Source: Ectothiorhodospiraceae bacterium WFHF3C12
GTDB taxonomy: Bacteria > Pseudomonadota > Gammaproteobacteria > Nitrococcales > Nitrococcaceae
NCBI GenBank assembly: GCA_013519935.1
Contig: JACDUA010000023.1
Span: forward strand, 1 to 56,643
Direction: 5' to 3'
DNA length: 56,643 nt
Under the pieces are notes generated by a model. It had not been told where the DNA came from and did not search any database. It was given only the letters and a program-made list of their open reading frames with translations. Shown in pieces: positions 1 to 56,643 of the stretch (position 1 is the stretch's first letter; each line of letters begins with the position of its first letter). The translations under genes were made by a program, and so were the position numbers.

Positions 1-1
1 G

Positions 2-79
2 CTGCGCCGGGTCTGGCGCCGCCGCCGGCCCTTCCGCCACTGGCTGCGCGCCGCCGCCGAGGCCGGCGGCAGCCCATGA
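2..79 (+). CDS. 3' end of an upstream gene (partial)
   Basis: An open frame enters from the left edge and stops at TGA 77-79, overlapping the recJ start codon as ATGA. Only 25 codons are visible. They encode an arginine- and alanine-rich C-terminus ending in Gly-Gly-Ser-Pro. The 4-nt overlap suggests that this gene and recJ are translationally coupled. The piece is too short to name. Confidence 0.5.
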   Translation: MRRVWRRRRPFRHWLRAAAEAGGSP

Positions 80-1821
80 AACGGCGCATCGTCGAACGGG
101 AGATCCCTGAGAGCGCCCTGGCGGCACTCCCGGCCTCATTGCATCCGGTTCTCAGGCGCGTCTATGCGGCCCGCGGCATACGCTCGGACGACGAGCTGGA
201 TTGTGGTGCCAGCCGGTTGGCGCCGCCGGACGCCTTCCAGGGCCTGGAACACGCCACCACGCTACTGGAGCAGGCACTGCGCGCGGGCTGGCGCATCCTC
301 GTGGTGGGCGATTTCGACGCCGACGGCGCCACCAGTACTGCGCTGGCCTTACGCAGTCTGCGCGCCATGGGGGCGGCCCATGTGGATTATCTGGTGCCCA
401 ACCGTTTCGATTTCGGCTACGGACTGAGCCGGGAGCTGGTTGACGTCGCGGTGGAGCGTCAGCCGGATCTGATCATTACCGTGGACAACGGCATTTCCTC
501 CATCGACGGCGTCGCGGCCTGTCAGCAGGCCGGCATTCGGGTGCTCGTTACGGATCACCACCTTCCCGGCGAGCGTCTGCCCGACGCCGACGCCATCGTC
601 AATCCGAACCTGCCGGGTGACGGTTTCCCGAGCAAGAATCTCGCCGGCGTTGGGGTGATCTTTTACGTGATTACGGCGCTGCGTCGCCGCCTGCGCGAGA
701 CCGGGTACTTCCAGGCCGCGGGCGTGCCGGAGCCCAACCTGGCGGAGCTGCTGGATCTTGTGGCCCTCGGCACGGTGGCGGACGTGGTTCAACTGGACGG
801 CAACAACCGTGTCCTGGTGGAGCAGGGCTTGCGGCGCATCCGCGCCGGTCGGGCCTGTCCGGGAATACAGGCCCTGCTGGAAGTGGCTGGCCGGGAGCCG
901 GGCGCGGCCCGGGCGACGGACCTGGGCTTCGCCATCGGGCCGCGGCTCAATGCCGCGGGGCGACTCGAGGACATGTCGCTGGGCATCGAGTGCCTGCTCT
1001 GCGATGCCATGGCGGATGCCCGCGGCATGGCCCAGCGCCTGGATGCCCTGAACCGGCAGCGCCGGGAGATCGAAGGGCAGATGCGCGACGAGGCGGTGGC
1101 GGCGCTGGAACAGGAAGTGGACGCGTTGGCCGGGGAAAGCCTCCCGACGGGACTGTGCGTGTTCGATGACGGTTGGCACCAGGGCGTGGTCGGATTGCTG
1201 GCCTCGCGCCTTCGCGAGCGTTTCCAGCGGCCCGTCATCGCCTTCGCCCCCGACGGCGCCGAGCGGCTCAAGGGCTCTGCGCGGTCCGTGCCCGGCCTGC
1301 ATATTCGCGACGCCCTGGAGGCGGTCAACGTATCCAGGCCTGGCGTCATCGAGAAATTCGGCGGCCATGCCATGGCAGCCGGGCTGACCCTCCATCGGGA
1401 GGCATTCGCGCGCTTCCGGGAGGAATTCGAGTCGGTACTCGAAACGGCCATGGCGGATGTGGCTCCCGCGGACGTGTTGCTCAGCGACGGTGAGCTGCAG
1501 CCCTCCGAGCTGGGTCTAGCGCTTGCGGAAGCCGTGCGCGCCGGCGGTCCGTGGGGACAGGGCTTTCCGGAGCCGCTTTTTCACGGCCGCTTCGAGCTCC
1601 TGGAGAGCCGTGTCGTCGGTGAGCGTCACCTGAAGATGCGGGTGCGCCCCGAAGGCGGCGACGCCGCGGTGGACGCCATCGCGTTCAATCAGGTGGATGC
1701 GGCGGGGGCTTCACCGCGGGGACGACAGGTTCTGGCCTACCGGCTGGACGTCAACGATTACCGTGGCCGGCGCGGCGCTCAGCTCATTGTCGAGTACATG
1801 GAGCCTGACCAGGCGGAATAG
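76..1821 (+). CDS. recJ: Single-stranded-DNA-specific 5'-3' exonuclease RecJ
   Basis: RecJ degrades single-stranded DNA from the 5' end in RecF-pathway recombination, mismatch repair and base-excision repair. The 581-residue length matches the family. DHH-family metal motifs are visible: DFDADG at residues 79-84, VDNG near 136-139 and the name-giving DHH at 160-162. The DHHA1 nucleic-acid-binding domain carries its GGHAMAAG motif near residue 430, and a C-terminal OB-like region follows. The ATG at 76 overlaps the stop of the preceding gene. It converges on the next gene, leaving 8 nt between the two stops. Confidence 0.97.
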   Translation: MKRRIVEREIPESALAALPASLHPVLRRVYAARGIRSDDELDCGASRLAPPDAFQGLEHATTLLEQALRAGWRILVVGDFDADGATSTALALRSLRAMGAAHVDYLVPNRFDFGYGLSRELVDVAVERQPDLIITVDNGISSIDGVAACQQAGIRVLVTDHHLPGERLPDADAIVNPNLPGDGFPSKNLAGVGVIFYVITALRRRLRETGYFQAAGVPEPNLAELLDLVALGTVADVVQLDGNNRVLVEQGLRRIRAGRACPGIQALLEVAGREPGAARATDLGFAIGPRLNAAGRLEDMSLGIECLLCDAMADARGMAQRLDALNRQRREIEGQMRDEAVAALEQEVDALAGESLPTGLCVFDDGWHQGVVGLLASRLRERFQRPVIAFAPDGAERLKGSARSVPGLHIRDALEAVNVSRPGVIEKFGGHAMAAGLTLHREAFARFREEFESVLETAMADVAPADVLLSDGELQPSELGLALAEAVRAGGPWGQGFPEPLFHGRFELLESRVVGERHLKMRVRPEGGDAAVDAIAFNQVDAAGASPRGRQVLAYRLDVNDYRGRRGAQLIVEYMEPDQAE

Positions 1822-1829
1822 CTCGTCCC

Positions 1830-3422
1830 TCAGGTCTGAGCCTCCGGGGTTCCGGAGGACTGTTCGTCGGAGCCGTCGCCGTCCGATGCCGTCTCCTCGC
1901 CGGCCGCGGCCTTGCGCCGGCGCCCACGGGCGGGCGAGCTGGCGCGAGTCGCGGATTTCGCGGGTTTCTCGGCGATTGCCGGCGCGTCCCGGGTCACTGC
2001 GCTCTCCCGGGGCTGCAGGGCACTGCGGACCCAGCCCTCCACCGCCAGTGGCAGAAAAATGAGCAGGTCATAGACGCGGATGAGCAGCACGGCCAGACCC
2101 TCGCTCACCTGGCCCAGAAGTCGCAGCACGTACGCGCACAAACGGAGCAGACCGGTGCCCAGACTGCCGATGACGCTCCGGCCGGAGTGCAGGAACGATT
2201 CCAGGGGAATGGCCGCGAGCACCAGCACGAAAGGCGCCAGCAGACCCATGAACATCTGGGCGAGGGCGGGCGTCCAGCGCAGCGCCACCTGCGGGGGTTG
2301 GGCCGGATCGGCAATGGCGAAGGCGGTAATGGCCATGTCCCGGCTCAGCAGATAGTCGCGCTGGAACGCGAGGCCGGCGACCAGCAGAGCACTCACGACG
2401 AGCAATACCCCGACCAGCACGGCCAGGGCGCGCCTGCGCCGTTCCTGCCATGCACCGATCAGGGGTAGGAGCTTCGTCACCCCCAGCAGCTCCATAAGGA
2501 ACAGCCCGAGAAAGATGTGCACAAGCACCAGTGTGCCGGCGGCGACCTGGGCGAGGTCGAATCCGGCCAGACCGGTGGGGCCAAGTCCGCCAAGTCCGCC
2601 GGTGAGCTCCGCCATCGGCCTGGCGATGAGCGTGTAATCCATGAACCCCGCGAGGCCGGCGACGCCGAGCAGCGCCGCCGAGAGCAGGAACCTTGAGAGT
2701 GCCGAGGTCTGCAGCGAGCGTGTCGCCACGTCTGCCTCGGCCCGCAGCCTCTCGTAGTGGTGCATGTGCTCGTCGATGCGGCGGCTACGTTGCTCGATGG
2801 CCGCGATGTTGCGATCCACCCGGTCCAGGGTTTCGCGCAGCCGGCGCCAGTACGGCAGCATCCGCCGGAGCAGGCGGTGACGGCGGTGGCTCGCGGCCCT
2901 GTACTCCATCACCGTGTTGTGGCAAGAGCGCTCCAGGGTGGCATGTATATCCTCGAGGATCTTGTTCACCGCCGGGTCGTCCTTGGCGGGTATGTTTGCC
3001 ACGGCGTCCACGGCCTCCAGCCATGCCGGGGGCGGGGGCGGTACCTCCGTGGAGCGCCGGTAGTCCTCGTCGATACGGGTGATCTGTTCGCTCAGGCCGC
3101 GGTGCAGCGCCGGGTAGTGGGCCAGGTCCTGGGCCACGGCGTCGCCGACGCGGCGGAACTCCTTTTCCATCAGGCGTTCCTGCTGGCTGACGGCCTGGGC
3201 GCGCAGAACCTGCCTGTTGCGTTCGGCGAGACGGGATTCCAGGCGCATCACCGACTGCGCGGACAGCCGCAAGCCGCGGTGCAGGGCGCGGCCGGCCGCC
3301 AGCAGCGCCGCGTGGGCCGGACGCCGGGCCAGATAGAGCAGGACCAGCGCGATGACAAGCCAGATCAGGCCCGAGAGAATGACGGAATCAGACCAGATGG
3401 TAAGCAGGGCGTGCCCGGTCAT
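1830..3422 (-). CDS. Membrane protein with central coiled coil, unknown family
   Basis: I do not recognise this 530-residue protein. It has one N-terminal membrane segment (about residues 10-28) and a long charged, probably helical/coiled-coil stretch (about 35-250) rich in Arg, Glu and Leu. About five hydrophobic segments follow between about 260 and 470, and the tail is low-complexity, acidic and basic (about 485-530) and likely cytosolic. The start at 3422 has AGGA seven bases upstream; an in-frame start at 3476 lacks a good ribosome binding site. The topology (long soluble coil between membrane segments) resembles a scaffold or mechanosensitive-type membrane protein, but no signature supports a function. 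It is convergent with recJ and appears monocistronic. Confidence 0.75.
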   Translation of the reverse strand: MTGHALLTIWSDSVILSGLIWLVIALVLLYLARRPAHAALLAAGRALHRGLRLSAQSVMRLESRLAERNRQVLRAQAVSQQERLMEKEFRRVGDAVAQDLAHYPALHRGLSEQITRIDEDYRRSTEVPPPPPAWLEAVDAVANIPAKDDPAVNKILEDIHATLERSCHNTVMEYRAASHRRHRLLRRMLPYWRRLRETLDRVDRNIAAIEQRSRRIDEHMHHYERLRAEADVATRSLQTSALSRFLLSAALLGVAGLAGFMDYTLIARPMAELTGGLGGLGPTGLAGFDLAQVAAGTLVLVHIFLGLFLMELLGVTKLLPLIGAWQERRRRALAVLVGVLLVVSALLVAGLAFQRDYLLSRDMAITAFAIADPAQPPQVALRWTPALAQMFMGLLAPFVLVLAAIPLESFLHSGRSVIGSLGTGLLRLCAYVLRLLGQVSEGLAVLLIRVYDLLIFLPLAVEGWVRSALQPRESAVTRDAPAIAEKPAKSATRASSPARGRRRKAAAGEETASDGDGSDEQSSGTPEAQT

Positions 3423-3597
3423 AAACGATCCTGTTGGTCGAGTCCCGACGGCGCCGCCGGCAGCCTCTGGCGCCACGGCCCCGCGCTATTATTATGGCCC
3501 CGGTTGCGCGACCGGGTATCCAGGATACGTCAACGGAGGAAATGCTGGGCAATCCCCCCGGGTAATCATGGATCGGCCAGAGGCCGGCGCGACCGGC

Positions 3598-5694
3598 TCA
3601 GCGCTTCCCCAACTGCCGTGCCGGGTCGCTGTCGGGCACCTCGCGGAGCAGGTGCACGTCGGCGACGATCTCCGCGGTGCTCTGGAGCAGGATATCGGGA
3701 AGCTCCATTTCCTCCAGGGCCTCGACTTCGTCGACAGGATCCCGGTCCAGGGCGGCCAGTCGCTGGTTGACCAGCTTCAGCCGCCGCTGCTTCGCAGCCT
3801 CCTGCTCGCTGCGGCGCTGGGCCTCGTTCAGCGAGAGCTCCGTCTGCTCACGCTGTTCGCGCAGGAACGCGTACTCGGCCATCAGGGCCTGCATGGCCCG
3901 GTTACCGGCGCGGCGTTCGGAGTAGCGATCGCGTAGCAGCGGTACCACGCCGGCCAGATTACCGTTGGTGCTGAAATCCGTCGCATCGATATGATCCCAG
4001 GGCAGGGCGTTGTCCGCGCCGCTCTCGCCGAGCTCTTGGACATCGACCGGGCTGGGCAGCTCGATGTCCGGCTCGATACCCCGGTGCTGGGTGCTGCCGC
4101 CGGTGACCCGGTAGAACTTTGCGACGGTAAGCTTGAGCCGGCCGGCCGGGCCGTCCGAGACGTTGAACTGCTCCAGATCCACGAGCCGCTGCACCGTGCC
4201 CTTGCCGTAGGTCCGGCTGCCGACGATAACGCCCCGGCCGTAGTCCTGAATGGCACCGGCAAAGATCTCCGAGGCCGATGCACTGTAGCCGTTCACCAGC
4301 ACGGCCAATGGGCCGCCATAGGCTACTTCGCCGCCGTCTTCGTCCCGGTGAATCTGGAGGCTGCCGTCGCTCCCGCGAACCTGAACGACCGGGCCCTGCT
4401 CGATGAAGAGGCCGGTCATCTCGATGGCCTCCCGTAGCGAGCCCCCGGCATTGGAGCGCAGATCGATGATGAGGCCGTCGATATCCTTTCCGCGCAGCTC
4501 CTCGATGAGCGCGCGCACGTCACGGGTCGTGCTTCGATAGTCGCTCTTGCCGGCCTGGGCGGCGGCGAAGTCGATGTAGAAGGCGGGGATGTCGATGACG
4601 CCGACGCGCAACGCACGCTCGCCGCGATTGACCTCCACGACCTCCGACTTGGCCGCCTTCTCGGCGAGCTTGACCTTGCCCCGGACCAGCCGGATGACCT
4701 CCGGCTGACTGCTCGCCCCGGCTTCGGCGGGCAGCACCTGCAGGCGCACGACGGAGTCCTTGGGACCGCGGATGAGATCGACCACGTCCGACAGCCGCCA
4801 GCCGACGACGTTGGTGATCTCCTCGTCGCCCTGAGCCACCCCGATGATACGGTCGCCCGGGTCGAGCTGGCCGTCCTGCGCTGCCGGTCCGCCGGGAATC
4901 AGCTCCACGACCTCGGTATAGTCGCGCTCGCTGCGCAGCAGCGCGCCGATCCCCTCCAGGGAAAGCCGCATGTTGATATCGAAGTTCTCCGACGTGCGCG
5001 GCGAGAGATAGCTGGTGTGCGGGTCGAAGGCATGGCCCCAGGCGTTCATGAACACCTGGAACACATCCTCGGCATTGTACTGCCGGGTGTTGCGAACCAG
5101 TCGTTCGTACCGCCCCTCCAGGGTCTCCTTGATCTTGGGCCAATCCTCGCCACTGAGCTTGAGCTCCAGGGCTTCGTGACGGACCCGGCGCTGCCACAGG
5201 GTTTCCAGTTCCGAGACGGACTCCGCCCAGGGCGAATCGCTGCGGTCGAGCTGGATGCGGCCGCCCTCGGCGAAGTTCAGGCCGTCCTGTAGCAGCGAGA
5301 TGGCATACTCGCTGCGCTCGGCCACGCGCTGGCGGTAAACGCCGAAAATGTCGTAGGCCAGGTCGACGCGGCCGTCTTCGAGCAGGTCGTCGAGCCTTTG
5401 GCGATAGGTGCGGAAGCGCTGGATATCGGACCGGAGGAAGTAATAGCGCTCCGGGTCCAGGGCGTCGAAATAGGCGTCGAAGACGTATTCCGAGAGCGTA
5501 TCGTCCAGGGCGTGGTCCCGGTAATGGTACCGGGTGAGCAGGTGCGCCACCGTGCGCCCGGAGCGTTCATGGCGTTCGTCGGGTGACGGCAGCGTCTCGC
5601 TGCCCGACGGCCCCGGCGACGCCTGAAGGCCAAGGGAAAGGCACAGCAGCGCCAGCAGCAGCGTGCTTCGAGGAAATAATGCGGCTCTATGCAT
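3598..5694 (-). CDS. prc: Periplasmic tail-specific protease Prc/Tsp (S41)
   Basis: Carboxy-terminal processing protease of family S41A. In enterobacteria Prc trims or degrades periplasmic proteins such as the peptidoglycan hydrolase MepS. The 698 residues start with a signal peptide ending near Leu-Gln-Ala-Ser-Pro. A PDZ domain (about residues 250-330) and the S41 catalytic core follow. The core has GLIIDLRSNAGGS, the nucleophile serine in NGYSASASEIFAGA and the general-base lysine in SRTYGKGTVQ. The C-terminal helical extension (DUF3340-like) is rich in Glu, Arg and Gln. It lies 9 nt downstream of pepN on the same strand, forming a likely protease/peptidase operon. Confidence 0.95.
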   Translation of the reverse strand: MHRAALFPRSTLLLALLCLSLGLQASPGPSGSETLPSPDERHERSGRTVAHLLTRYHYRDHALDDTLSEYVFDAYFDALDPERYYFLRSDIQRFRTYRQRLDDLLEDGRVDLAYDIFGVYRQRVAERSEYAISLLQDGLNFAEGGRIQLDRSDSPWAESVSELETLWQRRVRHEALELKLSGEDWPKIKETLEGRYERLVRNTRQYNAEDVFQVFMNAWGHAFDPHTSYLSPRTSENFDINMRLSLEGIGALLRSERDYTEVVELIPGGPAAQDGQLDPGDRIIGVAQGDEEITNVVGWRLSDVVDLIRGPKDSVVRLQVLPAEAGASSQPEVIRLVRGKVKLAEKAAKSEVVEVNRGERALRVGVIDIPAFYIDFAAAQAGKSDYRSTTRDVRALIEELRGKDIDGLIIDLRSNAGGSLREAIEMTGLFIEQGPVVQVRGSDGSLQIHRDEDGGEVAYGGPLAVLVNGYSASASEIFAGAIQDYGRGVIVGSRTYGKGTVQRLVDLEQFNVSDGPAGRLKLTVAKFYRVTGGSTQHRGIEPDIELPSPVDVQELGESGADNALPWDHIDATDFSTNGNLAGVVPLLRDRYSERRAGNRAMQALMAEYAFLREQREQTELSLNEAQRRSEQEAAKQRRLKLVNQRLAALDRDPVDEVEALEEMELPDILLQSTAEIVADVHLLREVPDSDPARQLGKR

Positions 5695-5703
5695 GACGAT
5701 CGG

Positions 5704-8349
5704 CTATTCTCCCGCCTGATCCAGGCTCTTGGATACCACCTCGTAGACATCGTTGGACAGGGAAGGTTGCCGGAATATGCGCTCCAGTTCCGCTTTCATG
5801 AGCGGGGCGTGCGCTTTGTCATACCGGCGCCAACGTGTCAGTGGTGTTACCAATCTAGCCGCTAATTGCGCATTACGCGCGTCCAACTCGATCACACAAT
5901 CCGCGATCAGGCGGTAGCCTTCGCCGCTGGGATCGTGAAAACGTACGGGATTGCCCTGTGAAAAGGCCCCATAGACGGCGCGCAGGCGATTGGGATTGGT
6001 GCGGTCGAAGGCCGGGTGGCCGGTGAGCGTCTTGACCCGCTCGAGCGTATCCTCGCGGCGGGACATGGCCTGAACGCGGAACCACTTGTCCACCACGAGG
6101 GGATCGTCCATCCAGCGCTCGTAGAAGGCGCCCAGGGCGCGTTCCGCGGCGTCGCTGCGGGTATCCGCCAGCAGGCTCAGCGCCGCGATACTGTCGGTCA
6201 TGTTGTCCGCGCGCTGAAACTGCGCGTCGGCCTGGGCGACGATTTCTTCCCGCTCCGTGCTCATCAGGTAGTCGAGGCACAGGTTCTTCAATCGCCTCTG
6301 CGCCATGGCTTCGGAAGCGTCGCCTGGCTCGGACCGCGCGCAGACCCGGTAGGTTTCGGTCCACTGGTCATAGAGCCGCTCGGCAAGCTGGCGACGCATC
6401 GATTCGCGTGCCGAGTGGATGGCCGCGACATCAATGACCTCGGTCTGCTCCGCCAGGTGGGTTTCCGTGGGCAGAACCAGCGCCTCGGCGATCAACGCCG
6501 GGTCGAGGGCATCGTCGTTCAGCGTATTGCCGAACGCCGTGGCGATCTTCTCCGGCAGCTCGCCCGGACCGCTACGGACCCAGTCGAGCAGCACGCCGCT
6601 GGTCAGACGCTGGCCGGCCTCCCAGCGGTTGAATGGATCGCTCTCGTGGGCGAACAGAAAGGCCAGATCGTCTTCAGTGTAGGGGTAATCCAGCTTCACC
6701 GGCGCGGAAAAGCCGCGGAGCAGCGAGGGGATGGGCTCGGCCGACAGGCCGGTGAAACGGAACGTCTGCTCGCTCTCCCGCAGCTCCAGCAGCCGCGGCC
6801 CCGGCATCGGCGGCTCGCCGTCGGTATCGAGCCGGGCCGTTAGCTCGTCGCCGTTGGCGTCGAGCAGGGCGATCTCCAGTGGTATGTGGAACGGCTGCTT
6901 GTGGGGCTGGCCGGGCGTGGCCGGGCAGCTCTGGCTTACCCGCAGCACGTAGGCGCCCGCCGCGGCGTCGAAATCCGCTCGCACGGAGACCTCCGGCGTG
7001 CCGGCCTGGCTGTACCAGAGCCCGAACTGGGTCAGGTCCCGGTCGTTGGCGTCGGCCATGGCGGACAGGAAGTCGTCGCAGGTCACCGCCTGGCCGTCGT
7101 GACGCTGGATGTAGAGGTCCATGCCGCGCCGGAAGCCCTCCTGTCCCAGCAGCTGCTGGTACATGCGAATGACCTCCGCGCCCTTCATGTAGACGGTGGC
7201 GGTATAGAAGTTGTTGATCTCCACGTAGGAGTCCGGCCGGACCGGATGCGCCATGGGGCTGGCGTCCTCGGGAAACTGAGCCGCCCGCAGGCCGCGCACC
7301 TGGTCAATGCGCTTGACCGCCGGCGCGCCCATGTCGGCGCTGAACTGCTGTTCCCGGAAGACCGTCAGCCCCTCCTTGAGGCTGAGCTGGAACCAGTCGC
7401 GCAGGGTGACGCGGTTGCCCGTCCAGTTGTGGAAGTACTCGTGGCCCACCACGTCCTGGATGTTCTCGAAGTCCCGGTCGGTGGCGGAATCCGGCCGTGC
7501 CAGGATGTACTGGGTGTTGAAGATGTTCAGGCCCTTGTTCTCCATGGCGCCCATGTTGAAATCGCCGACGGCCACGACCAGGTAGGTGTCGAGATCGCAC
7601 TCGAGACCGTACGTGGCCTCGTCCCAGGCCATGGCGGCCTTCAGCGAGGCCATGGCGTGCCCGGTCTTGCCGACGTTCTCCTTTTCCGTGTAGATGCGCA
7701 GCGCGATCTCCCGTCCGCTCGCCGTTACGTGGCTGTCCTCGTTACAGGCGAGGTCCCCGGCGACCAGGGCGAAGAGATAGCTGGGTTTCGGGAATGGGTC
7801 GTCCCAGGTGATCCAGTGACGCCCATCATCCAGTGTCCCGGAGTCCACGGGGTTGCCGTTGGATAGAAGTACCGGATAGCGCGCCTGCTCGGCGATGATC
7901 GTGGTCCGGTACCGGGCCATCACGTCGGGTCGATCCGGGAAGAAGGTGATGCGCCGGAAGCCTTCCGCCTCGCACTGCGTGCAGAACATGCCCCCGGAGC
8001 GGTAGAGGCCCTGCAGCTCGGTATTCTTTTCCGGATGGATCGCCACGGTGGTGGTGAGCTCGAACGAGTGCGGCACCTGCTCGATGCTCAGGCCCTCGTC
8101 GCTGAGCAGATACTCATCCAGGGCCAGCGCCTCACCGTCGATACGCACGTCGCGCAGGTCCAGCGCGACGCCGTTGAGGTGAAGCGGTCGGCTGCGCTGT
8201 TCGTCGGCGTAATTGCGCCGCACATCCAGTGTCGCCGTGACCAGCGTCTCTTCCTCGCCGAGCTCGAAGCGCAAATCGACGCGCTCCACGCGGTAGTCGG
8301 GCGGCTGGTAGTCATGGCGGTGGATCGTGACGGGTTTCTTTTCGGCCAT
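5704..8349 (-). CDS. pepN: Aminopeptidase N (M1 family)
   Basis: Zinc aminopeptidase that removes N-terminal residues from cytosolic peptides. The M1 exopeptidase motif GAMEN lies near residue 265. The zinc site HEYFH with its distal Glu (HEYFHNWTGN...LKEGLTVFRE) lies near residues 303-325. The N-terminal beta domain, catalytic domain and long C-terminal helical domain give 881 residues, close to E. coli PepN (870). The ATG at 8349 has AGGA nine bases upstream and begins MAEKKP; an in-frame ATG at 8385 would add 12 residues and is less likely. prc follows after 9 nt. Confidence 0.95.
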   Translation of the reverse strand: MAEKKPVTIHRHDYQPPDYRVERVDLRFELGEEETLVTATLDVRRNYADEQRSRPLHLNGVALDLRDVRIDGEALALDEYLLSDEGLSIEQVPHSFELTTTVAIHPEKNTELQGLYRSGGMFCTQCEAEGFRRITFFPDRPDVMARYRTTIIAEQARYPVLLSNGNPVDSGTLDDGRHWITWDDPFPKPSYLFALVAGDLACNEDSHVTASGREIALRIYTEKENVGKTGHAMASLKAAMAWDEATYGLECDLDTYLVVAVGDFNMGAMENKGLNIFNTQYILARPDSATDRDFENIQDVVGHEYFHNWTGNRVTLRDWFQLSLKEGLTVFREQQFSADMGAPAVKRIDQVRGLRAAQFPEDASPMAHPVRPDSYVEINNFYTATVYMKGAEVIRMYQQLLGQEGFRRGMDLYIQRHDGQAVTCDDFLSAMADANDRDLTQFGLWYSQAGTPEVSVRADFDAAAGAYVLRVSQSCPATPGQPHKQPFHIPLEIALLDANGDELTARLDTDGEPPMPGPRLLELRESEQTFRFTGLSAEPIPSLLRGFSAPVKLDYPYTEDDLAFLFAHESDPFNRWEAGQRLTSGVLLDWVRSGPGELPEKIATAFGNTLNDDALDPALIAEALVLPTETHLAEQTEVIDVAAIHSARESMRRQLAERLYDQWTETYRVCARSEPGDASEAMAQRRLKNLCLDYLMSTEREEIVAQADAQFQRADNMTDSIAALSLLADTRSDAAERALGAFYERWMDDPLVVDKWFRVQAMSRREDTLERVKTLTGHPAFDRTNPNRLRAVYGAFSQGNPVRFHDPSGEGYRLIADCVIELDARNAQLAARLVTPLTRWRRYDKAHAPLMKAELERIFRQPSLSNDVYEVVSKSLDQAGE

Positions 8350-8719
8350 TGAAGGCGGTCCTATCCATTGAATGGGTGTGTGCATGCGCCTGCCCCTACT
8401 CTACTAGGGCGGGGGATTGCAGGGCCACATGAAGGGCGCCTGGGTGCGCGGTGCAGCCAATCCGCTTACGCCGGCCGTTCCGGGTAGCAATGGGGGCGGT
8501 CCGCCGCCGAGGGAAGTCCTGCTCCTGCCCGGGCGGTGTCCGCTTTGCGCGCCAGGTCGCGGCACGCTGCAAAAGACGGTGGTAAAGTGCGACTCAATTC
8601 GGTACATCACCGTACATACAACAACGGCCGGTGGGCTTGCCGGGCACACGCGCAAGCCGCCCATCGGATCCGGATGATGCGGGGCCACCGCCGCGCAGAG
8701 GACCTTAAGGCAGAAGCAT
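8350..8719 (+). other. 370-bp divergent intergenic region (pepN / hydrolase)
   Basis: No convincing gene: reading frames here lack ribosome binding sites and have random-looking composition. It must hold promoters for both pepN (leftward) and the hydrolase gene (rightward). One visible pattern is a near-perfect direct repeat, CGGTACATCA / CCGTACATAC, at about 8610-8629, which could be a regulator half-site pair. No clear -35/-10 boxes were identified. Confidence 0.5.
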
Positions 8720-9562
8720 ATGTTTCTGAACTGGCAGGATTGGTTTGCCACGGGGCCCATGCCCCAGCCGGAGCTGGAAGTCATCTCGAGCACGCCCCGA
8801 CGCAGGCGCGATTCGACGCCCCTGGTGTTCATACACGGGGCCTTTGCCGGCGCCTGGTGCTGGGAAGTGAACTTCCTGGATTATTTCGCCAGCCGCGGTT
8901 ACGAGTGCCACGCGGTCAGTCTGCGGGGCCACGGCGGTAGCCGGGGCAAGCGCTCGCTTCAGCAATACTCCATTGGCGACTACGTCGACGACGTGGCCAG
9001 TATCGTGGCGGATTTCGACCAACCGCCGGTACTCGTCGGCCACTCCATGGGGGGCTTCGTCGCCCAGCATTACCTCCAGCGCGGGGAGGCCGCCGCCGTC
9101 GTGCTCATGGCCTCCGTGCCGCCCGGCGGCCTGATGGAGTCGAGCATCCGGCTGCTGATGCAGGATCCGATGCTGCTCACGCAGCTGATGATGCTGCATA
9201 ACCTGGGGCCGGGCATGGTGGACAAGAAGATCGCGCAGCGGGCCCTGTTTTTCGGCGACATGCCGGGTTACGACCAGCCCGACATGACCTGGCACATGCA
9301 GCCGGAATCCCAGCGCGCGATCTGGGAGCTGCATACAGGCCCCATGCCACGGAAATGGCGCATGGCCGACGTGCCGACGCTGGTTCTCGGGGCGGAGCGG
9401 GACAACCTCATCGCGCCGGATTGCGTCCGGCGGACGGGGCGGTTCTTCGGGGTGGACAGCCATCTGGAGCCGGACATGGGGCATGCCATGATGCTGGAGC
9501 CGGGCTGGGAGCGCGTTGCATGGCGCATCGAGGATTTCCTGTCCGCCGCGCTCGCCGGCTGA
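8720..9562 (+). CDS. Alpha/beta-hydrolase fold protein
   Basis: A 280-residue serine hydrolase of the alpha/beta fold. The oxyanion motif is FIHGAFAGAWCWE (about residues 37-49). The nucleophile elbow is GHSMGG (about 110-115), the acid residue is probably Asp in LGAERDNLI, and the catalytic His sits in DMGHAMM near residue 256. The family includes esterases, lipases, haloperoxidase-like and C-C hydrolases, and the substrate cannot be read from the sequence. No signal peptide is present, so it is cytosolic. It stands alone, with its 3' end facing the next gene. Confidence 0.9.
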   Translation: MFLNWQDWFATGPMPQPELEVISSTPRRRRDSTPLVFIHGAFAGAWCWEVNFLDYFASRGYECHAVSLRGHGGSRGKRSLQQYSIGDYVDDVASIVADFDQPPVLVGHSMGGFVAQHYLQRGEAAAVVLMASVPPGGLMESSIRLLMQDPMLLTQLMMLHNLGPGMVDKKIAQRALFFGDMPGYDQPDMTWHMQPESQRAIWELHTGPMPRKWRMADVPTLVLGAERDNLIAPDCVRRTGRFFGVDSHLEPDMGHAMMLEPGWERVAWRIEDFLSAALAG

Positions 9563-9586
9563 CGGCCCGGGCCCCCGGCGCCGGGG

Positions 9587-10078
9587 TTACCAGCGGTATT
9601 TGTCCCACAGCTCCGGATTCGCCCAGTAACGGCTGTTCAGCCAGTCCGGCGTGGTCTTGTACGTGGCCATGTCGAACTCGTAGACGTGCACCGGGTTATC
9701 GCCGTGCATCGCGTCGCCGAGCAGGGAGAAGCCCAGCCCGACCAGATCCTTTCGGGTCAGACCGGCCGGCGGCGCGTCCCGGTCAGTGACGACGATCACC
9801 CATGCGGCGTAAAGGTCGCGCAGCTGGGACAGCATCTGCGCCGCGCCGTGCGGCGTGAGCTCATTCAGCTCGCCGGCGATGACGGCCATGTCCTGATGGC
9901 CCTTTTCGGCGAGGGCCTTTTCCGCCCCGGCCGCGGGAATGGTGGTAAGCTCCGTGGCATCGGCGATCCCGGGCGCGACCAGGTCCCTGGCCAGGCTGCC
10001 CACGGCCAGCAGGCGGCGCGGTCCGGCCTGGGAGACAAGGGCGGGAATCTTTTCCTCGAGTCGGGGAAGCTCGCTCAT
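9587..10078 (-). CDS. Small conserved protein, DUF6231-like
   Basis: A 163-residue soluble protein. The N-terminal part has a Rossmann-like strand-turn (RRLLAVGSLARDLVAPG) and the middle contains VIAGELNEL and AAWVIVVTDR. The C-terminus has many aromatics (TPDWLNSRYWANPELWDKYRW). These features recall the DUF6231 family of pseudomonads and relatives, a possible degenerate methyltransferase fold; this assignment is from memory and tentative. The ATG at 10078 is preceded by GGCAGG; a longer frame to 10198 has arginine-rich, unconvincing extra sequence. A GC-rich palindrome (9573-9586) lies between this gene and the convergent hydrolase gene. Confidence 0.7.
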   Translation of the reverse strand: MSELPRLEEKIPALVSQAGPRRLLAVGSLARDLVAPGIADATELTTIPAAGAEKALAEKGHQDMAVIAGELNELTPHGAAQMLSQLRDLYAAWVIVVTDRDAPPAGLTRKDLVGLGFSLLGDAMHGDNPVHVYEFDMATYKTTPDWLNSRYWANPELWDKYRW

Positions 10079-10197
10079 GGGCCTGCCGTTGCGGTGTTGC
10101 CAGTCCACGGATTCTGAGGCAACACGCCGTCGTGTGTGAATTGCTCGGCGTTTCGGGAAATTGCCACCATTGTGCACAAGAAATGAGACGCGTGACA

Positions 10198-10226
10198 TTG
10201 CGCGCCGTCATGATGGCCGCTAAAGT
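10198..10226 (+). promoter_or_regulatory. Candidate sigma-70 promoter of the msh operon
   Basis: TTGCGC (10198-10203) and TAAAGT (10221-10226) are separated by 17 bp and sit about 65 bp upstream of the first msh gene. The boxes match consensus at 4/6 each. This is the best pair I see in the 213-bp gap, but it is untested. Confidence 0.3.
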
Positions 10227-10291
10227 CGCCGAAACAATCACATTGGCGCGTTTTCTTAGGTCACGTCTCAAGAAAAAGAGGGGGAGAGACG

Positions 10292-11221
10292 CTGTTTGGG
10301 TTATTCAGGAAGCGGAAGGACCCGAATTTCACCCTAGGATTGTACGCGGATAGCTCGAAGGTCGCCGTGGCGGGTGTCCGTCGTGGCGGCGAGATGCCGT
10401 GCCTGGAGTACCTGGCCCAGGACGGCCGGGACGATACCCAGCAGCTCGGCGAGCAGCTGCGCGCCCTGACCGGTTCCCTGGACATTGGCGGCCGACGCGC
10501 CGTCATGGCGCTTCCGCATACCGCCTATCAGCTCCTGCAGATCGAGGCGCCCGACGTCGACCCGGCGGAGCTGCGCGCCGCCGTGCGCTGGCGCATCAAG
10601 GATCTCATCGACTATCACGTCGAGGACGCGGTGGTGGATGTCATCGACGTGCCCCAGCCGGAGGGGCGCTCCGGCGGTCACTCCATGTACGCGCTAGCGG
10701 CCAGGCGAAACGACGTCCGGGCCTACGCCGATGCCGCGGAAGGCGCGGGGCTGGACGTGGAGGCCGTGGACGTCGCCGAGATGGCCCTCAGGAACATTGC
10801 CGAGCTGGCGCCGGAGCAGGGCGGTGGGCTGGCTGTTGCCGCCCTCGCGGCCCGGGGCGGGCTGATCGTCATATCCCGCGGCGAAACGCTCTATCTGGCG
10901 CGGCATCTGGAGTATGGCGCCGAGGGTCTGACCAGTGAGCCCGAGGTGTACGGGGACAGCCTGGCACTGGAGATGCAGCGTTCGCTGGACTACTACGAAA
11001 GCCAGCTTTCCGCCGCGCCCGCCTCACGGGTGCTGCTGGCGCCCTTCGGTTCCGACCGCTCGGCCGTGCTGGATATGCTCCAGGAGCAGCTTCCGGTGCC
11101 CTGCGCCGGGCTGTCCGTGGACCAGGTGATGGACATCGCCGAGGGCGTGGAGCATCCGGCGGACTACGCGACGCTGCTGGCTCTGGGGGCGGCACTGCGG
11201 CAGGAGCAGCGCAGTCTATGA
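10292..11221 (+). CDS. mshI: MshI-type pilus biogenesis protein (PilM-like actin fold)
   Basis: First gene of the MSHA pilus operon. Its product is expected to be the cytosolic PilM-like actin-fold component of the inner-membrane platform. Features include ADSSKVAVAGV near the N-terminus, ALPHTAYQLLQIEAPDV, the AAVRWRIKDLIDY block and repeated short beta segments. The conventional start in this frame is TTG 10340, but it has no ribosome binding site. The frame extends upstream without a stop and encodes LFGLFRKRKDPNFTLG, the kind of N-terminus that MshI proteins have. A strong AGGGGGAG (10278-10285) lies six bases before CTG 10292, so I place the start there, though a CTG start is unusual. 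The 3' end overlaps the next gene by 4 nt. Confidence 0.85.
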   Translation: MFGLFRKRKDPNFTLGLYADSSKVAVAGVRRGGEMPCLEYLAQDGRDDTQQLGEQLRALTGSLDIGGRRAVMALPHTAYQLLQIEAPDVDPAELRAAVRWRIKDLIDYHVEDAVVDVIDVPQPEGRSGGHSMYALAARRNDVRAYADAAEGAGLDVEAVDVAEMALRNIAELAPEQGGGLAVAALAARGGLIVISRGETLYLARHLEYGAEGLTSEPEVYGDSLALEMQRSLDYYESQLSAAPASRVLLAPFGSDRSAVLDMLQEQLPVPCAGLSVDQVMDIAEGVEHPADYATLLALGAALRQEQRSL

Positions 11222-11835
11222 GGCAGCAGGTCAATCTCTACCAGCCGATACTGCGCCGGGAGAAGAAGGTGTTCTCCTCGAGCGCGCTGCTCATCACCCT
11301 TGCCCTGGTGGCGCTGGGCCTGGCACTGACTTCGGGGCTCATGTACTGGGGCCAGCAGCGCCAGGCGGGCGAGCTGGCGGCGCTGGAACGCCAGAAGCGC
11401 AGTGCCGAGGCCCAGGTGGCGGCCCTGGAAGCCCGGTACGAGCCGCCGCAACGCGACGAGGCCCTGGAGCGGCAGGTGCAGTCGTTGCGCGCCGAGCTGT
11501 CCGCGAAGCAGCAGTTCCTGGAGCGTTTCGATCCCGATGCGGTGAGCTTCGGCGACGGTTTCGGCCCCTGGCTCGAAGCCATGTCGCGACAGATCTTCGA
11601 GGGCATCTGGCTCGATAGCTTCAGCCTGTACGGTGCGGGGCAGGTCAATCTCGGCGGGGGCGCCCTGAAACCGGCCTTCATTCCGCGACTGGTGGAGCGC
11701 CTGGGTAACGAACCCGTTTTTCAGGGCAGGGATTTCCGTCAGCTGCGGGTCTCCCGCGCCGAGGAGGCACCGGAGCGCGTGGTCTTCAGGCTGACCAGCC
11801 GGGACGGCACGGACGCGGAGGGAGCTGAGCGATGA
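11218..11835 (+). CDS. PilN-like MSHA platform protein (second MshI-type)
   Basis: A 205-residue bitopic inner-membrane protein. It has a short cytosolic N-terminus beginning MRQQVNLYQP, a motif typical of PilN proteins, which bind PilM-type partners. One membrane helix (about 22-42) follows, then a heptad-rich coil (about 45-95) and a periplasmic ferredoxin-like domain. In many msh loci this role is filled by a gene annotated mshI2 or PilN. It overlaps mshI and mshJ by 4 nt each, which points to coupled translation and stoichiometric assembly. Confidence 0.85.
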   Translation: MRQQVNLYQPILRREKKVFSSSALLITLALVALGLALTSGLMYWGQQRQAGELAALERQKRSAEAQVAALEARYEPPQRDEALERQVQSLRAELSAKQQFLERFDPDAVSFGDGFGPWLEAMSRQIFEGIWLDSFSLYGAGQVNLGGGALKPAFIPRLVERLGNEPVFQGRDFRQLRVSRAEEAPERVVFRLTSRDGTDAEGAER

Positions 11836-12488
11836 TCGCGCAACGCTGGCAACAGCTGGCCGACCGGCTGGACGGGCTGAGCCTGCGTGAGCGGGCCCTG
11901 GTCTTCGCCGCGGCGCTCGCGGTGCTCTTCGGGCTCTGGTTCAACCTCGTGCTGGGGCCGATGGAGTCCACCGGCGAGGCCATGGACCGGCGCGCCGAGG
12001 CCCTGCGCCAGCAGCTCGAACAGCTCAACGAACGCTCACGCCTGGTGGCCGAACGCCTCGCCCGGGATCCCAACCGCACGCTGGAACAGGAAAAGGCACG
12101 CCTGCAGTCCAGGCTCGCCGAGGTCGACGAGGCGCTGCGCGAGCGCACCGGCGCCTACGTGGGCCCCGACCAGATGGCCCGGCTGCTGCAGGAACTGCTG
12201 TCGGACGGCCGCGGCCTGCGCCTGGTGGCCCTGGAGAACACGGGTCCGCGGAGGGTCCGGCTCACGGGCGAGGCGCAGGATGCCATGTTGCCCATTTACC
12301 GGCACGGCGTCGTCCTGGAATTCGAAGGCAGCTTCGGCGAGGTGGTGAGCTACCTCAACGCGGTGAAGGAGTTGCCCTGGCGGTTTCTCTGGAAGCGGCT
12401 CGAATACGAGGTGACGGCGTATCCGCGGGCCCGCGTCATCCTGGAGCTGGAGACGCTCAGCGCCGAGGAGGACTGGATCGGTGCGTGA
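11832..12488 (+). CDS. mshJ: MSHA biogenesis protein MshJ (PilO-like)
   Basis: A 218-residue bitopic membrane protein with N-terminal amphipathic residues, a membrane helix at about 24-40, a coiled-coil stem rich in Arg/Glu/Gln (about 45-105) and a periplasmic domain. It is the PilO equivalent that pairs with the PilN-like protein to form the inner-membrane alignment complex. The sequence LLVALENTG-like strand and position in the operon match MshJ. The start overlaps the preceding stop as ATGA, and the end overlaps the mshK start by 8 nt. Confidence 0.88.
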   Translation: MIAQRWQQLADRLDGLSLRERALVFAAALAVLFGLWFNLVLGPMESTGEAMDRRAEALRQQLEQLNERSRLVAERLARDPNRTLEQEKARLQSRLAEVDEALRERTGAYVGPDQMARLLQELLSDGRGLRLVALENTGPRRVRLTGEAQDAMLPIYRHGVVLEFEGSFGEVVSYLNAVKELPWRFLWKRLEYEVTAYPRARVILELETLSAEEDWIGA

Positions 12489-12864
12489 ATTCAATGCGAA
12501 TCACGAGGGGGCGAGCAGTCCGGCGCACGGCTCCAGGGCCCTGACAGCGGCCCTGGTGCTGGCATTGGTGGTGACGGTCTTGCCGGTTCACGCCGCGGAG
12601 CTGGCGGATCCCACCCGTCCGCCCCAGGGTCGGCCCGCGCCCGCCGAGCCCGCTCCCAAGACCCCGCTGAAGCTCGATTTCGTGGTGAATTCCAGGGATC
12701 GGCACCTGGCCCGGATCAACGGCGAGTGGGTGTCAGAGGGGGATACCGTGGCCGGGGCGCGGGTTCAGCGTATCGACAGCGACCGCGTCGTCGTGCGCCG
12801 CGGCGGCAGCATCACCGTCCTGCGCCTGGGCGGCCCGGGCGTACGCAAGAACACAACAGAATGA
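12481..12864 (+). CDS. mshK: MSHA biogenesis protein MshK (PilP-like)
   Basis: A short 127-residue periplasmic protein. It has an N-terminal hydrophobic segment (about 20-37), then the DPTRPP motif (residues 43-48) that is characteristic of MshK/PilP/GspC-type proteins. A small beta domain carrying [14 protein letters not shown] and [15 protein letters not shown] follows. It likely links the inner-membrane platform to the secretin. The GTG start at 12481 has GAGGAGG upstream, inside the end of mshJ. Confidence 0.85.
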
Positions 12865-12881
12865 ACGGGACAGGGGACGAC

Positions 12882-14642
12882 ATGAGGCTCTCCAGGCTAT
12901 TGATGCCGGCGATGCTGGCGGTTGGTATTGCCGGGTGCAGCAGCTACGGCGGCAAGCAGATCGACTCGCCGGACCCGGCGCAGATGCTGGGCGAGGCGGC
13001 CGATCAGAACGACCGCGCGGCAGAGAAAGCCGGCGACGGCGAACAGCCTGAGCCGGAAGCGGATGAGGGCCGGTCGAGGGTGCCCGCCTCGGTCCAGCAG
13101 GCGCTGATCGCGGACAGCGGGGCTGCCGGCGGGGCCGACTCCGTGCCGCGATTCGACCTGTCGGTCAGCGACGTGGACGCCCGGTCGTTCTTCATGGGGC
13201 TGGTGGAGGGCACCGCCTACAACATGGTCGTGCACCCCTCGGTGAGCGGGAACATCACGCTGACGCTGAAGGACGTCACCGTGCCGGAGGTCATGGACAC
13301 GGTGCGCCAGGTCTACGGCTACGAATACAAGCGCACCGATACCGGGTTTCTGGTGCTGCCCAACCAGCCGCAGACCCGGATCTTCCGGGTCAACTATCTG
13401 AACGTGGACCGCCAGGGCACTTCCGAGACCCGGGTGAGCTCCGGCCAGGTGAGCGAGAAGGTCTCCGGCGGCGAGAACGGCAACGACGGCAACGGCAGCG
13501 GCCAGAACCGTGCGCGCTCGGTCTCCGGCAGCCAGATCAAGACCGAGACCCGGGCGGATTTCTGGCGGGAGCTCGACAATTCCGTCCAGGCCATCGCCAG
13601 CGCCGACCCCAAGGCCCGCGTCGTGGTCAGCCCGCAATCCGGACTCGTGGTGGTCCGCGCGGGCCCCAGTACCCTGCGCGAGGTGGAGAATTACCTGCGC
13701 TCGGCGGAGAACGCCATGCAGCGACAGGTGATTCTGGAGGCGAAGATCCTGGAGGTAACCCTCAGCGAAGGCTTCCAGTCCGGTATCAACTGGTCCGCGC
13801 TCGGCCGGCCCGATGACGGCCAGAGCATCATCGGCGGCCAGATCGGCGGCGGTAATCTGCTGCAGAACGGGGAGTCCGCGATCGCGGGCGACAGCGGCAC
13901 CCTGAACCCGGACAACTACAACCCCATCGAGGGGACGGCCACGTCGGCGTTCGGAGGCATGTTCACCCTGGCCCTGAATCTGGACGATTTCACGGCCTTC
14001 ATCGAGTTCCTGGAGACCCAGGGCGACGTGCAGGTGCTGTCCAGCCCCCGCGTGTCCACCGTCAATAACCAGAAGGCCGTTATCAAGGTGGGCAGCGACG
14101 AGTTCTTCGTCACCGATTTCAGCAGCGACCGGGACACCACGGATTCCGTGAGCAACGTCTCCACCGACCTGACGCTGACGCCGTTTTTCTCCGGCATCGC
14201 CCTGGACGTCACGCCGCAGATCGGCGAGGCCGGCAGCGTCACGTTGCACGTGCACCCGACGGTCAGCGAGGTCCGGGATCAGACCAAGAGCGTGTCCCTC
14301 GGTAGCGGGTCCGCGAGCGAAGTCAACCAGATCACGCTGCCACTGGCGCTGAGCACCATTCGCGAGTCCGACAGCATCGTCCGGGCCCAGAGCGGGCAGG
14401 TGGTGGTCATCGGCGGGCTGATGCAGAACCAGGATGAGGAGAACGTGGCCGGCGTGCCGCTGCTGCGCGATCTGCCGTTCGTCGGCGGGCTGTTCCGCCA
14501 CACGGGCCGCAGCACGCGCAAGAGCGAGCTGGTGATCCTGCTGCGGCCCATCGTCGTGGAAGACGGCACCTGGTCCGATTCACTGCGCGATAGCCAGCGA
14601 CGCATGCGCGATCTGCGCGGCGGGGCCTCCGGCGGCCGCTGA
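12882..14642 (+). CDS. mshL: MSHA outer-membrane secretin MshL
   Basis: A 586-residue lipoprotein secretin through which the pilus exits. The start at 12882 has AGGGG upstream and gives a lipoprotein signal with lipobox GIAGC (Cys19). An ATG at 12861 overlaps mshK but has no ribosome binding site. After a disordered acidic region come an STN-like domain and N-domains (about 90-180), a Gly/Asn/Ser-rich linker and the conserved secretin beta-barrel core. The core includes [28 protein letters not shown] and the C-terminal VVIGGLMQN...[15 protein letters not shown] signature. It lies between mshK and mshM as in Vibrio and Shewanella loci. Confidence 0.95.
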
Positions 14643-14669
14643 TCGAGGAGCCGGGCCACGGGAGCTGCC

Positions 14670-15605
14670 ATGTACCTGGAGCACTTCGGCCTGCAAACGC
14701 CACCCTTCGCGTTGACCCCGGATACGCGGGCGTTCTTCGACGCCGGCGTGCACCGGGAGGCGCTCAACGTGTTGCTGGTGGCTCTGCGTAGCGGAGAAGG
14801 CTTTCTCAAGGTCACCGGCGAAATCGGCACCGGCAAGACGCTGCTTTGCAGGCGCCTGCTCGCCGATCTCGCCGACGAGGGCTACGTGACCGCCTACCTT
14901 CCCAATCCGTTCGTGGCACCCAACGGTCTGCGGGCGGCCCTGGCCGACGAGCTGGGTCTGGACTACCCGCGCAACCTCGGACAGCACCACCTGCTGCGGC
15001 TGATCAACGACCGGTTGCTGGAGCTGTCGGCCGAGGGGCGGTCGGTCGTCGTGGTGGTGGACGAGGCCCAGTCCATGCCGGATGCGACCCTGGAGGCCCT
15101 GCGGCTTCTGAGCAATCTGGAGACCGAGCAACAGAAGCTGCTGCAGCTGGTGCTCTTCGGGCAGCCGGAGCTGGACGAGCGCCTGGCGCAGCCGGCGCTG
15201 CGGCAGTTGAGGCAGCGCATCAGCTTCTCTTACCGGCTCGCGCCGTTGCCGGCCGAGCTGGTGGCCCGCTACGTCGATCACCGGATGCGGGTCGCCGGTT
15301 CCGGCGGCGAACGGATCTTCGCCGATCGGGCCCTGCGCCGGCTCGCCCGCGCCAGCGGCGGGGTGCCGCGGCTTGTCAACATACTGGGCAACAAGGCCCT
15401 GATGGCCGCCTACGGGGAAGGCGTGCGCCGCGTGCAGGCCCATCACGTGAAGGCCGCGGCCCGGGACACCGAGACGGTCGCGTCGTCCGGCGCGATGGGC
15501 CAGCGCCTGTTGCCGGGACTGTTCGCGGCGGGCGTGCTGCTGGTGCTCGCCGGCTGGGCGCTGTGGCGTTTCGGGTTGGCCACGGGGAGCGGCGCGGCAC
15601 TATGA
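14670..15605 (+). CDS. mshM: MSHA biogenesis ATPase MshM (ExeA-like AAA)
   Basis: A 311-residue AAA ATPase of the ExeA/GspA family. Walker A is GEIGTGKT (about residues 50-57), Walker B is VVVVVDEAQ (about 127-135), and a C-terminal membrane helix (about 282-302) anchors it. The N-terminal MYLEHFGLQTPPFALTPD is the usual opening of this family. ExeA-type proteins bind peptidoglycan and help the secretin assemble; here there is no obvious peptidoglycan-binding domain. GGGAG lies upstream of the ATG. The stop overlaps the mshN start (ATGA). Confidence 0.93.
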   Translation: MYLEHFGLQTPPFALTPDTRAFFDAGVHREALNVLLVALRSGEGFLKVTGEIGTGKTLLCRRLLADLADEGYVTAYLPNPFVAPNGLRAALADELGLDYPRNLGQHHLLRLINDRLLELSAEGRSVVVVVDEAQSMPDATLEALRLLSNLETEQQKLLQLVLFGQPELDERLAQPALRQLRQRISFSYRLAPLPAELVARYVDHRMRVAGSGGERIFADRALRRLARASGGVPRLVNILGNKALMAAYGEGVRRVQAHHVKAAARDTETVASSGAMGQRLLPGLFAAGVLLVLAGWALWRFGLATGSGAAL

Positions 15606-17059
15606 GCCTGATCAACGACATGCTGCGCGACCTGGAATCGCGCCGCCCCGCCGGCGGGAAGGACGCGCTCAGTGGCGTCAATGCGGTGGGACGGCGCCGG
15701 CGGCCCCGGTTGGCCGCCTTCGGTATTCCGGTGGTCGTTCTGGCGCTGGCCGCGTCCGCGGCGGCGATCTGGGCGGCCTACCGGCCCGCTGACTCCGGGC
15801 CGGCGCCGGTCGCGGCGAGCGAGCGGAAGGCCGCTCCGCATAAGAGCGCCCAGGGCGCAGTAAACGCCACGCAGGGCGCTGGCGATGCGCCTGCCGGACC
15901 CGACCGGCGCATCGACGTCGCCCGGGTCGAGACGACGGAAGACGGCGCCCAGCTCGTCCTGGCCGGCCGGGACCGGCTGCCGTTCTCGCTTCGCCGTCTG
16001 GATGGCGGCGCACAGCTGCGCCTGGCGCTGGCCGGTGCGCGGCTGGATGCGCATTTTCCGGACCTGGCAGGGGCTACGGAGCTGGTCAGGACCGTGAGCG
16101 CCATGCCCGGCCAGGAAGGCCTGCGGGTGGATCTCTGGCTTGCCCCGGATACCCGCGCCCAGGCATACGCGCGCAACGACGGGGCGGTGGTGGTGCTTCG
16201 CCTTGTGGCACCGCCGTCGGAGTCGGGCAAGGAAGGAGCGCCTGGCAGCGCAAGCCGGCCGGCCGGGAATACGGCATCCGCCGGGGAGGCGGCCGAATCG
16301 GCAACGGGTTCCGGATCCGCCTCGAACGCCGAGCCCGACGCCGGCAACGGCGGAGAGAGCGGGCGCGTTTCCGAGCCCGGCGCGCCCGAGAAAGAGGAAC
16401 CGGAAACGGCGACATTGAAGCCGAAGACGGAGCAGGACGTCTCGAAGCCCTCGGTGACGGCGTTCCGCAAGGACCGCCGCGGGGAGGCCGGTGCTTCTTT
16501 GAAACGGCTCACGGAACGGGCCCGCGCGCGCCTGCAGTCTGGAGATGCGGCCGCCGCCGTCGCCGATCTGCGGGAGGTCCTGCGCGCCGACGCATCGGCC
16601 CACGAGGCCCGGCAGCTACTGGCCCGGGCCTATGTGTCCGGGGGCCGCATACCGGCGTCGGTCTCGGTGCTGGAACAGGGGCTCGCCCTGGCACCCGAAC
16701 ATACGCCGTTCCTGTTGCAGCTGGCGCGGCTGCTGGCCGGTGCCGGCCAGAGTGATGCGGCCCTGGGCGTGCTGGAGCGACGCGAGCCCGCCCAGCCGGC
16801 TGCGGAGTACTACGCCCTCAGGGGCGCGTTGAGCCAGCAACTGGGGCGCCATGCGCAGGCGGCGTCGGCCTATCGGCAGGCACTGGACGTATCGCCGGAC
16901 CGGGGCGGGTGGTGGATCGGTCTGGGTATCGCGCTCGACGGCCAGGGTCAGGGTGAGGCGGCCCTGCAGAGCTACCGCGAGGGATTGCGGCGCGGCGGCT
17001 TGAAGCCGGCCCTGCAGTCCTATGCCGAGCGGCGCGTGGCGCGGTTGCGCGCCGAATGA
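15602..17059 (+). CDS. mshN: MSHA biogenesis protein MshN (TPR)
   Basis: A 485-residue bitopic protein that begins MSLINDMLRDLESRR, the hallmark N-terminus of MshN. A membrane helix lies at about 37-57. A periplasmic AMIN-like beta segment (about 105-205) and a Gly/Ser/Ala/Glu-rich linker (about 205-290) come next. The C-terminal tetratricopeptide region (about 300-480) has repeated motifs such as AYVSGGRIPASVSVLEQGL and ALDGQGQGEAALQSYREGL. It pairs with MshM and probably with the secretin. The start is set by the ATGA overlap with mshM. Confidence 0.92.
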   Translation: MSLINDMLRDLESRRPAGGKDALSGVNAVGRRRRPRLAAFGIPVVVLALAASAAAIWAAYRPADSGPAPVAASERKAAPHKSAQGAVNATQGAGDAPAGPDRRIDVARVETTEDGAQLVLAGRDRLPFSLRRLDGGAQLRLALAGARLDAHFPDLAGATELVRTVSAMPGQEGLRVDLWLAPDTRAQAYARNDGAVVVLRLVAPPSESGKEGAPGSASRPAGNTASAGEAAESATGSGSASNAEPDAGNGGESGRVSEPGAPEKEEPETATLKPKTEQDVSKPSVTAFRKDRRGEAGASLKRLTERARARLQSGDAAAAVADLREVLRADASAHEARQLLARAYVSGGRIPASVSVLEQGLALAPEHTPFLLQLARLLAGAGQSDAALGVLERREPAQPAAEYYALRGALSQQLGRHAQAASAYRQALDVSPDRGGWWIGLGIALDGQGQGEAALQSYREGLRRGGLKPALQSYAERRVARLRAE

Positions 17060-17119
17060 ATACAGCAGGGGGCGCTAAATGGCGTCGCCCGATGATAGCC
17101 GCATGACGGGGAACTGACC

Positions 17120-18907
17120 GTGGTTCGAAAGAAGATCCGAATCGGGGACTTGTTGGTCCAGAACAAGGTCATCTCGGAGGGGCAGCTGGAGAACGCGCTG
17201 TCCGAGCAGAAGCGCAGCGGCCGCAAGCTGGGCCGGACGCTGATCGACCTCGGTTATATCAGCGAGCAGGAGATGCTGGATTTCCTGTCGCGGCAGCTGG
17301 ATATCCCCCACATCGATCTGCGTACCTACCAGTACAAGCCGGAGACGGTGCGCAAGCTCCCCGAGACCCACGCCCGGCGCTTCCGCGCCCTGGCGCTCAA
17401 GGAGGAGGACGACGCGTTCCTGGTGGGGATGGCCGACCCGACGGATATCTTCGCCTACGACGAGCTGGTCCGGTTGCTGCGCAAGAAGGTGAAGCTGGCG
17501 GTGGTGCGGGAGGCGGACCTGCTGCGCACTATCGACGCGGTCTACCGGCGCACGGAGGAGATCACCAGCCTGGCCGAGGAGCTGGACGAGGAGCTCGGCG
17601 GCGGCGAGGAGAACTTCGACCTGGCCGCCATCGCCCAGGAGAACGAGGAGACCGCCAACGCACCGGTGGTCAAGCTGCTGCAGTCCATCTTCGAGGACGC
17701 GGTCCAGGTGGGGGCCTCGGATATCCACATCGAGCCGGACGAGGCCGTGCTGCGCATCCGCCAGCGGGTGGACGGCGTGCTCCAGGAGCACGTCATGAAG
17801 GAGAAGCGCATCGCCCCGGCCCTGGTGCTGCGCCTCAAGCTCATGGCGGGGCTCAATATTTCCGAGCGGCGGCTGCCCCAGGACGGGCGCTTCAACGTCC
17901 GCGTCAAGAACCGCAGCATCGACGTTCGCCTGTCCACCATGCCGGTGCAGTTCGGCGAATCCGTGGTCATGCGGTTGCTGGATCAGTCCTCGGGCCTGCT
18001 GAATCTCGGCCAGCTCGGCATGCCGGAGACCGTGATTCACCGGTTCCGCGACGCCGTGCGGCACCCCAACGGGCTGGTGCTGGTGACGGGACCGACCGGC
18101 AGCGGCAAGACCACGACGCTCTATGCGGCGCTGTCCGAGCTCAACGAGTCGGAGAAGAAGGTCATCACGGTGGAAGATCCGGTGGAGTACCGCCTGCCGC
18201 GCGTCAACCAGGTCCAGGTCAACGAGCGCATCGGTTTGAGCTTCTCCAGCGTGTTGCGCTCGGCGCTGCGACAGGACCCGGACATCGTCATGGTCGGCGA
18301 GATGCGCGACCAGCAGACGGTCGAGATCGGCCTGCGCGCCGCCGTGACGGGCCACCTGGTGCTCTCGACGCTGCACACCAACGACGCCATCTCCACCGCG
18401 ATCCGGTTGCTGGACATGGGGGCGGAGAGTTTCCTGCTGGCCGCCTCGCTGCGCGCCATCGTCGCGCAGCGGCTGCTGCGGCGCATCTGCGAGAGCTGCA
18501 GGACCGAGCATCACCTCGATGCCCAGACCCAGGCCTGGGTCCGCGGAATGCTGGGTGAGCCCGACGCCATTCCGACGTTCTACCGCGGGCGGGGTTGCCC
18601 GCAGTGCGGCAACACCGGTTACCGCGGGCGCATCGGTGTCTACGAGCTCCTGGAGCTGGACGAGCCGATGTCGGACGCTCTGCGGCGTAATGACCAGGCC
18701 GCGTTCGTGGTCGCCGCCCGGTCGAGCCGGAGCTTTACCCCCCTGGCGCGGGCGGCGCTGGAGGATGCCGTGGCAGGAATCACTTCCCTGGAGGAAGTAT
18801 TCCGTGTAGCCGGCGAGATCGAGGAAGAGCCCGCGGCACCGCTGACCGAGCAGCGGCCGGAGGCGGCGCTGGCTGAGGGTGACGACGACGAGGGCGGGGA
18901 GACGTAG
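17120..18907 (+). CDS. mshE: MSHA extension ATPase MshE with c-di-GMP-binding MshEN domain
   Basis: A 595-residue hexameric ATPase that powers pilus assembly. The N-terminal MshEN domain has two tandem c-di-GMP motifs: RIGDLLVQNKVISEGQLENA (residues 6-25) and RKLGRTLIDLGYISEQEML (about 35-53). The GspE/PilB core has Walker A GPTGSGKTT (about 323-331), an Asp box and Walker B VMVGEMRD. A tetracysteine zinc site follows (CESC near 456-459, CPQC near 493-496). Vibrio MshE is known to bind c-di-GMP through this domain. The GTG start at 17120 has GGGGA upstream. mshG follows after 3 nt. Confidence 0.96.
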   Translation: MVRKKIRIGDLLVQNKVISEGQLENALSEQKRSGRKLGRTLIDLGYISEQEMLDFLSRQLDIPHIDLRTYQYKPETVRKLPETHARRFRALALKEEDDAFLVGMADPTDIFAYDELVRLLRKKVKLAVVREADLLRTIDAVYRRTEEITSLAEELDEELGGGEENFDLAAIAQENEETANAPVVKLLQSIFEDAVQVGASDIHIEPDEAVLRIRQRVDGVLQEHVMKEKRIAPALVLRLKLMAGLNISERRLPQDGRFNVRVKNRSIDVRLSTMPVQFGESVVMRLLDQSSGLLNLGQLGMPETVIHRFRDAVRHPNGLVLVTGPTGSGKTTTLYAALSELNESEKKVITVEDPVEYRLPRVNQVQVNERIGLSFSSVLRSALRQDPDIVMVGEMRDQQTVEIGLRAAVTGHLVLSTLHTNDAISTAIRLLDMGAESFLLAASLRAIVAQRLLRRICESCRTEHHLDAQTQAWVRGMLGEPDAIPTFYRGRGCPQCGNTGYRGRIGVYELLELDEPMSDALRRNDQAAFVVAARSSRSFTPLARAALEDAVAGITSLEEVFRVAGEIEEEPAAPLTEQRPEAALAEGDDDEGGET

Positions 18908-18910
18908 CCC

Positions 18911-20137
18911 ATGCCGCATTTCCGCTACAAGGCCCGCTCGGCGCGGGGCGAGGCCGTGGAGGGCGTCCTGGAAGCGGCGTCGGTGGATGCCGTCGCCAAC
19001 CAGCTGTTCAATACCGGCATTACCCCCATCGACATCCAGGAAACCCGGGCCCCGCGGGCACGGCCCACCGGGGAAACCTGGTCCCGGCTGTTCGAACGAC
19101 GCGTCACGCTGGTGGATCTCATCGTCTTCAGCCGGCAGATGTACACCCTCTCCCGGGCGGGGATCCCCATCATTCGGGCCATCAACGGCCTGGCGGACAG
19201 CACCCGCAGCGAGCGCTTCGCGCGGGTGCTGCGCCGTATCAGCGAGAGCCTGGAGTCGGGCCGAAGCCTGGCCGAGTCTCTCCGGCAGCATCCCGAGGTG
19301 TTCTCCAACCTCTACGTCGCCATTATCCAGGTGGGCGAGAACTCCGGCCGGCTGGACGAAGGCTTCCTGCAGATGGCCCGGCACCTGGAGACGGACAAGG
19401 AGACCCGGGACCGCGTCAAGACCGCGCTGAGATATCCCACGATGGTCCTGGTGGCCATCGTCGCGGCCATCGCCATCATCAACGTCTGGGTGATTCCGCG
19501 CTTCGCCAGCGTCTTCGATGCCTTCGACGCCGAGCTGCCCTGGGCGACCCGCCTGCTCATCGGCGTGTCGGATTTTTCGGTGGCCTACTGGCCGCACATT
19601 CTGGCGCTGCTGATCGCGGCCGCCGGTGGCGTCTACTGGTACGTGCGCACCGATAAGGGCCGCTACAACTGGGACAAGTACAAGCTGCGGATCCCCAGGT
19701 TCGGCGACATCATACTGCGGGCGACCCTGGCGCGTTTTGCCCGGTCCTTCGCCATGTCCATGCGTTCCGGCGTGCCGCTCATACAGGCCCTGACCGCGGT
19801 ATCCCGGGCCGTGGACAACGAGTTCGTGGGCTCGCGCATCCTGATGATGCGCAATGGCATCGAGCGCGGCGAGAGCCTGACGCGCACGGCGGCCACCACG
19901 AACCTTTTCACGCCGCTGGTGCTGCAGATGCTCGCCGTCGGCGAGGAGACGGGGCAGGTCGACGAGATGATGGAGGAGGTGGCGGGCTTCTACGAGCGCG
20001 AGGTGGACTACGACCTCAAGCAGCTCAGCAGCTACATCGAGCCCATCCTCATAGTAGGCATAGGAGTGATGGTATTGATCCTGGCGCTGGGCGTGTTCCT
20101 GCCCATGTGGGACCTGGCCCAGGCCGCGCGCGGATGA
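18911..20137 (+). CDS. mshG: MSHA inner-membrane platform protein MshG (PilC/GspF)
   Basis: A 408-residue polytopic platform protein. It has two homologous GspF domains (about 70-190 and 275-395), each starting with a FSRQMYTLSRAGIPI or FARSFAMSMRSGVPL type motif. Three main membrane segments lie near 175-195, 225-245 and 380-400. It is the core on which the pilin polymer is extracted and pushed by MshE. The last codons overlap the mshF start by 4 nt. Confidence 0.95.
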   Translation: MPHFRYKARSARGEAVEGVLEAASVDAVANQLFNTGITPIDIQETRAPRARPTGETWSRLFERRVTLVDLIVFSRQMYTLSRAGIPIIRAINGLADSTRSERFARVLRRISESLESGRSLAESLRQHPEVFSNLYVAIIQVGENSGRLDEGFLQMARHLETDKETRDRVKTALRYPTMVLVAIVAAIAIINVWVIPRFASVFDAFDAELPWATRLLIGVSDFSVAYWPHILALLIAAAGGVYWYVRTDKGRYNWDKYKLRIPRFGDIILRATLARFARSFAMSMRSGVPLIQALTAVSRAVDNEFVGSRILMMRNGIERGESLTRTAATTNLFTPLVLQMLAVGEETGQVDEMMEEVAGFYEREVDYDLKQLSSYIEPILIVGIGVMVLILALGVFLPMWDLAQAARG

Positions 20138-20730
20138 TGGCGCCACGGATACGGTCCCGGTCCGGTCAGGCGGGACTCTCCCTGCTGGAACTGATGGTGG
20201 TGGTCGTCGTCATCGCTCTGCTGGTGGGCTTCGCCATCGACAGGCTGGTGGGCCTGCAGGTGGACGCCGAGCGCGTGCAGATGCAGCGGGTCATTTCGAC
20301 GCTGCGCAGCGCGGCCCGCATGGAGATGGCCGAGGTCATTGTCCATGGCGACGAGTCGCGCCTGGCGCGCTGGCACGGCGGCAATCCCATGGCATTGCTG
20401 GAGCAGCCGCCACCCAATTATCGAGAGGCGGACAAGGTGCAGCCGCAAGCGGCGGGGATCGCGCCGGCAGGGCGCTGGTACTACGAGGACGGTTACCTGT
20501 TCTATACGGTCGAAAATGCGAGCTACTTCGAGTCCACGGGGCCGGAAGGCGCAGTACGCTTCCGATTAAGGGTCAGTTACGACGATCTCAACGGGGATGG
20601 CCGGTTCACCCCGGGCGTGGATCATCCGCGTGGGCTGCTGGTGGAGGCGGTGGATCGATACCGCTGGCTTCGCGAGCCCGTGTCGCCGGCCGTCGCCGAA
20701 GTGGCGCCGAACGGCGCCCCGGGTTCATAA
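20134..20730 (+). CDS. mshF: MshF-like prepilin-type protein
   Basis: A 198-residue protein with a class III signal anchor: QAGLSLLELMVVVVVIALL, in which Gly precedes the cleavage point and Leu replaces the usual Phe at +1. The conserved Glu5 is present (LSLLE). The rest is a polar periplasmic domain with aromatic-rich RWYYEDGYLFY. By position between mshG and mshA, and by size, it is MshF. The ATG at 20134 overlaps the mshG stop; an adjacent ATG at 20137 is equally possible. Confidence 0.85.
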   Translation: MMAPRIRSRSGQAGLSLLELMVVVVVIALLVGFAIDRLVGLQVDAERVQMQRVISTLRSAARMEMAEVIVHGDESRLARWHGGNPMALLEQPPPNYREADKVQPQAAGIAPAGRWYYEDGYLFYTVENASYFESTGPEGAVRFRLRVSYDDLNGDGRFTPGVDHPRGLLVEAVDRYRWLREPVSPAVAEVAPNGAPGS

Positions 20731-20844
20731 AAACTGTTAAGCAGTTGGTGGAAGTCGTTCAATTAAAACGGTACCTTCATTTCCGCGAGTGTCCGGGGCG
20801 GACCACTCCGGGCATTTCAACGCTGAGGCACTGAGGAGCAGGGT

Positions 20845-21378
20845 ATGCACAAGCAACAAAACGGTTTCACGCTCATCGAGCTGGTCATTGTCATTGTTAT
20901 CTTGGGGATCCTGGCGGCCACGGCGCTGCCGCGTTTCATCGATGTAACGGACGAGGCACGCAGTGCCGCAGTCGAGGGCTCCGGGGGCGCAGTCGGTTCA
21001 GCCGTGCAGCTCGCGCATGCTCAGTGGGTCGCGCAGGGCAACACCGCCGCTGCCGACATCACGCTCGAGGATGGCACTGTTGTTGGCATGAATGCCGACG
21101 GCTGGCCGGCTGGCGGTACGGGTGCGACGTCGATCTCCGCCGGCTCCAACGGCCAGTGCGTAACGCTGTGGCAGAACCTTCTGAGTTCGAATGGCCCGGC
21201 TGTTGGAGACGGTGGCGGTACGCCGCCGGCTGATGGCTACGGCGCGGTTTCCGGCGATGGCACATGCACTTATACGTATCAGCCTGATACCAATATGAGC
21301 ATTCAGTACTGCGCCACCACGGCCGATGCCAACTGCGACTCCGCTGGCCAGGTCGTCATCGACTCTGATCCGACCTAA
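20845..21378 (+). CDS. mshA: Major MSHA pilin MshA
   Basis: A 177-residue type IVa prepilin with leader MHKQQNG, cleavage at Gly|Phe, and mature N-terminus FTLIELVIVIVILGILA, including Glu5. The C-terminal part is Gly/Ala/Thr/Asp-rich. It has four cysteines (CVTLW, GTCTY, YCATT, NCDS), consistent with two disulfides closing a D-loop. It has its own 114-bp upstream gap and a GAGGAGCAGGGT ribosome binding region. A stable stem-loop follows. This suggests extra expression relative to the minor pilins, as expected for a major subunit. Confidence 0.93.
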   Translation: MHKQQNGFTLIELVIVIVILGILAATALPRFIDVTDEARSAAVEGSGGAVGSAVQLAHAQWVAQGNTAAADITLEDGTVVGMNADGWPAGGTGATSISAGSNGQCVTLWQNLLSSNGPAVGDGGGTPPADGYGAVSGDGTCTYTYQPDTNMSIQYCATTADANCDSAGQVVIDSDPT

Positions 21379-21390
21379 GTAACGCCTTTT

Positions 21391-21433
21391 GGCGGTGGCG
21401 GCCCCGGGTTTGGCTTGGTGGGTCGTCGCCGCC
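21391..21433 (+). terminator. Stem-loop directly after mshA (attenuator or mRNA 3'-protector)
   Basis: GGCGGTGGCGGC (21391-21402) pairs with GTCGTCGCCGCC (21422-21433) as a 12-bp stem when G-U pairs are allowed, with a 19-nt loop. There is no U-run, so full termination is unlikely. A partial terminator or an mRNA-stabilising hairpin would lower expression of mshCDOP relative to mshA. Confidence 0.5.
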
Positions 21434-21475
21434 TCTCGTTGGCCTGGACGCTGACGCCGGGTTGGGAGAATTAGG

Positions 21476-22003
21476 CTGTTCGACGGAAACTCACCACGCC
21501 GTCCTGGAAGCCGCCAAATTGCGAAGGGCGAAGGCGGTTTCACCGTTATCGAGCTGGTAACGGTGGTTCTTCTCGTTGGAATACTGGCCGCTGTCGGCGC
21601 GAGCCGGTTTTTCGGCACCCAGACCTACGACGAGCGCGGTTTCGCCGGCAAGGCCGTTTCGGCCCTGCGGTATGCCCAGAAATCCGCGATGGCGGGCCGG
21701 TGCGAAATCCGGGTGAATCTGGATGCCGCGGCGGACAGTTACACCCTGAGCTATACGGGCAATGGGCCCGGTAACGGCACGCCGGGGAGCTGCCCGGCAT
21801 CGGGTACGCCGGTGCCTCGCCCGGGCGGTGGGAACTATAGCGAAACCGCCGCATCCGGCGTCGACGTCCAGGGTGGGGTGACATTGCATTATTCGTCCTC
21901 CGGGGCCGCGACCATCACCGGTGGTTCGTCGACGGTCCCCATCGGTACCTTCCAGCTCAACATCGAACCGCAGTCGGGCTTGGCCTATGTCCAGGGTTTC
22001 TAG
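21476..22003 (+). CDS. mshC: Minor prepilin MshC-like (GspH type)
   Basis: Prepilin-like protein with the class III motif GGFTVIELVTVVLLVGILAA, then RFFGTQTYDERGFAGKAV and LRYAQKSAMAGRCEIRV, the latter typical of MshC/GspH minor pilins. The frame is open from 21455 (stop at 21452-21454) but contains no ATG, GTG or TTG before the prepilin motif. Candidate starts are CTG 21476 (GGGAG seven bases upstream; 22-residue leader), ATT 21470 and ATT 21518 (GGAAG seven bases upstream, giving the compact leader ending KGEGG). I use CTG 21476. The start at GTG 21563 would cut off the essential prepilin signal. It overlaps mshD by 17 nt. Confidence 0.8.
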   Translation: MFDGNSPRRPGSRQIAKGEGGFTVIELVTVVLLVGILAAVGASRFFGTQTYDERGFAGKAVSALRYAQKSAMAGRCEIRVNLDAAADSYTLSYTGNGPGNGTPGSCPASGTPVPRPGGGNYSETAASGVDVQGGVTLHYSSSGAATITGGSSTVPIGTFQLNIEPQSGLAYVQGF

Positions 22004-22478
22004 ATGCCTGGGGGCCAGCCTGGTCGAGCTGATCGTGACCATTGTCGTGATCAGCCTGGCGCTGTCCGGCGTGCTCATCGGCGTCGATCGGATCACCCGC
22101 CAGAGCGCGGATCCCATGGTCATCACCCAGTCCCGGGCCATCGCCAATGCCTATCTGGAGGAAATCCTGCCCAAGGACTATGCCGATCCGAGCGTGACCG
22201 GCGCCGCTCGTGACGGCGATTGCTCGGCGGAAGAGGGGGGGCGGAGTGCCTATGACGACGTGGGTGACTACGACGGGCTTTCCGAGAGCCCGCCGCGGGA
22301 CCAGACGGGCACCGCGCTTACCGATCTGGGCGGCTATCAGGCTTCGGTGAGCGTTGCCTGCAATCAGAGCATCGGCCCGTCGGGGAACACGGTCACCGCC
22401 AAGATCGTCACCGTCACGGTCACCAATACCGGTCTCAACACGCCGGTGGAGCTGACCGGCTACCGGAGCGATATCTAG
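21987..22478 (+). CDS. mshD: Minor prepilin MshD-like
   Basis: A 163-residue prepilin-like protein beginning MSRVSRCLGASLVELIV. The residue after the presumed Gly is Ala rather than Phe/Met, but Glu5 and the hydrophobic helix (TIVVISLALSGVLIGV) are intact. The context and the motif ADPMVITQSRAIANAYLEEILPK match MshD. Downstream it has paired cysteines and Thr/Val-rich strands. The start lies inside the end of mshC, so translation is probably coupled. mshO begins at the very next base after the stop. Confidence 0.85.
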   Translation: MSRVSRCLGASLVELIVTIVVISLALSGVLIGVDRITRQSADPMVITQSRAIANAYLEEILPKDYADPSVTGAARDGDCSAEEGGRSAYDDVGDYDGLSESPPRDQTGTALTDLGGYQASVSVACNQSIGPSGNTVTAKIVTVTVTNTGLNTPVELTGYRSDI

Positions 22479-23399
22479 ATGCGGTATCGCGCCGCTCAAG
22501 CCGGTTTCACCATCATCGAGCTGATCGTGGTGATCGTCATCGCCGGCATCCTGGCGACGATGATCGCCAGCTTCATCGGCGGGCCCATCCAGGGTGCCGT
22601 GCAACAGGACGCGCGCGCCGCGCTGGTGGACCAGGCGGATATCGCCATGCAGCGCATGAGCCGGGCCATTCACGACGCGGTCCCCAATTCCGCCCGCGTG
22701 CCCGCCGGCAGCGGTCAGCGCCTGGAGATCATCGGCATTCTGGAGGGGGCGAGCTACCGGGTGCGCCCGGGAAGCGGTCCCGGCGCCTCCCACAACACCC
22801 CTGACGACCGCCTGAACACCAATACCGCCGACGCCGCGTTCAACATTCTGGGGCGGTTCGGACAGTCGGCGCTGGCCCCGGGAAACACGCTCACGAACAA
22901 CCAGCGTATCGTGATCTATCCCACGGACCCCGGCGAGCTTTACCAGGATGCGGCGGCCAACAATCCCGGGCAGGAACTGGTCATTACACCGGCCAGCGAC
23001 GGCACCAATTTCCGGATCAGTCTGGCCGACGACACGGACGAGACCAAGGTCCGGTTCGATACGGCCTTCGATTTCGCCTACGGGTCGCCGGTACAGCGGC
23101 TTTACGTCACCGATACGCCGCGCAGCTTCGTCTGTGATCTGGCGGCGGGCGAGCTGCTCATGTACTGGGGTTATGCCATTCAGACCAGCCAGCCGGACCA
23201 GAGCGCCCTCGATTCGCTGGTCTCCGGCGGTAACGCCGAGCGGACCGTCCTCGCGCGCAACGTCACGGGCTGTGCCTTCGATTACGAGCCCGGCACGCCG
23301 GAGCGGGCCGGGTTGGTGACCGCGAGCCTGACTCTGTCCACCAGCCGCGCCGGCGTCGTGGAGCTCCTCCAGCAGATTCACGTGGTGAACACGCCATGA
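22479..23399 (+). CDS. mshO: Minor prepilin MshO-like
   Basis: A 306-residue, large minor-pilin-like protein with leader MRYRAAQAG and mature FTIIELIVVIVIAGILATM, including Glu5. It has the QADIAMQRMSRAIHDAVPNS segment characteristic of MshO. The remaining region is a beta-rich periplasmic domain with two cysteines (FVCDL, TGCAF). Its size fits a GspK/GspJ-like tip component. The 3' end overlaps mshP by 4 nt. Confidence 0.9.
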   Translation: MRYRAAQAGFTIIELIVVIVIAGILATMIASFIGGPIQGAVQQDARAALVDQADIAMQRMSRAIHDAVPNSARVPAGSGQRLEIIGILEGASYRVRPGSGPGASHNTPDDRLNTNTADAAFNILGRFGQSALAPGNTLTNNQRIVIYPTDPGELYQDAAANNPGQELVITPASDGTNFRISLADDTDETKVRFDTAFDFAYGSPVQRLYVTDTPRSFVCDLAAGELLMYWGYAIQTSQPDQSALDSLVSGGNAERTVLARNVTGCAFDYEPGTPERAGLVTASLTLSTSRAGVVELLQQIHVVNTP

Positions 23400-23827
23400 G
23401 GGCTCCTGGCGCACAGGGCGGGTTCTCGCTGGTCAGCGCCATCTTCGTCATCGTCGTGCTGGCGGGCGTTGTCGGCTACATGCTCCAGGTCAGCACCGTG
23501 CAGCTGACGACGACAGGCCAGGGCATCGACGCGGAGCGCGCCTACCGCGCCGCCCAGGGCGGCATCCAGTGGGCCGTCTCCCATGTGCTGGACAACAGCA
23601 CCGGTAGTCCGCATTCGGACGCCACGACGAACTGCAACATCGTCGACGGGGCGGGCTTCGCGCTCAACGGCTACGCCGTAACGCTGGAATGTGACACGTA
23701 TCTCTTCAGCGATCCCACCCCCCGGTCGATATACCAGGTAACGGCCACCGCCACCCGCGGGACAATCGGTACCCCCGATTTCGTCTCCCGGGCGGTGGAG
23801 GTGAGCTTCTCTCAGCCGCCGCCCTAG
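23396..23827 (+). CDS. mshP: MshP-like pilus tip/assembly protein
   Basis: A 143-residue protein with a prepilin-like N-terminus, QGGFSLVSAIFVIVVLAGVV. It lacks the conserved Glu5 (Ser occupies that place), as in GspK-type and MshP proteins that cap the fibre tip. It has AERAYRAAQGGIQWAVSHVL, the MshP/PilX signature region, and two cysteines (NCNIV, LECDT). It is the last gene of the operon; no mshQ-like large gene follows. Confidence 0.85.
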   Translation: MRAPGAQGGFSLVSAIFVIVVLAGVVGYMLQVSTVQLTTTGQGIDAERAYRAAQGGIQWAVSHVLDNSTGSPHSDATTNCNIVDGAGFALNGYAVTLECDTYLFSDPTPRSIYQVTATATRGTIGTPDFVSRAVEVSFSQPPP

Positions 23828-23865
23828 TCGGCGCCGCGCGGCCCGAGCCGGATTTCGGGCGCCGA
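23828..23865 (+). terminator. Hairpin at the end of the msh operon
   Basis: TCGGCGCC (23828-23835) and GGCGCCGA (23858-23865) form a perfect 8-bp stem starting right after the mshP stop codon. No U-run follows, so it may be a weak or Rho-assisted terminator or a processing site before pomA. Confidence 0.4.
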
Positions 23866-23958
23866 GGAGTATCGAGCCTGTCACGGTTCGGGGCGGCCAA
23901 CCCGGGTTACGCTCCCTTTCGGGGCAAGAAGAACACAGCACTGAGGGCAACTGCTTTT

Positions 23959-24723
23959 ATGGACTTGGCGACCCTGATCGGTTTGCTTGGCGCTTTGGGG
24001 GTGATCATCACCGCCATCGTTCTCGGCGGCAGCACGGGCACCTTCGTCAACGTGCCGTCCATTCTCATCGTTATGGGCGGCACGGTGATGGCGTCGCTGA
24101 TCAAGTTCCCGCTGGGACAGTTCCTGGGCGCCTTCAAGGTGGCCGGCCGGGCGTTCTCCTACAAGAGCGAGGACCCCATGAAGCTCATCGATCAGACGGT
24201 GGAGCTGGCGCAGGTGGCCCGCAAGGAGGGCCTGCTGGCCCTGGAGGGCTACGAGGTGGACAACCCGTTCCTGCAACAGGGCATCCAGCTGGTGGCCGAC
24301 GGCCATGAGCCGGAGTTCGTGAAGAAGGTCCTGGCCCAGGAGATCGACCTGTCCATCAGCCGCAACGAGCAGGGCGAGAACGTCTTCCGCGCCATTGGCG
24401 ACGTGGCGCCGGCCATGGGCATGATCGGCACCCTCATCGGCCTGGTGCAGATGCTGACGAACATGGACGACCCCAAGGCCATCGGCCCGGCCATGGCCGT
24501 GGCGCTGCTGACGACCCTCTACGGCGCGATTATCGCCAATGCCATAGCCCTGCCCATCGCCGACAAGCTCGCCAACCGCAACGCCGAGGAGGAGGTCAGC
24601 CGCACCCTCATCCTGGAGGGGCTGCTTTCCATTCAGGAAGGGCTGAACCCGCGGCTGATCAGCGAGCTGCTCAAGACCTACCTGCCCGGCAAGCAGCGGG
24701 CGGAGATGGACAAAGCGGCCTGA
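23959..24723 (+). CDS. pomA: Flagellar stator protein PomA/MotA
   Basis: A 254-residue, four-helix ion-channel subunit of the flagellar stator. Membrane segments are near 5-22, 30-50, 150-170 and 180-200. The loop has conserved charged residues (ARKEGLLALE, FRAIGDVAPAMGMIGTLIGL). The sequence fits the PomA/MotA class linked to Na+-type stators better than E. coli MotA, but the coupling ion cannot be proven from sequence. It sits 131 bp after mshP and 1 nt before pomB. Confidence 0.92.
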   Translation: MDLATLIGLLGALGVIITAIVLGGSTGTFVNVPSILIVMGGTVMASLIKFPLGQFLGAFKVAGRAFSYKSEDPMKLIDQTVELAQVARKEGLLALEGYEVDNPFLQQGIQLVADGHEPEFVKKVLAQEIDLSISRNEQGENVFRAIGDVAPAMGMIGTLIGLVQMLTNMDDPKAIGPAMAVALLTTLYGAIIANAIALPIADKLANRNAEEEVSRTLILEGLLSIQEGLNPRLISELLKTYLPGKQRAEMDKAA

Positions 24724-24724
24724 C

Positions 24725-25639
24725 ATGTCGCGCCGCAGAGGCAGAAAGGCACCGCCCGGTGCGCCGGCCTGGATGTCCACGTTCGCCGACCTGGCCATCC
24801 TGCTGATGTGCTTTTTCGTGCTGATTCTCTCCTTTTCGGAGATGGATCTGCGCAAATACAAGGAGATCGTCGGTTCCATGAAGGATGCCTTCGGCGTCCA
24901 GCGTCAGGAGTTCGCCAAGGAAAACCCCAAGGGCACCAGCTTCGTGGCGCGTGAATTCTCCCCGGGCAAGCCGGATCCCAGCCAGATGCGGCAGATCATC
25001 CAGCAGCCGACGACCAACCGGCAGCAGCGCAACCTTGAGGTGCCGACGGAGGGCAACCCCGAAGTCAACAAGGAGAACACCTTCGTCGTGGAGCGGGCGG
25101 AGCTCGAGGCCATGCTCAAGGAAGCCCAGGAGAAGGCCAGCGAGAACGCTCAGAAGATCCGCAACCTGCTTCAGGCGGAGATCGCGGCCGGCCAGGTGGA
25201 GGTCGAGCAGGACGGTCGCCGCATCACCATCCGTATCCGTGAGCGCGGCTCTTTCGATTCCGGCCGGGCCGAGTTGATCGAGCCGTTCACGCCGGTGATC
25301 CGCAAGATTGGCCAGGCCATCGAGCTCACCGGCGGTGACGTCGTGATCGCCGGCCACACCGACGACGTCCCGATCTCCACCCGGCGTTTCCGGTCCAACT
25401 GGGAGTTATCGGCCGCCCGGGCGGTGACCATGTTCCACCGCCTGCAGCAGGTGAGCAGCCTGGATGCGGAGCGTTTCACGGTGGAGGGCCACGCCGACAA
25501 CGAGCCGCTGGTCCCGAATACATCGCCGTCGAACCGGGCGCGGAACCGTCGGGTGGAAGTGATCGTGGTGGAGGGCAGCGCGATTTCCTCGGAGGCCAGC
25601 GCCACGGAGCTCCTATTGAACAGCGAGAACAATAACTGA
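24725..25639 (+). CDS. pomB: Flagellar stator protein PomB/MotB
   Basis: A 304-residue stator subunit with a single membrane helix (about 20-40) carrying the essential ion-binding aspartate, Asp22, in STFADLAILLMCFFV. A plug/linker region follows, then a C-terminal OmpA-like peptidoglycan-binding domain with AGHTDDVPIS (about 216-225) and NRARNRRVEV. It couples ion flow to rotation with PomA and anchors the stator to the cell wall. It is translated immediately after pomA. Confidence 0.92.
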   Translation: MSRRRGRKAPPGAPAWMSTFADLAILLMCFFVLILSFSEMDLRKYKEIVGSMKDAFGVQRQEFAKENPKGTSFVAREFSPGKPDPSQMRQIIQQPTTNRQQRNLEVPTEGNPEVNKENTFVVERAELEAMLKEAQEKASENAQKIRNLLQAEIAAGQVEVEQDGRRITIRIRERGSFDSGRAELIEPFTPVIRKIGQAIELTGGDVVIAGHTDDVPISTRRFRSNWELSAARAVTMFHRLQQVSSLDAERFTVEGHADNEPLVPNTSPSNRARNRRVEVIVVEGSAISSEASATELLLNSENNN

Positions 25640-25676
25640 CCGGATATCCGGCGCAGCGAGATCCCTGGGAGGCGTT

Positions 25677-26270
25677 ATGGACAGACCCGACAAGAGTGCG
25701 CAGGAGCGGCGGGAGAATTTCCGGGTCAAGGATCTGGCGATCATCACGTCCCGGCCGCTGTCCCCGGCCGAAGCGAAGGAGTGGCGTCGCGACGGGCCGT
25801 CACCGCTCACGGATGCCTTCGATCTGGCGTCCTGGTTCGGTGAGATCCGCCAGAAGACGACCCTCCTGCACCGCCAGGCCCAGCAGGAAAGCCCGCGGCT
25901 CGCGGACTACGTGGACACGCTGGACCAGAAGCTGGACCGGCTCATGCAGGTCATGCTCATCCGCGACATGAACCTGGAAGACCACACGCCCCAGCAGATC
26001 GATATCGGTGCCGAGGGCCTGGGATTTGCCAGCGCCAGCCGCTTCGACACCGGCCAGCAACTGGAGCTGCACCTGCTGCTGCTGTCCACGGGGACCGGGC
26101 TGCGTCTGCTCGGCAAGGTGGTGCGCTGCGAGCCCCTGCAGGATGGCGCAGCCGGCTACGACGTCGGTGTATCGCTGGAGTACCAGCGCGAGGCGGACCG
26201 GGAACTGCTGTTGCACCACCTGCTGCACCGCCAGTCGGAGCTCATCCGCGAGCGCAACCAGGCGGACTAG
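25677..26270 (+). CDS. PilZ-type c-di-GMP receptor with N-terminal extension
   Basis: A 197-residue cytosolic protein. RRENFR (residues 11-16) supplies the RxxxR motif. DIGAEGLGF near residues 107-115 resembles the second PilZ motif (D/NxSxxG), with Gly in place of Ser. Between them lies a helical insertion (about 45-95) with QKLDRLMQVMLIRDMN. The C-terminal beta barrel has ASRFDTGQQLELHLLLL and LLGKVVRCE. GGGAGG precedes the ATG. Its place 37 nt after pomB suggests a c-di-GMP-dependent brake or regulator of stator or pilus, an inference. Confidence 0.8.
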   Translation: MDRPDKSAQERRENFRVKDLAIITSRPLSPAEAKEWRRDGPSPLTDAFDLASWFGEIRQKTTLLHRQAQQESPRLADYVDTLDQKLDRLMQVMLIRDMNLEDHTPQQIDIGAEGLGFASASRFDTGQQLELHLLLLSTGTGLRLLGKVVRCEPLQDGAAGYDVGVSLEYQREADRELLLHHLLHRQSELIRERNQAD

Positions 26271-26281
26271 CCCGGCGCGCG

Positions 26282-26992
26282 TTACTGTCCCTTCAGCAGC
26301 GCCTCCACGTCGGGGTCGTCGTCCGGCGGGGCCGGGCTGCGGTCATTACCCGGGTCCTGTTGCTCGACCTCTGAATCCGCCGGCCTGCCGCCAAGCTCGC
26401 CGGTCTCCAACCGCTCTAGGATCTCCGTGGCGCTGAGCTGACCGCCGTGGTCGATGCGGGTGCCGAACATGGCCGTGTATTCCGCGAAGACCCGGTTCAG
26501 CGCGTCCTTGTAGAGCTGCAGATCCTCTTCGAGCCGTTCCCCATCCCCGGATGCCGCCCGGGCGTCGTCTGCCTCGGACGCGTCCGCGTCCGCCCCGTCG
26601 TCCACCGTGTCAGCGGCCTCGGGCAGGGGAATGCGCTCGTAGGCCTCGCCCAGGTGGTGGATGGACTTGTCCATTCGGGCCAGGCGCGCCGCATCGCGGC
26701 GGATGTAAGTCCGCAGGAGGTTGCGCACGAAGCCCTCCTCCGCCGCCAGGATGTCCCCGGCAGCCGCCTCGGCCTGCTCCGAGTCCAGTCCGCGCTGCTC
26801 GGTCAGTCGTTCCGTCAGCGCGTCGCGGCGGGCGGCGCCCCCGTCCTTTATCCGACCCGCCAGTGTATCGGCCGCTGCCCGGTCCCGGCGGTTGCGGCGC
26901 CGCGCGACCAGGGCGATCACGGCCAGGGCGAGCCCCATGAGCAGGACCGCCTCCACCAGCGCAATCAGCATGATCCAGTCGGATTCAGTCAC
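26282..26992 (-). CDS. Membrane-anchored acidic protein, unknown, partner of VWA gene
   Basis: A 236-residue protein of unknown family. One N-terminal membrane helix (about 8-28) is followed by a basic patch RRRNRRDR. A helical coiled region comes next (about 40-115), and then an acidic low-complexity stretch rich in Asp/Ala/Glu (about 125-150). The conserved-looking block LYKDALNRVFAEYTAMFGTRI follows, and the acidic tail ends DPDVEALLKGQ. It overlaps the VWA gene by 8 nt and lies downstream of it, so the two are probably made together. The C-terminal DxDALL-like tail recalls short docking motifs. Confidence 0.75.
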   Translation of the reverse strand: MTESDWIMLIALVEAVLLMGLALAVIALVARRRNRRDRAAADTLAGRIKDGGAARRDALTERLTEQRGLDSEQAEAAAGDILAAEEGFVRNLLRTYIRRDAARLARMDKSIHHLGEAYERIPLPEAADTVDDGADADASEADDARAASGDGERLEEDLQLYKDALNRVFAEYTAMFGTRIDHGGQLSATEILERLETGELGGRPADSEVEQQDPGNDRSPAPPDDDPDVEALLKGQ

Positions 26993-28757
26993 GATCGATG
27001 TCCTGCTCGTCGCCGTCCTCGCTCCCGGCGTCTTCGTCAGCCTTGCCGCGGCGATTGCTCCACACCAGGTAACCGATGCCGAGCAGGCCGAACACGCCCA
27101 GGTTGACGGCGGCCACTACCGCGCCGATGAAGGCCCAGTTGGCCTGCGGCTTCTCCGGCGGGGTTTCCTCGGGCTCCGGTTCCGCCGCCGGCTCCGTGGC
27201 GCCGGCCAGCGGTTTGACGGACACCGGCTGCAGTGCCGTGGTGAAGCGCCGGCCGCTGTCCGTGTTGCCGGCCAGGGTGAACTCCACCTTAACGGGGATG
27301 CCCCGGCCGGACTCCGGCAGGGGCAGGGCGCGGATGCCGTCACCGTTGGCCGGGACCCCGGTTTCGCGCGTGGTGCCGTCCGGCCGCGTGACCGTAGCGG
27401 CGAGCTGCAGGGTTTCCGGGTCGATCCAGTCCAGCGCCGGGGTCAGCTCCAGGCGCTTGGCATCTTCAAGGGCGACTTCGCGGATCGTGAGGGGATCGCC
27501 GTAGACCGTAACCCGCTGACGATCCTCCCGCTCGAAGGTCGCGCTCTCGGCCTGGGTGATGATGGTGTGCTTGCCTTCGGTCAGGGACTGGCCGAGCTCC
27601 AGCGTGAACAGGCCGTCCCCTTCCTGCTCATCCTCGCCCATACCGTTGTCGCGCAGCACCCAGCGCGGTCCGCGGTTCGCATCCTCGGGACGCTGGGTGA
27701 CGTTGAATTCCACTACCTGCAGGAAGTCCGGCCGGGTGATCAGCTCGCCTTGCTCGGTCAGGCCCGCCGCATACTGGAGCCGTTCGCCGGCCAGGAGGTT
27801 GCTGGGAAGCCGGGTCGTGCGCAGCTGCAGGTCGGTGACGATCATGACCCGGTTGTCCGGGTCCACGTCGGCCCGAAGCACCCACTCGCCCGGCTCCGGA
27901 TCGTTCACCGTGATCAGGTCGTAGCCGCGCTCGTGGAACCAGCGCACGTTGTCTCCGGCCCCGGGGCGCCCGAAGGTCTCGCCCGAGGGTGTCTGCAGGC
28001 GCGCCGGCGCGCCTTCCGGGCCGCGGAACGCCAGAACGGTCATCTCGTTGATGCTGTCGTCGATGCTGAAGCGGTTGCCGTCCAGGGGCACGGTTTCCCG
28101 CTCCACGGTCTGCTCGAACAGGCGCAGGAAGATGCGCTGCAATGCCTCGGCGCTGTCCACCTGAAAGAACTCGCCGTCGGTGCCGAGCGCCAGACGCTCC
28201 ATCAGGTCCTGGTCGGCGTCCCGGGACAGCGCGATGGTGTGCACGCTCACGCCGGCATCCTGGAGCCTGGGCAGGAGCTCCGCCAGCAGGTCGGCCCGGG
28301 CCTGCTCGTTGATGCCATCCTCCTTGGAGATGTCCACCTTGCCGTCGGTCAGCAGGATGATGCTGCGGCGTTCCCCGGAGACCGGGCTGCGCCAGTCCTC
28401 GGTGGCATCGTCCAGGGCGGCGCCGATGTCGGTGAACAACCCGCGGGAGTGGATGCGATCCGCCGCATCCAGCGCACTCCGGCGCCAGGCGCCGTCCGCC
28501 GGGGCGACCGGGGTGATGCGGTTGACGTACTGGGCGAAGTGCCAGACGCCGGCTTCGCTATCCGGCGGCAGCAGGTTGACCAGTAGCCTCAGGGCCGGCG
28601 TGCGCAGGTTGCCCGGATCGGTCTTCTTCATGCTCCCGGAGACGTCGATGAGCACGCGCACCGCGTCGGTTCGGTCCGGCTCCGCCGCCAGCGCTCCGGC
28701 GCCCGCCAGTGTCAGGAGGAGGGCACAGGCCGCACCCAACAGGAATCTCACCACCAT
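26985..28757 (-). CDS. VWA-domain membrane protein (possibly TIGR03503 family)
   Basis: A 590-residue envelope protein. A signal peptide (about 1-24, ending ALA|AEP) is followed by a von Willebrand factor A domain with an intact MIDAS: DVSGSMKK (DxSxS), a Thr in the following loops and LTDGKVD. Several beta-sandwich domains make up the middle (about 230-490). A Pro/Glu linker and one C-terminal membrane helix (about 540-562) precede a charged acidic cytosolic tail. The topology matches the gammaproteobacterial TIGR03503-type proteins, an assignment from memory. The ATG at 28757 has GGGG/GTGAA upstream. The downstream gene overlaps it. Confidence 0.8.
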   Translation of the reverse strand: MVVRFLLGAACALLLTLAGAGALAAEPDRTDAVRVLIDVSGSMKKTDPGNLRTPALRLLVNLLPPDSEAGVWHFAQYVNRITPVAPADGAWRRSALDAADRIHSRGLFTDIGAALDDATEDWRSPVSGERRSIILLTDGKVDISKEDGINEQARADLLAELLPRLQDAGVSVHTIALSRDADQDLMERLALGTDGEFFQVDSAEALQRIFLRLFEQTVERETVPLDGNRFSIDDSINEMTVLAFRGPEGAPARLQTPSGETFGRPGAGDNVRWFHERGYDLITVNDPEPGEWVLRADVDPDNRVMIVTDLQLRTTRLPSNLLAGERLQYAAGLTEQGELITRPDFLQVVEFNVTQRPEDANRGPRWVLRDNGMGEDEQEGDGLFTLELGQSLTEGKHTIITQAESATFEREDRQRVTVYGDPLTIREVALEDAKRLELTPALDWIDPETLQLAATVTRPDGTTRETGVPANGDGIRALPLPESGRGIPVKVEFTLAGNTDSGRRFTTALQPVSVKPLAGATEPAAEPEPEETPPEKPQANWAFIGAVVAAVNLGVFGLLGIGYLVWSNRRGKADEDAGSEDGDEQDIDRD

Positions 28758-28902
28758 TTCACCCCACAAGGAAAGGATTGGCTTCTATCACCCCTTAACG
28801 GCGGCAACAGCGCCGCCCTTTAGGGCCAATGCACCATGCTGGGACGTGCTGCGCGGAACACGGCGCCGGCGGCGCCGTATGCGAAACCGTCGAGGGGAAA
28901 AG

Positions 28903-29664
28903 TTACTGCAGGAGATCGCTCAAAGACACGAATTCCCCGGTCAATTTGTGACGGGGTGCGAGATGAATCAGCGGCCGGGCCTGGTCGTGGGACTCGCGCA
29001 CCTTCACCGACGAAGACAGGTACTGGTCCAGCACCGGCAGCCCTTCGTCAAGCAGGGCCTGGACGATCCGCTGGGGCAGGCTCGCCCGGGCCTGGAACTG
29101 GTTGACGATGATGCCCTCGATCTCCAGCGCGTCGTTGTGGTCCATGCGGATTTCCTGGACGCTATCCAGTAGCTCGTAGAGCGCCCGGCGGGAGAAATCG
29201 TCGCAGTCGAAGGGTATCAGGCAACGGTCGGCGGCGATCAGCGCGGAGCGCGTGAAAAAGCCCAGCGCCGGCGGCGTGTCGATGAAGACGCGCTCGAACC
29301 GGTCCAGCTCCGCCAGGGCCTCGCGCAACTTGTAGATCTTGTAACGGGACTCGAGCTTGCCCTGCAGGTCCTCCAGCTCCCGGTGAGAGGGCATGATGGA
29401 GAGGTTCTCGAAGGGGGTCTCCTGGACGAACTCGTCGGTGTTCTTCTGGTAGAGCCGGAAACTGAGCATCTGGTCGAAGAAGCCGGCCAGGGTGTCCTCC
29501 ACCTGCTCCGGCATATCCCCCAGGAGGTAATGGGTGGAGTTGGCCTGCGGGTCCAGGTCCACCACCAGTGTGGGAATGCCCTGGCTCGCTGATATCGCGG
29601 CCAGGTTGCAGGTGATGGTGGATTTGCCGACCCCGCCCTTTTGATTGAAAATTACGCGCTTCAT
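28903..29664 (-). CDS. ParA/MinD-type ATPase (stand-alone)
   Basis: A 253-residue P-loop ATPase with the deviant Walker A KGGVGKST (residues 9-16, with signature Lys9). Switch motifs are [11 protein letters not shown] and [10 protein letters not shown], and a C-terminal helix bundle completes the protein. ParA-like ATPases position cargos such as plasmids, chemotaxis arrays or pili by patterning on the nucleoid. No parB or centromere-like repeat lies nearby, so the cargo is unknown; the VWA and msh/pom loci next door are candidates. A perfect GC palindrome (28860-28878) lies just past its stop. Confidence 0.85.
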
Positions 29665-29768
29665 TCGCCGCTCGATTCTCCGTGGAAGCCGCCTCGGGCC
29701 AGTCTATGCAAAGGGCCGGGGGCCGTCGAGCACTGCAACACGGACCAACCCGTCCTTTCGGAGGCCGC

Positions 29769-30782
29769 TTGTACGCTCTCCTGCGACCGCTTCTGTTCTG
29801 CCTGGATGCCGAGCTCGCCCATGATCTCTCACTGAATGCCCTGGGGCGGCTGGCGGACCTGCACCTGCTGCACGGAGCGCCCGTTCAGCGCTCGCGCAGG
29901 GTCATGGGCATCGATTTCCCCAACCCGGTAGGTCTCGCCGCCGGGCTGGACAAGAACGGCGATTACATCGCGGCGCTGGGCGCCCTGGGCTTCGGCTTCA
30001 TCGAGGTGGGTACCGTGACGCCGCGGCCGCAACCGGGCAATCCCAAGCCGCGCATGTTCCGACTGACGCCCGCCGAGGCCCTCATCAACCGCATGGGGTT
30101 CAATAACAAAGGCGTGGATCACCTGGTGAAGCAGGTCCGGGGCAGCCGCTACCAGGGCGTGCTGGGTATCAACATCGGCAAGAACAAGGACACGCCCCTG
30201 GAACAGGCCAACGAGGACTATCTGGCCTGTCTGGAGAAAGTCTATCCCCACGCGGATTACGTGGTGGTGAACATTTCTTCACCGAACACGCCGGGGCTGC
30301 GCGAGCTGCAGCGGGGCGAAGCGCTGGATGCCCTGCTTGCGCCGCTCAAGGAATCCCAGGGCCGGCTGGAGAGCAGACACGGCCGCTACGTTCCGTTGGT
30401 GGTGAAGATCGCCCCGGACATGGAAGGGGAGGAAGTGGCCCTGGTGGCCGACCGGCTCATCGCCAACGGGATCGACGGCGTGACCGCCACAAACACCACC
30501 ACCACCCGGGACGGCGTGGAGGGCCTGGCACACGCCGATGAACAGGGGGGACTCAGCGGCGCACCGCTTCGCGCCCGGGCCGACCAGGTCCTTGAACAGC
30601 TCGCCCAGGCATTGAACGGCAGGATGCCGGTCATAGGCGTGGGCGGCATCACCGCCGGTGATCACGCCGCGGAAAAGGAGCGCCTCGGCGCCAGCCTCGT
30701 CCAGCTCTACACCGGTTTCATCTACCGAGGCCCGGCGCTGGTGCCGGAGTGCGTCTCGGCGATGGCCAGAGCAGACGCCTAG
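29769..30782 (+). CDS. pyrD: Dihydroorotate dehydrogenase, class 2
   Basis: Quinone-linked FMN enzyme of pyrimidine synthesis, converting dihydroorotate to orotate at the inner membrane. The start is TTG at 29769, preceded by CGGAGG, giving the family-typical N-terminus MYALLRPLL and 337 residues. Conserved motifs include [37 protein letters not shown] with the catalytic Ser, VKIAPD and IGVGGI. A longer frame from 29682 has an atypical Arg/Gly-rich N-terminus. Its stop overlaps the convergent small gene by 2-4 nt. Confidence 0.95.
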
Positions 30783-30970
30783 GACATCTCCGGCTCGCCG
30801 CACCGGTCACAGTGCGTGAGCTGCACGAAACCGTCATCCGGAATTGCGGCGATCTCCCCATGCACGAGCCCGCCGCACATGCAGTCGTGGGGGAAGCCCT
30901 CGTTGCAGCTCTCGCACTCGGCATCGCCTTTGGCGTGCGATTCCCAATGCGGTTCCTCGACCTGATCCAT
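30779..30970 (-). CDS. Small cysteine/histidine-rich protein (putative zinc ribbon)
   Basis: A 63-residue acidic protein with four cysteine clusters: CESC, DCMCGG and a C-terminal CDRC, with His residues between them. The pattern suggests one or two bound zinc ions. The ATG at 30970 has AGGAG seven bases upstream. The frame continues upstream to 31075, but that part lacks a ribosome binding site and reads as random sequence. It is convergent with pyrD, overlapping its stop. The function is unknown. Confidence 0.7.
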
Positions 30971-31135
30971 AGCCACTCCTTGATGCGGGTCTCGACCACA
31001 CACCAGAAACCATGGGGCTGAAACGGCGCACGTCAAAACGCCCGCGCTTGCCACAATGCAACGTGAGCAAGACAATAGTCGGCCACTGGCTCGGGAGGTC
31101 GGTGAAGCAGGATCGAAGGTACAAGCAGTAGCCCC

Positions 31136-31297
31136 GGAGGAGTGGCTGAGCGGTCGAAAGCGGCGGTCCTGAAAGCCGTTGCTCCGTCAGGCGCCGGGGG
31201 TTCGACTAAGCTGGCGCAGCCAGCTTGGACGTCCGGAGCGCAGCGACGGCGCCCGAAGGGTGAGGGCCGGGAGGCCCGAATCAATCCCTCCTCCTCG
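31136..31297 (+). pseudogene. tRNA-Ser duplicate split in the T-loop
   Basis: The first 70 bases (31136-31205) match the intact tRNA-Ser(TGA) downstream, then about 78 bp of foreign sequence interrupt the T-loop. The tRNA 3' half (CCCTC CTCCTC) resumes at about 31284. Defects: base 33 (always T in elongator tRNAs) is C; the anticodon-stem T-A pair is T-G; the variable-arm stem has one T-C mismatch; the last acceptor base is G, opposing G1; CCA is absent. One variable-arm pair has changed A-T to C-G on both sides. The upstream -10 is TACAAG instead of TACAAT. Almost certainly non-functional. Confidence 0.8.
31206..31283 (+). other. 78-bp hairpin-rich insertion inside the tRNA-Ser duplicate
   Basis: The insertion starts with a perfect 8-bp hairpin, AAGCTGGC-gca-GCCAGCTT (31208-31226). 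A further GCGCAGC core lies at 31238-31244, and a GGGCCGGGAGGCCC hairpin (31264-31276) sits near the end. No open reading frame, target-site duplication or transposase is visible. A second perfect hairpin, GTGGCCGC-gaa-GCGGCCAC (31297-31315), lies just past the tRNA 3' fragment. Both hairpins have GCGNAGC loops, a sequence class known to form exceptionally stable mini-hairpins. Confidence 0.6.
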
Positions 31298-31348
31298 TGG
31301 CCGCGAAGCGGCCACTGGCTGGGGAGGTCGGTGAATCAGGATCGAAGG

Positions 31349-31354
31349 TACAAT
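31349..31354 (+). promoter_or_regulatory. -10 box of the functional tRNA-Ser gene
   Basis: TACAAT ends 10 bp before the mature tRNA 5' end. The -35 region is not consensus. The equivalent hexamer of the broken copy is TACAAG (31120-31125). Confidence 0.45.
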
Positions 31355-31364
31355 CAGTAACCCC

Positions 31365-31452
<88 letters not shown>

Positions 31453-31457
31453 AACGA

Positions 31458-31488
31458 AAAGGGGCCGTCCAATCCGGGCGGCCCCTTT
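31458..31488 (+). terminator. Rho-independent terminator of tRNA-Ser
   Basis: AAAGGGGCCG (31458-31467) pairs with CGGCCCCTTT (31479-31488), a perfect 10-bp stem with an 11-nt loop, followed by a mixed G/T tract. It lies 5 nt after the encoded CCA. Confidence 0.85.
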
Positions 31489-31671
31489 GGGTTTGCGGCA
31501 CTCATCCCGACCATCACCGCCCGCTGCGCGCCCGCCCACTCTGCAACCCGCAACCGCTTGAAATTACCCAACGACTCCCCACCTTAGGGCTTACCGGGAT
31601 GCTGATGACGGCCCGGTTACACAGGAACACACGGCAACGTGTGCCGCAGTTCGCGACGGAGGTAAGGAACC

Positions 31672-31947
31672 ATGAAAGCGAAATGGATCGCAGGAGCGTT
31701 GTTAATCGCCCTGGCATCGGTAGCGATGGCCGGGGAGAAGGGCATGGGCACCGCGGCCATGAAGCAGCTCGACGCCAATGGTGACGGGATGATCAGCCCC
31801 GAGGAGGCCACCGCTCATCCCCGCCTGTCGGAAAACTTCGACGAGTATGACACCGACGGCAGCGGTACCCTCGAACAGGGCGAGTTCGCCCGCTTCGAGA
31901 CCATGTCCCAGGAACGGGAGATGAAGCAGAAGGGCAAGAACGAATAA
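31672..31947 (+). CDS. Periplasmic EF-hand protein
   Basis: A 91-residue protein with a cleavable signal peptide (MKAKWIAGALLIALASVAMA). Two EF-hand calcium loops follow: DANGDGMISPEE (about 34-45) and DTDGSGTLEQGE (about 61-72), each with the usual acidic residues at positions 1, 3, 5 and 12. The protein is short and probably binds Ca2+ in the periplasm, as small calmodulin-like proteins do; the target is unknown. GGAGG lies upstream of the ATG. Strong inverted repeats follow the stop. Confidence 0.88.
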   Translation: MKAKWIAGALLIALASVAMAGEKGMGTAAMKQLDANGDGMISPEEATAHPRLSENFDEYDTDGSGTLEQGEFARFETMSQEREMKQKGKNE

Positions 31948-31954
31948 CGGCCAT

Positions 31955-32009
31955 GGCCGCAGTAGCCTCGGTGGCTCGGAGACATGCCGCTACCGAGGGT
32001 ACTGCGGCC
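31955..32009 (+). repeat. Long imperfect palindrome after the EF-hand gene
   Basis: GGCCGCAGTA (31955-31964) and TACTGCGGCC (32000-32009) pair perfectly. The inner CCTCGGT (31966-31972) pairs with ACCGAGG (31992-31998). The arms total about 20 bp around a loop of roughly 19 nt. There is no U-run, so it looks like an mRNA 3' structure or a dispersed palindrome rather than a simple terminator. Confidence 0.7.
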
Positions 32010-32019
32010 GTAAGTCGCG

Positions 32020-32046
32020 AGCGCCCCGCGCGACGGGGCGCTTTCT
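32020..32046 (+). terminator. Terminator downstream of the EF-hand gene
   Basis: AGCGCCCCG (32020-32028) and CGGGGCGCT (32034-32042) form a perfect 9-bp stem with loop CGCGA, followed by TTCT. A likely Rho-independent terminator for the EF-hand transcript, following the larger palindrome. Confidence 0.7.
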
Positions 32047-32141
32047 GGTGCGTACCCGCCTTACAGGGGCAGCAGGAGCCAGACCGCGAGGCCGGTTGCC
32101 GTGGGTGCACCGAGTGTTCCGGGACGTAGCTGGAAGCCTGA

Positions 32142-32357
32142 GCCGCCGGTCCTGATGGGTGCCGACACATAGCCCTGACGTCCATCATCCTGGAGACCTT
32201 CCGGCAGCCCTGCCAGCTCATCCCCATGGCCACCTCCCTAGGCTTCGGCATCGTCTTCGCCACGGCCATCATCCTGGTCATCGTGCCGCGCCTCTATCTG
32301 ATTCTGGAGGGTCTGCACGGCCCATTTGCTCACCGCCGAGGGGCCACCAGGGCCTGA
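32142..32357 (+). pseudogene. Relic C-terminus of an RND-family efflux permease
   Basis: The frame open from 32142 to TGA 32355-32357 reads [12 protein letters not shown]...[15 protein letters not shown] then [17 protein letters not shown]. This matches the last membrane helices of RND permeases (typically ILETSxQAQFLIPMAxSLGFG...TLxLVPxLYLILEDL). Nothing of the preceding ~950 residues is present and no start codon or ribosome binding site fits, so this is a decayed fragment. The opposite strand just upstream ends a hydrophobic reading LGAPTATGLAVWLLLPL with stop near 32063, perhaps a second relic. Confidence 0.7.
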
Positions 32358-32645
32358 GGCTGGACAATCGCGCGTTCCTGCGAAACCTGGACGGGGTGCG
32401 CCGAGCAGTGTGCCTTCGCCCCCTGGTGGCATCGGTGTGGGCCAGAGGGGGAAGCCCATCGCGGTAGAGACGGCGCGCCCGGAGAACATCGAGCCCCGGT
32501 CGGCACCCGCAGGTTGAGAAACGCAAGCGGATTCGACCCCAAGCATTCCCGCGCGCGCAACCGGGTGTTCATCCGGCGGTGGCTAAGCCGGTATGGTTGG
32601 CGACCGGCATTTCCGCCAGGCGCCGAAAGACCCGAGAATGTCGTG
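32358..32645 (+). other. Gene-free degenerate stretch before the BCCT transporter
   Basis: About 290 bp with no supported gene; the short reading frames lack ribosome binding sites. A 9-bp inverted pair CCACCAGGG (32344-32352) / CCCTGGTGG (32421-32429) spans the edge of the RND relic. With the broken tRNA and the relic it looks like the scar of past insertion or deletion next to a tRNA gene. Confidence 0.4.
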
Positions 32646-34364
32646 ATGACCCGCACAGGTACCTTCATTCGGACACTGCTGGGCGATGTCGGGGTGGTGT
32701 TCCATGTCTCCGCGGTCGTGGTCGTGCTGTTCGTCTCCCTGGCCGCGGTCTATCCCGAAACGCTGGAACAGGCGGCCCAGCAGGCCCTGGACGCCACCGC
32801 CACCAATTACGGGTGGATGTACCTCTTCGCCACCAGCGGCTTCGTGCTGTTCGTGGTGTTTCTGGCGTTTTCCAAGTTCGGCAACGTTCGGCTCGGTGCC
32901 GAGGGCGAACCGCCGGAATTCTCCTTCGAGAGCTGGCTGGCGATGATCTTTTCCGGCGGCATGGGCGTGGGCCTGGTGTTCTGGGGCGTGGCCGAGCCGA
33001 TGATGCATTTCAACGAGCCGCCCCTGGGCCTCGGCGAGCCGCGCACCGCCCACGCGGCCCAGCTCGGCATGCGCTACGCGTTTTTCCACTGGGGGCTGCA
33101 CCAGTGGGCGAATTTCACCCTGGTGGGGCTCGCTATCGCTTACGTGCGCTTTCGCCACAACAGCTACGGGTTGATCAGCGAGACCTTCCGGCCGCTACTG
33201 GGCGCGCGGGTCGACGGACTGGCGGGGAAGGGCATCGACATCCTTGCCGTGGTGTCCACCATGTTCGGCGTGGCCACGACCCTGGGCCTGGGTGCGCTAC
33301 AGGTCAACAGCGGGCTGGCGCGCCTGGAGCTCTTGCCCTACGACGTCAACTCGCAGTTCCTGATCATGGGCGTGGTGGCGGCGCTGTTCACCCTCTCCGC
33401 CATGACCCCGCTGGACCGCGGCATCCGCTATCTGAGCAACGCCAACCTGGCGCTCGCCGCCGGTCTGATGCTGTATGTGCTGCTCATGGGGCCCACCGCC
33501 TTCATCTTCAGTCAGCTGACCCAGACGGTGGGGGAGTACCTGGGCAATATCGTGGAGATGAGCCTGGTCACCACCCCGTATTCCAGCGAGCACTGGGTGG
33601 AGCAGTGGACCATGTTCTACTGGGCGTGGGGGCTGAGCTGGGCACCGTTCGTGGGCAGTTTCATCGCCCGCATCTCGCGGGGGCGAACCATTCGGGAGTT
33701 CGTGCTGGGCGTGATGTTCGTCCCCGTGGGGCTGAGCATGCTGTGGTTCGCCACCTTCGGCGGCACGGCCATCCATTTCGAGCTCTTCGGTCAGGCGGAT
33801 ATTGCCGACGCCGTGGCCAGAGAGGTGCCCGCCGGCCTTTACGCCCTGCTGGAGCAGTTCCCGGGGGCGTGGATCGCTTCGGTGGCCGCCATCGCCCTGG
33901 TTTCCATGTTCGTCATCACCTCCGCCGACTCCGCTACCTTCGTGCTGGGCATGTTCACGTCCAAGGGCGTACTGAACCCGACGCGGTTCGTGCGCATCCT
34001 GTGGGGGGTGCTGCAGCTGTTCATGGCTGGCGTGCTGCTGCTCAGTGGCGGCCTTTACGGGCTGCGTACCGTATCGATCATCGCCGCTTTTCCGTTCATG
34101 CTGCTCATGGTGGTGATGGCGTACTCGCTGTACCGGGACCTCGCGCAGGAATCCCGCCGCATGGCCGAGAAGGAGCTGCTGCTGCGCGAGCGCATCGAGC
34201 GCATGCTGCTGCGGGAGTCCGAGAAGGAGGCCGAGCGGCTGGCCGAGGAGGAAATCCATCCGACCACGCCTGAGACCCCGCAGTCGCCGGCCGCCGAGGG
34301 TTCTGCCGCCGAGTCAGGGGCAGGCGGTGATTCCGCACCATCGCCGCCGAGTGGCCGCACGTGA
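32646..34364 (+). CDS. BCCT-family betaine/choline/carnitine transporter
   Basis: A 572-residue secondary transporter for quaternary ammonium solutes such as glycine betaine. It has 12 hydrophobic segments. GMGVGLVFWGVAEPMMHF (about 103-120) and HWGLHQWANF are the BCCT signature regions. The family pattern TMFYWAWGLSWAPFVGSFIA appears near residue 325. The highly charged C-terminal tail (about 500-572; LRERIERMLLRESEKEAERL) is of the kind that senses osmotic state in BetP. The ATG at 32646 begins MTRTGTFIRT; in-frame sequence further upstream is unsupported. Substrate cannot be fixed. Confidence 0.92.
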   Translation: MTRTGTFIRTLLGDVGVVFHVSAVVVVLFVSLAAVYPETLEQAAQQALDATATNYGWMYLFATSGFVLFVVFLAFSKFGNVRLGAEGEPPEFSFESWLAMIFSGGMGVGLVFWGVAEPMMHFNEPPLGLGEPRTAHAAQLGMRYAFFHWGLHQWANFTLVGLAIAYVRFRHNSYGLISETFRPLLGARVDGLAGKGIDILAVVSTMFGVATTLGLGALQVNSGLARLELLPYDVNSQFLIMGVVAALFTLSAMTPLDRGIRYLSNANLALAAGLMLYVLLMGPTAFIFSQLTQTVGEYLGNIVEMSLVTTPYSSEHWVEQWTMFYWAWGLSWAPFVGSFIARISRGRTIREFVLGVMFVPVGLSMLWFATFGGTAIHFELFGQADIADAVAREVPAGLYALLEQFPGAWIASVAAIALVSMFVITSADSATFVLGMFTSKGVLNPTRFVRILWGVLQLFMAGVLLLSGGLYGLRTVSIIAAFPFMLLMVVMAYSLYRDLAQESRRMAEKELLLRERIERMLLRESEKEAERLAEEEIHPTTPETPQSPAAEGSAAESGAGGDSAPSPPSGRT

Positions 34365-34428
34365 AGGCAGGGCTGTAAGTCGGGCTCTTCAGGCGTGGGA
34401 CGGGAGCTTCATTACCGGAGGTGAATAG

Positions 34429-34938
34429 ATGAACTTGACCGATGCCAGACGCCTCGCCGCTTACAACCAGTGGATGAACGACCGGCTCTACGCGGTCTGC
34501 GCCGAGATCCCCGACGCCGAGCGCAAGGCCGATCGTGGTGCGTTTTTCAAGTCCATTCACGGCACGCTGAACCATGTCCTGCTGGCGGATCGGCTCTGGA
34601 TGGGGCGGTTCACGGGCCATGAGTTCCGGGTGGAAGGCCTGGACCAGGAACTGTACGCGGACTTCGACGATCTGCGGCGGGAGCGGGCCTCGACCGACGC
34701 CGGGATCGTGACATGGGCGCGCGGGCTGGACGACGCGACCCTGGCGGGTGAGCTGACCTACACGAGCATGGTGAACCCCGAGCCGAGAAGTTTCCCCATG
34801 GCCAAGGCCGTCGCTCATTTCTTCAATCACCAGACCCACCACCGCGGACAGCTCACGACGCTGCTCTCGCAGCTCGGGGTCGACTACGGGGTCACGGACC
34901 TGATCTGGTTGCCGGAGGAGGCTACCGCGTCCGCTTGA
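34429..34938 (+). CDS. DinB-family metal-binding protein
   Basis: A 169-residue four-helix-bundle protein of the DinB/YfiT superfamily. The metal-ligand histidines are visible in GTLNHVLLADRLWMGR (about residue 48) and FFNHQTHHRGQL (about 130-134). DinB proteins of this class are often thiol- or mycothiol-dependent enzymes or of unknown function; the sequence does not say which. A strong ribosome binding site, GGAGGTGA, precedes the ATG. Confidence 0.92.
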   Translation: MNLTDARRLAAYNQWMNDRLYAVCAEIPDAERKADRGAFFKSIHGTLNHVLLADRLWMGRFTGHEFRVEGLDQELYADFDDLRRERASTDAGIVTWARGLDDATLAGELTYTSMVNPEPRSFPMAKAVAHFFNHQTHHRGQLTTLLSQLGVDYGVTDLIWLPEEATASA

Positions 34939-34985
34939 CGGATAGCGCCGCGACGATCGGGCATGGGTCACGCAGGAGCGTATTG

Positions 34986-35321
34986 ATGCACGCCTTCGAT
35001 TCTTCGGATCGCGATCGCGGTGCGCTGGCGCGGTCGAGAGCGGGTTTGCGGAAAACGCTGGCGCTATCGGCGGCGTTACTCCTGTGCGGCTGCGCCAGTA
35101 TTTCGACGTTGGATGACGCCGCGCTGGTGGGGACCCCGAAGATTTACAGCGGAACGCGACTCGACTTACACGCCATTGCTGGCGATAGCGTGGCTCTTCG
35201 GCGGTTTCCTGTGGCGCCGCCGCGCTTCCCGCTCATTGATCTGCCCTTCAGTTTCGCGCTCGATACGCTGGTGCTGCCGCTGACCGTGCCGGCGGCCTGC
35301 TACGAAGCGGTGTTTCATTGA
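34986..35321 (+). CDS. YceK/YidQ-like (DUF1375) lipoprotein
   Basis: A 111-residue lipoprotein with signal LALSAALLLCGC (lipobox LLCGC) and the short domain ALVGTPKIYSGTRLD...FPLIDLPFSFALDTLVLPLTVP. That pattern (YSGTRxD, lIDLPFSFxxDTlxLP) is typical of YceK/YidQ proteins of unknown function. I prefer the ATG at 34986, which has AGGAG seven bases upstream, over 34935 inside the end of the DinB gene. It is convergent with the outer-membrane barrel gene. Confidence 0.85.
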   Translation: MHAFDSSDRDRGALARSRAGLRKTLALSAALLLCGCASISTLDDAALVGTPKIYSGTRLDLHAIAGDSVALRRFPVAPPRFPLIDLPFSFALDTLVLPLTVPAACYEAVFH

Positions 35322-35334
35322 TACCGCGCGGGCG

Positions 35335-36039
35335 TCAGAACCGGTAGCGCACGCCGGCCGAGAAAGAGTAGCGCAGGCTCTCGAACTGGCTCTCCCAACC
35401 GAGCTCGTCCTCGAGGCGGTAGGTGTCCAGGGTGCGGGCGGTGCCGGCGGGCGGATCCGAGCCGTCGGCAGTGCCGTCCAGGTTGGTCACGCCCCGGAAG
35501 GCGATGCCGAAATCCATCTTGAGCTGGAGGCGCTGTTCGGTGCCGAAAGCCTGACCCCAGCCCAGCCCGAAGTAGGGCAGGACCTGGTCCTGCGCATAGC
35601 CGGACTCGTACGCGTTGATGTGGCCACCGTCGAAGAGGCCGTGGCTGGGATCCACCTCGGCCACGTCATAGGCGGACATGAAGCTGCCCTCGCGAGAGGC
35701 CGTGCTGTACAGCGCGCCGCCGGTAAATCGCAGACCCCAGCGGTTTACGTGGTAATCCAGCAGGGCACCGGCAATGGGTTCCGCGGCGGCGGGGCGGGCA
35801 TTGCTCACCTCCGTGCCGGCGACGTAGTTGTCGAATCGGCTGGTGGCCAGGCCCAGGCGAAAATGCAGCGACTCGGAAAAGGGAGACTGGAGCTGAAGCC
35901 CGGAAGTGGCGGCTTCGGGGGTTAGGTCGACGGCGTTGGACTGCCATTCCCAATTCTGGGCGGAGACCGCGCTCGACACCGACAGGAGTCCGGTAAAAAG
36001 GACCGGAATCAATAACCTGGACGGCCGTATCCGTTGCAT
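35335..36039 (-). CDS. Outer-membrane beta-barrel protein, unassigned
   Basis: A 234-residue protein with a signal peptide (about 1-29, ending VSA|QNW) and alternating amphipathic beta strands. It ends in the typical outer-membrane C-terminus VRYRF. There is an aromatic girdle and an AGALLDYHVNRWGLRFTGGALY strand pair, suggesting an 8-stranded barrel of the OmpW/Ail size class, though no family signature is certain. The ATG at 36039 is preceded by GGGTAG; longer in-frame sequence to 36174 is not signal-like. Confidence 0.8.
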   Translation of the reverse strand: MQRIRPSRLLIPVLFTGLLSVSSAVSAQNWEWQSNAVDLTPEAATSGLQLQSPFSESLHFRLGLATSRFDNYVAGTEVSNARPAAAEPIAGALLDYHVNRWGLRFTGGALYSTASREGSFMSAYDVAEVDPSHGLFDGGHINAYESGYAQDQVLPYFGLGWGQAFGTEQRLQLKMDFGIAFRGVTNLDGTADGSDPPAGTARTLDTYRLEDELGWESQFESLRYSFSAGVRYRF

Positions 36040-36160
36040 AGCACTACCCAGCCAGTACCCGAAATCCCCAAATCGCCGCTGATCGCGTAGTCCTGCCCCG
36101 AGCGATGCGGCGGTCTGGTCGATTATGAACCAAAACGGACCTTCATGCGCTAGATATTGT

Positions 36161-36179
36161 AAGATGAAGTTCACATCTT
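36161..36179 (+). promoter_or_regulatory. Perfect palindrome in the divergent OMP/nudL promoter region
   Basis: AAGATG-N7-CATCTT (36161-36179) is a perfect inverted repeat in the 185-bp gap between the outer-membrane barrel gene and nudL. Its size is typical of a dimeric repressor operator. No matching regulator gene is adjacent. Confidence 0.35.
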
Positions 36180-36224
36180 GAGACCCCCGATTTTCATCGG
36201 CAGGCCGGACTACGCGGGAGTGGA

Positions 36225-36845
36225 ATGACAGCGGCTATCACGCCACCGCTGAGCCGGGCGGACATTGCTGCACGGCTGGCCAGACTGGAGCACTGCGAAG
36301 AGGTTCGCGGCGTTCCCGGTCTCGCCCGGCGGGAGCTGCGGCCGGCCGCGGTACTGGTACCCCTGGTGGAGCGCGCCGGCGCGTTCAACGTCATACTTAC
36401 GCGGCGCAGCGAGAAGCTGCGTGATCACGCCGGCCAGATCAGTTTCCCCGGTGGCCGCATTGAGCCCGACGATCCGTCTCCGCACATGGCGGCCCTACGC
36501 GAGGCGGACGAGGAGATCGGGGTCTACCCGGAGCAGGTGGAAGTCGTCGGCGAGCTGCCTCATTACCGCACCGGTACGGGGTTTCTGGTCCACCCGGTGG
36601 TCGGTTTCGTCGATGCCTCGGCGGGCTTCCGGCCCTGCCCGGTAGAGGTGGCGGAGGTTTTCGAGGTGCCGTTGTCCTTCATCCTGGACCCGAGGAACCA
36701 CCGCCCCCACGAATTCCACCACGACGGCCAGGTGCATCTGCTCCAGGCCATGCCCTACGGTGAGTACTTCATCTGGGGCGCCACGGCCGCCATTCTCATC
36801 GAGCTCTATCAGGTGCTGACCGGGGACGGCTCCAGGGAGGCCTGA
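36225..36845 (+). CDS. nudL: NudL-like CoA/nucleoside diphosphate pyrophosphatase (Nudix)
   Basis: A 206-residue Nudix hydrolase of the CoA-pyrophosphatase type. The segment [20 protein letters not shown] (about 58-77) is the UPF0035/NudL signature, and the Nudix box GGRIEPDD...[11 protein letters not shown] follows with its catalytic glutamates. The presumed role is removal of oxidised or surplus CoA to 3',5'-ADP and phosphopantetheine. GGGAG precedes the ATG. The amidotransferase gene begins 4 nt after its stop. Confidence 0.9.
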
Positions 36846-36849
36846 GGCC

Positions 36850-37692
36850 ATGTGCGAGCTATTGGGCATGAGCGCCAACGTGCCCACGGACATCTGCTTC
36901 AGCTTCACGGGACTCGTCCAGCGCGGCGGCGTGACCGGCCCCCACAGGGACGGCTGGGGGATTGCCTTCTACGAGGGCCGCGGCTGCCGTATGTTTCACG
37001 ATCCGCGGCCCAGCGCGGAATCCGAGATCGCGCGGCTGCTGCAGCGCTACTCCATCAAGAGCTGCAACGTCATTTCGCATATCCGCCAGGCCACCCACGG
37101 CAAGGTAACCCTGGAGAACACCCACCCGTTCCGGCGTGAGCTCTGGGGCCGTGTCTGGGCCTTCGCCCACAACGGCAAGCTCAAGGGCATCAAGCGGCGG
37201 CCCCTGAAGTTCTACCGACCCATCGGCACCACCGACAGCGAGCACGCCTTCTGCTGGATACTCGATGCGGTGCGCGAGCGGTTTCCGACCCCGCCGAAGC
37301 GCCGGGAGACCCTCTGGCGGTTCCTGGAGGGGCTGCTCCAGGAGGTTCACGGGCTGGGTACGTTCAACGTGCTTATGAGCGACGGCCGGGACCTGTTCGC
37401 CTTCTGCAGCACCAAGATGTCCTGGTTGACCCGGTGTGCGCCGTTCGGGGCCGTCGCCCTGACCGACACGGAAATGGAAGTGGACTTCGAGCGGGAGACC
37501 ACGCCGAACGACGTGGTTACCGTGATCGCCACGCAACCGTTGACCAGCAACGAGGTCTGGAATCCCATCGCGCCCGGCACCTTGGTGGTATTCCGGGACG
37601 GACAGCCCACGGAAGTGCGTTCCGACGGCCGGATGGAATCCCTGGCGGTTTGCAGTGCCGTGGAGGCGTATGAGCGCCAGCGAAGCGGGTAG
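36850..37692 (+). CDS. Class II glutamine amidotransferase, YafJ type
   Basis: A 280-residue Ntn-hydrolase with the catalytic nucleophile Cys2 ([10 protein letters not shown]), released after Met removal. It has HIRQATHG (about 78-85), the HNGKLKG loop (about 110-116) and [10 protein letters not shown]. The GATase_4/YafJ family is stand-alone and its acceptor is unknown; the glutaminase half of glutamate synthase and GlmS are distant relatives. It is probably co-transcribed with nudL. A palindrome-rich region follows the stop. Confidence 0.9.
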
Positions 37693-37693
37693 A

Positions 37694-37895
37694 GTGGAAT
37701 GGCGCAGGCCAATCCACCGTTGCGGTGCTGTCAGTGCGGTGGGCACGCCATCCGACATCCCGGCTAAGGGTGACGGATGGAAGCACCATTGCGAAAACGG
37801 CATCCTGCGGCGAATCCGGGCGGGGACGCCGCTCCCACAACGCCCATTCAAGCTGTGGGAGCGCCTTGTGCCCGTAAATGCGATTGCTTCCCTGG
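37694..37895 (+). repeat. Mosaic of palindromic repeats including a REP-like pair
   Basis: Within 200 bp there are three inverted-repeat units. GTGGAATGGC-gcag-GCCAATCCAC (37694-37717) has one mismatch. CCATCCG (37748-37754) pairs with CGGATGG (37774-37780). CGCTCCCACA (37830-37839) is a perfect inverse of TGTGGGAGCG (37854-37863). The GTGGGAGCG cores of the last pair, followed by C/G-rich stems, resemble bacterial REP elements arranged head-to-head as in a BIME. No gene is present. Such repeats are often dispersed and can be transcript ends or gyrase sites. Confidence 0.65.
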
Positions 37896-38948
37896 CTAAC
37901 CCTGAGCCAACAGGTCCCGCAAATCGATGATGGCCGCGTTGGCGCGGGCCACGTAGGAGGACATGGTCAGGGAGTGGTTGGCAAAGATGCCGAAACCGCT
38001 GCCGTTCAGGATGATCGGGCTGTAGAGCGGCCGCTGCGTTTGCTCCAGCTCCCGGATGATCTGGCGCAGGCTGACCAGGGCGTTCTTGTTGCGCAGGACG
38101 TCCTCGAAATCGACCTCCACGGCCTTCAGGAACGTCACGATGGCCCACGTCGAGCCCCGCGCCTCGTAGAAGATGTCGTCGATCTCCGTCCAGGCCGTTT
38201 CGGTGTAAACCTCGCTGCTGCTCCGCGTGGCCTGGGTGGCCGTCGGGTCGCCTTCCAGGTCCGTATTGACCCGGAACTGGCCGACGCTGGCACTCAGGCG
38301 CTGGGACAGGCTGCCCAGGCGCTTGTTCACGAGTCCCAGCCATTCCCGGAGGTTGTCCGCCCTGGCGTAGAACTGGGTGTTCTGGTTCTCGGGGTCGGCC
38401 AAGCGGTTCATGTAACGCTCCACCGCCTCGATACCCTTGCGGTACTCGGACTCGCTGGCCGGGAACATCCAGGAATTGTTCGGGAAGCTGAACTGCGGAT
38501 CGGCCACGGCCAGATCCGGGTCCTCGGCGGACTGGGAGCGCGAACGGCTCATGTCGTTGCGAAGGGACCGGGCCAGGTCGCGCACCTGGACAATCACGCC
38601 GTATTCCCAGTTCGGCATGTTGTCCAGGAATACCGACGGCGGGGTGACGTCATTGCTGAGATAGCCACCGGACTTCTCGAGGGTGGTTTCCACGACGGTG
38701 ACCAGAGCCGCGGTCGTCACGTAGCCCGTGACGTCCCCTGGGTTGACGTCGGCCGGTGCCCGCTGCTTCGCGGCGGCCTCGACATCGATCAGGTCGGGTT
38801 CGCGGCTCCAGTAGAACGACACCGCCCACATGAGCACGACCACCGCGATCACGCCAATGCCGATCCACTTGCCCCGGCCGCGGGCGCCGCCGGCCGAGTC
38901 GTTGCCCTTCAACCTAAGCGTGGTTCGAACCTTTTCAAGCACGTTCAT
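37896..38948 (-). CDS. DUF2333-family inner-membrane protein
   Basis: A 350-residue protein with one N-terminal membrane helix (about 27-47) after a short basic cytosolic segment. A large periplasmic domain follows, containing ESGGYLSND-like EKSGGYLSNDVTPPSV and FLDNMPNWEYGVIVQVRDLA. These are the conserved blocks of the DUF2333 family (recalled, not searched). The function is unknown. The ATG at 38948 has GAGG eight bases upstream. It ends against the repeat region. Confidence 0.85.
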   Translation of the reverse strand: MNVLEKVRTTLRLKGNDSAGGARGRGKWIGIGVIAVVVLMWAVSFYWSREPDLIDVEAAAKQRAPADVNPGDVTGYVTTAALVTVVETTLEKSGGYLSNDVTPPSVFLDNMPNWEYGVIVQVRDLARSLRNDMSRSRSQSAEDPDLAVADPQFSFPNNSWMFPASESEYRKGIEAVERYMNRLADPENQNTQFYARADNLREWLGLVNKRLGSLSQRLSASVGQFRVNTDLEGDPTATQATRSSSEVYTETAWTEIDDIFYEARGSTWAIVTFLKAVEVDFEDVLRNKNALVSLRQIIRELEQTQRPLYSPIILNGSGFGIFANHSLTMSSYVARANAAIIDLRDLLAQG

Positions 38949-39248
38949 TGATTGTCCTCGGGGCTGACGAGACTGGGGAGACAAGGAACGACTGGGCAGG
39001 GGAAGGGCAGTCTCAAATCTGCCGGCGGCAGGCGCGAGCGGATGGCGTCAGGCCAGTCCACCCGGAGTTGCCCGCCGGACCCGGGCGCGCCCGTATCATG
39101 GTCGCGCCGTGCCCCGCATTGGTTGTTCGTTGTCGCCCGCCACCGTATCCAGGAACCCGCGCCGGTCCCCGGTGGCCGTGGTCGTATCGTGGGGGCTGAG
39201 ATGCTGCGGCGCAAGGCCGGTGGGTTTCCGGGGCGCCGCGATATGCTG
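38949..39248 (-). other. 300-bp gap between DUF2333 and HAD genes
   Basis: No supported gene, RNA or strong hairpin was found here. Reading frames in both directions are GC-rich shadows without ribosome binding sites. It should hold the promoter of the DUF2333 gene and the transcript end of the HAD-phosphatase gene. Confidence 0.4.
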
Positions 39249-40601
39249 CTAGCCGGCTCGGCGGCGCCCGGCGCTGGAGAGCTGTGGGAAATCGAATCCC
39301 GTGCCCAGGGAACGGGGCAATAGCAGACTGGCGTGGAGGAAAGCCTCCAGATCGGGGATGGAATGCAGGTGAAGCTCCTGGCCCAGTGCGTCGAGCTGAT
39401 CGAGCAGGCTGGATTTGCGCTCGCTGCGCCAGTCCAGGCTGAAGCGGGTGGCTCCCGACTTGACCAGCTCGCGAAGCGCTTCGGTGTCAATGCGGCCGGC
39501 ACCACCGCGCCGCAGTCCGTCGACGGGGCACTGGCGGATACTTCCCGGCAGCGTCTCGGCGAGTCGGCGCAGTATCTCGCGCTGATCGGGGCCGTCGGGT
39601 ACCTCCAGCCAGAGGGCCTCTGCCGGGTACCCGCCGCGCTGCAGCCAGGGGATGAGGCGGCGAAGCTGATCAGGCTCGGTTATGGCCACCTTGCAGCGCC
39701 GGGCGCGCTGCAGCATGGCGGAGAGCGCGCGGGCCAGCGAAAGACGGCCGTCCCCGACAAGCGGTTCGCCCTCGAGAAAGCCACTGACCTGGACCTCCCC
39801 CCAATGGATCGAGGAGGTGAGAAAGCGTTGCAGCTCCCCTTCGCCACCGATGCGCTGCCAGACGAACTGAATGTGACGCGGCAGGCGTCGGCTGCCCAGT
39901 AGCGCCCGCAGGTCGTAACCATCGTTCTGCCGGCGGCTTTCATGGATGGATCCGGAGCGGAACGCGAGCAGCGTGTCCGGCCCGCCGGCCTCCGCCTGGT
40001 CGGCCAGGTATGCCGGCTCGTTGTCCACGGCCGCGACGATGCGGTAACCGCGCGCCTCGAGGCTCGCCATGCAGCGCGTCTTGGCCGTGGACACGTCCTC
40101 GTCGGCGTCGGCGCGCATGAACAGGAGGTCGCTGGTGAAGCGCACGCGGAATTCCCGGCCGAGGCTGTTGAGCAGGCGCAGGGTGTCGAGCCGCTGGCAT
40201 TCCGGCCGTGCCGTGTTCAGTGCCACGTGGGTCCCCGGCTGAAGCTGGAACCAGCGGATGAGCTCCAGCACGCCACGGAACGGCTGGTGAGCGGCCAGGG
40301 CCGAATCGGTGTGGTTCCAGCGGCGGCGGAGCTCGTTTTCCACGGTCCCGGCCGCCCGGGGCGGCAGTGCCGCGCACTCGACGATGCCTCGCCAGTCGGC
40401 GGTGGCGATGTCCGGCTCGCGGGCGGTGGCGAGGAGATCGGTGCCGTTTTTCTCGTCATGGGCCCGCAGGAGGTCCCGCGCGGCGGGCGCGACATCGAGT
40501 ATGGTGCCGTCTATATCGAACACCAGGGCCAGCGGGGCGTCGGGATGGCGATGGCGGACGGACTCGTAGTGCTGCGCCAACCGCCGTATCCAGTTGGTCA
40601 T
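39249..40601 (-). CDS. HAD-like hydrolase with an unassigned C-terminal domain
   Basis: A 450-residue cytosolic protein. The N-terminal half (about 20-230) is a HAD phosphatase: motif I DIDGT (residues 29-33), motif II in ALNTARP, a Lys region (STAKTRCM) and motif IV VAAVDNEP. The C-terminal half (about 250-450) is a separate alpha/beta domain with IHWGEVQVSGF, GYPAEALWLEV and ATRFSLDW. It faintly resembles a TIM-barrel phosphodiesterase-like (GDPD/FAM151-type) domain; this is a guess. The ATG at 40601 has GAGG upstream. A frame continuing to 41000 is antisense to the next gene and unlikely. Confidence 0.8.
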   Translation of the reverse strand: MTNWIRRLAQHYESVRHRHPDAPLALVFDIDGTILDVAPAARDLLRAHDEKNGTDLLATAREPDIATADWRGIVECAALPPRAAGTVENELRRRWNHTDSALAAHQPFRGVLELIRWFQLQPGTHVALNTARPECQRLDTLRLLNSLGREFRVRFTSDLLFMRADADEDVSTAKTRCMASLEARGYRIVAAVDNEPAYLADQAEAGGPDTLLAFRSGSIHESRRQNDGYDLRALLGSRRLPRHIQFVWQRIGGEGELQRFLTSSIHWGEVQVSGFLEGEPLVGDGRLSLARALSAMLQRARRCKVAITEPDQLRRLIPWLQRGGYPAEALWLEVPDGPDQREILRRLAETLPGSIRQCPVDGLRRGGAGRIDTEALRELVKSGATRFSLDWRSERKSSLLDQLDALGQELHLHSIPDLEAFLHASLLLPRSLGTGFDFPQLSSAGRRRAG

Positions 40602-40702
40602 GGGGACCTCGGATTCCGGGAAGTTAAAACCACTTGGCGCAGCACGATAGTGTTGCCGCGTTGCAGCTTGATGACAGCCGGCAGCGAGCCGTTCGTTTCG
40701 AT

Positions 40703-41584
40703 CTAGGTGACCTGCGCGACCCGGTTGACGATGGTCCCGATACCTTGGATCTCGCAGGCGACCTCGTCGCCGGGTTGCAGGAATTGCGGCGGCGTGCGGG
40801 CGAAGCCGACACCCTCCGGCGTGCCGGTGGCGATGACGTCGCCGGGTACCAGGGGGTGCACCCTGGAGAGCAGGTGCACGATGCGCGGGATACCGAATAT
40901 CAGGTCGCTGGTGCTGCTGGACTGCTTGGGCTCCCCGTTGACGCGGCATTCGACCGCCAGGGCATGCGGGTCGGGTATTTCGTCTGCCGTGACGAGCCAT
41001 GGGCCCATCGGGCAGCCCCCCGGTATGCTCTTGCCCAGATAGAACTGTTTGTGGCGGAACTGCAGGTCCCGGGCCGAGACATCGTTGATGACCGTGTAGC
41101 CGAACACGTGCTCGAGGGCCCGCTCCTCGGGAATGTGGGCGCCCTCCTTGCCGATAACCACGCCGAGCTCCACCTCCCAGTCCAGCTTTTCGGAGATGCG
41201 CGGGTCATACGGAATCAAGTCGCCGGGTCCGATAATGGAGGAGGGCGACTTGGTGAAGACCACCGGCGCCTCGGGCAGCTCGAAGGGTTTGTTGGAGGCA
41301 GCCAGGGACTCCCTGGCATGCTCGGCGTAGTTCAGTCCCAGGCACATGACGTTGCGGTTCGGCCGCAGCGGTGCATCCAGCTTGGCCAGGGGCAGCTCGA
41401 CGCGTTGACTGCCAGCCTCGGCAACCACGGCGTCGCCCCAGCGCCGCGCCACGTCGGGGCCCCTGTGGACCAGATGCTCCAGGCGCCGGCAGCTCATGGC
41501 CAGGGTGCCGGGGAGAACCAGCTCGTCGCCCTCCACCACGCCCCAGTGCGGTCCCTGTTCGGTGAGCAGACTGGCGAGCTTCAT
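40703..41584 (-). CDS. Fumarylacetoacetate hydrolase family protein
   Basis: A 293-residue FAH-fold enzyme. The Mg2+/Mn2+ site is marked by the first ligand Glu in LNYAEHARES (about 86), then DWEVELGVVIG (about 135) and the Asp-containing GYTVINDVSARDLQ (about 160). TGTPEGVGF is present near residue 250. The family hydrolyses or decarboxylates beta-dicarbonyl acids (FAHD1-like acylpyruvases, HpcE/HpaG). No aromatic-degradation genes are adjacent, so an acylpyruvase or oxaloacetate-decarboxylase role is more likely than HpaG. Confidence 0.9.
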   Translation of the reverse strand: MKLASLLTEQGPHWGVVEGDELVLPGTLAMSCRRLEHLVHRGPDVARRWGDAVVAEAGSQRVELPLAKLDAPLRPNRNVMCLGLNYAEHARESLAASNKPFELPEAPVVFTKSPSSIIGPGDLIPYDPRISEKLDWEVELGVVIGKEGAHIPEERALEHVFGYTVINDVSARDLQFRHKQFYLGKSIPGGCPMGPWLVTADEIPDPHALAVECRVNGEPKQSSSTSDLIFGIPRIVHLLSRVHPLVPGDVIATGTPEGVGFARTPPQFLQPGDEVACEIQGIGTIVNRVAQVT

Positions 41585-41699
41585 CGTGACTCCTTTAGGC
41601 TTGGCGGGACGGGATACCCGGCAGCGCTGGTGTTGTCATAATGTTTGTCCCCAGTCTAGCCCAGGCGGGCGAGACCGCGACCGGAGGCGGAACGGACAG

Positions 41700-41990
41700 G
41701 TGAGTACGAGCAGCAAACGACTTGAGATCAATTACTGCCGACGGTGCCGGTTTGTTCTGCGCGCCACCTGGCTGGCCCAGGAGCTGCTGTTTTCCCTGGG
41801 CGATCAACTCACGGAAGTGGCACTGAAACCGGGCCAGGATGGTATATTCAGTGTAGTGCTCGATGGGGAGACGCTATTCGATCGCAGGTCGGAAGGGCGT
41901 TTCCCCGAGCCCAAGGAGATCAAGCAGGCGGTGCGCGACCGGCTCGCACCGGAAATGGACCTCGGACACAGCGATCGAACCCACCCATGA
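41700..41990 (+). CDS. SelT/SelW/SelH (Rdx) family thioredoxin-like protein
   Basis: A 96-residue protein with the Rdx motif YCRRCRFVLRATWLAQELLF (CxxC at residues 12-15) and the C-terminal GIFSVVLDGETLFDR...GRFPEPKEIKQ. The bacterial Cys form replaces selenocysteine. The start is GTG 41700 (MSTSSKRLEINYC), with GGAGG 11 bases upstream. It overlaps the L,D-transpeptidase gene by 4 nt, which suggests a joint envelope or redox role but does not prove it. Confidence 0.88.
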   Translation: MSTSSKRLEINYCRRCRFVLRATWLAQELLFSLGDQLTEVALKPGQDGIFSVVLDGETLFDRRSEGRFPEPKEIKQAVRDRLAPEMDLGHSDRTHP

Positions 41991-43021
41991 ATCATTCCCC
42001 CGAAAGGATCCGCCAGGGCGCAGGCCGCCTGATGGCGCTGCTGGTGCTGGCCCTGATGCTGGCTCTGCCCGTGAGCGCCGCGGCGCAGCGCTATGCACTG
42101 CCGCCGGCTGACGTGAGCGTTATCGGCGAGGTCAAGGTCGTCAAGGCCGATGACAGCGAGACCATTCTCGATATCGGCCGGCGCCATGGCGTGGGCTACG
42201 AGGAAATGCGGCTGGCCAATCCCGGCGTGGACGTCTGGATGCCGGGCGAGGGCACCAGGGTGGTGGTGCCTACGCGCTACGTGCTGCCCGATGCCCCGCG
42301 CGAGGGCATCGTGCTGAACGTGCCCGAAATGCGGCTCTATTACTATCCGCCGGCCAAGAAGGGCGAGCCGCGGATGGTGGAGACGTATCCGGTGAGCATC
42401 GGCCGTATGGACTGGTCCACGCCGCTGGGCCGGACCCGGATCATCTCCAAGGTCAAGGACCCAGCCTGGTACCCGCCGGAGTCCATCAAGCAGGAGGCGC
42501 GGGAGGATGGCCGGGAGCTGCCCGACGTGGTGCCGGCCGGTCCGGATAATCCGCTGGGCCGTTTCGCCATGCGGCTGGGGCTGCCCGGTTACCTGATCCA
42601 CAGCACCAATCGCCCGTGGGGCGTGGGCATGCGCGTGACCCACGGTTGCGTGCGCATGTACCCGGAGGACATCGAGGGGCTGTTCGAGCGCATTCCGGTG
42701 GATACGCAGGTGCGCATCGTGAACCAGCCGTACAAGGCCGGCTGGGCGGCCGGGACGCTGTATATCGAGAGTCACCCGATACTCGAGGAGCATCAGGACA
42801 ACCATTCCGTGCCCATCGCGCCGGCGGTGGAGACCGTCGCCGCCGCCCTGAGGGGGCGCAGTCACCGCGTCGATCACGGTCTCATCAAGCGGGCCGTCGC
42901 CGAGAACAACGGTATTCCCACCGCCATTTCCCGGGGTGGAGCGCAGCAGATGGGCGGCGAGCGCGCTGAAGTGGACGTGACACAGCGAATGGACTGGCGG
43001 AAAGAGAAGCCCGCCGGCTGA
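41987..43021 (+). CDS. L,D-transpeptidase (ErfK/YbiS type) with LysM-like domain
   Basis: A 344-residue periplasmic enzyme. A signal peptide (about 10-34) is followed by a LysM-like domain (about 50-96; ETILDIGRRHGVGYEEMRLANPG). The YkuD catalytic domain has H205 in LIHSTNRP and the active site THGCVRM (His219, Cys221). ErfK/YbiS/YcfS-type enzymes cross-link the outer-membrane lipoprotein Lpp to peptidoglycan. An Lpp-like gene lies immediately downstream on the other strand, which fits that role. The start overlaps the stop of the SelW-like gene; translation is probably coupled because no ribosome binding site is visible. Confidence 0.93.
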   Translation: MNHSPERIRQGAGRLMALLVLALMLALPVSAAAQRYALPPADVSVIGEVKVVKADDSETILDIGRRHGVGYEEMRLANPGVDVWMPGEGTRVVVPTRYVLPDAPREGIVLNVPEMRLYYYPPAKKGEPRMVETYPVSIGRMDWSTPLGRTRIISKVKDPAWYPPESIKQEAREDGRELPDVVPAGPDNPLGRFAMRLGLPGYLIHSTNRPWGVGMRVTHGCVRMYPEDIEGLFERIPVDTQVRIVNQPYKAGWAAGTLYIESHPILEEHQDNHSVPIAPAVETVAAALRGRSHRVDHGLIKRAVAENNGIPTAISRGGAQQMGGERAEVDVTQRMDWRKEKPAG

Positions 43022-43061
43022 ATGCACGGGTAACGCCGAGAGGTCTTCCGCGAGGCGGCGC

Positions 43062-43093
43062 AAAAAAATGGGTCCCGAGGGACCCATTTTTTT
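43062..43093 (+). terminator. Bidirectional Rho-independent terminator
   Basis: AAAAAAATGGGTCCC (43062-43076) and its exact inverse GGGACCCATTTTTTT (43079-43093) form an 8-bp GC-rich stem with A7/T7 arms. It can end the transpeptidase transcript from the left and the lpp transcript from the right. Confidence 0.92.
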
Positions 43094-43118
43094 GGTCAAG
43101 CAGTCGTCGGGTGACGAC

Positions 43119-43433
43119 TTACTTATACATGGACTTCTTGAACATCCGGTCGATCTTCTCCGCGTTCTGATCCGCGGTGAACTGAGCGGACTTCGCGAGG
43201 CCATTGGCGTTCTTCGCGAGCTCCTTGGCCTCGTTGGCAGCGGACAGGGCAGCCTCGGCCTCGGCCTTGGCCTCGTCAGCAGTGGTCTGGGCATCCATGG
43301 CAGCCTGCTTGGCCTCCTGGATCTGGGCCTCCATCTCACCGCTGGCGCCGCCGTTGGTCGCGCAGCCAACCACGAGGCTCAGGGACATGGCTGCTGCGGA
43401 CAGTTTCAGCAGGGTTTTGAGCGATTGCGACAT
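43119..43433 (-). CDS. Lpp/OprI-like alanine-zipper outer-membrane lipoprotein
   Basis: A 104-residue lipoprotein with lipobox LVVGC (Cys24) and a uniform heptad of Ala residues from about 32 to 92 (AQIQEAKQAAMDAQTTADEA). This gives the trimeric alanine-zipper helix of Lpp/OprI proteins. It ends Ser-Met-Tyr-Lys, the C-terminal Lys being the residue that L,D-transpeptidases attach to peptidoglycan. AGGAGA precedes the ATG. It has its own promoter and a strong terminator, as expected for an abundant protein. Confidence 0.92.
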   Translation of the reverse strand: MSQSLKTLLKLSAAAMSLSLVVGCATNGGASGEMEAQIQEAKQAAMDAQTTADEAKAEAEAALSAANEAKELAKNANGLAKSAQFTADQNAEKIDRMFKKSMYK

Positions 43434-43533
43434 TAGTGCAGTCTCCTTGTTGCTCTTGTTACCGGCCGTTCCAATCGACGACTCGTTCAGGATTTTAGTG
43501 GCAACGCAGCGGATAGCAAAACCGCTGGGCTCA

Positions 43534-43561
43534 TGATTACGGTCAACGTGCGGCGTTTCAA
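43534..43561 (-). promoter_or_regulatory. Promoter of the Lpp-like gene
   Basis: On the minus strand TTGAAA (43556-43561) and TAATCA (43534-43539) are separated by 16 bp, with near-consensus -35 and -10. They are 100 bp upstream of the lipoprotein start. Confidence 0.5.
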
Positions 43562-43636
43562 GCCCTAATTTCGCCCAATCGCGCGCCGGAGGCTATGAGG
43601 GGAGGTCCGAGCGCCCGCGATTCGCGGGCCGGCGGG

Positions 43637-44206
43637 TCAGCGGATGACGATGCGGGTGCCGACCTGGACCCACTCCGCCAGCTTCTCGATCTGCTGGTCG
43701 GTCAGCGCGACGCAACCCTCCGTCCAGTTCAGTCGCCGGTGCAGGGTAGCGTCCGCCTTGCCGATGCCGTGTATGCCGATATAGCCCCCGAGCTCGGTGT
43801 CCTGGGGCGGCCTGCCGTAGCGGAGCATGGTATCCAGCACCCGCCGGTAGGTGAGCCTGTTGATGATTCCCGCCTCCAGGGCCCGCTCGGCGTGCCGGAT
43901 GGTGGGATAGTCCAGCTCCAGAAAGATGTGGAACCGGCTCTCGTAGTTGATGCGGCTGACGTGAAACTCGCCCAGGGGCGTGGTGTTGTCGCCGCGGCGG
44001 CGCACCCGGGCGGCCCCGTTGCGGCCAATGGAGATCCCGTTGAAGCCGGCGATGGCATCCTGGCCGCGGAACACACGTGCCTTCTCGGTGGCGGTATCGA
44101 TGAGCACCCAGACCTCTTCGGTAGCCTGGGTGAGCGGCGCGGCGAGCAGCAGGCATGCCAGCGCGGTGATCCGGATGAGTACGGCAAGCAGGCTTTGTCC
44201 GTTCAT
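43637..44206 (-). CDS. Second L,D-transpeptidase (YkuD domain, no LysM)
   Basis: A 189-residue periplasmic protein with a signal peptide (about 1-28, ending TQA|TEE) and a YkuD domain with YIGIHGIGKAD and the active-site block NWTEGCVALTDQQIEKL (about 160-176). The Thr-Glu-Gly-Cys-Val variant of SHGCVR is typical of the YafK/DpaA-like class. DpaA in E. coli removes Lpp from peptidoglycan rather than attaching it. Here it lies next to an Lpp-like gene and opposite an ErfK-type enzyme. Confidence 0.9.
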   Translation of the reverse strand: MNGQSLLAVLIRITALACLLLAAPLTQATEEVWVLIDTATEKARVFRGQDAIAGFNGISIGRNGAARVRRRGDNTTPLGEFHVSRINYESRFHIFLELDYPTIRHAERALEAGIINRLTYRRVLDTMLRYGRPPQDTELGGYIGIHGIGKADATLHRRLNWTEGCVALTDQQIEKLAEWVQVGTRIVIR

Positions 44207-44312
44207 GCCCCTGGTTTTTGCCTGAGAGTGGCCCGTCGTAGCTCGCGGCGGCCATTGCCGGCCCGCATCGCGATTCCCCGAGGGTTATTCTGCCGTGACG
44301 GTGTTCACGTGA

Positions 44313-44546
44313 CTAGAGCAAAAACCGGTACAACTCCGCATTTTTAAACGGCCATTGCAATTCCGCGCCGGAATCCGTGCGCACCAGCACTGGAACCCGC
44401 TCCGCGTACCGTTCCTCCAGGTCGGCATCCTCCGACACGTCGATCTCGCGCAGCGGCCGGCGCAGCCGTTGGCACACGGGTACGCTCAGGGCGCGGGCCT
44501 GATCGCAGAGGGAACAGAACTCGGTGCCGTAGAGAATCACTTCCAT
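44313..44546 (-). CDS. Glutaredoxin-like (DUF836) protein
   Basis: A 77-residue thioredoxin-fold protein with redox motif CSLC (residues 11-14) in LYGTEFCSLCDQA, a cis-Pro region VPVLV near residue 52 and a compact C-terminal helix. The short length matches the DUF836/glutaredoxin-like group. It has its own start; the 5' gap is shared with dusA. Partner unknown. Confidence 0.85.
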   Translation of the reverse strand: MEVILYGTEFCSLCDQARALSVPVCQRLRRPLREIDVSEDADLEERYAERVPVLVRTDSGAELQWPFKNAELYRFLL

Positions 44547-44644
44547 GCTGCGCTTTGCTCCGCAGGTTTGGCCGCCGCGCCCGCCAGCCGGTAATATGGC
44601 GCGTCCCGCCGGTAGCGGGGATGATCGTGGCCGAATGCTACTGA

Positions 44645-45655
44645 GTGCCGATGCCGATGACCAGCATTGTTGACCGGCGCCTGTCCGTGGCGCCGATGAT
44701 GGACTGGACCGACCGACATGACCGTTACCTGCTGCGGCTGATCAGCCGCAGGACGCTGTTGTACACGGAAATGGTGCCGGCCGTCGCCATCTGGTACGGC
44801 AAGTCGGACCATCTGCTGCGCTATAACCCCGAGGAGCATCCCGTGGCCGTGCAATTCGGCGGCTCGGAGCCCGCTCAGCTCGCGTTCTGCGCCAGCGAGG
44901 CCGAGCGCTTCGGCTATGACGAGGTCAATCTCAACGTGGGCTGCCCCAGCGACCGGGTCCAGGCGGGGCGCTTCGGCGCCTGCCTGATGGCCGAGCCGGA
45001 CACCGTGGCCGACTGCGTGGCGGCCATGTCAGAGGCCACGTCCCTCCCGGTCACGGTGAAGACCCGCATCGGCATCGACGACATGGATGAGTACGCCGAC
45101 CTGCAGCGCTTCGTGGAGCGGGTGGCCGCAGCCGGCTGCCGGACGTTCATCGTGCACGCCCGAAAGGCGTGGCTGCAGGGCTTGAGCCCCAAGGAAAACC
45201 GGGAGAAACCGCCTCTGAACCATGAGCGGGTCTACCGCCTGAAGGCCGAGGTTCCGGAGCTGGAGATCATTATCAACGGCGGTGTTGCCGGCCTCGACGA
45301 GGCCGAAGGGCATCTGCAGCGTGTCGACGGGGTGATGATCGGCCGGGACGCCTATCAGAACCCGTACAGTCTGGCCGCGGCGGATGCGCGCATTTTCGGC
45401 GAGCCCGGCGAGCCGCTGTCCCGCCATGAGGTTGTCCGCCGCTACGCGGCGTACGTGCGGGGCCAACTGGCGCAGGGCGTGCGGTTGTCCCGCATGAGCC
45501 GGCATCTGGTCGGGCTGTTCCACGGCGTGCCCGGCGGCAAGCGCTGGCGGCGCCATCTGAGCGAGGCGGGCAATCGCCCCGAGGCCGGCGTCGAGGTGCT
45601 GGAACAGGCCGCCGCCATGGTGGATAACAGCTCGGTTACGGCCCTGGCGGGTTGA
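44645..45655 (+). CDS. dusA: tRNA-dihydrouridine synthase A
   Basis: FMN-dependent reductase that forms dihydrouridine at positions 20/20a of tRNA. Motifs include APMMDWTDRHDRYLLRLIS (DusA-specific), the catalytic cysteine in NLNVGCPSDRVQAGRFGACL (about 100-119), VTVKTRIGID and IINGGV. There are 336 residues, as in the family. The frame begins GTG 44645 followed by ATG at 44651 and 44657; no start has a clear ribosome binding site, so the true start is uncertain by up to four codons. Confidence 0.95.
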   Translation: MPMPMTSIVDRRLSVAPMMDWTDRHDRYLLRLISRRTLLYTEMVPAVAIWYGKSDHLLRYNPEEHPVAVQFGGSEPAQLAFCASEAERFGYDEVNLNVGCPSDRVQAGRFGACLMAEPDTVADCVAAMSEATSLPVTVKTRIGIDDMDEYADLQRFVERVAAAGCRTFIVHARKAWLQGLSPKENREKPPLNHERVYRLKAEVPELEIIINGGVAGLDEAEGHLQRVDGVMIGRDAYQNPYSLAAADARIFGEPGEPLSRHEVVRRYAAYVRGQLAQGVRLSRMSRHLVGLFHGVPGGKRWRRHLSEAGNRPEAGVEVLEQAAAMVDNSSVTALAG

Positions 45656-45693
45656 CGGGACGCGGGCCGCGCTGGCCCGAACCCGGAATTCTT

Positions 45694-46506
45694 TCAGGCG
45701 GGGGCGGGCAGACGGAAGAATCGCCGCGCGACGTCGGTGCTTTCCCGGGCCACCTGGTCCAACGGGCGCCCGGCATGCCGTGCCACGGCCTCCAGCACGT
45801 GGGGCAGAAACGCCGGCTCGTTGCGCCCCCCGCGGGGTTTCGGGCTCAGGTCCCTGGGTGTTAGGAAGGGCGCGTCGGTCTCGATCATCAACCGGTCCGC
45901 CGGTATGTCGCCCACGCAATCCCTGAGCGGGCCGCCGCGCCGCTCGTCGCAGATCCAGCCCGTGACGCCGATGTGCAGACCGGCGTCCAGATAGGGCCAG
46001 AGCTCGTCCCGACCCCCCGTGAAGCAGTGGGCCACGCCGCCGACCAGGTGATCGCGGTACTCGCGGATGATGGCCATGAAACGTTCATGGGCGTCGCGCT
46101 GGTGGAGGAATACGGGTAGCGACAGTTCCGCGGCGATTTCCAGCTGCGCGGCGAACGCCTTTTCCTGATTCGCGGGGGTGGAGAAATTACGGTTGAAGTC
46201 GAGACCCGCCTCGCCAATGGCGACCACGGCCGCCGTGCCACCGAGGCCGGCGATGTGCCGGCGCATGTCGCTGTTCCAGGCGTCGGCGTTGTGGGGATGC
46301 ACGCCTGCCGTTGAAAAGAGTGTGCCGGGATGCGCCTCGCAGAGCTCGGCGGCCGCCTCCGAGCTCGCGGTGTCCGTCCCGGTGACAATCATCTGGGTGA
46401 CGCCGGCCTCGCGCGCGTGCTGGAGCACTTGCTCCCGGTCCTTGGCGAAACGCTTGTGGACCAGGTTAACGCCGATGTCGACGAGCTCGTGCACTGTCTG
46501 GGTCAT
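45694..46506 (-). CDS. tatD: TatD-family metal-dependent DNase
   Basis: A 270-residue TIM-barrel metallohydrolase (3'-5' exonuclease in DNA repair and quality control). The motifs are intact: DIGVNL (residues 10-15), AGVHPHNADAW, GEAGLDFNRNFS and METDAPFLTPRDL near residue 205. GVNL and GLDFNRNFS match TatD proper rather than YcfH or YjjV. It is convergent with dusA. The upstream gap contains the start of the acyl-CoA synthetase transcript. Confidence 0.92.
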   Translation of the reverse strand: MTQTVHELVDIGVNLVHKRFAKDREQVLQHAREAGVTQMIVTGTDTASSEAAAELCEAHPGTLFSTAGVHPHNADAWNSDMRRHIAGLGGTAAVVAIGEAGLDFNRNFSTPANQEKAFAAQLEIAAELSLPVFLHQRDAHERFMAIIREYRDHLVGGVAHCFTGGRDELWPYLDAGLHIGVTGWICDERRGGPLRDCVGDIPADRLMIETDAPFLTPRDLSPKPRGGRNEPAFLPHVLEAVARHAGRPLDQVARESTDVARRFFRLPAPA

Positions 46507-46630
46507 GGGCTTTTCCGGGTGAGCCTGCCGTCATATGGTTGAGCGTCAGGCTTGGTATCATGCTGGACGGAGCGATGCAACGGCAGCGCGAGCCCATCGG
46601 ACTGCAACGGTTGATACGAAGGAGGGGAGT

Positions 46631-48202
46631 ATGGCTGCACCACCGGAGAATTATGACGCGTTGCCCATGGACTGGGTGGGTGACTGGGCCGGCCGCCGGG
46701 CGAAGATCGCGCCCCGTCGCCGCGCGGTGTACGAATCCGACACGGACCGGCGCTACAGCTTCGGCGAGATCAACGATCGGGCCAACCGGGTCGGTACCTA
46801 TCTCGTCGACCGGCTCGGACTGCAGAAAGGGGACCGGGTGTGCTTCATAGGGCGCAACCGCATCGAGCCCATCGATCTGTACATGGCCTGCGGCAAGACC
46901 GGCATCATTCTCTCGCCGCTGAGCTACCGCCTGACCAAAAGGGAGCTGGACGAGCTGCTGGAGCGAATCGAGCCCCAGGCGTTGTTTTACGAGGATTTCT
47001 TCAGCGATCTGGTGGAGTCGCTGAGCCTGCCCGAAACAGTGCGTGAGGTGGTGGAGTTCGGCGATGGCGACTGCCGCTACGGCAGTGAGGTCATGACCAC
47101 CGAGCCCCGGGACGTCAACGTACCGCTGGCCATGCAGGATACGTTTCTCTACATCCACACCGGCGGCACGACGGCTACGCCCAAGGTCTGCATCGTCTCC
47201 CATCGGCAGATGGTCTGGAACTCGGTGGACCTTATCGTCAGCGCCACCGACGCCATGACCGAGCGCTCCGAGCTGCTGATATTCCCGTTCTTCCACATCG
47301 GCGGATGGAATACCCTGACGCCGATATTCCAGAGCGGCGGGTACACGGTGCTGATGCGCCAGTTCGACCCCGGAGTGGCACTGGACCTCATCGACCGGGA
47401 GAAGATCAACCATATGGGTGCCGTGGAAGCCATGCTCAAGTTCATGGCGGACCACCCGAAGTTCGGCGAGGCCTCTCTGGAGAGCCTGACCGGTATCACG
47501 ACGGCCGGCGCGCCCTGCGCGGCCGTTACCATGAAGCACTTCTGGGATCGGGGGATCCCGGTGTCCCAGTCCTACGGCCTGACCGAGGCCGGGCCTTCCA
47601 ACTTCGTCCACTCCGGGCTGGACGAGAGCTGGGAGGAGCTGACCGAGCACCATGCCAGTATCGGCACGTCCTTCTATCATTGCGACTACCGCATCGTCGA
47701 CGACGAGACCCTGGAGCCGGTGGCGAAGGGCGAGGAAGGCGTTCTGCTCATGCGAAGCCTGCACAATTTCGACGGTTACCTGAAACAGCCCGAACGCAAC
47801 GAGAAGGTGTTCGCGGAGGGGGGCTGGATCTATTCCGGCGACCGGGCCCGGGAGGACGAGGACGGCTACGTCTACCTGGTGGGCCGGGCCGACAATATGT
47901 TCGTCAGCGGCGGGGAGAACGTCTCGCCGGAGGAGATCGAGAACGTACTGACCGAGCATCCGGCCGTGGCCCAGGCGGCCGTGATACCCATGAACGACGA
48001 GCGCTGGGGGCAGGTGCCGCTCGCGATCGTCGTTGCGGCCCAGGGCGAGACGCCGTCCGAGGAGGACATGACCCGCCACTGCAATACGCAGCTTGCCCGC
48101 TACAAGGTGCCGAAGAGTTTCGTGGTGGCCGACAGCCTGCCCCTGACCGGGGCCGGGAAAATCGACCGCAACGCCCTGGCCAGGACGTACACACCGAGCT
48201 GA
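46631..48202 (+). CDS. AMP-dependent acyl-CoA synthetase
   Basis: A 523-residue member of the ANL superfamily that activates a carboxylic acid to its CoA thioester through an acyl-adenylate. The P-loop is HTGGTTATPK rather than the usual TSGTTGxPK. The remaining motifs are in place: YGLTEAG (about 315), YSGDRARED (about 400), GRADNMFVSGGENVSPEEIE and GAGKIDRNA with the catalytic Lys. Substrate class cannot be set. The ATG has the near-perfect GGAGGGG. thiD follows after 13 nt. Confidence 0.92.
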   Translation: MAAPPENYDALPMDWVGDWAGRRAKIAPRRRAVYESDTDRRYSFGEINDRANRVGTYLVDRLGLQKGDRVCFIGRNRIEPIDLYMACGKTGIILSPLSYRLTKRELDELLERIEPQALFYEDFFSDLVESLSLPETVREVVEFGDGDCRYGSEVMTTEPRDVNVPLAMQDTFLYIHTGGTTATPKVCIVSHRQMVWNSVDLIVSATDAMTERSELLIFPFFHIGGWNTLTPIFQSGGYTVLMRQFDPGVALDLIDREKINHMGAVEAMLKFMADHPKFGEASLESLTGITTAGAPCAAVTMKHFWDRGIPVSQSYGLTEAGPSNFVHSGLDESWEELTEHHASIGTSFYHCDYRIVDDETLEPVAKGEEGVLLMRSLHNFDGYLKQPERNEKVFAEGGWIYSGDRAREDEDGYVYLVGRADNMFVSGGENVSPEEIENVLTEHPAVAQAAVIPMNDERWGQVPLAIVVAAQGETPSEEDMTRHCNTQLARYKVPKSFVVADSLPLTGAGKIDRNALARTYTPS

Positions 48203-48215
48203 CGCGGAGGCGCGT

Positions 48216-49034
48216 ATGAGACAGGGGCGCGTGCTCATCGTCGCCGGCTCCGATTCCGGCGGCGGTGCGGGCATTCAGGCGGATATCAAGACCGTCACCG
48301 CGTTGCAGGGTTACGCGGCCACGGCCGTGACCGCGCTGACGGCCCAGAACACCCTGGGCGTGGAGGGTATCCATGGCGTGCCCGAAGCCTTCATCCGGGA
48401 GCAGATGCGGGTGGTGCTGGACGATATCGGTGCCGATGCCGTGAAGACGGGCATGCTCCACAGCACGGCCGTAGTGGAGTGCGTCTGCGAGACGCTGGAC
48501 GCCTATGCGCCCGACGTGCCGCTGGTTGCGGATCCGGTAATGGTCGCCCAGAGCGGCGACCGGTTGCTGGTGGAGGAGGCCGTCGAGGCCATCCGCGACC
48601 GGCTATTGCCCCGCGCCGCGCTCATCACCCCGAACGTGCCGGAGGCGCAGGTATTGACCGGTCGGGAGATTCGCGAGGTGGCCGATATGGACGCCGCAGC
48701 CGAATCCCTGTTGGCCCTCGGCGCCGGCGCGGTGCTGCTCAAAGGGGGGCATCTGGCGGGTGAAGACGTGACGGACGTGCTAGCGACGGCGCAGGGGCTG
48801 CGGCACTTCGTCAATCCGCGGGTGAATACGCGCAACGACCACGGCACCGGCTGCACGCTGGCCTCCGCCATCGCCACGGGCATCGGTCAGGGCCTGTCCC
48901 TGGAACAGGCGGTGGCGAGGGGCCGCGCCTACCTGCAGCGGGCCCTGGAGACCGCGCGGCCCCTCGGTGCCGGCCATGGGCCGGTGAACCACGCCCATAC
49001 GGTGCATACCTTCACGGTAAGCGGCGTTCACTAG
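48216..49034 (+). CDS. thiD: Hydroxymethylpyrimidine/phosphomethylpyrimidine kinase
   Basis: ThiD phosphorylates HMP to HMP-P and HMP-PP for thiamine synthesis. Motifs are GSDSGGGAGIQADIKT (about 11-26), VADPVM (about 105-110) and the C-terminal anion hole/catalytic base NDHGTGCTLASAIA (about 208-221). The 272 residues match the family. GGAGG lies upstream. No TPP riboswitch is visible before it, and it shares a strand with the acyl-CoA synthetase upstream. Confidence 0.95.
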   Translation: MRQGRVLIVAGSDSGGGAGIQADIKTVTALQGYAATAVTALTAQNTLGVEGIHGVPEAFIREQMRVVLDDIGADAVKTGMLHSTAVVECVCETLDAYAPDVPLVADPVMVAQSGDRLLVEEAVEAIRDRLLPRAALITPNVPEAQVLTGREIREVADMDAAAESLLALGAGAVLLKGGHLAGEDVTDVLATAQGLRHFVNPRVNTRNDHGTGCTLASAIATGIGQGLSLEQAVARGRAYLQRALETARPLGAGHGPVNHAHTVHTFTVSGVH

Positions 49035-49075
49035 GCAGAGATCGAACAACGCCCGGCGGAGGGTGGGGACGCCGC

Positions 49076-50338
49076 TCAGCCGTGGACGGCGCTGTCCTGC
49101 TGGTCGTGACTCTCGAGGCGGTATTTGCGGGCCACGTAATCCTCGATGAGGGCCTTGAACTCGTCGGCGATGTTCTCGCCCTTGAGGGTCACGGTCTTTT
49201 CGCCGTCCTCGTAAACCGGGGCGACGGGTTTCTCGCCGGTGCCCGGGAGACTGATGCCCAGGTTGGCGAACTTGCTCTCGCCGGGCCCGTTGACCACGCA
49301 GCCCATCACGGCGAGGGTCATGGATTCCACGCCGGGGTGCTCGCGTCGCCACTCGGGCATGCGCGCCCGCACGAAAGTCTGCACTTCCTCGGCCAGGTGC
49401 TGGAAGAACGTGCTCGTGGTCCGGCCGCAGCCCGGGCACGCGGTGACCAGCGGGGTAAAGGCGCGCATGCCCATGGTCTGCAGCAGTTCCTGGGCGACGA
49501 TGACTTCCTTGGTGCGGGACTCACCCGGCTCCGGCGTCAGAGAGATGCGGATGGTGTCGCCGATGCCTTCCTGCAGCAACACCGCCAGGGCGGCGGAGGA
49601 GGCCACGATGCCTTTCGAGCCCATGCCCGCCTCCGTCAGGCCCAGGTGCAGGGGGTACTCGCACCGCGCAGCCAGGGCACGGTAGACGCTGATCAGATCC
49701 TGCACGCCGCTCATCTTGCACGAGAGGATGATGCGTTCCCGGGGCAGGCCCAGGGCCTCGGCCTTCTCCGCGCTGTCCAGAGCCGAGCGGATCACCGCCT
49801 CGTGCATGACCTCGATGGCGTCCCGCGGCTCGGGGCGGCGGGCATTCTCGTCCATCAGCCGGGCCAGCAGATCCTGGTCCAGGCTGCCCCAGTTCACGCC
49901 GATGCGCACCGGCTTGTCGAGATCCCGGGCGATGTCGATCATCGTGGCGAACTGAGGGTCGCGGCGCTTGCCTTTGCCGACGTTGCCGGGGTTGATGCGG
50001 AATTTCGCGAGGGTCTCCGCGCACGCCGGGTACTGGGTAAGCAGCTTGTGGCCGTTGAAGTGGAAATCACCCACCAGGGGCACGTCCAGGCCCATGTCGT
50101 CGAGACGCGCGCGAATGCCGGGTACGGCCGCGGCCGCTTCCTCGGAGTTGACCGTGATCCGGACGATCTCGGAGCCGGCGCGGGCCAGATCCGCGACCTG
50201 CACCGCGGTGCCGACTTCGTCGGCGGTGTCGGTATTGGTCATGGATTGCACCACGACCGGCGCGTCTCCGCCCACCGTGACATTTCCCACGCGAACGGGC
50301 ACGCTCTTGCGCCGTGAGCGGAAGTCGTCTGCGTTCAT
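49076..50338 (-). CDS. ispG: 4-hydroxy-3-methylbut-2-enyl diphosphate synthase IspG
   Basis: [4Fe-4S] enzyme of the non-mevalonate isoprenoid pathway, converting MEcPP to HMBPP. Cysteine ligands are seen in TACPGCGRT and in [11 protein letters not shown]. The sequence [12 protein letters not shown] marks the TIM-barrel N-terminus. Its 420 residues exceed E. coli IspG (372); the extra residues lie mainly within the barrel ([13 protein letters not shown] region) and the C-terminus. The ATG at 50338 begins [10 protein letters not shown]. It is divergent from the TPR lipoprotein. Confidence 0.95.
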
Positions 50339-50433
50339 AGCTGCCGTGCCGGGAGTGCTGCTGAAGAGTTGTGCCAATGATAAATGATCTGTCTTCCACT
50401 GACATGCCCGATGCGTGTCGCGTTCGGCGGACC

Positions 50434-50922
50434 ATGCCCCGTATGGCCCGCCTGATTGCTCTCTGCCTGCTGGCGCTGGGCGCCGCCGGCTGTGCAAGCC
50501 TGCCCGGCGCCGCGACGGACGACATCCGTGCCAGGGCCGAGGCGGCCTACGAGGCCGATGAATTCGCGGCGGCCGCGCGGGGCTATGGAAAATATCTCGA
50601 GCACCGGCCCGGCGATGCCCGGGCCTGGTACCGGCTCGGTTACGCCCAGGCCCAGCTGGGCCGCCTCGAAGCGGCGGAGGCGTCCCTTCGCCGGGCGCTG
50701 GCACTGGATCCGGAAATGGCCCGGGCGCGTCACAATCTGGGACTCGTGCAGATCCAGCTCGGCGTGTCGGCGATTCTCTCGGCCAGACGGTCCCTGCCCG
50801 AAGTGGACCGGGCGGCGGCACAGACGATGCAGTACCTTGCCTGCCTGATGGAGATCTTCATGGGTTATCCCCGGCCGAAAACCTGCGAGCCCGGCTTCGC
50901 GGACGAGCCGGCCGGCGACTGA
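50434..50922 (+). CDS. TPR lipoprotein
   Basis: A 162-residue lipoprotein with lipobox GAAGC (about Cys20) and about three tetratricopeptide repeats (about 45-115; [37 protein letters not shown]). Paired cysteines lie near the C-terminus. It likely is a periplasmic-side outer-membrane scaffold. The ATG at 50434 has GGCGG upstream; earlier in-frame ATGs lie in the ispG promoter region. It is convergent with the TetR gene. Role unknown. Confidence 0.8.
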
Positions 50923-50942
50923 GTCCGGGTTGGCGCGTTGCG

Positions 50943-51536
50943 CTAGTCGGGCCTCAAACCACGCTCGATGAAGCCCTTTGCGGTCTCCACCACCTCGTCG
51001 GGCGGCATGCGGTGCTCCCACATTGCGTAGCGCAGGCCCAGGTAGTAGGAGATGCCCATCAGCACCCAGGCCTGTCCGAACGGGTCTTCCTTGCGGATCT
51101 GGTCGGATTCCTGGGCTTTCTTCAGCCGGGCCGCGTACATCTCCACCAGGGTTTCGAAGTACTCCCGGTGAATGGACTCGTCGATGAACTGGGATTCGAG
51201 CACGATCCGGTAAAGGTTCTTGTGCTCCACGGCGAACTTCAGGAAGTGCTCCAGGCCGTGCTTTTCCTGCTCCAGCCGGTTCGGGATGGCCTCCGTGGCC
51301 TCGGTCAGGGAATGACGGACCTTCCGGCCCATCTGGCGCACCAGCGCCCGGAGTATGTCCTCCTTCGAGGCGAAATAGATGTAGAAGGTGCCCTGGGCGA
51401 CGCCCGCCCGCTGGGTGATGCTGCTGATCGAGGCCGTGTGAAAGCCTTTCTCGCCGAACTCCTGCTCCGCGGCCGCGAGCAGGTTCTGCCGGGTCTGTTC
51501 CCCCCGGGCGGTCACTGGTGTGGTCGGTTTGGCCAC
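50943..51536 (-). CDS. TetR-family transcriptional regulator
   Basis: A 197-residue repressor. Its N-terminal helix-turn-helix (about 18-60; FHTASISSITQRAGVAQGTF then YIYFASKEDIL) carries the TetR signature. The C-terminal ligand domain is all-helical with aromatic and hydrophobic residues, of the FadR/PsrA/acyl-CoA-responsive type in general appearance. It is divergent from the acyl-CoA operon, with palindromic sites in the 293-bp gap. The ligand is not predictable. Confidence 0.92.
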   Translation of the reverse strand: MAKPTTPVTARGEQTRQNLLAAAEQEFGEKGFHTASISSITQRAGVAQGTFYIYFASKEDILRALVRQMGRKVRHSLTEATEAIPNRLEQEKHGLEHFLKFAVEHKNLYRIVLESQFIDESIHREYFETLVEMYAARLKKAQESDQIRKEDPFGQAWVLMGISYYLGLRYAMWEHRMPPDEVVETAKGFIERGLRPD

Positions 51537-51735
51537 TTCGCGCTTTCTCCTCAGGCGTTATTCTGTGCGGCGCCGCGCGAGCGTGCGCGCGTTCACGCCT
51601 TCCGCGGCGGATGAACCGCCGACGGTGTGCTTCCCCGAATGTTGCCGCGCTTCCGGCGCGGCGGCATCCCGGCCATTTTGGTGGCACGGGGCGCGAACGT
51701 CCACCCCGTCCGGGTGCACCCATGCACCCGCGGCA

Positions 51736-51803
51736 TTGACAACGCCCCGGCCGCAATCAACAATCTAACTTAAATATGACAAACGAGTCACCTCGCATGT
51801 GAC
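51736..51803 (+). promoter_or_regulatory. Operon promoter with candidate TetR operators
   Basis: A consensus -35 TTGACA (51736-51741) is followed by A/T-rich DNA holding the likely -10 (AACAAT after 17 bp). Just downstream are two overlapping palindromes: TGAC-N6-GTCA (51777-51790) and GTCAC-N7-GTGAC (51787-51803). They share a half site, lie between the promoter and the crotonase start, and are of the size used by TetR dimers. The divergent TetR is the expected binder; this is inference. Confidence 0.55.
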
Positions 51804-51829
51804 GCGGGATGAATACCGAGGAGGAGGGT

Positions 51830-52597
51830 ATGAGCGGTCTGGTCAAGCTCGAAGTCGAACCGCCGGTCGCGCTGGTAAGCCTCAACCGGCCGGAGCGGCA
51901 CAACAGCCTCATCCCGGAGCTGGTGGAGGGCCTCACGGATACGATGCAGGCCCTGGCGCAGCGTAACGACGTGCGCGCCGTGGTGCTGCGAGGCGAGGGG
52001 CGCTCTTTCTCCACCGGGGGCGATCTCCAGGGCTTTCTCCAGCACTGGGACGACGACATCAGCGGCTACGCGGACCGGGTGGTGGGCGGGCTCAACCGGG
52101 CCATTCTCGCCATCAAGGATTGTCCGTTGCCCGTTGTCGCCGCCGTTCATGGCTGGGTCACCGGGGGATCGCTGGGCTTGATGCTCGCTGCCGACATGGT
52201 GGTCATCGACGACACCGCCCGGTTGGCTCCGTTCTACTGTGAGGTTGGTTTCGCGCCCGACGGAGGGTGGTCCGCCTTGCTGCCCGGGCGCATCGGTGAG
52301 GGGCGGGCGCTTGCCGCGCAGATGACCAACGAGATCTGGGACGCCGAGGCACTGATGACGCTCGGCCTCGCGCAATGGCGGGTCGGCCGGGGCGAAGTGG
52401 ACGACGCCGCGCGCCGCCACGCCCAAACGGTCGCCGGCAAGGCGGCCTCGACCCTCGGGGCGACGAAGGCGAACCGCAGCCAGCTCGGCGGCTGGGCCGA
52501 GGCGCTGGACGTGGAGCGCCGGCGTTTCGTGGAGACCATCGTGCAGCCCGGCGTCCGCGAGGGGGTGGAAGCATTCGTCGCGGGGGCCGTGGGCTGA
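51830..52597 (+). CDS. Enoyl-CoA hydratase/isomerase family, PaaG-like
   Basis: A 255-residue crotonase-fold enzyme. Oxyanion-hole motifs are GEGRSFSTGGDLQ (about 57-69) and AAVHGWVTGGSLGLMLAADM. The segment VGFAPDGGWSALLPGRIG carries the PDGG/PDAG pattern of PaaG-type isomerases, where the Asp serves as the catalytic acid, rather than the two Glu residues of classical hydratases. It therefore may shift a double bond or ring-open rather than hydrate. The ATG at 51830 follows GGAGGAGGG. It heads the TetR-controlled operon. Confidence 0.88.
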   Translation: MSGLVKLEVEPPVALVSLNRPERHNSLIPELVEGLTDTMQALAQRNDVRAVVLRGEGRSFSTGGDLQGFLQHWDDDISGYADRVVGGLNRAILAIKDCPLPVVAAVHGWVTGGSLGLMLAADMVVIDDTARLAPFYCEVGFAPDGGWSALLPGRIGEGRALAAQMTNEIWDAEALMTLGLAQWRVGRGEVDDAARRHAQTVAGKAASTLGATKANRSQLGGWAEALDVERRRFVETIVQPGVREGVEAFVAGAVG

Positions 52598-52623
52598 GCG
52601 AAGGCACGCAGGGGAGGACAGAC

Positions 52624-54147
52624 ATGGACATAGCTACCGATTTGCTGGACAAGCAGGCGCAGCTGCGGCCCAACGACACGGCGCTGGTGGACGACACCGC
52701 GGGGCGGGAGCTGACCTATGCCGAGCTCGATCAGCGGGCCTCCGCCATGGCGCGGGCCCTGCGCGAGGAATTGGGCCTGTCGGCCGGCGACCGGGTCGCC
52801 ATGCTCGCGCAGAACAGCGCCGAGTTTTTCGAGCTGCTGTTCGCCTGCGCCAAGGCCGAGCTGATTCTGGTGCCGCTGAACTGGCGCCTGGCCGTGCCGG
52901 AGCTCACCTACGTGCTCGAGGACTGCGAGGCCCGGGCCATCGTCTTCGAGGACATGTTCGCCGAGCAGGTCTCCGCGCTGCGGAAGACCTTCGCGGATTT
53001 GGTGCCCGTGCGGCTGGGGGAATCCCATGACGCTGGGGAACAGTCCTTCGAGTCGCTGATCGCTGGCAATCCCGGCAGGTACGTCATGCCGGAGCGCATG
53101 CTGGGGGATACCTGGTACGTCCTCTATACCTCCGGGACCACCGGCAAGCCCAAAGGGGTCGTTCAGACCTTCGGCATGGCCGTGTTCAACCACCTGAACA
53201 TTGGCGTGCCCCAGGACCTGACCGCCCGGGACACCATGCTCAACGTGTTGCCGTTCTTCCACACCGGCGGCATCAATCTGCTGGCCATGCCGACGCTCAT
53301 CGTCGGGGGCACGGTGATCATCGTCAAAACCTTCGATCCGCCGCGGGTCCTGGAGCTGCTGCGCGACCGCGCCAGCGTGTTCTTCGGCGTGCCGGCCATC
53401 TATCAGGTACTCATCGATCATCCCGATTTCGACGGCGAGGCGCTCTCGGGTGTCCGGGAATGGGCCTGCGGCGGCGCCCCCATGCCCTACAGCGTGCTCA
53501 AGCGCTACGCCGATGCCGGCATCCATATCCGGCAGGGCTTCGGCATGACCGAGACCGGGCCGACCGTCTTTCTCATGGGGCGGGAGCGGCTGCTGGAGAA
53601 GCTCGGCTCCGTGGGCCTGCCCCAGCAGTACGCCCTGGCCCGGGTGGTGGATGAGAAGGGCAACGATCTGCCGGACGACACCGTCGGCGAGCTCTGGGTC
53701 AAGGGGCCGGCCATCACGCCCGGCTACTGGCGTCAGCCGGAGAAGACCGCCGAGGCGATCACGCCGGACGGCTGGCTGCGTACCGGGGACCTCGCCCGGT
53801 GCGATGCCGACGGCTATTTCTACATCGTCGACCGCTCCAAGGACATGTTCATTTCCGGCGGCGAGAACGTCTATCCCGCCGAGGTGGAGAACGTTCTCTA
53901 TAACCATCCCGGGGTGGCCGAGGCGGCGGTCATCGGGGTACCCGACGAACGCTGGGGCGAGGTGGGCCTGGCGGTGATCGTCGCCCGGCCGGGTGTCGAC
54001 GTCACGGCCGAAGCCTTGCGCGAGCACTGCCAGGGACAGCTCGCCCGCTACAAGATCCCGGCCCGATTCGAATTCACGGACGCGCTGCCGCGCAACGCGG
54101 GCGGCAAGGTGGTCAAACCCCAACTCAGAGAGCAATACATTCCATGA
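52624..54147 (+). CDS. AMP-dependent acyl-CoA ligase
   Basis: A 507-residue ANL-superfamily acyl-CoA synthetase. The P-loop is YTSGTTGKPKG (about 176-186), the middle motif QGFGMTETGP (about 308), then LRTGDLARCDADGY and DRSKDMFISGGENVYPAEVE. The catalytic Lys is in NAGGKVVKP near residue 498. The short-N-terminus architecture suits medium-chain, phenylacyl or unusual acids. The neighbouring MaoC proteins and crotonase suggest one catabolic route for an acyl or terpenoid-like acid, an inference. It overlaps the next gene by 4 nt. Confidence 0.93.
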   Translation: MDIATDLLDKQAQLRPNDTALVDDTAGRELTYAELDQRASAMARALREELGLSAGDRVAMLAQNSAEFFELLFACAKAELILVPLNWRLAVPELTYVLEDCEARAIVFEDMFAEQVSALRKTFADLVPVRLGESHDAGEQSFESLIAGNPGRYVMPERMLGDTWYVLYTSGTTGKPKGVVQTFGMAVFNHLNIGVPQDLTARDTMLNVLPFFHTGGINLLAMPTLIVGGTVIIVKTFDPPRVLELLRDRASVFFGVPAIYQVLIDHPDFDGEALSGVREWACGGAPMPYSVLKRYADAGIHIRQGFGMTETGPTVFLMGRERLLEKLGSVGLPQQYALARVVDEKGNDLPDDTVGELWVKGPAITPGYWRQPEKTAEAITPDGWLRTGDLARCDADGYFYIVDRSKDMFISGGENVYPAEVENVLYNHPGVAEAAVIGVPDERWGEVGLAVIVARPGVDVTAEALREHCQGQLARYKIPARFEFTDALPRNAGGKVVKPQLREQYIP

Positions 54148-54569
54148 GCGTGAGCACGACTCTGCCCGCCGGCATCGCCGTGGGGGCTCGATTCAGCAGG
54201 ACGAGACGCTTCCAGCAGTCGGACTTCGACGCCTTCGCGGCACTCAGCGGCGACGACAATCCGATTCATGTGGACCCGGCATTCGCCGCGGGTACGCACT
54301 TCGGGCGCACGGTGTCCCACGGGATGCTGCTCTACGGCTGCCTTTGTGCCGCCATCGGCGAATACCTGCCCGGGGCCCGTCAGGTGGACCAGGAGCTGAT
54401 GTTCCCCACCGGCACCCCCACCGGCGAGGACGTGGAGTTTCGCCTGGAGGTCACCGCCATGGACAGCGAGGCCGGGACCGTGGAGCTGGAAACCCTGGCG
54501 ATACGCCCGGACGGCGAACTGGGTCTGCAGGGCCGCACGGTGGTGGTGGTTGACGGGGAGGGCGAATGA
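54144..54569 (+). CDS. MaoC-like enoyl-CoA hydratase
   Basis: A 141-residue hot-dog-fold protein with the hydratase-2 motif FAALSGDDNPIHVDPAFA (about 34-51), supplying the catalytic Asp/His, and VSHGMLLYG (about 60-68). The family hydrates 2-enoyl-CoA in the R direction. It overlaps the ligase and the second MaoC gene by 4 nt each, and the pair may form a heteromer. Confidence 0.88.
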   Translation: MSVSTTLPAGIAVGARFSRTRRFQQSDFDAFAALSGDDNPIHVDPAFAAGTHFGRTVSHGMLLYGCLCAAIGEYLPGARQVDQELMFPTGTPTGEDVEFRLEVTAMDSEAGTVELETLAIRPDGELGLQGRTVVVVDGEGE

Positions 54570-54955
54570 TGGCGCTGCATGACGGCGATACCGCCCGGCT
54601 GACCCGGCGTTTCACGCTGGAGGACCGGGAACGCTACCGGGCGCTGGTGGCCGATAGCGCCGATGATGGCGAGAAGGGCCGGCATCGGGTCCCCGGTCCC
54701 TTGATCGCGGGGCTTTTCTCCTACCTGCTGGGCACGGAGCTCCCGGGTCGGGGCACGAACTATCTCAAGCAGCGCCTGCACTATCCCGAGCCGGCGCACT
54801 ACGGCGAGGATCTGACGGCCGAGGTGAAGGTGGTGCGGCTGCGGCCCGACAAGGCCCTGGTGAACCTCGAGACCCGGTGCACCACCGCAGACGGGCGGGT
54901 CGTGTGCGAGGGCGAGGCCCTGGTTCTCGCCAAGGACACGGGGCACTTCGGCTAG
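54566..54955 (+). CDS. Second MaoC-fold protein lacking the catalytic D/H motif
   Basis: A 129-residue hot-dog-fold protein with FTLEDRERYRALV, then RVPGPLIAGLFSYLL and LHYPEPAHYGEDLTAEVKVV, which match the MaoC strand order. The NPIH-type segment that carries the catalytic Asp and His in its partner is missing. It may be a structural subunit or thioesterase-like regulator of the MaoC pair. The ATG overlaps the preceding stop. Confidence 0.8.
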   Translation: MMALHDGDTARLTRRFTLEDRERYRALVADSADDGEKGRHRVPGPLIAGLFSYLLGTELPGRGTNYLKQRLHYPEPAHYGEDLTAEVKVVRLRPDKALVNLETRCTTADGRVVCEGEALVLAKDTGHFG

Positions 54956-54994
54956 AAGCAACGCGGAACGATACGCGCGAGCGTCTTCCTCCGG

Positions 54995-55019
54995 CGCGGG
55001 CCTGGCCCGCGTTCTTTTT
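54995..55019 (+). terminator. Terminator of the acyl-CoA operon
   Basis: CGCGGGC (54995-55001) and GCCCGCG (55005-55011) form a 7-bp stem with triloop CTG, followed by TTCTTTTT. A clear Rho-independent terminator 40 bp after the MaoC gene. Confidence 0.88.
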
Positions 55020-55118
55020 GGGTTCATGTCCCGGTGGGCGCCGCTCATAGCGCCATGGCGCGGCGGGCGCCGAGCCGTTATCGTGTTTGCCCGATCCGCC
55101 CACGACCGGGAGAACGGC

Positions 55119-55934
55119 ATGGATTCGATGCAGCGCCTCGTGGATATCATGGCACGGCTCCGGGATCCGGAGCGCGGCTGTCCCTGGGATCTGGCCCAGG
55201 ATTTTCGCAGCGTCATGCCGTATACGCTGGAGGAGGCCTACGAGGTCGCCCAGGCCATCGAGGACGGCGACATGGCCGAGCTGCGCGATGAGCTCGGTGA
55301 TCTGCTCTTCCAGGTGGTATTCCACGCGCGCATGGCCGAGGAACAGGGCGCGTTCGGCTTCGACGCGGTGGCCTCCGCCATAGCCGACAAGATCGTCCGG
55401 CGTCATCCCCACGTCTTCGGCGACGCCACCGAGCACGACGCGCAGACCCAGACCCGCACCTGGGAGCAGATCAAGGCCGACGAGCGTGCCGCGAAGGGCG
55501 GGGAGGCCGCGGTGAGCGAGCTGGACGGCGTCCCGGCCGCGCTGCCCGCGCTGTCGCGGGCGGTGAAGCTCCAGCGTCGTGCCGCTCGGGTGGGTTTCGA
55601 CTGGCCGGATTGGCGGCCGGTCTTCGACAAGGTTCACGAGGAGCTCGAAGAGCTGCGCGTGGAAGCGGATGCCGGCGCGGACCAGGCCCTCATCGAGGAG
55701 GAGATGGGCGATCTGTTCTTCGCCCTGGCGAACCTGGCACGGCATCTCCAGGTTGACCCGGAATTGGCCCTGCGTGCGGCCAACCGCAAGTTCGTTCGCC
55801 GGTTCCAGGGCCTGGAGGCCGATCTCGCCGCCCGGAACGAGGCGCCGCACTCCGTCAGCCGGGATACGCTGGAGCGCGCCTATGAACGGGCCAAGGCCCG
55901 GGACAAGGAGGATTCGGATTCGGGCGGTTGCTAG
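55119..55934 (+). CDS. mazG: Nucleoside triphosphate pyrophosphohydrolase MazG
   Basis: A 271-residue all-alpha NTP pyrophosphatase with two MazG domains. The N-terminal domain has RGCPWDLAQDF (about 17-27) and the metal site EEAYEVAQAIEDGD...ELRDELGDLLFQVVFHA. The C-terminal domain has VHEELEELRVEA and IEEEMGDLFFALANLARH. It clears non-canonical NTPs and modulates ppGpp/MazEF responses in E. coli. The ATG at 55119 has GGGAG upstream; in-frame sequence to 55026 is not conserved. It ends 4 nt into lutC. Confidence 0.95.
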   Translation: MDSMQRLVDIMARLRDPERGCPWDLAQDFRSVMPYTLEEAYEVAQAIEDGDMAELRDELGDLLFQVVFHARMAEEQGAFGFDAVASAIADKIVRRHPHVFGDATEHDAQTQTRTWEQIKADERAAKGGEAAVSELDGVPAALPALSRAVKLQRRAARVGFDWPDWRPVFDKVHEELEELRVEADAGADQALIEEEMGDLFFALANLARHLQVDPELALRAANRKFVRRFQGLEADLAARNEAPHSVSRDTLERAYERAKARDKEDSDSGGC

Positions 55935-56581
55935 CCGCCCAGCAGCAGCACATGCAGATTGCGCGGGCCGTGTGCCCCGAGCTGCAGGGTCTGCTCAATG
56001 TCGGCGGTGCGAGACGGGCCGGTGACCATCATCACCGCTCGCGGCAAAGCGTCGTTCTCGCGCCGGAAAGCGTTCCACGCCTGTTCCTGGTAGTCCACCA
56101 GGTCGTCCGAGTCCAGGACCACGAGGTGGTGTTCCGCGAGCAGGTTCATGCTGGGCGGCGCCGCGGCGCCCCCGGGCATCATCAGCGTGCCGGTCTCCGC
56201 GATGCCGAAGCGGGCCACCGTGACCGTGATACGGGATTCCGCCAGCCCGCCCGTACCCCGGTTCACCGTCCAGCCTTCCGGCCAGGTCATCCCGTCCAGG
56301 CGCGGATGCGGGGCGAGATGAAGAACCTGCGGCAGTTCCCGTTCCACAAGATAGTGCCCGACGGCCTCCGGCACCGCCGATGCGTCCGGGACGGCCGCCC
56401 AGGTGGCCGCTGCCGCCTCCAGTCGTTCCAGGAAGCGATCGCGCCGGGCATCCCGCCATTGCGGACGCGGCGCGGCGGAACCAACGGCCTCCTCATAGGC
56501 CGCCCGCGCGTCGGCGGTCGCCGGGGTCGGCCGGCCTGCCGCCGAGTGGATGCGCCCGAGGATGTCGTCGCGGGCGCTCAT
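55931..56581 (-). CDS. lutC: Lactate utilization protein C (LUD domain)
   Basis: A 216-residue LUD-domain protein. The conserved blocks are GIAETGTLMMPGG (about 125-137), LVVLDSDDLVDYQEQAW (about 153-169) and GPSRTADIEQTLQLGAHGP (about 188-206). LutC belongs to the LutABC iron-sulfur complex that oxidises L-lactate in place of Lld enzymes. The start overlaps the stop of the upstream lutB as ATGA. It is convergent with mazG, overlapping its stop by 4 nt. Confidence 0.93.
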   Translation of the reverse strand: MSARDDILGRIHSAAGRPTPATADARAAYEEAVGSAAPRPQWRDARRDRFLERLEAAAATWAAVPDASAVPEAVGHYLVERELPQVLHLAPHPRLDGMTWPEGWTVNRGTGGLAESRITVTVARFGIAETGTLMMPGGAAAPPSMNLLAEHHLVVLDSDDLVDYQEQAWNAFRRENDALPRAVMMVTGPSRTADIEQTLQLGAHGPRNLHVLLLGG

Positions 56582-56643
56582 ACTCCGCGACCTCCGCGGC
56601 GCCGGTACTGCTGCTGGAAGGTGCCGCGCTGGGGCGCGGGAAA
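56578..56643 (-). CDS. lutB: 3' end of lutB (partial)
   Basis: Only 21 codons before TGA are present, reading FPAPQRGTFQQQY and then an Arg/Gly-rich tail. A short Pro-rich C-terminus with FxxxY/W is usual for LutB, the LUD/4Fe-4S subunit, and the ATGA overlap with lutC fits the lut operon order. The naming rests mainly on context. Confidence 0.6.
   Translation of the reverse strand, partial: FPAPQRGTFQQQYRRRGGRGV

Follow-up and report, generated by a model that had tools for sequence, protein, structure and literature searches.

An RtT-related hairpin core in the T-loop of an extra tRNA-Ser(TGA) copy, with relatives in T-, D- and anticodon loops of tRNA copies elsewhere

How does a bacterial tRNA gene come to be interrupted in its T-loop, and by what kind of sequence? 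The question is raised by a second copy of tRNA-Ser(TGA) at positions 31136-31297 of the window, which is the whole stretch of 56,643 nucleotides from Ectothiorhodospiraceae bacterium WFHF3C12 that was analyzed. The T-loop of this copy (TTCGA-AT) is interrupted after TTCGA by 78 bp (31206-31283). An earlier note, made from the letters of the DNA alone, had described the split with coordinates that proved correct and had offered two explanations, namely a new small palindromic mobile repeat or an excision scar. It had also stated that the T-loop is no known intron position in bacterial tRNA, in agreement with an extract of a 2014 review, which gives position 37/38 in the anticodon loop as the known site of group I and II introns in bacterial tRNA genes (PMC4033280).

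The split copy and its surroundings

The locus consists of two tandem units that begin at 31080 and 31309 and take in about 56 bp upstream of the tRNA (Table 1). The units share a 126-bp direct repeat (31080-31205 and 31309-31434; 90% identical, spacing 229), and unit 2 carries the intact tRNA-Ser(TGA), the only tRNA called at the locus by ARAGORN. Once the insert is deleted in silico, ARAGORN calls tRNA-Ser(TGA) in the window copy too. The 3' part of this copy restarts as ATCCCTCCTCCTC, continues with G for C and lacks CCA; its acceptor end reads CTCCTCG with the final acceptor pair broken, U33 is changed to C and the variable arm contains a mismatch. The promoter scan gave a single promoter-like site, at 31048-31076 in front of the split copy (0.1 expected), and a scan of 31000-31530 for terminators found none. 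None of the five neighboring genes between 28903 and 34364 points to a mobile element according to Pfam. Two perfect 8-bp hairpins had been noted earlier: the one with the GCA loop is hairpin 1 of the insert, and the one with the GAA loop exists as well, at the junction of the tandem units and outside the insert.

Table 1. Features of the split tRNA-Ser(TGA) locus and neighboring genes (window coordinates)
Feature	Position	Strand	Evidence or remark
Repeated upstream part, unit 1	31080..31135	+	TACAAG vs TACAAT in unit 2; 46/50 bases equal upstream of both copies
5' part of split tRNA-Ser(TGA), up to TTCGA	31136..31205	+	62/70 bases identical to intact gene; Rfam tRNA 25.5 bits, weak, under gathering 29
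RtT-like insert, 78 bp, four hairpins	31206..31283	+	R2 94.5 bits, E 1.8e-21 (one of nine training sequences); RNA fold z -3.18
Hairpin 1, AAGCTGGC-GCA-GCCAGCTT, 8 pairs	31208..31226	+	Two-sided changes in 5/8 pairs (8 distinct copies); 100% of cells pair
Hairpin 2, tandem GA/GA mismatch, GCA loop	31231..31250	+	Two-sided changes in 3/9 pairs; 82.4% of cells pair
Hairpin 3, CCC-GAA-GGG	31252..31260	+	Invariant, so neutral for covariation
Hairpin 4, GGGCC-GGGA-GGCCC	31264..31277	+	Two-sided changes in 2/5 pairs; 100% of cells pair
3' part of split tRNA (T-stem and acceptor strand, no CCA)	31284..31296	+	14-nt direct repeat 31283-31296 = 31434-31447
Perfect hairpin, GAA loop, 8 pairs, at junction of tandem units	31297..31315	+	Sequence
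Intact tRNA-Ser(TGA)	31365..31452	+	ARAGORN; Rfam tRNA 60 bits
Inverted repeat 3' of intact tRNA, terminator-like	31451..31495	+	Inverted repeat; terminator scan of 31000-31530 silent
ParA/MinD-type ATPase	28903-29664	-	Pfam
Dihydroorotate dehydrogenase	29682-30782	+	Pfam
ORF without match	30779-31075	-	Pfam
Small EF-hand protein	31672-31947	+	Pfam
BCCT transporter	32514-34364	+	Pfam

A structured core and its kinship with RtT RNA

The insert is not unique. A blastn search of 31070-31460 against the whole genome found it at the tRNA-Ser(GGA), tRNA-Ser(CGA), tRNA-Arg(CCG) and tRNA-Ser(GCT) loci, and copies were also detected with a covariance model, R2, which was built from nine copies of this genome and comprises 88 positions and 27 pairs. 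(A model R1, made from 28 sequences with an automatic structure of 10 pairs, was too weak and was replaced.) At E<0.003 R2 matches 15 places on seven contigs, nine of them by construction and each with a tRNA within 300 nt; seven additional rows follow at E 0.24-0.69. Two kinds of copy can be distinguished. Four of the 15, the window copy included, split a near-full-length tRNA copy, and all four are recognized as tRNA by ARAGORN when the insert is removed. The second kind lies downstream of an intact tRNA, separated from it by a terminator-like hairpin, and carries a repeat of the tRNA 3' end, in several cases with CCA; R2 finds no copy of this kind on the window's contig at E<=1. Downstream-type copies L009, L010, L011 and L012 (contigs C86, C157, C13 and C90) are preceded, after the terminator-like hairpin, by an inverted tRNA T-arm (GATTCGAACC...).

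The core is made up of four consecutive hairpins. On eight distinct copies 94.3% of the structure cells pair, compared with 29-42% when the structure is slid along the sequences, and 10 of the 27 pairs are changed on both sides. The observed covariation was reached by none of 500 shuffles in four of five measures and by seven in the fifth (further pair types), although these shuffles overstate the case, since the copies are related and come from one genome. This covariation is the strongest evidence for a structured core. In hairpin 2, the GA/GA pairs are exchanged for standard pairs in two of the eight copies. Folded alone as RNA, the 78-nt core of the window reaches the z-score given in Table 1 with hairpin 2 displaced by an alternative, and in two further split-copy cores, with z -2.99 and -2.89, hairpin 2 does form. 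None of these three core-only folds contains hairpin 3, which does occur when the whole split copy is folded (z -2.27 as RNA). The special stability that had been ascribed to the GCGNAGC sequences is not decisive: as DNA, many shuffles of the 107-nt T-arm region fold at least equally well (z -1.45; -0.98 as RNA), compared with z -3.18 for the 78-nt core as RNA.

The relatives outside this genome gave the RNA a name. A pattern scan gave 43 stretches from named genome contigs, among which, by a rough estimate, some tens of chance matches are expected; clear relatives were seen in gammaproteobacteria, for example in Spiribacter and Bowmanella. Matches from Bacteroidetes and other distant groups showed no hairpins by eye and were set aside, a viral scan yielded a single stretch unmatched by R2 at E<=1, and the plasmid and phage rows among the matches listed were, by their query range, confined to the tRNA parts of the query. 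HEARO/omega RNA was considered as a candidate (standalone relatives start with ATGA or GTGA); the Rfam scan gave RtT RNA (RF00391; gathering score 45 bits) instead. RtT was called on three of eight relative stretches (L031, 64.8 bits; L038, 55.1 bits; L049, 47.7 bits), and two more are above gathering in a scan of nine stretches (L249, 65.1 bits; L252, 58.7 bits).

In this genome RF00391 matches only five downstream copies, end to end and below gathering (22.2-38.4 bits, E 1.3e-5 to 0.14). Such weaker matches carry little weight because control genomes match at E<=10 too (4 of 14, E. coli included, with one above the cut-off). The window copy has no RF00391 match at E<=10, and among 16 split copies on 14 stretches in the Rfam scan only the T-loop insert of L193, in a split tRNA-Ser, attains the gathering score, with 48.7 bits. 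R2, in turn, finds four RtT copies at the tyrT locus of E. coli K-12 with E 2.8e-11 to 1.8e-10, the next row having E 0.45. These four score 132.9-137.5 bits with RF00391, and one lies within the annotated rttR. Each of them reads AAGGTTCG(A/G)...GA(A/G)TA-ATCCTTCCCCCACCACCA, that is, the T-arm and 3' end of tRNA-Tyr opened at the same point; three start with the tRNA-Tyr T-arm strand AAGGTTCGA and the fourth with AAGGTTCGG. The insert is thus very probably a relative of RtT. Since R2 finds the E. coli RtT copies, yet the window copy is unmatched by RF00391, it is, judged by its sequence, a divergent relative rather than a threshold member of the family.

The insert and RtT/RttR of the E. coli tyrT locus have in common a related hairpin core and a place beside tRNA genes, and the window copy shares with RtT both the association with a tRNA gene and the repeated tRNA sequence. 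Of the tRNA, the E. coli copies and those of the downstream type elsewhere have only the T-arm strand and 3' end, and they follow a tRNA gene. The window copy, by contrast, has the whole tRNA 5' part before the core, sits upstream of the intact gene and ends in CTCCTCG instead of a tRNA 3' end with CCA. In E. coli, RtT is part of the tRNA precursor. A tandem GA motif is reported in RtT (extract of PMC7657543); hairpin 2 of the window copy holds a tandem GA/GA, which may correspond to it. Relatives of RtT adjoin tRNA genes in Actinobacillus, where they are positive on Northern blots, and one is widely conserved in Pasteurellaceae (extract of PMC4986893); related literature includes PMC11623569 and PMC9501238 (both as extracts).

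Distribution of relatives and of split tRNA copies

R2 matches, own genome included in each count, 20 of 23 genomes of the family (E<=1e-4), 32 of 54 of the order (E<=1e-5), 106 of 369 sampled genomes of the class and 56 of 398 sampled genomes of the phylum (both E<=1e-6), the majority of the sampled class genomes being without a match at that threshold. Copies were classified from all listed rows with flanks in the family and order searches, except one overlapping row (G035) and two weak rows of G007, from the best-scoring 28 loci and 60 regions of the 106 matching class genomes, and from 9 loci and 40 regions of the phylum search. Second-locus rows of one place were left out, as was a weak antisense match on L004; of the 236 cmsearch rows entered, one further duplicate was dropped, leaving 235 distinct copies, some of which are weak (24-27 bits) and may be chance. 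The phylum set of 68 copies was counted without two rows repeating L250 and includes two copies from class genomes (L253, L256).

Most copies follow a tRNA gene. Among the 235, 170 follow a same-strand tRNA at no more than 500 nt, with a median distance of 81.5 nt, and 114 of these repeat the 3' end of the nearby tRNA. The others are near contig ends (23), without a tRNA within 500 nt (15), with a downstream tRNA only (12) or strictly split (15). In the phylum set 45 copies follow a tRNA and 10 a tmRNA; 6 are near contig ends, 6 have neither neighbor and 1 is split. The ten tmRNA-linked copies come from five loci in genomes of a single family that does not belong to the class; ARAGORN places the tmRNA genes 66-79 nt ahead of them (L263 631-716, L261 408-498, L282 758-835, L295 620-704, L296 632-716; Rfam confirms the tmRNA in L263), so that the association reaches another RNA with a T-arm. 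Cores without a tRNA or tmRNA on the stretch were seen in L278 (602-685), L279 (636-720), L280 (585-665) and L290 (677-761) and may be dispersed copies outside tRNA genes; those of L278 and L279, the latter near a contig end, are apparently enclosed by other stems (CCCCA/TGGGG).

Split copies number 21 in 14 genomes, with the core after (T/C)GA in the T-loop (16), the D-loop (3) or the anticodon loop (2). Fifteen strict and five looser cases belong to the 235 class copies and one to the 68 phylum copies; as best-scoring loci were chosen and rows were dropped, these frequencies are not population estimates. The looser cases, all from the 12 copies with a downstream tRNA only, are the window copy, C157, L225, L153 and the L015 insert in the anticodon loop; in them the tRNA part is decayed or multiply cut. 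The split copy of the phylum set (L265) is a tRNA-Ser(CGA) with 74/74 bases, and a second copy in that genome (L272), at a contig end and with no intact tRNA on the stretch, was not counted. Four split copies are from this genome, three are identical tandem units in G174, L015 and G315 have two each, and G239, G004, G139, G167, G413, G301, G362, G392, G088 and G441 have one each.

Entry is not restricted to the T-arm, as the D-loop and anticodon-loop cases show. Inserts in the anticodon loop (loci L175 and L015) follow ACTCGA in G239 and L015, and those in the D-loop (loci L142, L193 and L153) follow GGTCGA in G004 or GGCTGA in G315 and G088. Double inserts also occur: one tRNA copy of G315 has inserts in its D- and T-loops, the latter being the L193 insert that Rfam calls RtT, and one tRNA-Ser copy of L015 in its anticodon and T-loops. 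This L015 copy additionally has a D-loop insert of about 150 bp with inverted repeats (~655-810, minus strand), which is unmatched by R2.

On the right side of the insert the tRNA restarts at the insertion point with at least eight exact bases in 12 of the 16 copies split in the T-loop and in both of those split in the anticodon loop. The restart is brief or indistinct in L167, L223, L225 and the T-loop copy of L193, and likewise in the L142 and L193 copies with D-loop inserts. All 21 split copies are followed, 28-502 nt downstream, by an intact gene for the same isoacceptor, and no same-strand tRNA lies upstream of them within the stretches (at most 1,300 nt). The tRNA 3' tail is kept in none of the 15 strict split copies, nor in L265, compared with 114 of the 170 downstream copies. 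An ARAGORN join match at a contig end (L085), which does not end in AATCC, was judged false. The literature searched, largely without subscription papers, yielded no description of RtT inside tRNA genes. The split arrangement is real, recurrent and, as far as this literature goes, undescribed, and the kind of RNA involved is already known.

Origin of the split arrangement

A repeated, covarying core related to E. coli RtT/rttR is found in this T-loop and, elsewhere, in T-, D- and anticodon loops after (T/C)GA; its mobility is plausible. We read the RtT module as one that repeatedly enters loops of dispensable tRNA copies, with local recombination as the main rival, and regard it as fairly probable that the RtT-related four-hairpin core of the window came into the loop of a dispensable upstream tRNA copy by insertion. 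Such a history would start with a tandem duplication of the tRNA gene, after which a core copied from another RtT locus would enter the upstream copy in one of its loops. The tRNA would still be supplied by the downstream gene and no longer by the split copy (here CCA is missing and U33 is C), and the split copy may be kept alike by gene conversion, be amplified in tandem or decay. Its predicted transcript is a tRNA-shaped RNA with one loop replaced by four hairpins, probably as part of the tRNA precursor, like RtT in E. coli. In the description as a new small palindromic mobile repeat, the palindromic repeat with copies is borne out by the 15 model matches, the novelty is half right given the kinship with RtT, and mobility is plausible; nothing supports the excision scar.

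A wider proposition goes beyond the window and is put forward tentatively, as a possibility: RtT would be a mobile, structured and site-specific element of proteobacteria, going into tRNA hairpin loops (D, anticodon and T alike) directly after (T/C)GA, and E. coli RtT would be its worn-down descendant, an element-split T-arm of which the remaining tRNA has been lost.

Local recombination would need no mobility. A tRNA and its downstream RtT would be duplicated in tandem, and a deletion between two GGTTCGA sequences, one in the T-arm and one at the start of RtT, would fuse the tRNA 5' part to RtT. We consider this rather unlikely, although it accounts for the constant upstream position (21/21) and the T-loop bias and fits the T-arm strand of tRNA-Tyr with which the E. 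coli RtT copies begin. Closest relatives elsewhere are often in the same genome. The split element of L198 is 96% identical to the copy downstream of the same tRNA, and the closeness of L198 (0.96) and L212 (0.88) to downstream copies of their own genomes fits local recombination equally well; the T-loop element of L193 has its closest relative on another contig (94%). Also in keeping with recombination, in one genus (three genomes) with conserved neighbor proteins at the tRNA-Arg(CCG) locus, the element precedes the tRNA in one genome and follows it in the other two: G413 contains a split copy and lacks a match downstream, G317 contains what by eye resembles a decayed split-copy remnant and a downstream match (E 4.8e-7), and G207 a downstream match only (E 2.1e-6), its split copy being absent by eye. 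Because the three differ, split copies seem to come or go within a genus; this is the nearest approach to a before/after pair, no exact one having been found for any single locus.

Against recombination, the D-loop (GGTCGA, GGCTGA) and anticodon-loop (ACTCGA) sites share only their last 2-4 bases with GGTTCGA, which speaks for insertion, or for recombination over just 2-4 shared bases. Furthermore, the four split elements of this genome, which are 82-94% alike across four tRNA genes, each have as their closest copy in the genome another split one at a different tRNA gene (0.85-0.94), compared with at best 0.78-0.82 for the genome's own downstream copies. The split group is not sharply apart, since downstream copies of other family genomes reach 0.83-0.84. 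Lastly, the window's contig is without a downstream copy at E<=1.

It is also conceivable, if doubtful, that the split copy is a functional composite RNA, tRNA-shaped and without CCA, that is under selection as a decoy, a regulator or a processing aid for the downstream tRNA. At 10 of 14 loci compared, the tRNA part and the intact gene show 100% identity, despite 50 upstream nucleotides that differ strongly in some (13/50 alike in L212, 14/50 in L223; 12/50 in L063, but there with a 16-nt match shifted by one base). Identity of this kind implies gene conversion or selection, so that conversion could produce it as well. The loss of the 3' tail in all strict split copies, as opposed to its retention in most downstream ones, the promoter-like site upstream of the window copy, the variable arm of the C157 split copy, which has a new sequence and still forms five consecutive pairs, and the Northern signals of RtT relatives beside Actinobacillus tRNA genes (extract of PMC4986893) would suit such a function. 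The decayed remnant in G317 and the absence in G207, in contrast, suggest dispensability there, and the window copy has a mismatched variable arm and has lost U33.

A removable intron, by which the core would be spliced out to yield a working tRNA, is very unlikely: ARAGORN accepts all four split copies here after removal in silico, but in the window copy the restored tRNA is without CCA, carries C33 and has its final acceptor pair broken, every split copy is accompanied by an intact gene, and Rfam finds no group I or II match at the locus at E<=10. The draft state of the genome (168 contigs) would allow for an assembly artefact; this and chance likeness can practically be dismissed, as the two units differ by 10% over 126 bp and the same arrangement is seen at four loci of this genome and in 13 others.

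Among known elements, Rickettsia palindromic elements are small palindromic repeats that can lie inside genes, and by description the insert resembles them in both respects. REP/BIME and other palindromic repeats are likewise small, repeated and hairpin-rich, and BIME-related attenuator candidates are said to resemble rtT (extract of PMC2965389); the description sets the RtT-like copies apart in that most of those classified are tied to tRNA genes and have a fixed order of hairpins. Group I and II introns of tRNA genes share the principle of a structured element interrupting a tRNA-gene loop. They differ from the insert, which lies in the T-loop, the D-loop or, after ACTCGA, the anticodon loop, measures just about 78 nt, is without an intron match in the window and does not restore a working tRNA.

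In 14 genomes a relative of a named but poorly understood RNA is found within extra tRNA copies, in their T-, D- and anticodon loops, sites at which interruptions of bacterial tRNA genes were unexpected. The arrangement offers a testable origin for RtT RNA and suggests a reason for its tRNA 3' ends, and it warns tRNA annotation of a class of split pseudo-tRNAs.

Upstream of the split tRNA-Ser(CGA) on contig C157, an apparent remnant of a further split-copy unit was observed (L010, 1180-1250, minus strand), which looks like tandem growth followed by decay.
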